Positions 1-38,793 of a DNA stretch of 38,793 nucleotides are shown one piece after another. Positions within the stretch are counted from its first letter, which is position 1. Every line of letters begins with the position of its first letter. This DNA comes from Acetatifactor muris (lineage in GTDB: Bacteria; Bacillota; Clostridia; Lachnospirales; Lachnospiraceae). The stretch spans positions 1 to 38,793 of the forward strand of contig JAMPFR010000030.1 in the NCBI GenBank assembly GCA_023664365.1. The letters run 5' to 3'. The notes beneath the pieces are model-generated. The model worked only from the letters and a program-made list of their open reading frames with translations. It was not told the DNA's origin and did no database searches. A program made the translations under genes and the position numbers.

Positions 1-105
1 GCAAAGAGCCAGGGCATCAAGCAGCTTATGGCGGGCGGCGGCATCGCCCTGATCGGGATGCAGCTCATCCCCCTGCTGGCGAATTTGTTCGCTACCACGC
101 CTTGA
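1..105 (+). CDS. Maff2-family small membrane protein, C-terminal part (partial)
   Basis: The reading frame is open from base 1 to a TGA at 103-105 and gives the last 34 residues of a protein whose start lies off the left edge. The tail contains AKSQGIKQLMAGGG followed by a hydrophobic helix (IALIGMQLIPLLANLF). That is the typical C-terminus of the roughly 60-80 residue Maff2 mobile-element proteins, which sit just upstream of the VirB6/TrbL-like gene in Firmicutes conjugative elements. By position and size these proteins resemble VirB2/TrbC pilin-like membrane components of the type IV secretion machine; that role is inferred. The stop is 13 bases before the next start, so the two genes are in one operon. 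Confidence 0.8.
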   Translation, partial: AKSQGIKQLMAGGGIALIGMQLIPLLANLFATTP

Positions 106-118
106 GGGAGGGAAGCCT

Positions 119-988
119 ATGCAGAGCATCCTCGATGGCATCAATGACTGGATCAAGGCGTTCCTGATTTCGTGCATTGAGGGAAATTTGAGCGGCCTGT
201 TCGACCAGGTGAACAGTACGGTGGGGGATGTGGCAACGGATGTGGGAAAGACACCCCAGACATGGAACCCTGGGGTGTTCTCCATGATCCGCAGCCTGTC
301 CGACAACGTGATAGTGCCGATTGCAGGCATTATCCTGACCTTTGTGCTGTGCTATGAACTGATCGGCATGATCACAGAGAAAAACAATATGCACGATTTT
401 GAGACTTTCAGCCTGTTCAAATGGATATTTAAGGCTTTTATCGCCATTTACCTTGTGACAAACACATTTAATATCACCATGGCGATTTTTGAGGTATCGC
501 AGACTGTGGTGCAAAGGAGCGCGGCGGTGATCACCGGGAACACGAGCATACAGTTTGACGCGGTGCTTGGGAGCCTGACGGACAGGCTTGAAACAATGGA
601 GAACGGGGAGCTGTTCGGGTTATTATTGGAAACGGCCCTGATCAAGATTACCACACCCATCCTTTCGCTGTGTGTCATGCTGGTGCTGGTGGGGCGCATG
701 GTGGAGATTTATATTTACTGTTCCGTGGGGGCGATCCCTTTTGCGACCATGACAAACCGTGAGTGGGGGCAGATGGGTAACAATTACCTTCGCGGTCTTG
801 TGGCGCTGGGCTTCCAGGGCTTTTTTATCATGGTGTGCCTTGCCATATATGCGGCATTGATTGCAGGGATCGGCATGGCTTCCAATATCCATGCGGCAAT
901 CTGGAGCTGCGCCGGATATACCCTTTTGCTGTGCTTCTCCCTGTTTAAGACCAGCGCTATCTCAAAATCAATTTTTAACGCCCATTGA
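119..988 (+). CDS. VirB6/TrbL-like conjugal transfer membrane protein
   Basis: This 289-residue polytopic membrane protein starts at ATG 119 behind a GGGAGGG ribosome site at 106-112. About five hydrophobic segments are visible: near residues 62-85, 102-127, 175-203, 225-255 and 260-280. It has an amphipathic N-terminus and no cleavable signal peptide. Its size, topology and position between Maff2 and the PrgI/VirB4 genes match the TrbL/VirB6-like channel subunits of Firmicutes ICEs, the inner-membrane part of the DNA translocation channel. Family membership is recognised from context and pattern; the exact Pfam assignment is not verified. Confidence 0.8.
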   Translation: MQSILDGINDWIKAFLISCIEGNLSGLFDQVNSTVGDVATDVGKTPQTWNPGVFSMIRSLSDNVIVPIAGIILTFVLCYELIGMITEKNNMHDFETFSLFKWIFKAFIAIYLVTNTFNITMAIFEVSQTVVQRSAAVITGNTSIQFDAVLGSLTDRLETMENGELFGLLLETALIKITTPILSLCVMLVLVGRMVEIYIYCSVGAIPFATMTNREWGQMGNNYLRGLVALGFQGFFIMVCLAIYAALIAGIGMASNIHAAIWSCAGYTLLLCFSLFKTSAISKSIFNAH

Positions 989-1001
989 GCATCATTTTCA
1001 G

Positions 1002-1025
1002 AACCCCCGGACAACTACGGGGGTT
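1002..1025 (+). terminator. Intercistronic hairpin, possible weak terminator or attenuator
   Basis: A perfect 8-bp stem (AACCCCCG / CGGGGGTT) with an 8-base loop lies just downstream of the VirB6-like gene. It is followed by GCTGCTTT rather than a clean U-run, so it is more likely an attenuator or mRNA-stabilising hairpin inside the operon than a full terminator. Confidence 0.4.
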
Positions 1026-1052
1026 GCTGCTTTAGCGGGAAAGGAGGCGGAA

Positions 1053-1415
1053 ATGAAAGGGAGGACAATGCCCAGGCGTTACCGTGCGGATGGGAGCGAA
1101 CAGGTACGGCGGACATGGAATGGGAAATTACCGGAGGAATTTGAAGAGAAAGACACACTTGCATTTATGGCGGAGACAGACGTGTTAGTGCATGGGGAAG
1201 TGGCAGAGGAAACGCTGGAAGCAATCCGGCAGGCAGGATATGCCTATGAAAGCGGCATGGTGGTAAAACCGTCCATCTGCGGCGAACTGAAGAAAACGGC
1301 GGAGGATATGCCAGGCTGCGAAGTATTGGAATACCGGAGCAGGATGATTGAAAAGAAAACAGGTGCGGAACAGGGCGGGCATCCCCCAAACAGGCCGGGG
1401 AAGGGGGAGAGGTAG
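1053..1415 (+). CDS. Hypothetical protein of the ICE transfer operon
   Basis: This 120-residue soluble protein follows the strong AAGGAGG ribosome site at 1041-1047. I chose ATG 1053 on that basis, because the open frame continues upstream to 861 but would run inside the preceding gene. The N-terminus is basic (MKGRTMPRRYR). The middle is acidic and predicted helical, and the tail is Pro/Gly/Lys-rich. No catalytic motif, signal peptide or membrane segment is visible and I do not recognise the family. It ends two bases before the DUF3849 gene, so it is translationally coupled to the transfer operon. Confidence 0.65.
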   Translation: MKGRTMPRRYRADGSEQVRRTWNGKLPEEFEEKDTLAFMAETDVLVHGEVAEETLEAIRQAGYAYESGMVVKPSICGELKKTAEDMPGCEVLEYRSRMIEKKTGAEQGGHPPNRPGKGER

Positions 1416-1416
1416 C

Positions 1417-1986
1417 ATGAGGTATTTCGGGAACGCCCTGCCCAAGAAGGTCTACCCGTATCCCTATAAGGAGGCGAGGGCACGGGGGCAGACAGCGCAG
1501 CATAAGAGATCCTACAACCTGAATGTGGAGTGCGCACTGTCCATCCAGGCTGCATCCACGCTGAACCTGACAAACGGTCATGTACCCATAGAGAATGTAC
1601 GGGAGGTACTGGAGGATTATGGACCGGAGCGGGTCATGTGGGTGCTTGCCAACACGGTACAGCAGAGGGGGAGCGATACTCGGTATACGGAGGACTGTCG
1701 GAGATGGGCGGAGAATTTTCTGATCCCCGCAGACCCATATAAAAACGGGGATCTTCGGCTTGGCTATATCATAGAAGGCTGGCCGCCTTATGTGGTGGAG
1801 TTCCTAAACCTTGCGCGGGGGGAAATTGCCGCCGCAAGACGGGCGCAAGCGCAGAAACGGCAGAAAAAATCGAAAGAGAAACAGGAGGAAAAGCCGTCTA
1901 TCAGAAAACAGTTGACGGATTATAATCAGCATGACATCGAGAGACGGTATGGAATGGTGGGCGAGTGCGGAAGGGAGGTGAGGTGA
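1417..1986 (+). CDS. DUF3849 domain protein
   Basis: This 189-residue protein starts at ATG 1417, one base after the previous stop, with the purine-rich GGGGGAGAGG ahead of it. The N-terminal region carries YPYPYKEARARGQ, then a helical segment, then the VLEDYGPERVMWVLANTVQ motif near residues 65-85. This pattern is characteristic of DUF3849, a domain also found inside giant ICE methylase/helicase proteins. The C-terminal 45 residues are Lys/Gln/Arg-rich. The biochemical role of the family is unknown. Its place in the operon suggests an accessory role in DNA processing during transfer. Confidence 0.75.
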   Translation: MRYFGNALPKKVYPYPYKEARARGQTAQHKRSYNLNVECALSIQAASTLNLTNGHVPIENVREVLEDYGPERVMWVLANTVQQRGSDTRYTEDCRRWAENFLIPADPYKNGDLRLGYIIEGWPPYVVEFLNLARGEIAAARRAQAQKRQKKSKEKQEEKPSIRKQLTDYNQHDIERRYGMVGECGREVR

Positions 1987-1987
1987 T

Positions 1988-2413
1988 TTGCCATATGTAC
2001 CTGTTCCAAAAGATTTAACGAAAGTCAAGACAAAGCTGGTATTTAACCTGACGAAGCGGCAGCTTGTATGTTTCGGGCTGGGCGGGGTCATCGGGGTTCC
2101 CGTGTATCTGCTTTCACGGGCCAGTATTGGGAACGAAACGGCGGCGGTACTGATGATCGGACTGATGCTGCCGTTTTTTGCGTTCGGGATTTATGAAAAG
2201 GACGGACAGCCGCTTGAAAAGGTGCTGATGAACTTTGTGGGTGCAGTTTTTCTGAGACCGCAGGTGCGCCCGTACCGGACGGACAATGGCTATGCCGCAT
2301 TGGTGCGGCAGGCGGAAATCAATAAGGAGGCAGAGAGGATTGAGCAGGAAAGAGAAAGGAAAAAACAGGGGAAAGGCAGCACAGGCGCAGAAGACAGTGC
2401 CGGTGAAGCCTAA
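1988..2413 (+). CDS. PrgI-family conjugation membrane protein
   Basis: This 141-residue protein starts at TTG 1988 (MPYVPVPKDLTKVKTK) behind GGGAGGTGAGG. That N-terminus and two closely spaced hydrophobic segments (about residues 28-44 and 50-66) are typical of PrgI-family proteins. These small inner-membrane proteins pair with VirB4 in Gram-positive type IV secretion and may be the counterpart of VirB3. The C-terminus is a charged helix rich in Glu/Arg. The stop lies inside the next gene, since virB4 begins 74 bases before it, which implies translational coupling and fixed stoichiometry. Confidence 0.85.
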   Translation: MPYVPVPKDLTKVKTKLVFNLTKRQLVCFGLGGVIGVPVYLLSRASIGNETAAVLMIGLMLPFFAFGIYEKDGQPLEKVLMNFVGAVFLRPQVRPYRTDNGYAALVRQAEINKEAERIEQERERKKQGKGSTGAEDSAGEA

Positions 2414-4904
2414 ACATCCGGATAGGAAAGGAAAACAGCAGACAGGACAGGGAGGGAAGGCGAAGCCGTGGAATAAGGGGAAACAGCAAGGCGGCGGGCA
2501 GAAAGAGACTACCGCCGCCATCCGCCTGATACCGGACGGGAAGCTGACCAAGCGGGACAAAAGCAGGCTTGCCGCCGCAGTCAAAAAAGCGAAGCGGGAC
2601 GGGAAAATCCCCAAAACGGCACAGGAAACCATACCTTACCGGGAGATGCGCAAGGACGGCATCTGTGCGGTGGACGGGCGTTTCTACACCAAACAGGTGG
2701 AATTCCTTGATATCAACTACCAGCTCGCACAGAACGAGGACAAGAACATTATCTTTGAGGGGTGGTGCGATTTTCTGAATTATTTTGATTCGTCCATACG
2801 GTTCCAGCTTTCTTTCTTAAACCAGCGGACAGACCCGGAGCAGTACCAGAATTCCATCGCCATCCCCGATCAGGCGGACAGGTATAACATGATCCGGAGG
2901 GAGTACGCCGATATGCTCCGGGGGCAGCTTGCCAGGGGCAACAACGGGCTGACGAGGACAAAATATATCACTTTCGGCGTGGAGGCGGACAGCTTAAAGG
3001 CGGCAAAGACCAGGCTGGAGAGGATCGAGGCGGATGTGCTGGCGAATTTCAAAGTGCTGGGTGTCAAGGCCCACGCAATGGACGGCTATGAGCGCCTTGC
3101 CGTGCTGCACCGTATGCTGCACCCTGCGGGGGAGCGCAGCTTTAAGTTTGCTTGGGATGCACTCTGGCAGACAGGACTTTCCAGTAAGGATTTCATTGCG
3201 CCGGACAGCTTCACATTCAAAAATGGGCAGTATTTCAGGATCGGACAGACTTACGGGGCTGTCTCTTTTTTGCAAATTTTAGCGCCGGAGTTGACAGATC
3301 GTATGCTGGCTGATTTTCTTGATTTGGACAACAGCATGGTGGTGACGCTGCATATTCAGTCGATTGACCAGAGTGCAGCGATCAAGGCGATCAAGCATAA
3401 GCTGACCGATTTAGACAAGATGAAGATTGAGGAACAGAAGAAGGCAGTCCGCTCCGGCTACGATATGGATATCATACCTTCCGACCTTACCACCTACGGC
3501 AACGAGGCAAAGACGCTGTTAGAGGACCTCCAGAGCAGGAATGAGAGGATGTTCCTTGTCACCATCCTGGTGATGAACACGGCAGAGAAACGGCAGAAGC
3601 TGGAAAACAACATCTTCCAGGCGGCGGGCATCGCTCAGAAATATAACTGTGCGCTGAGAAGGCTGTCCTATCAGCAGGAACAGGGTTTTGTGTCCTCGCT
3701 CCCCCTCGGCGTGAACCGGGTGGAGATTCAGCGCGGGCTTACCACGAGCAGCACCGCGATCTTCATCCCTTTTACCACGCAGGAGCTGTTCCAGAGCGGG
3801 GAGGCGCTCTATTACGGCGTCAATGCCCTGTCCAACAACCTGATCATGTGCGACCGCAAGAAACTAAAAAACCCTAATGGACTGATCTTGGGAACGCCCG
3901 GAAGCGGCAAGTCCTTTTCGGCAAAGAGGGAGATTGCCAACGGGTTCCTGGTGACGGATGACGATATCGCCATCATAGACCCGGAAGCGGAGTACGCGCC
4001 CCTTGTCGGTGCCCTGGGCGGGCAGGTGGTGAGGGTTTCCCCCGCTTCCAGCCAGTTTATCAACCCCATGGATATCAACCTGAATTACAGCGAGGACGAT
4101 GACCCCCTGATCTTAAAGAGCGATTTCATCCTTTCGCTCATGGAGCTGATGATGGGGAAGGTGGAACCTGATGAAAAGAGCATTATTGACCAATGCCTGC
4201 GGCGGGTGTACCAGCGCTTCTTTGAAGAACCTGTGCCGGAGAAAATGCCCATCCTGCAGGACTTGTATGAGGAGATCCAGAAGTACGGCGGCGAGCGGGC
4301 CCGCCATGTGGTGGACTGTATGGCAATCTATGTCACGGGTTCCCTGGGGGTCTTTAACCACAGGACGAATGTGGATATTCGCTCAAGGATCGTGTGTTAT
4401 GACATCAAGGAGCTTGGCAAGCAGTTGAAGAAGTTGGGTATGCTGGTGGTTCAGGACCAGGTCTGGGGGCGTGTGACCGTCAACCGGGAGGAACACAGGT
4501 CAACCAGGCTGTATATTGATGAGTTCCATCTGCTCTTGAAGGAGGAACAGACGGCCGCCTATTCCGTTGAGATCTGGAAGCGTTTCCGAAAGTGGGGCGG
4601 GATTCCCACGGGTATCACGCAGAATATCAAGGATCTGCTGTCATCAAGGGAGATTGAGAACATATTTGAGAACAGCGATTTTATCTATATGCTCAACCAG
4701 GCTTCCGGGGACCGGCAGATTCTGGCAAAGCAGCTCAACATTTCACCACACCAGCTTTCCTATGTGACCAACTCCAACGCCGGGGAGGGATTATTATTTT
4801 ACGGAAACGTGATCATTCCGTTTATCGACCATTTCCCGAAGGACACGCAGTTATACAGGTTGCTTACCACAAGGCCGGAGGATCTGGCGGAGAGCGGTGG
4901 CTGA
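2340..4904 (+). CDS. VirB4/TraE-like conjugation ATPase
   Basis: This 854-residue ATPase energises assembly and DNA transfer in the conjugation channel. I chose TTG 2340 because AAGGAGG at 2324-2330 lies nine bases upstream; the frame is also open from an ATG at 2286 that has no ribosome site. The first ~90 residues are a very basic, Gln/Lys/Gly-rich extension. The N-terminal VirB4 domain follows. The RecA-like ATPase domain carries Walker A GTPGSGKS (residues 518-525) and Walker B LYIDEFHLL (about 724-732). A later ITQNIKDLL segment fits the conserved ATPase core. It overlaps prgI by 74 bases. Confidence 0.93.
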   Translation: MSRKEKGKNRGKAAQAQKTVPVKPKHPDRKGKQQTGQGGKAKPWNKGKQQGGGQKETTAAIRLIPDGKLTKRDKSRLAAAVKKAKRDGKIPKTAQETIPYREMRKDGICAVDGRFYTKQVEFLDINYQLAQNEDKNIIFEGWCDFLNYFDSSIRFQLSFLNQRTDPEQYQNSIAIPDQADRYNMIRREYADMLRGQLARGNNGLTRTKYITFGVEADSLKAAKTRLERIEADVLANFKVLGVKAHAMDGYERLAVLHRMLHPAGERSFKFAWDALWQTGLSSKDFIAPDSFTFKNGQYFRIGQTYGAVSFLQILAPELTDRMLADFLDLDNSMVVTLHIQSIDQSAAIKAIKHKLTDLDKMKIEEQKKAVRSGYDMDIIPSDLTTYGNEAKTLLEDLQSRNERMFLVTILVMNTAEKRQKLENNIFQAAGIAQKYNCALRRLSYQQEQGFVSSLPLGVNRVEIQRGLTTSSTAIFIPFTTQELFQSGEALYYGVNALSNNLIMCDRKKLKNPNGLILGTPGSGKSFSAKREIANGFLVTDDDIAIIDPEAEYAPLVGALGGQVVRVSPASSQFINPMDINLNYSEDDDPLILKSDFILSLMELMMGKVEPDEKSIIDQCLRRVYQRFFEEPVPEKMPILQDLYEEIQKYGGERARHVVDCMAIYVTGSLGVFNHRTNVDIRSRIVCYDIKELGKQLKKLGMLVVQDQVWGRVTVNREEHRSTRLYIDEFHLLLKEEQTAAYSVEIWKRFRKWGGIPTGITQNIKDLLSSREIENIFENSDFIYMLNQASGDRQILAKQLNISPHQLSYVTNSNAGEGLLFYGNVIIPFIDHFPKDTQLYRLLTTRPEDLAESGG

Positions 4905-4933
4905 GAATATTGCCCAAGAAGGGAGGAATTTAA

Positions 4934-5839
4934 TTGGATTTTGAAAACAGACAGGCAGAGCAGCTTCTGCAGAATAAAGACATCCGGGAATTGATTGATC
5001 TGTTGAAGCAGAATAATCCCTCCCAGGGGAAAGAGTACGCTGCACTGCTGGGACAGGTTGAGGAGATGTCGCAGATGCTTGGTAAAGCACTGCAGGAATT
5101 GCGGGAGGTCAGGACACAGCTTGGCGGTCAGAAGGAAAGTGGTATCAAACAGGCTGTCACAAAAGCGGTGGAGGCTGTGGAGGGCAGGATCAGTGCTATG
5201 CGCATGGCTGTGTCGGATATGAAGGAACGCATTGTAAGAGAGGCGCGGGAAGCCGTGGAGGGATTTAAGCATGGCGGAACCAGGGCGCTGGATATGACAG
5301 TTTCGTTATTGGGCATAAGGAAAGTTCTGGCGGTCATGAAAAACAATCTGGAAAGTTCCCTGCAGGATGTGCGGAAATCCATTCAGACGGTGGAAAAAGC
5401 AGGGCATGAGATGAGAAGCGTGGGCGGGCATATCAGAAATGCTGCCTATGCCATCACCGGAAAAGAAACGCTTTCGGTGGCAGACAGAGGGGAAGGACAT
5501 TTTCAGGCAGCGATCCTTGCGCCGCTCAGAAGGGAGCGGGATGCGCTGGGGAAGCTGCTTGGTCTTGTGGATTCCGTTATCCGGAAGCTGGAGAAACTGG
5601 AGCAGGCTGCTCGGCATCCAATGGCAGGGAGACAGAGGGAGTTCGCCACAGCAGAGAAAAAACAGGATGGAACAAAGGAAAATCACCAAAATGGCGGGCA
5701 GAGAGAGAAATGTCAGGGCGAAAAGGTCGTTGAAAAACCGTCCGTATTGAAAGAATTACGGGAAAACCAGGCGAAAGCTGCGGCGCATTTGGCTCCCATG
5801 CCCGGAAAGGAAAATCTTTCTAAGGGGGTGGCGCTTTGA
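4934..5839 (+). CDS. DUF6674-like coiled-coil protein
   Basis: This 301-residue, mostly helical protein starts at TTG 4934 with GGGAGG at 4921-4926. The N-terminal half is heptad-like (residues 1-60 and 65-110). A mixed segment around residues 115-135 could contact the membrane (MTVSLLGIRKVLAVM), and a further coiled coil covers 140-165. The C-terminal 80 residues are charged and disordered, ending in a VLKELRENQAKAAAH motif seen at the ends of other proteins in these elements. I associate it with DUF6674 from memory. Its function is unknown. The stop overlaps the start of the peptidase gene (TTGA), implying coupled expression with the secretion apparatus. Confidence 0.65.
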   Translation: MDFENRQAEQLLQNKDIRELIDLLKQNNPSQGKEYAALLGQVEEMSQMLGKALQELREVRTQLGGQKESGIKQAVTKAVEAVEGRISAMRMAVSDMKERIVREAREAVEGFKHGGTRALDMTVSLLGIRKVLAVMKNNLESSLQDVRKSIQTVEKAGHEMRSVGGHIRNAAYAITGKETLSVADRGEGHFQAAILAPLRRERDALGKLLGLVDSVIRKLEKLEQAARHPMAGRQREFATAEKKQDGTKENHQNGGQREKCQGEKVVEKPSVLKELRENQAKAAAHLAPMPGKENLSKGVAL

Positions 5840-7803
5840 GAGATCAGGAGTTCCGGGCAAGGGATAAATTGGTGCAGAAGATGACCCACGACGGGCTGAC
5901 GGAAAAAAATCTTGCGAAAGGCACGGAGGAACGCGTCAGCGACCGGGAGAAGGATTTTTCCTATAAACGGACAGAAGAAACGGGCGGACGAGGGCAGGAA
6001 AACCGGGAAAATGGCGGCACCGAAAAACGAAAGAATCCGGAGGACGGGCGCAGCCGCAGAAAGACAAGAGGGCAGGACAGTCGCAGCCGTGACAAGCCGG
6101 AAAATGAAAGCCGGGAGGGGAAACAGGGAAAACGGAGGGAGCGGAGAACCATGGAAGATCCCAACCCGGAACCGGACGGCAAGGATGACAGGAGCAGGGA
6201 AGAAAATCCGGATCGTCAGAGGAAATATGAGAGAGCCAGACGCCGGGTGGAGCGGGAGGGAGAAAAGCTGGAAAAGGCGAGAGAAAAGCTCCCTAAAAGA
6301 CGGAGGCTCCGCTATGGCAAAGTACCGGAAGGGGACAGAGGGAAACGTCTGCACTTTGAGACAGAGACCATCCCTGAGCATGAGAAAAAGCCGCTCCCCA
6401 CAAGAATGGCCAAGGCAGCGGCACGGGCTGTGCCGCTGGCGGCGGAAAGGAAACTGCATCAGAAGGTGAGGGAGGCGGAGAAACACAATGTCGGCGTGGA
6501 GGCAGCCCATAAGACGGAAACCGTGGCAGAGGCAGGCTTGAGGGGCACTGTGCGGTGGGGCAGGGAGCGGGCGAGGACAAAACCATACCGCAGTCTGCGC
6601 CGGGCAGAGCGCCGCATGGCGAGGGCGGAAAGCCGCCTTGCGTATGAGACATTCCTCCGTGAAAACCCGGAGATGCAGAAGGGACGGTTAAAAAAACTGC
6701 TCCAGAAACAGCGAATAAAACGGCAGTATGCAGCGGCTGCGAAAGAGGCGGGGAAAGCCGGGGGAACGGCAGCGGCAAAGGGTGCCGGAAAGACTGCTAA
6801 AGTCGTGAAGGAACTGTTACCCGGTAAAAAGACGGTGATATGGATTGCGGGTCTTGGGATCGTGCTGATGTCGCTTTGCGGGTCGCTCCTTTCTTCCTGT
6901 TCGGCCATGTTCGGAGGCATCCAGTCAACAGCCATCGCTTCGTGCTACACGGCGGAGGAAGGTGATATCTGCCAGAGCGAATTGTACTATACGGAAATGG
7001 AGACGGATCTGCGGATAGATATCGCAAATACAGAAACCGATTATCCTGGTTATGACGAGTACAAATATGTTATCGGGCAGATAGGGCATGACCCCTATGA
7101 ACTGATGGCGTATCTATCGGCTGTCTACAACAGCTTTACTTATTCCCAGACAGAAGCGGAACTGGGGCGCTTGTTCGGGCTGCAGTATGAGCTGGAACGG
7201 GAGGAGACCACGGAAACGCGGACTTATGTTTATATGGACGAGGAGGGGGAGGAACAGGAAGAAGAATACGAGTGGACAGTCCTGACGACCACCCTCACGG
7301 TGACGCCGCTTTCCAATGTCATCGCTGGCAGCTTGACAGCGGGGGAACAGACAGACCTTTATTGTGTTTACATGGCCACACACGGGGGGCGTCAGTGTTA
7401 TGCAAACCCCTTTGGTTTTGACTGGCTCCCTTATGTCACGAGCCGCTATGGGTACAGGGTACACCCGGTTTCTGGGGACAAAAACCTGCACCGAGGCATC
7501 GACATCGGGGCGGCGGAAGGGACTGCCATCCACGCAGCCCAGGACGGCACGGTGGCAGCGGCAGGCGAAGCCGGGGGATACGGTCTGTGCGTGGTGATAG
7601 ACGGTGCTGGCGGCTATCAGTCAAAGTATGCCCACTGTGACACTGTTCTTGTGAGCGCCGGGCAGGAAGTAAAACGGGGGGATGTGATCGCCACGGTGGG
7701 CAGTACCGGCGTGAGTACAGGGCCGCATCTCCATCTGGAAGTATTGCATAACGGGGAATACCTTAACCCCGGTTATTTTGTGGGGAACGGCATAGCGCCG
7801 TGA
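5836..7803 (+). CDS. Membrane-anchored M23 metallopeptidase of the conjugation machine
   Basis: This 655-residue protein starts at TTG 5836, overlapping the previous stop. Residues 1-330 are an unusually charged Arg/Lys/Glu-rich cytoplasmic region. One membrane segment follows (about 333-361), then an extracellular linker and a C-terminal M23 peptidase domain. The zinc-site signature is visible as HRGID (H552, D556) and HLH (H631, H633). Such proteins cut peptidoglycan so that the transfer channel can cross the cell wall, like the VirB1 or TcpG/PrgK wall hydrolases. Here there is no NlpC/P60 or lysozyme domain. The layout matches what I recall as the CD1108-type mobile-element protein. Confidence 0.88.
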   Translation: MRDQEFRARDKLVQKMTHDGLTEKNLAKGTEERVSDREKDFSYKRTEETGGRGQENRENGGTEKRKNPEDGRSRRKTRGQDSRSRDKPENESREGKQGKRRERRTMEDPNPEPDGKDDRSREENPDRQRKYERARRRVEREGEKLEKAREKLPKRRRLRYGKVPEGDRGKRLHFETETIPEHEKKPLPTRMAKAAARAVPLAAERKLHQKVREAEKHNVGVEAAHKTETVAEAGLRGTVRWGRERARTKPYRSLRRAERRMARAESRLAYETFLRENPEMQKGRLKKLLQKQRIKRQYAAAAKEAGKAGGTAAAKGAGKTAKVVKELLPGKKTVIWIAGLGIVLMSLCGSLLSSCSAMFGGIQSTAIASCYTAEEGDICQSELYYTEMETDLRIDIANTETDYPGYDEYKYVIGQIGHDPYELMAYLSAVYNSFTYSQTEAELGRLFGLQYELEREETTETRTYVYMDEEGEEQEEEYEWTVLTTTLTVTPLSNVIAGSLTAGEQTDLYCVYMATHGGRQCYANPFGFDWLPYVTSRYGYRVHPVSGDKNLHRGIDIGAAEGTAIHAAQDGTVAAAGEAGGYGLCVVIDGAGGYQSKYAHCDTVLVSAGQEVKRGDVIATVGSTGVSTGPHLHLEVLHNGEYLNPGYFVGNGIAP

Positions 7804-7819
7804 CAGGAAGGAGGGATTG

Positions 7820-8347
7820 ATGGGGCAGATACAATGGACGTTTCAGAAAAATGATGAGTACATGACCCCGCCCTATGCGGTGTACCCGATCATGGAACGC
7901 TTAAAGCCGGGGGCGGTGATATGGTGCCCTTTTGACAAGGCGGGCAGCGCTTTTGTGCGGATATTTGTCGCGCATGGTTTTCAGGTGGTGTACGGGCATA
8001 TTGAGGACGGGCAGGATTTTTTTAAGGCGTGTGTGCCGGAGTGTGATTATATCATCAGCAATCCTCCGTACAGCTTGAAAAGCGAGGTCATCAGGCATCT
8101 GTATCAGATCGGGAAACCATTTGCCATGCTGCTCAATTTCCAGGGGATCTTTGACAGCAAAAAGCGGTTTCAGATGTTTGAAGAGAACAGGGTGGAAATG
8201 CTCTGGCTGAGCCCGCGGGTCAACTATCTGGATAAAAACGGTCATGAGACAGTGCGCGCACCGTTCCAGAGTGGGTATCTGTGCAGCGGGATATGCGGGG
8301 AGAAGCTGGAGTTTGCCCGGATAGACATAAACTGGGGGTATGATTGA
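7820..8347 (+). CDS. Small adenine-methyltransferase-like protein (NPPY motif)
   Basis: This 175-residue protein is read from ATG 7820 behind GGAAGGAGG; TTG 7817 immediately before is an alternative start. The sequence has YMTPPYAVYPI near the N-terminus and IWCPFDKAGSAF as a weak motif-I-like segment. A clear NPPY (IISNPPYSLKSEV) sits near residue 84, the catalytic motif IV of N6-adenine DNA methyltransferases. The protein is far shorter than a stand-alone enzyme of the Dam type and has no obvious target-recognition domain. It may protect or mark the element's DNA, or be a non-catalytic derivative. It lies in the transfer operon, 16 bases after the peptidase gene. Confidence 0.7.
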   Translation: MGQIQWTFQKNDEYMTPPYAVYPIMERLKPGAVIWCPFDKAGSAFVRIFVAHGFQVVYGHIEDGQDFFKACVPECDYIISNPPYSLKSEVIRHLYQIGKPFAMLLNFQGIFDSKKRFQMFEENRVEMLWLSPRVNYLDKNGHETVRAPFQSGYLCSGICGEKLEFARIDINWGYD

Positions 8348-8438
8348 CGCAGAAATATTTTTTCATGCGGTGAAAGATTTTGACGGTTTTGACCCAGCAG
8401 GCTGGGCAAAACGGAAGAAAGAGGGTGACAGGATATGA
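8340..8438 (+). CDS. Very small ORF (32 residues) coupled to both neighbours
   Basis: ATG 8340 opens inside the end of the methyltransferase-like gene (8-base overlap). The frame runs to a TGA at 8436-8438 that overlaps the ATG of the DUF4315 gene (ATGA). The product begins MIDAEIFFHAVKDFDGFD and is acidic then basic. The nested overlaps on both sides and the absence of any other frame in this gap support a real gene. Against it, the only ribosome-site-like run (GGGGG) is too close to the ATG. Function unknown. Confidence 0.5.
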   Translation: MIDAEIFFHAVKDFDGFDPAGWAKRKKEGDRI

Positions 8439-8776
8439 GAAGCGACAGGCTTAAGGAGGAACTTGCCAGGGCGAAGCTGAAGGCGGCGGAGTGGCAGGCA
8501 AAGGTGAAGGACTTGGAGCGGCGCATCATTGAGCAGGAAAATATGGAAATCGTCCAAGCCGTGCGTAGTGTCAGCGCCACGCCGGAAGAACTGCGGAAAA
8601 TTTTAGCGCAGCTTACGAATATGAGGGAGCTGCCTGCGGAAAACGGCACGGGAGGACAGGAGCGGGCGGACAGCGAAAAGCCGGTGCGGACAGAAGGGGA
8701 AAACCCGGCACAGGCCGGGGAGCAAAGAGAAACAGATCATCAGAATCCGATAGGAGAGGAAGGGAAAGCAGAATGA
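8435..8776 (+). CDS. DUF4315 family coiled-coil protein
   Basis: This 113-residue protein starts at ATG 8435, overlapping the preceding stop, with GAGGGTG upstream. Residues 1-45 form an uninterrupted coiled coil rich in Lys, Glu, Arg and Ala. The segment ENMEIVQAVRSVSATPEELRK then matches the DUF4315 pattern found in most Firmicutes ICEs of this type. The last 45 residues are acidic and disordered. It probably works with the DUF4366 membrane protein encoded next (4-base ATGA overlap), but no biochemical function is established for the family as far as I know. Confidence 0.78.
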   Translation: MRSDRLKEELARAKLKAAEWQAKVKDLERRIIEQENMEIVQAVRSVSATPEELRKILAQLTNMRELPAENGTGGQERADSEKPVRTEGENPAQAGEQRETDHQNPIGEEGKAE

Positions 8777-9639
8777 AACGGAATAATTTAATACGCAACA
8801 TGATACTGGCGCTTGTGCTGTGCATGGGCGCTGTTTTTCTGCCGGTAACGGCCCATGCAGCCGAGGGGGAGGGCGGAGAGAAGCAGGAAACTGTCCCTTC
8901 CGGTGCGGAATCGGTGTCGGAAATAGGGGCAAACCCTTTTACTCCGGACGGGCAGGCGACAGTGACGGATAATGCGACGGAAGCGGACGGCAAGGAATTT
9001 TACACTTTTACCACGCCGGAGGGGAATGTTTTTTACCTGGTGATCGACCATGAGAGGGAATCCGAAAATGTATATTTTCTGAATGCCGTAACAGAGACGG
9101 ATCTGCTTGCCCTCGCAGCAAATGCAGAAGGGAAGGAAAATGGGAGTGAGAGCGCCGTTCCCTTGCCGGAAACCTGTGTCTGCAGTGAAAAATGCGAGGT
9201 GGGCATGGTGGACACGTCCTGTCCGGTCTGCAGAAATGACCTTGCTTCCTGTATGGGGAAAGCGGCGGAGACCCCCGGAGGGGGAGACATCCCGGCTGCA
9301 GAGAGTCCGGCTGGGGAAACTGGAACGGAAGCCGGAAACGCGGGAATGTATATTTTCCTGTTCCTGGCGATGGCGGCAGCAGGCGGTGTGGGGTATTATT
9401 TTAAGATTTACAAACCTAAGCACGAACTGGATGACGCAGAGGATCTGGATGAACTACTGGTTGACGGCGATGAAGTGATGGAGGATGGGGAGGACGAAAG
9501 CAGTGGCATGGATACAGATCGGGAAAGCAGCGAACCCAACACTGAGGAAGCCGTGGGTCGCGAGAGCGCAGACGGGGAGCAGGAGGATGCGGCATATTAT
9601 GACGATTATCCTGACGATGAGCCGGAACGGGAGGACTGA
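8773..9639 (+). CDS. DUF4366 exported, membrane-anchored protein
   Basis: This 288-residue protein has an N-terminal signal peptide (residues 1-30: basic RNNLIRN, hydrophobic core, AHA|AE-like cleavage site) and one C-terminal membrane helix (about 191-213, MYIFLFLAMAAAGGVGYYF). The long cytosolic tail is very acidic (Asp/Glu). The outside domain contains a four-cysteine cluster (CVCSEKC then CPVC) near residues 137-156 and a FYTFTTPEGNVFYLVID segment typical of DUF4366. The protein is therefore displayed on the outer face next to the conjugation channel, possibly as a surface or mating-pair factor. That role is inference. Confidence 0.82.
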   Translation: MKRNNLIRNMILALVLCMGAVFLPVTAHAAEGEGGEKQETVPSGAESVSEIGANPFTPDGQATVTDNATEADGKEFYTFTTPEGNVFYLVIDHERESENVYFLNAVTETDLLALAANAEGKENGSESAVPLPETCVCSEKCEVGMVDTSCPVCRNDLASCMGKAAETPGGGDIPAAESPAGETGTEAGNAGMYIFLFLAMAAAGGVGYYFKIYKPKHELDDAEDLDELLVDGDEVMEDGEDESSGMDTDRESSEPNTEEAVGRESADGEQEDAAYYDDYPDDEPERED

Positions 9640-9643
9640 CGGA

Positions 9644-9856
9644 ATGACATATTTCACGGATTCTCCGTTTGAGCGGATGATGGTACAAAAGCCGGAATCG
9701 GTGGGGAGGCAGGGGGCGCAGACCCCCGCCCTTGTGCCGGGAAATAAATGTTATGGCTGCGTGTATGGGCGGAATAGACCGTGCGCAGGGGTGTGTATGA
9801 AGAAAGTGCTTGCAGCGGGGCAGGCGGAAGGAGGGAAAAATGGAACAGGAAAATAA
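9644..9856 (+). CDS. Small Cys-motif protein (70 residues)
   Basis: I chose ATG 9644 because GGGAGG lies about ten bases upstream, although the frame is open from 9485 inside the previous gene. The product begins MTYFTDSPFERMMVQKP. It carries four cysteines in a CxxC-x7-CxxxC pattern (KCYGCVYGRNRPCAGVC), suggesting a small zinc or Fe-S knuckle. It overlaps the topB start by 17 bases. I do not recognise the family. Proteins of this sort are commonly found before topB in related elements. Confidence 0.6.
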   Translation: MTYFTDSPFERMMVQKPESVGRQGAQTPALVPGNKCYGCVYGRNRPCAGVCMKKVLAAGQAEGGKNGTGK

Positions 9857-12041
9857 GGGGAATATAAATCATGGCACTTATACCCTGGTGGTAGCGGAAA
9901 AGCCAAGCGTGGCGCAGTCCATAGCGAAAGTGATCGGAGCCGTGGAAAAGCAGGACGGGTATCTGGAGGGGAACGGGTATCTGGTGAGTTGGTGCGTGGG
10001 GCATCTTGTGGAGCTTGTGGCAGCGGACAGATATGACTCCAGGTATTCCAAGTGGTCGCTTGAGGACCTGCCGATCCTGCCGGAGCCTTGGAAATTTGCC
10101 GTATCGAAAGCGACAAAGGCGCAGTTTGATACCCTGAAAAAGTTGATGATGAGGGCGGATGTGGGGGAACTTGTGGAAGCGACAGACGCGGGGCGGGAGG
10201 GGGAACTGATCTTCCGGCTTGTCTATGACCAGGCAGGATGCAAAAAGCCGTTTAAGCGGCTGTGGATCTCATCCATGGAGGATGCGGCTGTGCGGAGGGG
10301 CTTTGCGGAGTTGCGCCCCGGCAGCGATTATGACTGTCTGTATCAGGCGGCATTGTGCCGTGCAAAAGCGGACTGGCTGGTGGGGATCAACGGCACGAGG
10401 CTTTTCACCGTCCTTTACGGCGGTAGGACGTTGAACGTGGGGCGGGTTCTGACCCCCACCCTCGCCATGCTGGCGGAGAGGGAGAATGCCATCACTGGGT
10501 TTCAGAAAAAGAAATATTATACGGTGGAGCTGCGCTTTGAGGATTTTTCAGCGTTGAGCGCAAGGTTTGAGAGCAGGACGGAGGCGGAAAAACTGCGGAA
10601 AAGCTGTGTGGGGAAGCCTGCCACAGTCATGGCGGTTGCCCGGCGTGAGAGGACGGAAAATCCCCCGAAGCTGTATGACCTCACTTCCCTGCAGAGAGAA
10701 GCCAACAGATTGTACGGTTTTACGGCACAGCAGACCCTTGACTATATACAGCTCCTGTATGAAAAGAAGCTGGCGACCTACCCGCGCACGGATTCCCGTT
10801 ATCTCACGGAAGATATGACGGATGGGATTCCGGCATTGTGTGTGGCGGCTGCAGACGCTTTCCCGTATCTGTCCGGGGTTTTTGAGGGCAGGGTGGACGC
10901 TGCACAGGTGACGGACAGCACAAAGGTCAGCGACCACCATGCTATTATCCCGACCATGGGGATTGCGGATGCAGACCTGAAGGCGCTCCCCACCGGGGAA
11001 ATAAAAATCCTTGCAATGCTGGCTGTACGGATGCTGTGTGCCGTATGCCCGGATTCCTATGCTTACGCAGAAATGGAAAATATGCTGGAGTGTGCAGGGA
11101 ATGTATTTACCGCAAAAGGGCGTGTGGAACTGCGCCCCGGCTGGAAAGCGTTAGAGCGGGCGTTTCTTTCAAAGTACGGCCAGAAAGCAGAAACAGGGAA
11201 GAAAAATACAAAAGGCACCGAAAAGGTGGGAGGGGCTGCGGACGGGCCGTTGCCGGAGCTTGCGGAGGGGCAGATGTTTACAGGAACGGAAGCCGTGCTG
11301 AAGGAAGGCGCCACAAATCCCCCAAAGAGATTCACGGAGGATACGCTTTTAAGTTCCATGGAGAATGCCGGGGCGGAGGAATTTGCAGATATAGGGGGCG
11401 TTGAGCGCAAGGGTCTTGGAACCCCTGCCACCCGTGCGGGCGTGATTGAAAAGCTGGTCAGGGGCGGCTTTGCGGAGCGGGACGGGCGGCAGCTCGTGCC
11501 GACTTTAAGGGGCATGGAACTGATCGGCGCGCTGCCGGATACGGTTAAGTCCGTGAAGCTGACGGCGGAGTGGGAAGCCGCCCTGAAGCGTGTGGAGAGA
11601 GGGGAATGTTCCCCGGAGGAATTTATGGAGGGGATCACCGCCATGGTGCGAGGGCTGGTGGAGAACTGTGAGGGCATGGAAATTACTGCCGGAAGCGCCC
11701 TGGCGGGCAGGGAGAGGGCTGCGGTTGGGAACTGCCCCCGCTGCGGGAGGCCCGTCTATGAAGGGAAAAAGAGTTTTTACTGTTCCGGCTATAAGGCGGG
11801 GCCTCCCTGCGATTTTGCAATCTATAAGGAAAACCCGTATTTCAAGAGCAAGCGGAAAAAACTGACACGGGAGGCTGCCGCCGCACTTTTGAAAGACGGC
11901 AGGGTAAAGATGACCGGTCTGTACTCGGAGAAAAAAGGGATTGTGTACGATGCGACAATCGTCATGGAGGACACGGGGGAGAGGTTCGTAAACTTTAAGC
12001 TGGAATTTCCCGCAAAAAACAAAGCGGAACATTCAAAGTAA
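9840..12041 (+). CDS. topB: DNA topoisomerase III (TopB)
   Basis: This 733-residue type IA topoisomerase resolves single-stranded and catenated intermediates during element replication and transfer. ATG 9840 follows GGAAGGAGG. The Toprim domain is clear (VVAEKPSVAQSIAKVIG at residues 15-31, then DAGREGELIFRLVY). The catalytic tyrosine lies in TYPRTDSRYL (Tyr about 314). The conserved LGTPATRAGVIEKL segment is near residue 525. A C-terminal four-cysteine zinc finger (CPRCG...CSGY...CDF) lies around 632-660. Length and domain order are those of the TopB encoded on Firmicutes ICEs rather than the chromosomal TopA. All key residues are present. Confidence 0.95.
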   Translation: MEQENKGNINHGTYTLVVAEKPSVAQSIAKVIGAVEKQDGYLEGNGYLVSWCVGHLVELVAADRYDSRYSKWSLEDLPILPEPWKFAVSKATKAQFDTLKKLMMRADVGELVEATDAGREGELIFRLVYDQAGCKKPFKRLWISSMEDAAVRRGFAELRPGSDYDCLYQAALCRAKADWLVGINGTRLFTVLYGGRTLNVGRVLTPTLAMLAERENAITGFQKKKYYTVELRFEDFSALSARFESRTEAEKLRKSCVGKPATVMAVARRERTENPPKLYDLTSLQREANRLYGFTAQQTLDYIQLLYEKKLATYPRTDSRYLTEDMTDGIPALCVAAADAFPYLSGVFEGRVDAAQVTDSTKVSDHHAIIPTMGIADADLKALPTGEIKILAMLAVRMLCAVCPDSYAYAEMENMLECAGNVFTAKGRVELRPGWKALERAFLSKYGQKAETGKKNTKGTEKVGGAADGPLPELAEGQMFTGTEAVLKEGATNPPKRFTEDTLLSSMENAGAEEFADIGGVERKGLGTPATRAGVIEKLVRGGFAERDGRQLVPTLRGMELIGALPDTVKSVKLTAEWEAALKRVERGECSPEEFMEGITAMVRGLVENCEGMEITAGSALAGRERAAVGNCPRCGRPVYEGKKSFYCSGYKAGPPCDFAIYKENPYFKSKRKKLTREAAAALLKDGRVKMTGLYSEKKGIVYDATIVMEDTGERFVNFKLEFPAKNKAEHSK

Positions 12042-12092
12042 CTGTAAACAGGGATTGATTTGTCAGTTTTAAGGCTGATTTATGGGAGGTTT

Positions 12093-12800
12093 ATGATTGA
12101 TTTTAGTAAATTGCCATTAGGGAGCAGTCTGCATAATCTACTGGACGGAATAAGAATTGACTTTGCGTTCCAGGCAATCCTCAATGCAGCGACAATGGAG
12201 GTTGCCGGATATGAGGCACTTATGAGGCCGGAGGGAATGACACCTTTTGCACTGATTGAACGGTGCAGGGAGGAAAACAGCCTGCATACGCTGGAGCTTG
12301 CGACATTCATCGGGGCAACAAAGGCATTTCTTGACAAAGGGTTGCAGGGGTTTGTGTCCATCAATTCGCTTCCGTCCGAGTGCCTCACGCCAGAGGAATC
12401 GGGAATCTATTTTAAGTGTTTTCCGAACTTGTCGGAGCGTCTTTATGTCGAGATACTGGAATACACGGACTTGAATTTAGACAAATGGCTGATGAAGAAA
12501 GGGCAGATCAGGTCGCACGGTATGAAGGTTGCCGTTGATGATTATGGTTCCGGCAATAATTTCATGCTGGCTGTCAACCTGTTTGAGCCGGATATCATTA
12601 AGACTGACAGAAAGTTGATTGCGGGGATTCATAATGATATCCCCATGCAGGAGCATTTCATCAGGATGATAGAGCGCTTTCACGAGCGCGGGAGTGTGGT
12701 TATTGCGGAGGGCGTGGAATGCCTGGAGGAATTTGACTTCTTGCGGACAACAAAGGTTGATTATCTGCAGGGCTTTTATTTGGGGCGTCCCCAAATGTAG
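12093..12800 (+). CDS. Stand-alone EAL-domain c-di-GMP phosphodiesterase
   Basis: This 235-residue cytosolic protein starts at ATG 12093 with GGGAGG at 12084-12089; an in-frame TTG at 12060 lacks such a site. The whole protein is one EAL domain. It has the YEALMRP signature, the metal-binding Asn in INSLPSE, the EILE pair, DDYGSG (loop 6), IIKTDR, IAEGVE and the terminal LQGFYLGRP. All residues normally needed for cleavage of cyclic di-GMP to pGpG therefore appear present. There is no GGDEF, PAS or membrane sensor, so it is either constitutive or controlled by expression. It sits between topB and the giant helicase gene in the transfer operon and could lower c-di-GMP in cells entering transfer. 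Confidence 0.88.
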   Translation: MIDFSKLPLGSSLHNLLDGIRIDFAFQAILNAATMEVAGYEALMRPEGMTPFALIERCREENSLHTLELATFIGATKAFLDKGLQGFVSINSLPSECLTPEESGIYFKCFPNLSERLYVEILEYTDLNLDKWLMKKGQIRSHGMKVAVDDYGSGNNFMLAVNLFEPDIIKTDRKLIAGIHNDIPMQEHFIRMIERFHERGSVVIAEGVECLEEFDFLRTTKVDYLQGFYLGRPQM

Positions 12801-12868
12801 ATGGGGAGAGGAAAACAAGAAATACGATCATGCAGTGAACCGCTGCCAGAAAAGGAGGGATTGGTTAC

Positions 12869-15800
12869 ATGGGAAAGTTGAATTTCATATCGAGCCTTGC
12901 CGCGGAAGCGGCCGGCAGGGTCACGCAGGATGAAGAAAGCTGGAAAGAGTTTCTAAAGACAGCTTCCCGCCTGTACCGCTATGATTTTGATGACCAGCTA
13001 TTGATCTATGTGCAAAGACCGGACGCCACGGCCTGTGCGCCGCTGGAAATGTGGAATGAAAAAATGCGCCGATGGATAAAACCCGGTTCCAAAGGGATAG
13101 CGCTCATCCATAAGCGCAGGGACGGTAGCAACAGGCTGGATTATGTGTTTGATGTGTCTGATACAAGACCGGTGCAGGGGGCGAGGGAGCCTTACCTGTG
13201 GGAGTTTCGGAAAGAATACCACGCAACCGTGCTGGAGGCGCTGGAGAGGCGGTTTGGAAAAGCGGAGGGTCGGGATGCAGCGGAGCGGATCAAGGAAATC
13301 GTGGCAAACACGGTACTGGAAACCTATTCGGATTACCTTCGTGATCTGGAGTATGATTCCGAGGGAAGTCCGCTGGAGGATGTGGACGTGTCCGAGTGGG
13401 AAGAACATTTCCGGGAAACACTGGAGGCAAGTGTCCAGTATGCTGTGCTTACCCGCTGCGGCTTCAATCCAGACGATTACCTGGATGGCTGGGCGATGGA
13501 CGGCATCACGTTGTTTTCCACGCCTGCCACCCTGCATCACCTTGGGGATGCCTGCAGCCAGCTTACTATGGAAATCTGCACGGAGATTAGGCGAGAGATC
13601 CGCAGGATTGAACAGGGAGTGGTTCAAGATGGGGAGAAAGAACGTAAAAATGCGGAAAACATACTTGAAAAACCATCAAAAGAGGTGTATAGTGAGAATA
13701 AGGAAAAATTTAGCACTGTAAAGCGTGAAAGCGAAGAAAGGGGAGGAAACGGGTATGGAAGGATTGGAGCTGACATACAGGAAAGCAGGAGATTACCTGA
13801 TACCGGATCTGGAGATGGACGGGGCGGACGAAGCGCAGACACAGCCCATAGGGAAGTACGGGCTGCTCAGGGAGAGTTTCCTGAAGGAACACCACCACGG
13901 GACTTATACGTCCATGCTGCTGACAGGGAGATTGGACAGGCATCTGCGGGAAGTGGAGGGAAAGGCTCAGGAGCAGATAGACGGGATTCTGGAGCAGCTT
14001 ATGAAGGCGGGAGGGGTGGACGAGAAGCTGAAAGCATCGAACCAGATGCTCTGGGTTCAGCAGGTCAACGCCATGACAGCCCAGGCGGAGGAAATGGTGC
14101 TGCCGGAAGTGGTTTACAGGTAAAGCAGGAACAGGAAATTTCAGAAAAACAAAATACGGACAGGGACGAAACGGCGGGAGAACATCCCGCTGTTTTTCCG
14201 TCCGCTGAAAGAAGCGAACAGATGTCACTTTTTCCATCGGCGGAGGAACAGGTGGAAAAGATTGCCCAGGTACAGGCGGAGGAAAAGAGGGAGGCACTCG
14301 CCCCCGGCCAGCGCGTGAAGAATCTCCCGGAGGGATTAGACCGCTGCCTGAACAGCGCTCTTGCCGGGGGAGGGAATGGCAGAAACAGTATCCTGCGGAT
14401 TGTCGCGTTTTACCAGAAGGGGGCGGACAATAAGCAGGCTGCTGCGTTTCTGGAGAAAGAGTTTGGCGTCGGCGGCAGGGGCATCCTGGTGGATGGGGTA
14501 AAAGTTTCCGTATGGTTTGGCAAAGACGGGCTGTTTTTCGCCAGGGGGAACAGCGCCCTTGTGCCGGGGGCGGTGCTTGTGCCGTGGGAGCGGGCGGCGG
14601 CACGGGTGCGGAAACTGCTGGAGAAGGGAACTTTTGCCGCCCAGGATAAACTTGACGGGGCGAGGGATTATGAGTACCAAAGACAGGCAGAGTCGATGTG
14701 GTATCTTGCGCAGAGCTTGAGTGGTGAGGCGGAGGAAAAAGGGTATCTGCCGTATCTTCGGGAATTGTACGGGGGATTCCCGGACAGTACGGAGAAAATT
14801 GCGGCACTGCTGCGTGAGCCGGGTTACAGGCACGTTTTTTGTGCGGAGCTGGATACTTTTATTCAAGCGTTACAGAAAAACCCGGAACTGCTGCGTTACC
14901 GTAGATACCATCCTGATCCGATCAGAAAAGAGATAGACAGCCTGAACATAAGCCCGAAGCAGTTTCATTGTGCAGAAGGATTCAAGCCGGTGAAGGGGTA
15001 TTTTATCACCGAGGACGAGATCGACCAGATGTTCAGGCGGGGCAGCGATATTTCCGAGGGAAAACTCAGGATATATTCTTACTTCATGCAGGGGCATGAC
15101 GCAAAGGAATGTGCGGCATTCCTGAGAAATGAGTACGGTGACGGCGGCTGGGGACAGACCGGGTATGATGAGTGGCATGATTCCAAAGGGATAAAATTTA
15201 AGAGGGAAGATGAGTATTCGGGCTATAAAGGTTATGACACGGTATTCTTTAACTGGAACCAGGCACAGGAGCGAATCCGTGGGCTGATCCGTGACGGGAA
15301 GTATCTCAATGCAAAGGAAATGGAATATCTGCCGGAGTACGAGAAGGTACGGCTCGCAAGGGAGCTATACAATTTCCGGCAGCTTACCCCGGACAGGCCG
15401 GAGAGTGCCCGGAATGTGCCATGGGATATAGAAAAAGGGGCAGCGGAATTCCGTCCTATCTTGGACAGCCCGAAGTACAGCGTCGAACTATACGAGGATA
15501 TGGTAAAGACATTTGCGCCCTTATTGCCAAAAGACGTGCGTGGATATGCGACCATGAAGAAAGCGCTGGAGGACATGGCTGCGTTTGTGCGCGGGGAATA
15601 TTCGCTGTTCAAGCCGCTTCCGGCAAGCGTTTTGGAGGAGGAAAGAGACAGAAGCCGCAGAAGAAAAGAGGCTGAAAAGGAGGAAAAGAGGCAGGAGCGG
15701 CAGATTCCGGAAATGCTGGAAACACACCAACAGGGAGGGGAACTGGAGCAGGCGGCGCGGGCGCTGGCAAAAAAGCAAAGGGCAAAAGCAGGCACAAGGC

Positions 15801-18800
15801 AGGAGATAGACGGACAGCTTTCCCTTGATTTTTCTGCCATGGGCGCTTTTGCGGCGGACAGTGGGGAAACACCCGGTCAGACGGAGATTAAGCCGGTTCC
15901 CGAAAAGGACAATACCCGGCAGGAAGACGCACAGGTGGCGGCAGGGCAGGCAGAAAAGAGATCAGACCCGCGCCTGACCCCTCATGCGGAGGAATACCTT
16001 GCCTTAAAAACGCGGCACCCGGACAAGCTGATTGCGGTGCAGGTGGGAGATTTGTACCTGTTTTATGGAAAAGACGCGGAGGCTGCGGCCCCGGCGCTTG
16101 ACGCAAAGCTACTCAGGAGGGAGATCGAAGGGCTTGGGGAAACCTTTGTGACGGGCACAAAATCATGGCAGGGTGCTGTGAGGAAGGCGCTGGAGCATGG
16201 GCACAGTATCCTTGTCATAGGCCAGGAGCCGGGGAAAGGCGCGGATGCCCCGTATGTGACAATAAAGGAGAGGAGTGCGGCTGATTATATCCCGCTGGGA
16301 ATGCAGCTTGTCATTGACGGACGGCGCATGGTGATTGACAGCGTGGATTTCGGGCGCGGGAAGGTGAGCCTGAAGGACTTGGAGATACAGGGGTGGTTCC
16401 CGGTCTTTCGGGAGGAATCTGTTGCCTATGTGCGTGAGTGCATTGAGCGTGAAGCAGACAGGGAGGCGGAGACAGAGGCATCCGTGGAAACGGTTGTGGA
16501 AGCGGCGGAAAAGGCAGCAGAGACAGATGCATCCGGTCTGGAAGAAGCAAAGCGGGAAGGACGAAGTGTGCCGGAGAGGGAGCAGGAGGCGGAGAGCCCT
16601 GCAACACCGGAGGGGCAGCTCGTACCCTCTGACACGGTACAGGTGTTTGACGTGGGTCTGCCTTTTGAGGTCGCTTTCCAAAAGCTGGTTACGGAGGAGG
16701 AAAGGGAGAAAGAGCGCAGGCTGCGGGAGCGCCGCAATTTCCGGATCATGGACGATAACCTGGGTGCGTGGGGGCAGAAGACCCGTTACCAGAATAATGC
16801 TGTGGCTGTCCGCATCCTGAAACAGATCGAGGCGGAGGGCAGGAGCGCCACGGGGGAAGAACAGGAGATCCTGGCAAAATACACAGGCTGGGGCGGATTA
16901 TCGCAGGTCTTTGACCCTGCCAATGAAAAGTGGGGGAAAGAGTATATGGAACTGAGCGGACTGCTGACCCCGGAGGAGTACGAATCCGCCAGGGCAACGG
17001 TGCTGAATGCGTTTTATACAAGTCCCCTGGTGATAAAGGCCGTCTATGCCGCCATCGGACACATGGAATTTGTGCCGGGGAACATCCTGGAGCCGTCCTG
17101 CGGCGCAGGGAATTTTCTGGGGCTTGTGCCAGAGGGTTTTGCGGGCGCTAAACTGTATGGCGTGGAGCTGGACAGCCTGACCGGGCGGATCGCCTCGCAG
17201 CTATACCAGAAAGCAGACATCACCATAGGCGGGTTTGAGACAACGGATTACCCGGACAGTTTCTTCGACCTTGCTTTGGGGAACGTGCCTTTCGGTGACT
17301 ACAAAGTGCATGACAGGAAGTATGACAGGCTGAACCTGAACATTCACGATTATTTCCTTGTCAAAGCACTGGATAAGGTACGTCCGGGCGGTGTGATGGC
17401 GTTTGTCACCAGCAAGGGAACCATGGATAAGGCGGACGGCAGGGCGAGGGAGGCACTGGCACAGAAGGCTGATCTTTTGGGAGCCATCCGTCTGCCCAAT
17501 AATGCGTTCAAGGCCAATGCCGATACCGATGTGACCTCGGATATCCTGTTTTTCCAGAAGCGGGGCAGCGCCCCGGAGAAGCTGCCGGACTGGGTGTCGG
17601 TGGGAGAGACGGAGGATGGCGTACCCTTAAACAGCTATTATCTGCAGCATCCGGAAATGGTGCTGGGGAAAATGTCTTTCTGGAGGAATATGTACGGGAA
17701 TGAGACGGAAACAGCCTGTCTGCCCACGGAGGGCGATGACCTTGCAGAGCAGCTTTCGGAGGCAGTCACCCGTATCGGGAAGCCTGACCGAGCACTTTTG
17801 GAAATGGACGCGCCGGAACCGGCGGAGGGCGGCAGGACGGGGAAGGCAGCAAGGGAAAGCATCGCAGCAGACCCGGATGTAAGGAATTTCAGCTTCACGG
17901 TCAAGGACAGGAAGCTATATTACCGGGAAAACTCACGCATGACTCTGGTGGAGCCAGGGAAGATGCGGGCAGAGCGCATCCGGAATATGATCGGCATCCG
18001 GGACAGCGCGAGGCGGCTCATTGAGATTCAGACGGCGGGTGCATCGGACAGCGAGGTGCGGGAGGAACAGGCAAGACTCAACACCCTGTATGACAGTTTT
18101 GCCAATAAATATGGGCTGATAAACAGCATGGGCAACCGCCAGGCGTTCCAACAGGATTCCTCCTACCCCTTGCTGTGTTCGCTGGAGGTACTGGACGAAG
18201 AAGGAAAGTTTCAGGCAAAAGCGGATATCTTTACGAAACGCACCATTCGCCACCGGCAGCCTGTGACCCATGCGGATACGGCTGTGGAGGCGCTGGGCGT
18301 GTCTATCGGGGAGCGGGCCTGTGTGGATTTAGGATTTATGGCATCCCTGATGGGCGGACCGGAGAAGATACCGCAGATTGTCAGCGACTTAAAGGGCATC
18401 ATTTTCAAAGACCCGGACACCGGCCCCTTTGACATGGAAGGGGAGGCAGCGCCCTGGCATGAAGGCTGGCAGACCCAGGACGCTTATCTTTCGGGAAATG
18501 TCCGGGAAAAACTGGAGAAAGCCCGCAAAGCGGCAGGGGAATACCCGGAGTTTGTCGTAAATGTGGAAGCGCTGGAAGCCGTGCAGCCCAAAGACCTGAC
18601 CGCGCCGGAAATCAATGCGAGGATCGGCGCACCCTGGATAGATAAAAAGTATTACAACGAGTTCCTTTATGACCTTTTGAAAACACCACAGAAGCTCCGG
18701 GGAAGACAGATCGGTGTTTTATATTCCGATGTTGCCGGGGCATGGAATGTGATGGGAAAAGGGGCGGACAGCATGGATAATACCCGTGTCTATGGCACAT

Positions 18801-21800
18801 ACGGGACAAAGCGTGTCAATGCCTATGAGATTTTTGAGGACAGCCTGAACCAAAGGAGCGTGGAAGTCTATGACACGGTAGAGGTAGACGGAAAAGAGAA
18901 GCGTGTCCTGAACGCGAAGGAGACGGCTATCGCCCAGCAGAAGCAGGAAGCCATGAAGGAGGCGTTCCGGGAGTGGATATTCAAAGACCCGGAGCGCCGG
19001 GAAGAACTGTGCGCCACATACAACCGGCTGTTCAACTCGGTGCGCCCCAGGGAATATGACGGGCAGCACATCCAGTTTGTGGGGATGAACCCGGAGATTG
19101 CCTTGGAGAAACACCAACGGAACGCTGTCGCCCGTGTGCTGTATGGCGGGAATACCCTGCTCGCCCATGTGGTGGGGGCGGGCAAGACTTATGAGTGCAT
19201 TGCGGCGGCCATGGAGGGGAAGCGGCTGGGGCTGTGCCAAAAGTCCATGATGGTGGTGCCGAACCACCTGACGGAGCAGTGGGGCAGTGATTTTCTGACG
19301 CTTTATCCCGGCGCAAAGGTGCTTGTGGCAACCAAAAAGGATTTCGAGCCGAAGAACCGGAGGAAATTCTGCGCACGGATCGCCACCGGTGATTATGATG
19401 CCGTGATCATCGGCCATACGCAGTTTGAAAAAATCCCCATCTCACCAGAGAGGCAGGCGGCACACCTGCAGGAGCAGATCAATGAGATTGTGAACGGCAT
19501 AGGAGCGGCGAAAGCGGAGAAACAGGAGCGCTGGACGATACGGCAGATGGAGCACACAAAGAAAAGCCTGGAAGGCAGGCTGAAGCGCCTGAACGATAAA
19601 AAGAGGGACGATACCGTATATTTTGAGGAACTTGGCGTTGACCGTCTTTTTGTGGATGAAGCGCAGTATTACAAAAACCTTTACACCTATACGAAAATGC
19701 GTAATGTGGCAGGAATCGGACAGTCGGACGCACAGAAGTCCAGCGATATGTACGCAAAGTGCCAGTACATGGACGAGATTACCGGAGGGCGCGGCGTGGT
19801 GTTTGCCACAGGGACACCCATCTCGAATACGATGGTGGAATTATATACCATGATGCGCTATCTGCAGGACGGTATGCTGCGGAGAGGCTATAAGGACAGC
19901 GCGGGAAAGGTACACAGCCTGCTGCACTTCGATAACTGGGCGGCAACTTTCGGGGAGTGCGTGACTGCGGTGGAGTTAAAGCCGGAGGGCACGGGATTCC
20001 GGCTGAGGACACGGTTTGCAAGATTTTTTAATCTGCCGGAGCTGATGAATATGTGGAAGGAAGCCGCGGACATACAGACTGCCGATATGCTGAACCTTCC
20101 CACGCCGGACGTGGAATATGTCACGGTGCAGACGGAGGCCAGCGCAGCACAGAAAAAGATGGTGGAAGCCCTGGCGGAGCGGGCGGAGAAGATCAGAGGC
20201 GGGGGTGTGGACGCCAGCATTGACAATATGCTCAAGATCACTTCCGACGGGCGCAAACTTGCCCTGGACCAGCGGCTGATGAACCCACTCTTAGGGGATG
20301 ACCCAGGCAGTAAAGTAAACGCCTGTGTGGAAACGGTGTTCCGCATCTGGCAGGAAAGCACGGAGTTTAAGGGAACCCAGCTTATCTTCTCCGACCTATC
20401 AACGCCCAAGGGCAAGCGGGAGGAAAAGGAGCCGGAAGGAGAGAACCCGGAAAAAGCGAAGGACGGGGCGCAGAAAGAAGCGGAGGAAGCGCCGACTGAG
20501 GAAAATTTACAGGAATACGGCGTATATGAGGACATACGGCAGAAGCTGGCGGCAAAGGGAATCCCGAAAGAGCAGATTGCCTTTATCCATGAGGCGCACA
20601 CGGAGGCACAGAAAGCGGAACTTTTCGCAAAAGTGCGCAGCGGACAGGTGCGTGTGCTGCTTGGAAGCACACAGAAAATGGGCGCGGGGACAAATGTGCA
20701 GACAAGGCTTGTAGCCTCCCATGATCTTGACTGTCCCTGGCGTCCTGCCGACCTGGAGCAGCGGGCAGGACGTATTGTGCGGCGCGGAAACCAGAATGAG
20801 AAAGTGTGGATTTACCGCTATGTCACAAAGGGCACATTTGACGCCTATACATGGGGGCTGGTGGAGAGCAAACAGAAATTTATCGGACAGGTGATGACTT
20901 CCAAGAGCCCGGCTCGTTCCATTGAGGATGTGGATGCCACGGCGCTCTCTTATGCGGAGGTCAAGATGCTTGCCACCGGCGATCCGAGGATCAAGGAGAA
21001 GATGGATCTGGACATCCAGGTGACAAAGCTGAAAATGTTGAAGGCGAACCATACGGCGCTGAAATATGAGTTGGAGGACAAGATACGCGGGCATTTCCCC
21101 AACAAGATCAGGGAAGAACAGCTTTATATTGACTGCCTGCAGGCGGATTTGCCCGTATTGCTGGCACACCCGGCCAGGGAAGAACAATTCTCCATGACGA
21201 TCCAGGGTGTTACCCATACAGAGCGGAAGGAGGCGGGGCAGGCATTGATCGCAGCCTGCCATCTTCTGAGCGATCCCAGCAAGGAAGTTGAACTGGGAGA
21301 ATACAGGGGATTCCCCATGCGGCTGGGGTTTGACGGGGAGAAGTTTAAGGTGACGATGAAGCAGCACCTGACCTATACGGCGGAACTGTCTGACGATGCG
21401 GTGGGAAATGTCGCCCGTATCAATAACGCACTGGATAAAATCCCGCAAAGCCTGAAAAACCATGAGGAACAGATGGAGCGCCTGAAGGGGGAACTGGAAA
21501 ATGCGAAGGAGGAAGCGGAGAAACCGTTTCCCCAGGAAACGGAGCTGGCGGAGAAGTCCGCCCGGCTGACAGAGCTGAACACGGAACTTGACAACGAGGA
21601 ACGGAACCGGGGGAAAGAGCCGGAAAAGGACGGTGCGGAAAGCGGGGACCAGGAGGGGTGTGCGGCAGAAAGCCCCGGCCAGGAAGATACAGGGGCCAGG
21701 GAAGGGAAAAAACCTTCCATCCTGAGTGAGCTGAGACAGTATGAACGCCCTGCGGCGGTGTCCGCCGTGGCGGAGAGGAGCAAAAACAGCAGGGAGGTGA

Positions 21801-21805
21801 TTTAG
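12869..21805 (+). CDS. Giant ICE protein: ArdC-N-like, methyltransferase-like and SNF2 helicase domains
   Basis: This 2978-residue protein starts at ATG 12869 after AAAGGAGGG. Residues 1-250 resemble an ArdC/DUF1738-type N-terminal domain. Residues 285-430 are a low-complexity Gly/Arg/Ser linker that overprints tnpV. Residues about 505-620 and 730-845 are two copies of one domain. A MutS-I-like domain (HPDKLIAVQVGDLYLFYGKDA) lies near 1050. The methyltransferase domain starts near 1290, with motif I EPSCGAGNF (about 1407) and a degenerate NVPF in place of NPPY (about 1472). The SNF2 helicase has GAGKT (about 2102), DEAQ (about 2261), ATGTPIS (about 2311) and QRAGRIVRRG (about 2631). The likely role is protecting or processing transferred DNA; this is inferred, as the family is uncharacterised. 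Confidence 0.93.
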   Translation: MGKLNFISSLAAEAAGRVTQDEESWKEFLKTASRLYRYDFDDQLLIYVQRPDATACAPLEMWNEKMRRWIKPGSKGIALIHKRRDGSNRLDYVFDVSDTRPVQGAREPYLWEFRKEYHATVLEALERRFGKAEGRDAAERIKEIVANTVLETYSDYLRDLEYDSEGSPLEDVDVSEWEEHFRETLEASVQYAVLTRCGFNPDDYLDGWAMDGITLFSTPATLHHLGDACSQLTMEICTEIRREIRRIEQGVVQDGEKERKNAENILEKPSKEVYSENKEKFSTVKRESEERGGNGYGRIGADIQESRRLPDTGSGDGRGGRSADTAHREVRAAQGEFPEGTPPRDLYVHAADREIGQASAGSGGKGSGADRRDSGAAYEGGRGGREAESIEPDALGSAGQRHDSPGGGNGAAGSGLQVKQEQEISEKQNTDRDETAGEHPAVFPSAERSEQMSLFPSAEEQVEKIAQVQAEEKREALAPGQRVKNLPEGLDRCLNSALAGGGNGRNSILRIVAFYQKGADNKQAAAFLEKEFGVGGRGILVDGVKVSVWFGKDGLFFARGNSALVPGAVLVPWERAAARVRKLLEKGTFAAQDKLDGARDYEYQRQAESMWYLAQSLSGEAEEKGYLPYLRELYGGFPDSTEKIAALLREPGYRHVFCAELDTFIQALQKNPELLRYRRYHPDPIRKEIDSLNISPKQFHCAEGFKPVKGYFITEDEIDQMFRRGSDISEGKLRIYSYFMQGHDAKECAAFLRNEYGDGGWGQTGYDEWHDSKGIKFKREDEYSGYKGYDTVFFNWNQAQERIRGLIRDGKYLNAKEMEYLPEYEKVRLARELYNFRQLTPDRPESARNVPWDIEKGAAEFRPILDSPKYSVELYEDMVKTFAPLLPKDVRGYATMKKALEDMAAFVRGEYSLFKPLPASVLEEERDRSRRRKEAEKEEKRQERQIPEMLETHQQGGELEQAARALAKKQRAKAGTRQEIDGQLSLDFSAMGAFAADSGETPGQTEIKPVPEKDNTRQEDAQVAAGQAEKRSDPRLTPHAEEYLALKTRHPDKLIAVQVGDLYLFYGKDAEAAAPALDAKLLRREIEGLGETFVTGTKSWQGAVRKALEHGHSILVIGQEPGKGADAPYVTIKERSAADYIPLGMQLVIDGRRMVIDSVDFGRGKVSLKDLEIQGWFPVFREESVAYVRECIEREADREAETEASVETVVEAAEKAAETDASGLEEAKREGRSVPEREQEAESPATPEGQLVPSDTVQVFDVGLPFEVAFQKLVTEEEREKERRLRERRNFRIMDDNLGAWGQKTRYQNNAVAVRILKQIEAEGRSATGEEQEILAKYTGWGGLSQVFDPANEKWGKEYMELSGLLTPEEYESARATVLNAFYTSPLVIKAVYAAIGHMEFVPGNILEPSCGAGNFLGLVPEGFAGAKLYGVELDSLTGRIASQLYQKADITIGGFETTDYPDSFFDLALGNVPFGDYKVHDRKYDRLNLNIHDYFLVKALDKVRPGGVMAFVTSKGTMDKADGRAREALAQKADLLGAIRLPNNAFKANADTDVTSDILFFQKRGSAPEKLPDWVSVGETEDGVPLNSYYLQHPEMVLGKMSFWRNMYGNETETACLPTEGDDLAEQLSEAVTRIGKPDRALLEMDAPEPAEGGRTGKAARESIAADPDVRNFSFTVKDRKLYYRENSRMTLVEPGKMRAERIRNMIGIRDSARRLIEIQTAGASDSEVREEQARLNTLYDSFANKYGLINSMGNRQAFQQDSSYPLLCSLEVLDEEGKFQAKADIFTKRTIRHRQPVTHADTAVEALGVSIGERACVDLGFMASLMGGPEKIPQIVSDLKGIIFKDPDTGPFDMEGEAAPWHEGWQTQDAYLSGNVREKLEKARKAAGEYPEFVVNVEALEAVQPKDLTAPEINARIGAPWIDKKYYNEFLYDLLKTPQKLRGRQIGVLYSDVAGAWNVMGKGADSMDNTRVYGTYGTKRVNAYEIFEDSLNQRSVEVYDTVEVDGKEKRVLNAKETAIAQQKQEAMKEAFREWIFKDPERREELCATYNRLFNSVRPREYDGQHIQFVGMNPEIALEKHQRNAVARVLYGGNTLLAHVVGAGKTYECIAAAMEGKRLGLCQKSMMVVPNHLTEQWGSDFLTLYPGAKVLVATKKDFEPKNRRKFCARIATGDYDAVIIGHTQFEKIPISPERQAAHLQEQINEIVNGIGAAKAEKQERWTIRQMEHTKKSLEGRLKRLNDKKRDDTVYFEELGVDRLFVDEAQYYKNLYTYTKMRNVAGIGQSDAQKSSDMYAKCQYMDEITGGRGVVFATGTPISNTMVELYTMMRYLQDGMLRRGYKDSAGKVHSLLHFDNWAATFGECVTAVELKPEGTGFRLRTRFARFFNLPELMNMWKEAADIQTADMLNLPTPDVEYVTVQTEASAAQKKMVEALAERAEKIRGGGVDASIDNMLKITSDGRKLALDQRLMNPLLGDDPGSKVNACVETVFRIWQESTEFKGTQLIFSDLSTPKGKREEKEPEGENPEKAKDGAQKEAEEAPTEENLQEYGVYEDIRQKLAAKGIPKEQIAFIHEAHTEAQKAELFAKVRSGQVRVLLGSTQKMGAGTNVQTRLVASHDLDCPWRPADLEQRAGRIVRRGNQNEKVWIYRYVTKGTFDAYTWGLVESKQKFIGQVMTSKSPARSIEDVDATALSYAEVKMLATGDPRIKEKMDLDIQVTKLKMLKANHTALKYELEDKIRGHFPNKIREEQLYIDCLQADLPVLLAHPAREEQFSMTIQGVTHTERKEAGQALIAACHLLSDPSKEVELGEYRGFPMRLGFDGEKFKVTMKQHLTYTAELSDDAVGNVARINNALDKIPQSLKNHEEQMERLKGELENAKEEAEKPFPQETELAEKSARLTELNTELDNEERNRGKEPEKDGAESGDQEGCAAESPGQEDTGAREGKKPSILSELRQYERPAAVSAVAERSKNSREVI
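13740..13757 (+). promoter_or_regulatory. Internal ribosome binding site and start for overprinted tnpV
   Basis: GGGGAGG at 13740-13746 is followed eight bases later by ATG 13755. This is a near-ideal Shine-Dalgarno arrangement, buried inside the giant helicase gene, and it opens the +1 frame that encodes the TnpV-like protein. Confidence 0.6.
13755..14123 (+). CDS. tnpV: TnpV-family protein overprinted inside the giant helicase gene
   Basis: A complete 122-residue ORF lies wholly inside the 2978-codon gene, shifted by one base, with its own ATG and ribosome site. The product (LTYRKAGDYLIPDL, IGKYGLLRESFLKEHHHG, a leucine-rich helical middle, then AEEMVLPEVVYR at the end) matches the TnpV family first named from Tn4451-type mobilizable transposons. 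Codons end mostly in G/C, as in genuine genes here. The same bases in the long frame give only a Gly/Arg/Ser-rich linker. The TnpV frame therefore looks like the older one. Function of TnpV is unknown; it is not the transposase. Confidence 0.72.
   Translation: MEGLELTYRKAGDYLIPDLEMDGADEAQTQPIGKYGLLRESFLKEHHHGTYTSMLLTGRLDRHLREVEGKAQEQIDGILEQLMKAGGVDEKLKASNQMLWVQQVNAMTAQAEEMVLPEVVYR
14389..15378 (+). repeat. Protein-level domain duplication in the giant helicase
   Basis: Two segments of the giant protein are visibly homologous: one from about 14389 to 14720 (residues 507-617) and one from about 15061 to 15378 (731-836). Compare ILRIVAFYQKGADNKQAAAF with KLRIYSYFMQGHDAKECAAF. In both, a GGRG/GGWG turn follows, and then an Arg-rich helix and an EYLPEYE-like end. 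The copies have diverged at the DNA level, so this is an old domain duplication. Confidence 0.65.
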
Positions 21806-21806
21806 G

Positions 21807-22145
21807 ATGCGCAGGAAAGAAGGACGCACCATAGGGCTGTATTTTAAGGTATCGCCGGAAGAAATGGCGCTGATCGAAGAAAAGATGGGGCAGGCGGGCA
21901 CGTTGAACAAACGTGCCTATCTGCGGAAAATGGCCGTGGACGGGTATATCGTCCATGTGGATATGGGGAGCGTGAAGGAACTGGTACGGCTTTTGGGGAC
22001 AATCTCCCGCAATATCAACCAGATCGCCAAACGGTGTAACGAGACGAGGAACCTCTACGGGGAAGATGTGGAAGATCTGAAAAAAGGGTATGCGCAGTTG
22101 CAGAGGGAGCTTTTGGGGCTGGTGCGGAAGTTTGCGGAATTGTGA
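21807..22145 (+). CDS. mobC: MobC-family relaxosome accessory protein
   Basis: This 112-residue protein starts at ATG 21807, one base after the giant gene, with GGGAGGTG just upstream. The N-terminal MRRKEGRTIGLYFKVSPEEMALIEEKM segment is ribbon-helix-helix-like. The core (LNKRAYLRKMAVDGYIVHVD, then LLGTISRNINQIAKRCNET) matches MobC relaxosome proteins, which bind oriT and help the relaxase open the strand. The relaxase itself is 2.2 kb downstream, separated by the toxin-antitoxin and HEPN insertion. A hairpin follows the stop. Confidence 0.88.
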   Translation: MRRKEGRTIGLYFKVSPEEMALIEEKMGQAGTLNKRAYLRKMAVDGYIVHVDMGSVKELVRLLGTISRNINQIAKRCNETRNLYGEDVEDLKKGYAQLQRELLGLVRKFAEL

Positions 22146-22151
22146 CGGCGT

Positions 22152-22178
22152 GGGCGCAGGGGGATTCTTCCTGCGCCC
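22152..22178 (+). terminator. Hairpin terminator after mobC
   Basis: A perfect 9-bp GC-rich stem (GGGCGCAGG / CCTGCGCCC) with a 9-base loop begins seven bases after the mobC stop. It is followed by GCCCTTTTCAG, a short U-run. It probably ends the long transfer operon that started left of the window. Confidence 0.65.
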
Positions 22179-22208
22179 GCCCTTTTCAGTTGGGAATATG
22201 CAGGCGGT

Positions 22209-22245
22209 TAAACGAGAACTAAAACGAGAACTGAAAAGAGAATCT
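22209..22245 (+). repeat. Three tandem imperfect 12-13-bp repeats upstream of the toxin promoter
   Basis: The units TAAACGAGAACT, AAAACGAGAACT and GAAAAGAGAATCT follow one another directly and end three bases before the -35 box of the toxin promoter. Their spacing of about one helical turn would suit a regulator binding site; that is inference. Confidence 0.45.
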
Positions 22246-22247
22246 GA

Positions 22248-22276
22248 TTGAAATTCCTGCCGAAATATGATAGTAT
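22248..22276 (+). promoter_or_regulatory. Sigma-A promoter of the toxin mRNA
   Basis: TTGAAA (5/6 to consensus), a 17-base spacer and TAGTAT (4/6). Transcription would start near 22283, leaving a leader of about 95 bases ahead of the toxin start. Confidence 0.6.
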
Positions 22277-22343
22277 TCCCATATGGAACCCATGACAGGG
22301 GTGGCAGCCTCCCAAGCCAAATGACCGGCTTGCCGGTAATAAA

Positions 22344-22360
22344 AACGTACATAGTACGTT
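22344..22360 (+). promoter_or_regulatory. Leader hairpin just before the toxin ribosome site
   Basis: AACGTAC-ATA-GTACGTT forms a perfect 7-bp stem that ends immediately before the GGAAGGGAGG ribosome site (22361-22370). Leader hairpins that control ribosome access are usual in type I toxin mRNAs. Confidence 0.45.
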
Positions 22361-22378
22361 GGAAGGGAGGTGGCGCTT

Positions 22379-22504
22379 ATGACTGCTGCGGATATCATAT
22401 TGATATTTATAGGGATAATCGGCTTGCTGATTGCCTTTGGTAGCTTTGTTATAGCGTTGCTTGCCTTTCTCGACAGAGACAAGGATCACAAGCGAAAAAA
22501 ATAA
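22379..22504 (+). CDS. Putative holin-like type I toxin peptide
   Basis: This 41-residue peptide starts at ATG 22379 behind a GGGAGGTGG ribosome site. It has a two-residue polar start, one long hydrophobic helix (residues 5-31, rich in Ile, Leu, Phe and Gly) and a charged tail DRDKDHKRKK. This matches the small holin-like toxins of Firmicutes type I toxin-antitoxin modules (TxpA/BsrG style), which insert in the membrane and collapse its potential. The gene sits between a sense promoter and a convergent antisense RNA whose terminator abuts the stop codon. Its presumed role is element maintenance. Confidence 0.75.
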   Translation: MTAADIILIFIGIIGLLIAFGSFVIALLAFLDRDKDHKRKK

Positions 22505-22532
22505 TGCCCACCCTGTTGCAACCAGGATGGGC
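22494..22532 (-). terminator. Terminator of the antisense RNA
   Basis: Read on the minus strand, a 10-bp stem with one mismatch and a 7-base loop (22532-22506) is followed by ATTATTTTTT (complement of 22505-22496). Confidence 0.65.
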
Positions 22533-22627
22533 GCCTCTCACTGAGAGGTAACTACCTATACTTGGGATACTCCACCTTTGGAGTGGGGCTCCTGTGGGGC
22601 ACCTGTTAGCAGCAGGTGTCCTTCTAT
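22495..22627 (-). ncRNA. Candidate antisense antitoxin RNA (type I)
   Basis: On the minus strand a good promoter (22662-22634) would start RNA near 22627. The transcript would run about 130 bases leftward through stable hairpins (22598-22620, 22569-22584, 22534-22548). It would end at a GC-rich hairpin (22532-22506) followed by ATTATTTTTT, a textbook terminator. The RNA would be fully complementary to the 3' part of the toxin mRNA, ending at the toxin stop codon. This convergent layout is that of RatA/SR4-type antitoxin RNAs. The boundaries are predicted. Confidence 0.6.
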
Positions 22628-22633
22628 ATGTTC

Positions 22634-22662
22634 AATGTACCACATTCTGTGCAGGGTTTCAA
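22634..22662 (-). promoter_or_regulatory. Minus-strand promoter for the antitoxin RNA
   Basis: The minus strand reads TTGAAA, a 17-base spacer, then TACATT, preceded by TGG, which is an extended -10 element. It points toward the toxin gene. Nothing on the minus strand downstream encodes a protein, which supports an RNA product. Confidence 0.6.
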
Positions 22663-22855
22663 GTGTTTTCTTCTGTTGGTGTATAAAAAATTCCTTATCA
22701 ATGTTATTGAACAGGCGAAATAGAAGAAAACTTCCCTTGTGTACTATCCGTTCCTATAATAATTGTGATATAATCAGAAAGTGAAAGATATGGGAAAACC
22801 GGGATGTACAGATGCGTATGTAATATAAAGAACAATAGCGAAAGGGAATAGGTGT
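22663..22855 (+). promoter_or_regulatory. AT-rich intergenic stretch with possible promoter for the HEPN gene
   Basis: No gene is visible here. Two perfect TATAAT hexamers (22755-22760 and 22769-22774) lie 80-100 bases before the next start. Neither has a good -35 box at 17 bases, so promoter strength and exact position are uncertain. The drop in GC marks the left side of a small insertion. Confidence 0.35.
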
Positions 22856-23275
22856 ATGGATAGAAATCAATTTAAGCTTATACATAGCGAATTAATTCAA
22901 CAAGTTCAATGCGTAGAAAATAATTTGAAGATAATATATGCAGCAATGTGCAAAGGAAATTTTAACAATAATTTGAAATCCGTTGAGAAGATGAACTTAG
23001 GTAAAATAGCGCGAGAACTTGAAGAACTTGACAATAGTGATGATATGCCTGAATTTTCTGAAGAGGAATACAACACAATAGATGAAATACGAGAAATAAG
23101 AAATTATTGGTGTCATCAGTGTTACTTGGATTTTGTGTATATTGAAAATGACTATGAGCGAGAGAAAGCATTTCAAAGAGTCGCAAATAAATTGCATTAT
23201 GACGAATATAGGACATATGACTTGTTTAAGAAAACCGAAGAAATGCGATTGATAATTATGAGAAAATATAGATAA
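22856..23275 (+). CDS. HEPN-like small protein
   Basis: This 139-residue, almost wholly helical protein starts at ATG 22856, with AAAGGGAATAGG upstream. It contains R82-NYWC-H87, an R-x4-H motif in a helix (EIREIRNYWCHQCY). This is the signature of HEPN nucleases and their toxin or antiphage relatives. The size fits a one-domain HEPN protein. No nucleotidyltransferase (MNT) partner or other antitoxin lies next to it. The gene is AT-rich and has its own terminator, unlike the ICE genes on either side, so it was probably inserted separately. RNase activity is inferred from one motif only. Confidence 0.6.
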   Translation: MDRNQFKLIHSELIQQVQCVENNLKIIYAAMCKGNFNNNLKSVEKMNLGKIARELEELDNSDDMPEFSEEEYNTIDEIREIRNYWCHQCYLDFVYIENDYEREKAFQRVANKLHYDEYRTYDLFKKTEEMRLIIMRKYR

Positions 23276-23319
23276 GGTTGAAAGGGAATTGCTTGTTGAA
23301 ATAATTGTGTGGGTATCGC

Positions 23320-23355
23320 ACCGTCTATCTTTGGGGGATAGGCGGTATTTTTCTG
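23320..23355 (+). terminator. Terminator after the HEPN gene
   Basis: ACCGTCTATC pairs with GATAGGCGGT (10 bp, one G-U) around a 7-base loop, followed by ATTTTTCTG. It lies 26 bases before the start of the toprim gene, so that gene probably depends on read-through or a promoter nearby. Confidence 0.7.
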
Positions 23356-23381
23356 CCCATATTTTGGAGAGGGGGAGTGGT

Positions 23382-24341
23382 ATGCAGGGAGTGACAAAGG
23401 AACAAATCACACAGGCGAAGGAGTGGGATCTATTATCTTATCTGCAAAGATACGAGCCGGTGGAACTGAAAAAATGCGGAAGGTCAGAATACTGCACAAA
23501 AAGCCACGACAGCCTGAAAATTTCCAACGGGAAATGGCACTGGCACAGCCAAGGGATCGGCGGGCGGACGGCACTGGATTATCTGATAAAGGTGCGGGGT
23601 ATGGAATTTGTGGATGCCGTTCTGCTGCTCTGTGGGGAGAGTGTGGGAGACATAGCGCAGAAACCGATAACGGGAAGCAGACAGGCGCAGAAACTGTTTC
23701 TTCTGCCGCCAGCCAACCGCTGCGGAACGGCGTTTGTGTCTTATCTTCTGGGGAGGGGGATTGACGGGGAGATCATCAACCACTGTATCGGTGCAGAGAT
23801 TTTGTATGAGAGCCGCCCATACCATAACTGTGTGTTTGTAGGGCGTGATCCGGAGGGAAAGATCCGTTATGCTTTCCAGAGGGGGACCTGTGGAGAGTAT
23901 AAAAATGATGTGGAGGGGAGTGATAAGCGGTATGGTTTTTGTCTGGCTGCCTGTTCCGCAGCTTGTGGAAAAGTAACAGTGACGGAAAGCCCGGTGGATG
24001 CCCTCTCTGTGGCGACGCTAAGAAAGATTAACGGGGAGGATTGGAGAGACAGCTATTATCTTTCCTTGGGCGGTACTGCTCCCTGTGCCCTGCTCCAGTT
24101 CTTGAAAGACCATAAAGCCGTGACCTATATCCGGATGTGCCTGGATAATGACCGGGCGGGGATTTTGGGTATGGAGAAGATCAGGGAAGCAATCAGGGCG
24201 GACGGGGAGCTGGAAGGACGCATCAGGATGATAGAGGATTGCCCGCCGCCCGTCTCCGGCGGCAAAGACTATAACCAAATGTTAATGGGGGAACGGGAGG
24301 CGAACCGCTGTGCAGCGCCCCGTCCTGCGAGGGAAATTTAG
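23382..24341 (+). CDS. DUF3991/toprim-domain protein (ICE primase-like)
   Basis: This 319-residue protein is read from ATG 23382, chosen for the GGAGAGGGGGAG purine tract just upstream. The N-terminal region (KKCGRSEYCTKSHDSLKIS, then GKWHWHSQGIGGRTALDYL) matches the DUF3991 domain. The C-terminal half is a Toprim fold with VTESPVDALS (catalytic Glu) and LDNDRAG (Asp pair). Proteins of this make-up lie next to the relaxase in Firmicutes elements. They are thought to help prime the complementary strand or process DNA after transfer. I see no zinc-finger DnaG domain or helicase domain, so full primase activity is uncertain. Confidence 0.85.
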   Translation: MQGVTKEQITQAKEWDLLSYLQRYEPVELKKCGRSEYCTKSHDSLKISNGKWHWHSQGIGGRTALDYLIKVRGMEFVDAVLLLCGESVGDIAQKPITGSRQAQKLFLLPPANRCGTAFVSYLLGRGIDGEIINHCIGAEILYESRPYHNCVFVGRDPEGKIRYAFQRGTCGEYKNDVEGSDKRYGFCLAACSAACGKVTVTESPVDALSVATLRKINGEDWRDSYYLSLGGTAPCALLQFLKDHKAVTYIRMCLDNDRAGILGMEKIREAIRADGELEGRIRMIEDCPPPVSGGKDYNQMLMGEREANRCAAPRPAREI

Positions 24342-24363
24342 AGAGTGAGAGGAGGTGGAACGC

Positions 24364-25815
24364 ATGGCAGTTTCAAGCTTGCTTCCGAGAAAAGCAAAGG
24401 GGAACCAGACACGGAGCCAGACGCTGCAGACGCGGTTTGAATACGATGAGGCAGAAGAAAAGACCGGGGGCGGAAAATTTATCACATCCTATATGTGCAG
24501 CCCGGAAACAGCGGCGGAGGAATTTGAGATGAGCAAGCTGATCTATGAATCTGCCACCGGGAGAAGCCAGCCGAAGGAAAAAGATATCATCGCTTACCGC
24601 ATTATCCAGTCTTTTAAGCCGGGAGAAATCACGCCGGAGGAAGCGAACAAGATAGGATATGAGCTTGCCATGAGATTCACTAAGGGCAGGCATCAGTTTT
24701 TTGTTGCCACCCATACGGACAAGGCGCACATCCACAACCATATCGAATTTAACAGCACCAATTTGGAGTGCGACGGGAAATTCAATAACTTCAAAAATTC
24801 TTCCATTGCCTTACGGCGGCTGAATGATGAAATCTGCCGGGAGCATGGCTGTTCAGTGATTGAAAAACCGGGGGCAAGGCGTCAGCAGTTTGCGGAAAAA
24901 GGGGCAGCGAAGCGGGGGGCAAGCTTCAAAGAGCATCTGCGTATTGACATAGACAATGCGCTGTCCGGCTGTAAAGACTTTGAGGAATTCTTGGCTCGTA
25001 TGAGAGCGGAGGGGTATGAGATCAGACGGCGCGGGAAGTCTCTGGAGTTTAAGGCACAGGGGCAGGAAAGATACAGGCGCTCCTACCGGCTGGGGGAAGC
25101 TTATTCGGAAGAAGCGCTGCGGGGAAGGATTGCGGGCACCTGGAAAGCGCAGCGGGATGAGGAACCGAAAAAATCCAGGGGGAACGGTGAGAGGGAAGCG
25201 AAAAAGAAGCAAGCGGATCATGGCAGGCGGGTCAATCTTCTGGTGGATATTCAGGCAAAGATACAGGCAGGAAAGGGCAAGGGATATGAACGGTGGGCGA
25301 AGGTTTTCAACCTGAAAGAAGCCGCAAAGACCCTTAATTTTCTCACGGAGAACGGTGTGGAGGATTATGGGGAACTTGTGGCAAGGGCGGAATTGGCGGG
25401 AAAGAAATTTGATGAACTGTCTGCCCGCATCAAGCGCCTGGAGGGACGCATGGCGGAGATTACCCGGCTTAAAAACCATATCATCAACTATTCAAAGACG
25501 CGGGAAATTTATAAAGAATACAAGAGATCCCGCAACCAGAAAGCATACCGGGCGGAACACGCGGAGGAGATCGAAAAGCATGAAGCGGCGAAGGCTGCCT
25601 TTGACGCTTTGGGAGGGAAAACGATTCCGAAGGTGGCGCAGCTTAACGAGGAATATACAAAGCTGCTGGCGGAGAAAAAGGCGTGTTATGAGGAATACAA
25701 GAAGGCCAGGCAGGATATGATCGATTATCAAACTGCCCGTGCGAATGTGGATAAAATCTTGGGAACGCCCGCCCAAGGACAGGAGGAAAAGAGGGAGCAG
25801 AGGGCGGAACACTGA
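24364..25815 (+). CDS. MOBP-type relaxase (MobA/VirD2-like)
   Basis: This 483-residue relaxase starts at ATG 24364, eight bases after GGAGG; the in-frame GTG at 24355 is part of that site. The N-terminal third carries the FITSYMCSPETA segment. The three-histidine metal motif is HTDKAHIHNH (H117, H122, H124, H126), within HIHNHIEFNS. Together these are the hallmark of MOBP enzymes that nick oriT and stay covalently bound to the 5' end. Residues 185-235 resemble a small DNA-binding domain, and the rest is a long charged coiled coil. The gene is followed by a strong terminator and the oriT candidate, so it ends the mobilization operon. Confidence 0.92.
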   Translation: MAVSSLLPRKAKGNQTRSQTLQTRFEYDEAEEKTGGGKFITSYMCSPETAAEEFEMSKLIYESATGRSQPKEKDIIAYRIIQSFKPGEITPEEANKIGYELAMRFTKGRHQFFVATHTDKAHIHNHIEFNSTNLECDGKFNNFKNSSIALRRLNDEICREHGCSVIEKPGARRQQFAEKGAAKRGASFKEHLRIDIDNALSGCKDFEEFLARMRAEGYEIRRRGKSLEFKAQGQERYRRSYRLGEAYSEEALRGRIAGTWKAQRDEEPKKSRGNGEREAKKKQADHGRRVNLLVDIQAKIQAGKGKGYERWAKVFNLKEAAKTLNFLTENGVEDYGELVARAELAGKKFDELSARIKRLEGRMAEITRLKNHIINYSKTREIYKEYKRSRNQKAYRAEHAEEIEKHEAAKAAFDALGGKTIPKVAQLNEEYTKLLAEKKACYEEYKKARQDMIDYQTARANVDKILGTPAQGQEEKREQRAEH

Positions 25816-25823
25816 CGATAGAA

Positions 25824-25860
25824 ACCCATGCCGGTATTCTGCCGGTGTGGGTCTTTTTTT
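25824..25860 (+). terminator. Strong terminator after the relaxase
   Basis: A 13-bp stem (ACCCATGCCGGTA with TGCCGGTGTGGGT, containing several G-U pairs) and a 3-base loop are followed by CTTTTTTT. It separates the conjugation genes from the cargo. Confidence 0.85.
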
Positions 25861-25918
25861 ATGTCCGTTGCCAGACGGTGGAGGAAAAAACGCGAGGGCT
25901 GTGCCCGGAGCGGGAAGC

Positions 25919-26049
25919 CGTGCCGTGAGGCACGTTCGCAAAATAGCGGAGCGTTTTTTGCCGGGGCTTGGGGTGTCCCCAACAAGCAAAGTGACCGAGC
26001 TGGAGGCGAGGGAGCGGCGGTAAGAATATCCCAAAGGGATATTCTTACC
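25919..26049 (+). other. Gene-free stretch with nested inverted repeats, oriT candidate
   Basis: Between the relaxase terminator and the cargo there is a GC-rich stretch with three inverted repeats. These are CGTGCC-GTGA-GGCACG (25919-25934), TTGGGG-TGT-CCCCAA (25968-25982, inside a larger imperfect GCTTG...CAAGC), and a perfect 14-bp stem at 26019-26049. It lies next to the relaxase gene, shows no convincing coding and has no U-runs. That fits an origin of transfer. No nick-site consensus was recognised, so this is an inference from position and structure. Confidence 0.4.
26019..26049 (+). repeat. Perfect 14-bp inverted repeat
   Basis: GGTAAGAATATCCC, a 3-base AAA loop, and its exact complement. 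No U-run follows, so it is not a terminator. It lies at the right edge of the oriT candidate. Confidence 0.75.
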
Positions 26050-26104
26050 GATTGCTTGCAAATTTGGAAAACCTTGACGGTTGGGAGAAGGGGAGGTTTT
26101 GCTA

Positions 26105-26254
26105 TTGGATAAAAAGATTATCCGAAGCAATAAGTATTGCAGTAAATGTTGCATGAGATGTAAGTGTTTTGAAATATGCAAAAGAGATATAGCTTTGGAG
26201 CGCGGGACCGAGCTGCAAAAGACGAGATTAACAAGTGAGATATTGCGTGGATAG
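26105..26254 (+). CDS. Tiny Cys-rich ORF (49 residues)
   Basis: TTG 26105 lies eight bases after AGGGGAGG (26089-26096) and opens a 49-residue frame. The N-terminal half carries six cysteines in 14 residues (YCSKCCMRCKCFEIC), followed by a charged helix. The arrangement suggests a small zinc- or metal-binding peptide. It was probably missed by gene finders because of its size and TTG start. Function unknown. The ribosome site is good, but no independent support for translation can be seen. Confidence 0.45.
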   Translation: MDKKIIRSNKYCSKCCMRCKCFEICKRDIALERGTELQKTRLTSEILRG

Positions 26255-26284
26255 AAGCAGGGTATAAATACGGGAAAATATTTA

Positions 26285-26313
26285 TGGAAAAAGTCACAAA
26301 TAATTGATATAAT
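26285..26313 (+). promoter_or_regulatory. Extended -10 promoter of the first defence operon
   Basis: TGGAAA (4/6), a 17-base spacer, then a perfect TATAAT preceded by TGA (TGn extension). Transcription would start near 26320, giving a leader of about 77 bases ahead of the first cargo gene. Confidence 0.65.
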
Positions 26314-26396
26314 ATCAGTTAAAGGATTTGTGGGATGTAGTGGATTGCTAAGCCAGATTTATTAACCATATAGAAAAATGAAATGAGAATGAGATT

Positions 26397-29024
26397 ATGT
26401 ATAAACAGGATTCATTTGCAATTACATATGGTGTAGATCCGATAGAATATGCAGAAGATGAAATAGAGACTGCTAATTTTTCTGTTCGCACTTTTGGCAG
26501 ATTAAAAAATAGTGGTGTTGATACTGTGGCGGATTTGTTGCAAAAAACCGAAGTAGATTTGCTATCCATCAAAGGATTTGGCAGAAACAGTTATGATGAG
26601 GTAATCAAGTTTATAAAAACATTACACCAGAGCACGAATGGCAATAACCGGAAAACTAAGGTAATCCGTAGGCAGCCATATTGGGCTCGTGAGCAGAGGG
26701 AATTACTCTTTGCCGGACAATTTGATGAATTGGAGTCGGAGTATTTTGAAAAAGATGGAGATTATATTGATAGCTTACGAGAAGCCTATGAAGTGCTTGG
26801 TGCAGATATAATAGAAGAGATACATAGAAACTCTTTGAGTGTACTTGAGTATGAGCGTACCTTCAGAGATTATTATTATAAAATGGACAGACTTTTTACT
26901 CAGAGAAATGAAGTAAAGAGAAGTCTGGAGCAAATTACGGAAGTTAAGATTAACAAACAGGTACATCCTTATATTTGGGCTTTCCCAGCTCATACGGAAG
27001 TATGTGAACAGCTATATTCCGTGTGCGCGGGTGAAAAAGCCACATTTGAGGACTTGAGAAAAATCGATCTGGAAGATTATGATACGGCAGTTTTGCTCAT
27101 TAAATTCCTGAAATGGTGTCAGTTTGACTTGGAAAATGAATATGAGGAATACTGGAATAGTCATAGGGATCGGGATAGGGTCGAAGATATAATACGGCTC
27201 CGCTCAAACCGCAGCACATTGGAGGAAGTTGGGAATATTTATGGAATCACCAGAGAGAGAATCAGGCAGATAGAGGCAAAATCAGTCAGAAAATTTAGGG
27301 TATGGGAGAAAAATCATAATTTCCTCGCTAAAGTGGCTGCTGAATGCGGCTGTTGCTCAGTCATACCTTTTAAGCTGATAAAAGAGATTTTGGGTGATAA
27401 TGGGGATGTCATAATCTATTTGCTACGTCTCACGAATAGTAGTCATTATTATGTGGATATAGACCTTGAGGTTGTAGTCCGAGATGATTTTGATTATAGC
27501 GTAAGGATTCAAAAATATGTTGATATGCTGCCGGAGGTGTTCAATGTGCGTGAACTGCCAGCATGGATACAGGAACTTCCTGAGAGAATACCGGAAGAAA
27601 TATTGCTAAGAGCAGTTGAATTACAATATCGACTTACCGGTGATACTTATCACAGGAGCCGTTTGTCTGTGGGGCTTATGTGTGAGCATGTACTTAGAAC
27701 ATATTATCCGGAGGGGTTGCACATATATGATGATAAAGAGATTGAGGGTTTTAGAAACCACATTTATCAGGATTATGGCGATGTAAAGATATCCGATACT
27801 CATCGTGCTTTGATTGCCAGAATAAGCGATGTTGGCGTACTATGTGGACGCGGCAGGTATAAGAGTAAGCAGGAGGAATATTTATCTTCTGATCTATATG
27901 AAGATATCAGCAGGTACATAGAGGATAGCAGTGATACTATATTCTTGATCAATACGATTTTTACCGTGTTTGAAGATGAATTGAGAGCTGAGGGGATTGA
28001 TAATAAATACTATTTGCAGGGTGTGTTGAAGGAACTGTTTGGTGACAGATATTACTTTAGAAGAGATTATATTTCCAAAGACGCAGACTTGACTTCCATT
28101 TACAGCGCGATAATCAGATATATAAAGAATTCTCTTGCGCCAGTCTCAAAAGCAGAAATATTTGATGCATTTCAAGGGCTAACAGAGATTGTACTAAATT
28201 TTGCGGTCAACGATTCGGAGGTGTTGAATTATTTTGGAACCTATATCCATGCGGATAATGTAAAGATTTATGAAGAGGATTATTCCTATGTGAAGCAAGT
28301 TGCTGACAAATTACTTTCAAAGAACGATGTGCTCCATTCTAAGGATTTTTTTGACTATATTAAGGCTGACAATTCTGAGTTTATTGAAAGAACAGGTGCA
28401 ACATATCCTTACAGGCTGTTCAGTCTTTTGGAGTATATGCTGTCCGAAGATTATCAATTTGCCAGACCTTATATTGCCAAGATAGATACCGTAATAGACC
28501 GTCCTATGGAACGATTTCAGGAACTGCTTGACCAACAGGATGTAACAGAAATTCAGGAATTACTGAATCTTGCCAGCGAGTGCCGGTTTACAATGATAGG
28601 ACTTTTAGATTTCCTGAATACGTTCTCGGATACACATTTCATTCTTGATAAAGAGCATTTGATAAAAATTTCTGCTACCGGAATTGATGAAACCATTGCC
28701 AAAAGGATTGAATCTCTTATTTTGAATGAGATTTCAGGGACGAAGGTGATCTCTCAATTAAGATGCCGGGAGCAATTTCCTGAAATACAGGTTAGCTGGG
28801 AAGAATGGCTTATATTCAGCATGATAGATAAGTGGAGCGAATCTTTGGAGGTTGGATTGACTACCCGTGCGTTTAAGGATGCAGTTGCGCTGGTTGCACC
28901 AGCAGGCAGGATGAATCCAGATGAATTTTCAGATGTTCTGGCGACAACAAAGTATAAAACGGACGATCTTGATAATATTGATGACCTGATCGCTGATATC
29001 ATAGAGGAAGAAATAGAGGTATAG
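26397..29024 (+). CDS. Alpha-CTD-like plus sigma-70 region-4-like defence protein
   Basis: This 875-residue protein starts at ATG 26397 with only a weak ribosome site. Residues about 25-78 (FSVRTFGRLKNSGVDTVADL, then LLSIKGFGRNSYDEV) match the helix-hairpin-helix C-terminal domain of the RNA polymerase alpha subunit. Residues about 265-300 (RSTLEEVGNIYGITRERIRQ) match sigma-70 region 4, including the recognition helix. The other ~550 residues are helical, acidic and unfamiliar. No polymerase-binding region 2 or 3 is visible, so this is not a working sigma factor. It may use these folds to bind DNA within the phosphorothioate-linked module it leads. It is AT-rich compared with the ICE backbone. 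Confidence 0.8.
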   Translation: MYKQDSFAITYGVDPIEYAEDEIETANFSVRTFGRLKNSGVDTVADLLQKTEVDLLSIKGFGRNSYDEVIKFIKTLHQSTNGNNRKTKVIRRQPYWAREQRELLFAGQFDELESEYFEKDGDYIDSLREAYEVLGADIIEEIHRNSLSVLEYERTFRDYYYKMDRLFTQRNEVKRSLEQITEVKINKQVHPYIWAFPAHTEVCEQLYSVCAGEKATFEDLRKIDLEDYDTAVLLIKFLKWCQFDLENEYEEYWNSHRDRDRVEDIIRLRSNRSTLEEVGNIYGITRERIRQIEAKSVRKFRVWEKNHNFLAKVAAECGCCSVIPFKLIKEILGDNGDVIIYLLRLTNSSHYYVDIDLEVVVRDDFDYSVRIQKYVDMLPEVFNVRELPAWIQELPERIPEEILLRAVELQYRLTGDTYHRSRLSVGLMCEHVLRTYYPEGLHIYDDKEIEGFRNHIYQDYGDVKISDTHRALIARISDVGVLCGRGRYKSKQEEYLSSDLYEDISRYIEDSSDTIFLINTIFTVFEDELRAEGIDNKYYLQGVLKELFGDRYYFRRDYISKDADLTSIYSAIIRYIKNSLAPVSKAEIFDAFQGLTEIVLNFAVNDSEVLNYFGTYIHADNVKIYEEDYSYVKQVADKLLSKNDVLHSKDFFDYIKADNSEFIERTGATYPYRLFSLLEYMLSEDYQFARPYIAKIDTVIDRPMERFQELLDQQDVTEIQELLNLASECRFTMIGLLDFLNTFSDTHFILDKEHLIKISATGIDETIAKRIESLILNEISGTKVISQLRCREQFPEIQVSWEEWLIFSMIDKWSESLEVGLTTRAFKDAVALVAPAGRMNPDEFSDVLATTKYKTDDLDNIDDLIADIIEEEIEV

Positions 29025-29027
29025 ATT

Positions 29028-31070
29028 ATGGCAAATTATCGTGAAATCCCGTTGCAGCACAGCTATATCAGCTGCGGTGAGACGAATATAGCAAATTCCT
29101 TTTTGAATCCGGTCTTAGGACACACGAAGCTGTATAAAAGGAGTGTTGGTTTTTTCTCATCCAGTGTATTCTCACTTATAAAAGAGGGGATTGTGAAGCT
29201 TGCAAGAAATAAGGGAGAAATACGCCTGATAGCATCTCCGCGTTTGAGTCAGGAGGATATACAGGCGATCCAGATGGGATATGATAAGAGAGAGAAGATT
29301 GTTTCGGATAGTTTTTCGAGGGACTTTGTTGAAAAACTTGATGAGTTAAAGGAAGAAGAACTGCTGTTGCTGGTAGATTTGATTGCAAAAGGTTTTTTGG
29401 ACATAAAGATTGCGGTGTCGAAAACGGATGGGTTTTATCATGATAAGCTGGGAATTTTGGAAGATATGGAAGGAAATAAAATTGCTTTCTATGGTTCATC
29501 TAATTCCAGTCTGAACGGTTATCAAAATAACTATGAGAAAATTAGGATTGCAAGAAGCTGGATACATGGGGAAGAGGACAGTGTGGAGGATGAACAGAAT
29601 GAATTTGATGCACTCTGGTCTAAGACGCATCCATTTGTTACGGTATATGATTATAAGGACACTGCAAAAGATAATATTCTGCAGGTCATAGAGAAGAAAA
29701 AGAGTAATAAAAATTCAACTGGAATCAGACTCAGGGATTATCAGGAAGATGCAATCAGGGCGTGGGTGAATAATGGGTATCACGGTTTCTATGTGATGGC
29801 TACCGGTACTGGTAAGACATGGACGGCTATTTACTCGGCGCGGGAGCTTATCAAGGAGCATCCCGCAACCATCGTTATCTGTGCCCCATATAAGCATTTA
29901 GTGAAACAGTGGGCGGAGGATGTCGAAAAGGCTTTCCCCAATGCAAATATTGTAATGGTCTTTTCAGAAAATCCAACGTGGGATAAGCAGATTACGGATG
30001 AAACTGTGAAGATGAAGTATCATCCGGAAACGCAGCTGATTGTAATTTCTACGATAGCTTCATTCGGCTCAGATAGATTCGGGGCAGTATTCCCTAAAAT
30101 ACCTGGGGAAAAATTGCTCATAGTGGATGAAGCGCACAGATTTACCAACAGAGATGATAGCTTAAAGAATGAATACCAGTATATGCTTGGATTAAGCGCA
30201 ACTCCATTTAGCGGAAAATCTGCTGAAAGAGGAAGGAACCTGATGGAATTCTTTGGCGGGCAGGTGTTCAGCCTTGCGATAGAAGAGGCTTTGGAACGTG
30301 GATTTTTGGTTCCTTATAATTATTATCCGATATATGTGTATGCCAATGATGAAGAAGAATCTAAATTCCAATACCATACACAGAGAATCCTGTCCTGTTT
30401 TAAGAATGGAGTTTGTATTGACCCTGAACAGCTGGCTAAATCGCTACGAAACCGTCTTCGGGTGATAGCAATGGCTGAAGAGAAACAGTCCAGGATTCAT
30501 GATATAATCAATCATGTGGCAGAGAAAGACCATGTGGTGGTCTATTGCGGAGATGGCAGGCAGTATGACTCTAATGGGGAAGAAGTCAGGCATATTCGAG
30601 CTGTGAAAGGCGTTTTGTCTGAACACGACTATAAGGCAAGTCAGTTTACTGCATCAGAGAATATGATGCAGCGGATGCAGCTTGTAGATGCATTCAACAA
30701 GGGTGAAATATCAGCGCTGGCAGCTATCAGGTGTCTGGATGAGGGTATCAATATCCCGTCCATAAAGAGTGCATTGATTTTAGCCAGTAATGATGATTAC
30801 AGGGAGTTTGTCCAGCGAAGAGGTCGTATCCTCAGACTATATGATGGTAAGAAATTTGCAAATATCTATGATGTGATTGTACTTCCTTCCAATAATTTGA
30901 AAGCATGGGCACTGATTGAACTGCGAAGATTCCGCGAATACGCTAAGCTGGCGCTTAATGCCGATGAAAAATTGGACGAGTTAGAGGATTTGATGATTCA
31001 ATATGGTTGCACGATGGAAGAGATAGATGTATACGATTATGATGAAATGGAGGCAGAGTTAGATGAGTAG
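29028..31070 (+). CDS. PLD-like nuclease fused to a DEAD/DEAH helicase
   Basis: This 680-residue protein starts at ATG 29028, three bases after the previous stop. Residues 1-200 form a phospholipase-D-like domain with one HDK motif (FYHDKLGILED) and the GSSNSSLNGYQNNYE segment typical of helicase-linked PLD nucleases. The superfamily 2 helicase core follows. It has ATGTGKTWTA (Walker A, about residue 262), VDEAHRF (Walker B), LSATPF (motif III) and QRRGRILRL (motif VI, near the end). Such fusions occur in type III-like and defence restriction enzymes, where they translocate on and cut DNA. Here the target may be DNA lacking phosphorothioate; that is inference from the neighbouring dnd genes. 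Confidence 0.88.
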   Translation: MANYREIPLQHSYISCGETNIANSFLNPVLGHTKLYKRSVGFFSSSVFSLIKEGIVKLARNKGEIRLIASPRLSQEDIQAIQMGYDKREKIVSDSFSRDFVEKLDELKEEELLLLVDLIAKGFLDIKIAVSKTDGFYHDKLGILEDMEGNKIAFYGSSNSSLNGYQNNYEKIRIARSWIHGEEDSVEDEQNEFDALWSKTHPFVTVYDYKDTAKDNILQVIEKKKSNKNSTGIRLRDYQEDAIRAWVNNGYHGFYVMATGTGKTWTAIYSARELIKEHPATIVICAPYKHLVKQWAEDVEKAFPNANIVMVFSENPTWDKQITDETVKMKYHPETQLIVISTIASFGSDRFGAVFPKIPGEKLLIVDEAHRFTNRDDSLKNEYQYMLGLSATPFSGKSAERGRNLMEFFGGQVFSLAIEEALERGFLVPYNYYPIYVYANDEEESKFQYHTQRILSCFKNGVCIDPEQLAKSLRNRLRVIAMAEEKQSRIHDIINHVAEKDHVVVYCGDGRQYDSNGEEVRHIRAVKGVLSEHDYKASQFTASENMMQRMQLVDAFNKGEISALAAIRCLDEGINIPSIKSALILASNDDYREFVQRRGRILRLYDGKKFANIYDVIVLPSNNLKAWALIELRRFREYAKLALNADEKLDELEDLMIQYGCTMEEIDVYDYDEMEAELDE

Positions 31071-31233
31071 TAGTCAGATTGTTCAGAATATGATTTCCTT
31101 CATCGAGGAGAAAGAGAGAGACATTCAAGCTGCTAAGGTTACCGGTGAGGTGAAAGCCAAGAGTGTTGTTGTGGATCAAATTCTGGCTGAGCTGGAAAAA
31201 CAGATGAAGGGAGACAATCATGAAGATCAGTAA
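31063..31233 (+). CDS. Small helical protein (56 residues) between helicase and ATPase genes
   Basis: ATG 31063 lies nine bases after GGAGG (31049-31053). It opens a 56-residue frame that overlaps the helicase stop by 8 bases and the next gene by 14. The product starts MSSSQIVQNMISFIEEKERD and ends in EKQMKGDNHEDQ; it is amphipathic and likely one or two helices. The overlaps and the ribosome site make this a credible gene. Without it, an unusual 149-base non-coding gap would interrupt a tightly packed operon. It may bridge the helicase and the ATPase. Confidence 0.72.
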   Translation: MSSSQIVQNMISFIEEKERDIQAAKVTGEVKAKSVVVDQILAELEKQMKGDNHEDQ

Positions 31234-33178
31234 ACTTGAATATGAGAACTTCCGAAATTTTAAGGGGCATGGTGAGATAAAATGTTCCACCGATGGCAAA
31301 GTTACAATCATTTACGGCAAAAATGGTGATGGCAAGACTACTATGCATCAGCTGTTTCAGTGGGTATTTTATGGCAGGGTTCATTTTAATAGGACAACAA
31401 CCGACACGCTATATAACCTATCCTTTGAAAGAGAGCAGCCTTACGGGTCTACCTTTATCGTTATGGGAAGGATTGATTTTGAGCATGATGGTCATTACTA
31501 TTCCTTGACCCGAACCTGTACGTTCAAAAAGGGGTTGGATGATTCGTCTAAGGTGTCAGAAGAATTGCAGTTAAACCACAAGGATGAAGAGGATAATTGG
31601 ATCCGGATGGATAAGCCCAAGGATATCATAGAGAAATTTCTTCCGTCCGGTTTATCGGAATATTTCTTTTTTGATGGCGAAAGCATGATTGCCGACCTTC
31701 GGGTAAAGGGAAAGGATTCTGCCGGAAAGCTGAGGACAGCTCTGTATTCGATGTTTGATCTGGATGTTATTGAATCTGCCCTTGAGCATATCGGAAGGAC
31801 AGATTTGAAGACAACGGTTTTAGGACAGTTGTTTATCAGCAGAGGTGAAAATGTTCAGACAGGTGAAATTTCTGCTGTAAGGACCAATATAGAAAACGCA
31901 CAGCAGAAGATTAAGGATTACGAGGAAAAACTGAGTGCCTTGAAACAGGAGAAAGAAGAGAAGAAAGAGCTGATAACCAGTATTTCAGAAAAAATAGGGA
32001 CGACAAAATCAAGGCAGGAGTATGAATCACAGAGGAAGGAATTAAAGAGACAGCGGGATTTAGTTTTGAATAATGTCGGGATTGCACAGCGGGATTTTGG
32101 GGATGCGGTCATTGATAATTTCCCACAACTTCTCATTTCAAAAGCGGTGGCAGATGCAAAGGGGAAGATTAATCTTAAGATTGAAAAGAATCATCTCCCT
32201 CACGGCCTGAGTAAACGCTTGGTTGCTTATTTGCTTGCAATGTCAACCAAGGAATGTATCTGCGGTAATCCGTTATGTGATGCTGAAAGGGCTAAAATTA
32301 GGGAGTATGAGACGATGATGCCGCCCAAATCCTATACCAGTCTGTATAATGATTTTACACGGACCGCAGAGCTCTGGGGCAGGGGTTATGACAAGGAAAA
32401 ACTGGAAAGCTATGTAAAGCAGGTTTTTGATAATACGGAACATGCCCACAAGTGTGATATACAGATCCATAATCTTGACGAAGAAGAGAAAAACAGCCCG
32501 GATGTTGAGGATCTGATCGTTGATAGACAGAATGCTGAGAACCGGATTTCTGAAATTGATGATGATATTGTAAAAGGCACTAAGGAATTAGATAAATTTA
32601 ATATTTATCTAAAAAGACAGATGAAGGAATATGAAACTCTGACCGGGCAGTTGGAAGGTAATGAGATAATTAACAAAAAAATTGAGATTATGGAGGCTGT
32701 GCGAAACTACTTTGAAGGTTTGCTTAGCGAGGCTGCGGACAAATACAGTAAGAAATTGCAGGAAAACATACAGGATTTGATTAACAAGATGCTTACCAGC
32801 AAAAGATATGCCAAGGTCAGCCCGGAATTCTCTGTAAGGGTGGAAGACAGCAATGGTGATGAGTCCAAATCAGAGGGACAGTTTGCGGTAGTATCCTTTG
32901 CGTACATTGGCGGTATCCTAAAAATGCTCAAGGATGATGACAAGCTTTCTTCCAAGGAATATCCGCTGATTTTGGACGGCCCGTTTTCAAAGCTTGACTC
33001 GGATCAGCGGCAGAATGTCATAAATGTAATTCCTAAATTTGCTCCGCAAGTGATCCTGTTTTCCAAAGATAATTTGCAGGATTATTTTGAAGAGAATTCC
33101 ATTGGAAGGGTATGGACACTTGTAAGTAACGATGAGAAAAATATTGCGTCAGTAGAGGAGGGATTTTTATGGAACTGA
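31220..33178 (+). CDS. SMC/DndD-like AAA ATPase of the first defence operon
   Basis: This 652-residue ATPase starts at ATG 31220 with GGGAG upstream. It has Walker A YGKNGDGKTT (residues 32-41), FFFDGE near 150 (as in DndD), and a coiled coil from about 215 to 290. A CxC...C knuckle (ECICGNPLC, about 343) at the hinge resembles a zinc hook. A second coiled coil follows, and Walker B PLILDGPFSKLD lies near 583. The layout is that of SbcC/Rad50-like ATPases and DndD. It is a distant relative of the true DndD encoded later in the same cluster, so the element carries two different SMC-like ATPases. It may sense or clamp DNA for the PLD helicase. Confidence 0.85.
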   Translation: MKISKLEYENFRNFKGHGEIKCSTDGKVTIIYGKNGDGKTTMHQLFQWVFYGRVHFNRTTTDTLYNLSFEREQPYGSTFIVMGRIDFEHDGHYYSLTRTCTFKKGLDDSSKVSEELQLNHKDEEDNWIRMDKPKDIIEKFLPSGLSEYFFFDGESMIADLRVKGKDSAGKLRTALYSMFDLDVIESALEHIGRTDLKTTVLGQLFISRGENVQTGEISAVRTNIENAQQKIKDYEEKLSALKQEKEEKKELITSISEKIGTTKSRQEYESQRKELKRQRDLVLNNVGIAQRDFGDAVIDNFPQLLISKAVADAKGKINLKIEKNHLPHGLSKRLVAYLLAMSTKECICGNPLCDAERAKIREYETMMPPKSYTSLYNDFTRTAELWGRGYDKEKLESYVKQVFDNTEHAHKCDIQIHNLDEEEKNSPDVEDLIVDRQNAENRISEIDDDIVKGTKELDKFNIYLKRQMKEYETLTGQLEGNEIINKKIEIMEAVRNYFEGLLSEAADKYSKKLQENIQDLINKMLTSKRYAKVSPEFSVRVEDSNGDESKSEGQFAVVSFAYIGGILKMLKDDDKLSSKEYPLILDGPFSKLDSDQRQNVINVIPKFAPQVILFSKDNLQDYFEENSIGRVWTLVSNDEKNIASVEEGFLWN

Positions 33179-33669
33179 CTTCTGATATCCCATTGAGGGG
33201 AGATGCTTGGGATCGCGCCCTGAAAGAACTTGGTACGATATTTAGTACGAGAACAAATTATAGCCTGTTTCTGCTCAGTTGTTCTATCGGGATCATGTAT
33301 GACCAGAGGATAGAGAAACCGGAAGAAAAGACTATAGCAGAGGAACATTCTGTTCCGAGAAATGTCATTCATAACAATGATAACGGTAAACTTGATTTGA
33401 TGTTACAGGCAGCTATTTTATCGACGACGACGGTTGATTTTACTGAGGATGAACGGCTTGAGATTGCTTTTGGAGATTCCACGGATTTTAATAAGAGAGA
33501 CTTTCTGGTTCAGTTTGCTAATTATGGCGTAACTAAATTGGTTGAACAGATTGGCGTAACGGAACTGGAAACAATGGAGAATATTAAGAATTTTCTTTGT
33601 ACTTCTGTAGAGGGAAGGAATTTTGATATTGACAGCTTGCCGGATGAAATACTCCTCATGGACGAGTAA
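33169..33669 (+). CDS. Hypothetical protein closing the first defence operon
   Basis: This 166-residue, mostly helical acidic protein starts at ATG 33169, overlapping the ATPase stop by 10 bases. It contains STRTNYSLFLLSCSIGIMYDQ near residues 25-45 and a DFTEDERLEIAFGDSTDFNK segment in the middle. I do not recognise the family. Its size, place after an SMC-like ATPase and helical N-terminus loosely recall DndE after DndD, but no sequence identity is evident. It is followed at once by the terminator/promoter element that begins the dnd operon. Confidence 0.75.
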   Translation: MELTSDIPLRGDAWDRALKELGTIFSTRTNYSLFLLSCSIGIMYDQRIEKPEEKTIAEEHSVPRNVIHNNDNGKLDLMLQAAILSTTTVDFTEDERLEIAFGDSTDFNKRDFLVQFANYGVTKLVEQIGVTELETMENIKNFLCTSVEGRNFDIDSLPDEILLMDE

Positions 33670-33673
33670 TGTA

Positions 33674-33702
33674 TTGACAAAACGCCCCTACTTAAGTATA
33701 CT
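33674..33702 (+). promoter_or_regulatory. Near-consensus sigma-A promoter of the dnd operon
   Basis: Perfect TTGACA (33674-33679), a 17-base spacer and TATACT (33697-33702, 5/6). This is the strongest promoter in the window. Transcription would start near 33709, inside the palindrome, about 30 bases before dndB. Confidence 0.75.
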
Positions 33703-33723
33703 ACTTAAGTAGGGGCGTTTTTT
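33679..33723 (+). terminator. 20-bp perfect hairpin terminator between the defence operons
   Basis: A 20-bp perfect stem with a 3-base TAC loop (33679-33698 with 33702-33721) is followed by a T-run and preceded by an A-run. It can therefore end transcripts from the first defence operon, and in principle transcripts from the right too. It shares its bases with the dnd promoter. Confidence 0.8.
33689..33711 (+). promoter_or_regulatory. Double palindrome overlapping the dnd -10 box, likely operator
   Basis: Two copies of the self-complementary decamer TACTTAAGTA are separated by TAC. The right copy starts at the last base of the -10 box and covers the predicted start of transcription. A dimeric repressor bound here would block RNA polymerase. 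DndB, encoded just downstream, is reported to repress dnd transcription in other bacteria by binding a palindrome at its own promoter, which makes it the first candidate. Confidence 0.55.
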
Positions 33724-33738
33724 GAAAGGAAATATACG

Positions 33739-34815
33739 ATGAATTATAAATATCAGTTTCCTGTTGTGAAGGGAAAGCAGTCTGGACGAGAATACTATAT
33801 TGCTATGGTTCCATTAGGGATGTTAAATAGATTATTTGGTGAAGATAATGAGTATGTTCCGCCAGAATATAGAGCGCAAAGAAAATTGAATGAAGCAAGG
33901 ATTCCAGAGATAAAAAAATATATTCTTCATAACAGGGAAACCTATGTCTTTTCAGCATTGGCAGCGTCTATAGATGGTAAACATACTTTTATTTCAGCTG
34001 ATAATGGTGAATTGGGAACATTGGAAGTTGATATGGATGCCAAATTTCTTATCAATGATGGGCAGCATAGAAAAGCGGCGATTTTGGCAGCATTGGAAGA
34101 GGCTCCGGAATTGGCTGAGGAAACTATTTCGGTTGTTTTTTACGAGGATCGGGGATTGGAAAGAAGTCAGCAAATGTTTACTGATTTGAATAAACATGCT
34201 GTGAAAACTTCTAATTCCATTGCTGAGTTGTATGATTCCCGCGATTCCTTAGCAGTGGCTACAAGGAACGTGATTTCGGAAAATCCGTTTTTAGATGAAT
34301 ATGTTGATAAGGAGAAGGATATACTTGGCAAATTTTCTTCTTCACTTTTCACATTGAGCACATTTTATAATGCAAATAGAAGGATTCTGCGAAGGAATAA
34401 TTGTGACGAAGAGTTTCAGGCTTTCATTAAGGAGTTTTGGGATCAAGTGGTTGAACATATGCCCCCTTGGAAAGAAATAACGGAAAAACAGCTTTCTAAG
34501 GTTGATTTGAGAGAACAGTATATTGCTTCGCAGGCTGTGGTGATACAGGCATTAGGTAAACTGGGGGCTTATTTGTACGATAATTCACGCGAAGATTTAA
34601 GTGTTTTGAAGGGTTTGGAAAAGATTAACTGGAAAAGAAGCAATTCGGTGTGGAAGCTTAGGGTTATACGAAACAACGGACGTATGATAAACAGTGAGAA
34701 AGCTATTTCTTTGGCTGTAATAGCTATCAAAAATATGCTCGGAATTGATTTGCTGGAGGATGAGGTATTTGAAGAGGATAGCTTTAAGGATACAGTGCTA
34801 AACGGAGAAAAATAA
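33739..34815 (+). CDS. dndB: DndB, DGQHR-domain protein of DNA phosphorothioation
   Basis: This 358-residue protein starts at ATG 33739 behind GAAAGGA. It contains the diagnostic DGQHR motif (residues 107-111, FLINDGQHRKAAIL) followed by FTDLNKHAVKTSNS, as in the DndB/DGQHR family. DndB is not needed for sulfur insertion. In other species it tunes the frequency of phosphorothioation and represses the dnd operon. It is the first gene of the operon, next to the palindromic promoter. Length matches the family. The gene is AT-rich like the rest of the cargo. It ends one base before dndC. Confidence 0.9.
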   Translation: MNYKYQFPVVKGKQSGREYYIAMVPLGMLNRLFGEDNEYVPPEYRAQRKLNEARIPEIKKYILHNRETYVFSALAASIDGKHTFISADNGELGTLEVDMDAKFLINDGQHRKAAILAALEEAPELAEETISVVFYEDRGLERSQQMFTDLNKHAVKTSNSIAELYDSRDSLAVATRNVISENPFLDEYVDKEKDILGKFSSSLFTLSTFYNANRRILRRNNCDEEFQAFIKEFWDQVVEHMPPWKEITEKQLSKVDLREQYIASQAVVIQALGKLGAYLYDNSREDLSVLKGLEKINWKRSNSVWKLRVIRNNGRMINSEKAISLAVIAIKNMLGIDLLEDEVFEEDSFKDTVLNGEK

Positions 34816-34816
34816 G

Positions 34817-36196
34817 ATGAACAATTCAGTATTCCCGGAATGTAAGGAAATCATTGAGGAAATGAAACTTGTGTATACACATGATTCAAGACCTTGGCTG
34901 GTAGGATTTAGCGGTGGTAAGGATTCAACCTTATTATGCTGCCTGATATTTGAAATGTTAAAGACGCTGAAGGCGGAACAGATTAATAAGAAAGTGTATA
35001 TTATTTCTTCCGATACGATGGTTGAGAATCCTATTGTGAAGAAATATATGCATGAAATGAATTCTCTGATTGGGGAATATGGTAAAGGGTATTTGATTGA
35101 AAGTAAGGTCATATATCCGGAAATAGAGAAAACATTCTGGTCCTGCCTGATTGGATTAGGCTATCCTACACCGGAGCCTCCGGGTTTCAGGTGGTGTACC
35201 GACAAATTAAAAATCCAACCTCTGAACAACTTTGTTACGGATACCATCAATAGCAATGGTGAAGTTGTGATGCTTCTGGGGGTTAGAAAAGCTGAAAGCA
35301 GTTATCGGGCAAGGGGAATCAAAAACAGGGAAATTGAAGGGAAACTTCTGATACCACATACGGATATAAAGAATGCATATGTATATAACCCCCTCACGGA
35401 ATTGCCAAATGAAAAGATATGGAATTATTTGTTAAGTGGGGACGCGCTTACGCCTTGGCATTCTGATAATAAATATCTCTTTTCGCTTTATCAGGGGGAA
35501 GAACTTGGAGAAGAACAGAGTGCTCTTGGACAGGTGGATGAGAATAAAATGGCTGTCACCGGGAATTCCAGGTTTGGCTGTTGGATCTGTACAATGGTAA
35601 AAGAGGATAAGTCCCTTAAAAGATTTATTGATAATGGGGAAACGTGGCTTATACCTCTCAGAGACTTTAGAAACTGGCTTATGGAAATTAGAAACAGTCC
35701 TCAGTATAGGGAAAGAAAGAGAAGAAATGGGGCAGTATATGTAAGGAATGACGGTGAGCTTGGCTTTGGCTCATTTAGCATGGCAGCACGAAGGGAAATT
35801 CTTGAAAGGCTGTTACAGTTGGAAGTAGATACAGGGTTAGAGCTGATATCGATAGATGAACTGCGGGCGATTGATAAAATGTGGGAAGATGAGGGTGATT
35901 TGAACAGGCGGACGCTTGTGGATCTGTATTTCCGGATTAAAGGGGAGAAACTTCCATGGGATGAATATAGGCAGCCGCTGTTCTCTGAGGATGCGTTTGA
36001 GATTATTCAGGATACCTGCAGAAAGTATGGAATAGAATATGAGATGCTTTGCAAGCTGGTGGTAACTGTGGAGAATAACAAGCACTATACGAGAGGTCAG
36101 AAGGTCAATAAGGCATTTGATAGGATTGTAAATGAAGGTTGGCTCCATTTTGACAATATAAAAAAGGCGAAAGAAGTAATGACTGATGAGAATTGA
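34817..36196 (+). CDS. dndC: DndC, PAPS-reductase-like sulfurtransferase
   Basis: This 459-residue protein starts at ATG 34817. The PP-loop SGGKDS (residues 32-37) binds and hydrolyses ATP. Cysteines in RWCTDKLK (about 127) and GCWICTMVK (about 255) are candidate ligands of the 4Fe-4S cluster. VRKAESSYRARG is also typical of this family. DndC activates DNA and takes sulfur from the cysteine desulfurase to replace a non-bridging backbone oxygen. No dndA is present, so a host IscS-like enzyme is presumably the donor. The stop overlaps the dndD start by 11 bases, which couples their translation. Confidence 0.95.
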   Translation: MNNSVFPECKEIIEEMKLVYTHDSRPWLVGFSGGKDSTLLCCLIFEMLKTLKAEQINKKVYIISSDTMVENPIVKKYMHEMNSLIGEYGKGYLIESKVIYPEIEKTFWSCLIGLGYPTPEPPGFRWCTDKLKIQPLNNFVTDTINSNGEVVMLLGVRKAESSYRARGIKNREIEGKLLIPHTDIKNAYVYNPLTELPNEKIWNYLLSGDALTPWHSDNKYLFSLYQGEELGEEQSALGQVDENKMAVTGNSRFGCWICTMVKEDKSLKRFIDNGETWLIPLRDFRNWLMEIRNSPQYRERKRRNGAVYVRNDGELGFGSFSMAARREILERLLQLEVDTGLELISIDELRAIDKMWEDEGDLNRRTLVDLYFRIKGEKLPWDEYRQPLFSEDAFEIIQDTCRKYGIEYEMLCKLVVTVENNKHYTRGQKVNKAFDRIVNEGWLHFDNIKKAKEVMTDEN

Positions 36197-38330
36197 GAAG
36201 ATTATCCTATATAATTTTGGTTCTTATTTGGGTGAAAATATATTTGACCTATGTTCGCTGAATTCCTCCAATGGGAAGGTAGTATTGATTGGCGGCAAGA
36301 ATGGCGCAGGTAAAACTACGCTGTTCTCCGGTATCAAGCTTGCGTTGTATGGGTATAGGGCGTCAGGGTACCAAAATCTGAATTCCCACTACAGGAAAGA
36401 AGTAAAAAAATTCTTTAATGATGCAGCCAGATATGATATGTCTGAAAATTGTTATGTTGAAGTATCGCTGAAAATGTCAAATGGGCAAACGGAAGACGAA
36501 TATATATTGCGCAGGCAGTGGAATGTATTATCAGAGAAGTTGGAAGAGTTTGAGAATTTTAGCATATTTAAGAATGGAATTGAGTTAGATGAGGAGGAAC
36601 AGTCTGATTTTGACAATTATCTGCTCAATATCATTCCGCCCGAACTGTTTGATATGTTTTTCTTTGATGGGGAGCAGATAGCTGATTATTTTCTTGGTGA
36701 CGATGGCAGTGAGAAGGTCAGAAATGCTTTTATGATTCTCTGTGGATATGACACATTCGATATCATAGAGCGAAATTTCAGGCGTATTACATACGGAAAA
36801 AAGGGAACTGTAGTAAACAGCACAGAGTATTTGGATTTAAGAGATCAGAAAGAGGAACTGGAGAGAGAATTGTCGAAACTCAATGAAGAGGTTTCGGACG
36901 TACAGGATTCAATCGATATGTACAAAGCGGGACTGGTAAAACTTGATAAAGCGTACAGATTGTCTGGCGGAATCTTGCAGGAGGAACTAAATAGGAAGCT
37001 TGTGCTGCTTAAGGAGGAGGAACATTTTAGGGAAGAACAAAATAGCTTACTAAAGAAGATGGCAAATGAGGAAATCCCGTTTATTATTGTTCACAATTTG
37101 CTTCAAAGGTTGGAAAGGCAGATTGAGGATGAGACGGACAAGCAAAAATTAGAGATTCTGCAGGACTCATTGGTTCGTCTGTTGCCTGGCGTTTTGAAGA
37201 ATGTGTATCAGAAATTGGAATGGCATGACGATGATGAACTTACGCAGCTTGTAATAGATGAAATGGCATCAGAAGCCGAAAAGAATAGCAGCACTCATAC
37301 GCAGGAAATTCTGCGCCTTTCCGCAGATGACAGTCGGCATTTGCGTCAAATGATTGCGCGTTATTTGAATATTTCCAGAGAAGATGTAATCACGGCGGAA
37401 CATGAACTGAAAGCATCGTTGGTAAGAAGTCAGAAATTGCGGGAAGAGATTGATAAGAGTCACGTTGAAGGGGCGGATGATTATTTGAAAGAGCGGGTTG
37501 AGTTGACCGCAAAAATTGATAAAGGTACCGAGCGGAGAGTTGAACTTTCTGAGATTATTCAAAAAAAGAGCATTGAGTTACAGGAAGTTGTCGTTTTATC
37601 AAAACGAGCTGAAAAGAAGCTGGATGAAGAATTAAAAAACCAGTCAATAATTGATCTTTCACAGAAGTCGGTGGCTTTTCTTTCCGAACTGCAACAGCGT
37701 TTATATTCCAGTGAGATAGAAAAAGTGGAACGGCTGTTCATGAAGAAGATTAAACAGCTTGCAAGAAAGACGAATTTTATTGATAAAATTCTTATAGATT
37801 CATATTTTAATGTGCATATATATAAGAATGTGGTATATGAGGCTCGCCAGATTGTAAAACGTGTCAATAGTATGGGGATTGAGAAATACTTGCAGGAATA
37901 CGGAGAAGTGCATTGTGAGAGTATTCTCCAGAATACAAAATGTTCCGATATGCCAGAATTCGTTTCAAAGTATGCAGACAGCTCCAAAATGATTGAGTGT
38001 TTACAGGAGATAGAAAAATCAAGACTTTCAAAAGGTGAAAAGCAGGTGTTTATCATGTCTTTGTACTGGGCATTGGTTCAGCTGAGTAATCATGAGGTTC
38101 CTTTTGTTATAGACACACCATTTGCAAGGATTGATACTGAGCATAGATCCAATATAACAAAAAACTTTTTTATGGATCTGCAGGGACAGGTATTTATTTT
38201 TTCAACCAATGAGGAAATCGTTGGAGAGAATTATAAGGTTATTTCAAAAGATATTAAAGCGAAATTTATCTTGGAAAACCTTGATAATACCAGAACTTTA
38301 GTAACACCTAATAAATACTTCGGAGAATAA
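36186..38330 (+). CDS. dndD: DndD, SMC-like ATPase of DNA phosphorothioation
   Basis: This 714-residue ATPase starts at ATG 36186, inside the end of dndC. Walker A is GGKNGAGKTT (residues 36-45). FFFDGEQIADYF lies near 160, and long coiled coils span about 215-300 and 405-480. The ABC-type signature LSKGEKQ is near 615 and Walker B PFVIDTPFARID near 639. DndD works with DndC and DndE, probably opening or nicking the DNA for sulfur insertion. It differs from the ATPase of the first defence operon in length, hinge and overall sequence, although both share the KNGxGKTT loop and the FFFDGE motif. Confidence 0.94.
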   Translation: MRIEKIILYNFGSYLGENIFDLCSLNSSNGKVVLIGGKNGAGKTTLFSGIKLALYGYRASGYQNLNSHYRKEVKKFFNDAARYDMSENCYVEVSLKMSNGQTEDEYILRRQWNVLSEKLEEFENFSIFKNGIELDEEEQSDFDNYLLNIIPPELFDMFFFDGEQIADYFLGDDGSEKVRNAFMILCGYDTFDIIERNFRRITYGKKGTVVNSTEYLDLRDQKEELERELSKLNEEVSDVQDSIDMYKAGLVKLDKAYRLSGGILQEELNRKLVLLKEEEHFREEQNSLLKKMANEEIPFIIVHNLLQRLERQIEDETDKQKLEILQDSLVRLLPGVLKNVYQKLEWHDDDELTQLVIDEMASEAEKNSSTHTQEILRLSADDSRHLRQMIARYLNISREDVITAEHELKASLVRSQKLREEIDKSHVEGADDYLKERVELTAKIDKGTERRVELSEIIQKKSIELQEVVVLSKRAEKKLDEELKNQSIIDLSQKSVAFLSELQQRLYSSEIEKVERLFMKKIKQLARKTNFIDKILIDSYFNVHIYKNVVYEARQIVKRVNSMGIEKYLQEYGEVHCESILQNTKCSDMPEFVSKYADSSKMIECLQEIEKSRLSKGEKQVFIMSLYWALVQLSNHEVPFVIDTPFARIDTEHRSNITKNFFMDLQGQVFIFSTNEEIVGENYKVISKDIKAKFILENLDNTRTLVTPNKYFGE

Positions 38331-38334
38331 TAAT

Positions 38335-38712
38335 ATGCAATTCAGATTAAAAACGTCTAAAAGAACGCAGGATATTTATGAGGCAATTTATCAGAGAGAG
38401 TATTTACAGCCATTTGCGCTCTCTAAGATCTCCATCAGCTTGGCTTTGAGAAGTGGATATAATTCAGCTGAGGATGATACTGTTTATGATGTAAATGGTC
38501 TTGACCTAAACAGGCAGACTATCACCAGCGATAATGATCTACTTTTTAAGGCCTTGATAGAAGTAAATGAGGAAAGGCATATTTCGGAAGAGGAGTATTT
38601 TCCGGAGGTAGTAAAAAAATACATTGATTATGGAGCGATTCTGCTGGAGCAGGAATACAGGTATAGTCGAGAAATTTATAGTCATTTGGTGAATTTGGAC
38701 GCAGGTATTTGA
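38335..38712 (+). CDS. dndE: DndE, small DNA-binding protein of phosphorothioation
   Basis: This 125-residue helical protein starts at ATG 38335, four bases after dndD, with GGAG upstream. The segments LKTSKRTQDIYEAIY and ALSKISISLALRSGYN fit DndE, whose members form a small positively charged surface that binds nicked double-stranded DNA. Identification rests strongly on its position after dndBCD and on its length. The segment YSREIYSHLVNLDAGI closes the protein. It ends one base before another ATG, so the operon goes on. Confidence 0.87.
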   Translation: MQFRLKTSKRTQDIYEAIYQREYLQPFALSKISISLALRSGYNSAEDDTVYDVNGLDLNRQTITSDNDLLFKALIEVNEERHISEEEYFPEVVKKYIDYGAILLEQEYRYSREIYSHLVNLDAGI

Positions 38713-38713
38713 C

Positions 38714-38793
38714 ATGGCTGGTTGGAATCTAAAGAGTGGAATCTTAACTGAATACTGTACCAGTGAGGAAAGAATTTGGTCTTTGCTTAATTA
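38714..38793 (+). CDS. Start of a further gene in the dnd operon (partial, unidentified)
   Basis: ATG 38714 lies one base after the dndE stop and the frame stays open for 26 codons to the window edge (MAGWNLKSGILTEYCTSEER...). Such tight spacing means it belongs to the dnd operon. Too little is visible to name it. A further phosphorothioation-linked gene would be expected here. Confidence 0.6.
   Translation, partial: MAGWNLKSGILTEYCTSEERIWSLLN

What the first reader, a model, noticed from the sequence alone, without database searches (positions are those of the whole stretch)
26285..38793. Phosphorothioation genes coupled to a non-DndFGH effector operon on an ICE
dndBCDE is plainly present. 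The neighbouring operon, where bacterial systems usually carry dndFGH, instead encodes an alpha-CTD/sigma-4-like protein, a PLD-helicase, a 56-residue protein, an SMC/DndD-like ATPase and a 166-residue protein. From memory, a four-gene module (PbeABCD) that blocks virus replication without cutting DNA accompanies DndCDEA in haloarchaea and is said to occur in other lineages. This operon may be a Firmicutes version or a new type. The presence of a PLD-type nuclease-helicase would matter, because Pbe is reported not to degrade DNA.
Basis: partly seen in the sequence, partly recalled or inferred. Interest (0 to 1): 0.9.

Follow-up and report, generated by a model that had tools for sequence, protein, structure and literature searches.

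The report
Phage-defence operon with promoter-binding-like protein
A mobile element in a bacterium carries a known kind of phage defence that probably marks the cell's own DNA with sulphur, and its effector half starts with an extra gene built from pieces that resemble the cell's transcription machinery; related genes also head a different sulphur-based defence, so this looks like a shared part that I did not find described.

Summary
The effector genes are the known PbeABCD module: PbeA (PLD, ResIII, helicase; 29028-31070; PADLOC E 5.8e-201), a 56-aa PbeB-position gene, PbeC (31220-33178) and a PbeD-position gene, followed by dndBCDE (33739-38712), on a conjugative-type element. It is not DndFGH. 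A PLD domain does not set it apart: the founding haloarchaeal PbeA has one. Unusual is the first gene (26397-29024, 875 aa, here 'SIG'): RNA-polymerase alpha-CTD, sigma region 4, then about 560 residues matching no family shown. In 6 distinct close loci SIG precedes pbeABCD in the same order (pbeA split in one); their PbeC form one clade (100/100), while dnd modules differ or are missing. A context-free profile search of 398 genomes of the phylum gave 11 SIG-family loci: 5 directly before pbeA, 5 heading BREX type 4 operons (another phosphorothioate system), 1 with neither. SIG is optional: 4 of 16 PbeA-positive genomes. A promoter-palindrome element separates the effector and dnd units. SIG is most likely a promoter-binding regulator of the effector unit; a targeting subunit or an RNA-polymerase decoy are rivals. 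Function is inferred, not tested.

The parts
26285..26313 (+). candidate promoter P1 of SIG-pbeABCD: TGGAAA-17-TATAAT with TG before the -10; poor -35
   Evidence: a similar TGGAAA-17-TATACT with TG lies upstream of SIG in L036. Consensus match only (45 such sites found in the region scanned, 37.9 expected).
26397..29024 (+). SIG: 875-aa protein; alpha-CTD (residues 20-72), sigma region 4 (263-301), about 560 residues matching no family, acidic C-terminal tail
29028..31070 (+). PbeA: PLD (HxK...GSxN kept) + SF2 helicase
   Evidence: PADLOC PDLC02707 5.8e-201 over residues 5-648; Pfam; alignment with a haloarchaeal PbeA, L023
31063..31233 (+). PbeB-position small protein, 56 aa
   Evidence: size and place only; only chance-level family matches; relatives at the same place in L035 and L037-L042
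31220..33178 (+). PbeC: DndD-like ABC ATPase with CxC hook (C346, C348)
   Evidence: PDLC02741 2.7e-79 over residues 1-615; the two cysteines in 9 of 9 PbeC (CxC in 7, CxxC in L020 and L032), absent from the window's DndD
33169..33669 (+). PbeD-position protein, 166 aa
   Evidence: place and size; 61-66% identical in five SIG+ relatives; no family match and no profile similarity to DndE
33674..33702 (+). candidate promoter P2 of dndBCDE: TTGACA-17-TATACT
   Evidence: 11 of 12 consensus letters; mean 0.35 such sites on the + strand in 20 shuffles of 12.7 kb
33679..33721 (+). perfect 20-bp inverted repeat AAAACGCCCCTACTTAAGTA-TAC-TACTTAAGTAGGGGCGTTTT overlapping P2; candidate DndB operator and read-through terminator of pbeABCD
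   Evidence: fold z-score -6.69; core found once in the window, 0.00 expected; core kept in L039 and L041, variants in L040 and L062
33739..34815 (+). dndB
   Evidence: TIGR03233 1e-123
34817..36196 (+). dndC
   Evidence: TIGR03183 4.8e-110
36186..38330 (+). dndD
   Evidence: TIGR03185 3.2e-93
38335..38712 (+). dndE
   Evidence: PF08870 2.5e-12
24355..25815 (+). MobA/VirD2-type relaxase of the carrying element
   Evidence: PF03432 4e-33

Best explanation
This is a phosphorothioate-based defence locus of the PbeABCD kind, probably in two transcription units. Unit 2, dndBCDE, has its own promoter overlapped by a palindrome that DndB probably binds; with a cysteine desulfurase from elsewhere in the genome it marks host DNA with sulphur. 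Unit 1, SIG-pbeABCD, makes the effector: PbeC and PbeD probably scan DNA, and PbeA (helicase plus PLD domain) acts on unmarked DNA so that viral replication stops. SIG most likely is a dedicated promoter-DNA-binding protein of the effector unit. Its sigma-4 helix keeps the -35-reading residues and its alpha-CTD keeps the main DNA-contact arginine, but no match to sigma region 2 was found, so it should not open promoters alone. I propose that it acts as an activator or switch that brings RNA polymerase to the effector promoter, while the modification promoter P2 does not need it, so that marking can precede attack. Shown by computation: gene identities, order, co-inheritance, the P2/palindrome element. 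Inferred: that SIG binds DNA or RNA polymerase, that it controls the effector promoter, DndB binding, sulphur marking, and any antiviral effect.
For: PbeA and PbeC identity. SIG is the first gene, 3 bases before pbeA, and pbeA-B-C-D overlap. The same order SIG-pbeA-B-C-D in 6 of 6 distinct close loci (pbeA of L040 is split into two frames). SIG+ PbeC form one clade at 100/100. Identities of SIG track those of PbeA (r 0.93, permutation 5/720) and PbeC (r 0.92, 1/720) over 15 pairs from 6 loci. dndC is of two lineages in these loci (31-35% between, 61-86% and 70% within) and dnd is absent in L042 while SIG-pbeABCD stays, so SIG goes with the effector unit. In the sigma-4 helix TRER is kept in 14 of 16 family members and RQ in 16 of 16; the window's TRERIRQIEAK is letter for letter that of the host's own sigma factor. 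The alpha-CTD arginine is kept in 7 of 7 Pbe-type members, and the window's SVR is that of the host's RpoA. In the window P1 has a poor -35 and P2 a consensus one. Some Pbe loci paired with Ssp-type genes carry a sigma factor with regions 2 and 4 (MzaA-like) behind pbeD (L063, L064), a second use of promoter-recognition parts by Pbe.
Against: The poor -35 is not general: L039 has + strand sites TTGACG-17-TATAAT and TTGACT-17-TATGAT, and L042 TTGATA-17-TAGAAT, before SIG, while none was recognised in L038, L040 and L041; no shared operator was found before SIG. I lowered this confidence from 0.45 to 0.40 when I checked this. SIG is far larger (875 to about 1,330 aa) than an activator needs and differs much more than PbeA in the same pairs (32-38% against 62-68% in 13 of 15 pairs each). 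SIG correlates with PbeD (0.78) no better than with DndB (0.79). SIG-family genes head BREX-4 operons as well, which fits a shared working part as well as a shared regulator. Many Pbe loci have no SIG (12 of 16 PbeA-positive genomes; G258 in the window's own genus). No structure could be predicted. PbeD showed no sequence relation to DndE.
Confidence: 0.4

Rival explanations
1. SIG is a DNA-targeting or scanning subunit of the effector complex: it sits on promoter-like sites of incoming DNA and guides PbeABCD (or BREX-4 proteins) there.
For: It goes with the effector unit; the family heads both Pbe and BREX-4 operons (10 of 11 loci). BREX-2 PglW has an alpha-CTD-like domain followed by three winged helices and is described as a DNA-binding and sensing component (PMC12839542, passages read); the alpha-CTD of SIG has a weak PglW match, E 4.4e-4. 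High divergence fits an arms race.
Against: 12 of 16 PbeA-positive genomes have no SIG before pbeA; no contact between SIG and Pbe proteins was tested; promoter elements do not tell phage from host.
Confidence: 0.3
2. SIG is a guard or decoy: it shows copies of two RNA-polymerase surfaces that phages attack (alpha-CTD and sigma region 4) and releases the effector when a phage protein binds or modifies them.
For: It joins these two domains, with host-like contact residues kept, in one co-inherited effector operon; one relative has three alpha-CTD stretches (L025). That T4 AsiA binds sigma 4 and T4 Alt/ModA modify the alpha-CTD arginine is recalled, from no call.
Against: Nothing ties SIG to a phage factor; sigma 4 is only 50% and alpha-CTD 38% identical on average among Pbe-type SIGs, against 43% for the C-terminal core; the large C-terminal part is unexplained.
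Confidence: 0.12
3. SIG is an unrelated gene that hitchhikes in front of the operon.
For: It is absent from most PbeA-positive genomes sampled; in L036 it stays whole while pbe-dnd are mostly missing; L086 is a lone short copy; three of 18 loci (L043, L044, L052) have no recognised system beside them.
Against: Fixed order and tight spacing, one clade of SIG+ PbeC, parallel divergence, and 10 of 11 family loci at the head of a pbe or BREX-4 operon.
Confidence: 0.06

Closest known systems
DndCDEA-PbeABCD of haloarchaea (Xiong et al. 2019, PMC6459918) = CxC ABC-ATPase systems (Rakesh et al. 2024, PMC10853773)
   Same: PbeA domain make-up, PbeC with the two hook cysteines, small gene between A and C, gene order pbeABCD, next to PT modification genes.
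   Different: A fifth gene, SIG, in front; dndBCDE with dndB and without dndA; a promoter-palindrome before dndB. The passages and sections that I read of the two papers mention no such gene.
BREX type 4 (brxPCZL)
   Same: PT-based (PMC12839542, PMC11931770); its operons can be headed by members of the same SIG family: 6 of 18 loci (3 directly before brxP, 3 with one gene of 233-243 aa between) and 5 of 11 (4 directly, 1 with a 238-aa gene between).
   Different: BrxC, PglZ and BrxL have no counterpart among the Pbe genes. SIG is not named in the BREX-4 section of PMC12839542 (section 34 read whole; figure and supplement not seen). What share of BREX-4 loci carry SIG was not counted.
MzaA of the MZA system
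   Same: Sigma region 4 match to SIG (NCBIfam E 5.3e-11 over residues 266-304).
   Different: The match to SIG covers the sigma-4 helix only. Closer MzaA relatives (E 3.2e-47 and 6.7e-29) with region 2 stand behind pbeD in L064 and L063.
PglW of BREX type 2
   Same: alpha-CTD-like domain then winged helices (PMC12839542, passages).
   Different: PglW also has kinase and nuclease domains; none was found in SIG. That the SIG core is winged helices was not shown.
Large sigma-4-like protein before pbeA on Lactiplantibacillus plantarum plasmids
   Same: Profile match to SIG over 616 columns, sigma 4 included, probability 98.9%; same place before pbeA.
   Different: There pbeA lacks the PLD domain (455-458 aa) and the sigma-like protein is about 1,080-1,140 aa.

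Membership tests
PbeABCD | PbeA = PLD + ResIII + helicase C domains | tested here: met
   PLDc_2 1.2e-5 is just under Pfam's cut-off, but a PADLOC PbeA model matches almost full length at 5.8e-201
PbeABCD | PbeB = small protein (66 aa in the founding system) | tested here: inconclusive
   56 aa at the right place; no PADLOC match, only chance-level hits elsewhere
PbeABCD | PbeC = CxC-hook ABC ATPase | tested here: met
PbeABCD | PbeD = cognate of DndE (152 aa in the founding system) | tested here: inconclusive
   166 aa at the right place, conserved in relatives; profile comparison with DndE gives probability 0.9%; no solved relative up to E 1; structure prediction not available
PbeABCD | four genes in the order A-B-C-D as one unit, beside dnd modification genes | tested here: met
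   overlapping genes; dndBCDE 69 bases downstream. That they are one transcript is inferred
PbeABCD | blocks viral DNA replication without degrading DNA, depends on PT | not testable with these tools
   needs phage assays
DndFGH restriction module | DndF, DndG, DndH homologs | tested here: not met
   none among the matches shown for the nine proteins; DndF and DndH models find nothing in the genome (DndH model positive in 4 of 392 others; no positive control for DndF). DndG was not searched genome-wide
Dnd PT modification (dndBCDE) | DndB, C, D, E homologs in one operon | tested here: met
sigma-70 factor (for SIG) | sigma region 2 as well as region 4 | tested here: not met
   only region 4 and alpha-CTD found
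MzaA | full-length match to the MzaA model | tested here: not met
   42.1 bits against a cut-off of 800, over 39 residues

The most novel reading that the evidence does not exclude
SIG is a decoy of host RNA polymerase (alpha-CTD plus sigma 4) that two different phosphorothioate defences, Pbe and BREX-4, use as a common sensor of phage takeover of transcription and couple to the arrest of viral replication.
Probability: 0.12. Interest if true: 0.88.

Novelty: new variant of a known kind. Interest (0 to 1): 0.58.

Why it matters
PbeABCD has a disputed mechanism: replication block without cleavage (PMC6459918), or cleavage after all (PMC10853773). A fifth, co-inherited gene made of promoter-recognition parts gives a handle on how such systems are switched on or aimed. 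Finding the same family at the head of BREX type 4, another PT system said to act without a restriction endonuclease (PMC11931770, passage), points to a part that both share, and it can be tested by deleting one gene.

Tried and rejected
Rejected: a new effector type (searches show PbeA and PbeC); the PLD domain as a difference from Pbe; DndFGH; SIG as a sigma factor (no region 2 found); the palindrome before dndB as a SIG site (a variant also lies before dndB in L062, which has no SIG; one full copy in the window, and one half-site with a mismatch inside SIG). The Salmonella DndB site TACG-N10-CGTA (PMC4507180, passages) is similar in kind but not in letters.

Literature: ten searches, open-licence PMC papers only; in the listings and in the passages and sections that I read I saw no paper naming such a protein with Pbe or BREX-4. 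Yuan et al. on BREX-4 is not held, figures and supplements were not seen, and 'not in print' is not shown.

Counting notes: L037 and L038 carry near-identical loci and are counted once; L035 is identical to the window over 19,007 bases and is counted with it; L036 is broken and left out of the six close loci; L040 has pbeA in two frames and is kept. In one search, G355 matches only the helicase part and has no pbeC beside it, and G186 is cut by the contig end; both are left out of the statement on the order sample (7 of 9 used). In one search, L121 and L122 show no recognised pbeC (so 14 of the 16 are clear Pbe loci), and L119 has a 369-aa sigma-like gene about 1.5 kb from pbeD that I did not count.
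Full report
What is there. The window is one whole 38,793-base contig of a 3.86-Mb genome. From 26.4 to 38.7 kb it holds nine genes on one strand. Five form an effector unit: SIG (875 aa), then 680, 56, 652 and 166 aa; three bases separate SIG from the next gene and the other four overlap. Then come 69 bases and dndB, dndC, dndD, dndE. Upstream lie conjugation-type genes: relaxase, TraG-type P-loop protein, TrbL-like, M23 peptidase, topoisomerase, CD1107-like.

The effector genes are PbeABCD. The 680-aa protein matches a PADLOC PbeA model over residues 5-648 (E 5.8e-201) and has PLD, ResIII and helicase-C domains. The 652-aa protein matches PbeC (E 2.7e-79) and keeps the two hook cysteines that all nine PbeC in the alignment have (CxC in seven, CxxC in two) and the window's DndD lacks. 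The 56- and 166-aa genes match no family but stand where PbeB (66 aa) and PbeD (152 aa) stand in the founding system (PMC6459918, passages). Rakesh et al. call PbeD a DndE cognate (PMC10853773); my profile comparison of seven PbeD with five DndE gave a probability of 0.9%, so I could not confirm that by sequence. The founding PbeA already has the PLD domain, so its presence here is no departure. Bacterial pbeAC near dndCD are already in print. The DndF and DndH models found nothing in the genome; the DndH model finds 4 of 392 genomes of the order, none of them among the 9 with a PbeA match.

The extra gene. SIG has an alpha-CTD (residues 20-72), a sigma region 4 (263-301) and about 560 further residues without a match among those shown from Pfam, NCBIfam and PADLOC. 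A profile of 16 relatives matched 130 solved sequences up to E 1; the 60 shown are RpoA and sigma chains. In the sigma-4 helix TRER is kept in 14 of 16 relatives and RQ in all 16; TRERIRQIEAK is the same in the host's own sigma factor; the alpha-CTD shares SVR with the host's RpoA. That these residues contact promoter DNA is recalled, not from a call.

Association. A context-free scan of the genome collection (84,980 species) gave 18 loci. Their neighbours: 8 Pbe-type (L035 identical to the window, L037/L038 near-identical, L036 broken), 6 BREX-4 (L045, L046, L047, L049, L050, L051), 1 before a type IIG enzyme (L048), 3 with nothing recognised (L043, L044, L052). The 6 distinct Pbe-type loci other than L036 all have SIG-pbeA-B-C-D, with pbeA split in L040; 5 of 6 have dndBCD next. 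L042 instead has a 333-aa PP-loop protein and a cysteine desulfurase (tested on the same locus as L026). In the order sample (8 of 392 genomes, 9 loci) 4 were Pbe, 1 BREX-4, 2 of PDC-M33 type and 2 unrecognised. In a phylum sample (10 of 398 genomes, 11 loci) 5 lie directly before pbeA (the window included), 5 head BREX-4 operons (4 directly before brxP, 1 with a 238-aa gene between), and 1 has neither. The profile had been built mostly from Pbe and BREX-4 types, which favours finding those types.

The reverse count. 16 of 319 genomes had PbeA (14 with a recognised pbeC beside it). SIG stands before pbeA in 4 (window, G577, G617, G464); 2 have a sigma-like gene of 362-366 aa behind pbeD (G678, G532; weak profile match only); 10 have neither directly attached. 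In the order sample 4 of the 7 usable PbeA loci have SIG, 2 an MzaA-like sigma factor, and G258, of the window's own genus, has neither. So SIG is optional for Pbe.

One lineage. The six SIG+ PbeC form one clade with 100/100 support among 16 PbeC and 4 DndD. SIG identities track PbeA (r 0.93) and PbeC (r 0.92) over 15 pairs of 6 loci, but SIG pairs are 32-38% identical where PbeA pairs are 62-68% (13 of 15 pairs each). DndC falls into two lineages 31-35% identical. This and L042 say that SIG belongs with the effector unit and that modification units are exchanged. The correlations alone do not settle it: SIG with PbeD is 0.78 and with the three dnd genes 0.71-0.79 (10 pairs), and 6 loci are few.

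Two units. Between pbeD and dndB lies TTGACA-17-TATACT, overlapped by a perfect 20-bp inverted repeat; as RNA it folds with z -6.69, and T residues follow. The core recurs in L039 and L041, and as variants in L040 and in the SIG-less L062; L038 has only 30 bases there and no site, and L042 has no dnd. DndB binds palindromes at its own promoter in Salmonella (PMC4507180), so DndB control is likely here. Transcripts coming from pbeD could end in the hairpin, while transcripts from P2 would start inside it (inference). Before SIG the window has TGGAAA-17-TATAAT; L036 has a like site, but L039 and L042 have better -35 letters and three loci have no site, so a weak effector promoter is not a general trait.

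How it may work. dndBCDE marks host DNA; PbeABCD stops unmarked DNA; SIG acts at promoters. I favour a switch for the effector unit (0.40) over a targeting subunit (0.30), a decoy of RNA polymerase (0.12) or a passenger (0.06). Against the switch: the promoter results just named, its size, its fast change, and its sharing with BREX-4. No experiment and no structure model supports any of these.

Verdict. The locus is a member of a known kind with an extra, co-inherited part that I did not find described and that recurs in a second sulphur-based defence: a new variant of a known kind.

Noticed in passing
L063, L064, L065; L111, L112, L114, L115, L118: pbe genes stand next to Ssp-type modification genes (SspD/BrxP-like, DUF4007 = SspB, SspC, in several a cysteine desulfurase) instead of dnd: 5 of the 16 PbeA-positive genomes of the phylum sample and 3 in the order sample (families tested for L063 only; L064 and L065 look alike, L065 is cut in pbeA). 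I did not see this pairing in the passages read.
   Followed up: partly
L063:5019-6212, L064:12622-13707, L111:12562-13650, L113:12254-13354: A sigma-like gene of about 360-400 aa follows pbeD; in L063 and L064 it has regions 2 and 4 and matches MzaA. L111 and L113 were placed by a weak profile match only (38-45 bits).
   Followed up: partly
L020, L032, L034: L. plantarum plasmids carry a SIG relative of about 1,080-1,140 aa and a PbeA without the PLD domain (455-458 aa), then PbeC and PbeD.
   Followed up: partly
L042:16436-18572: SIG-pbeABCD without dndD/dndE but with a 333-aa PP-loop protein (weak SspD/BrxP match) and a DndA/SspA-like desulfurase; possibly PbeC-PbeD take part in modification.
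   Followed up: no
L036:187-3673: Relative 72% identical in the SIG core in which the stretch from within pbeA to within dndE is missing while SIG is whole; may be a deletion or an assembly fault.
   Followed up: no
L030:738-9634, L029: SIG-family gene inside a PDC-M33-type candidate defence cluster; in L030 with a type II restriction-like gene and a gene that I read as a C5 methylase (that label is mine, from no call).
   Followed up: no
L037:463-1293: Mrr-type restriction endonuclease with a weak HARE-HTH match directly before SIG.
   Followed up: no
L062:2799-3713: The SIG-less Pbe-dnd locus of the same genus has a divergent HTH-Fic gene before pbeA.
   Followed up: no
window 12060-12800: EAL-domain protein between the topoisomerase gene and a 2,978-aa open frame on the element.
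   Followed up: no
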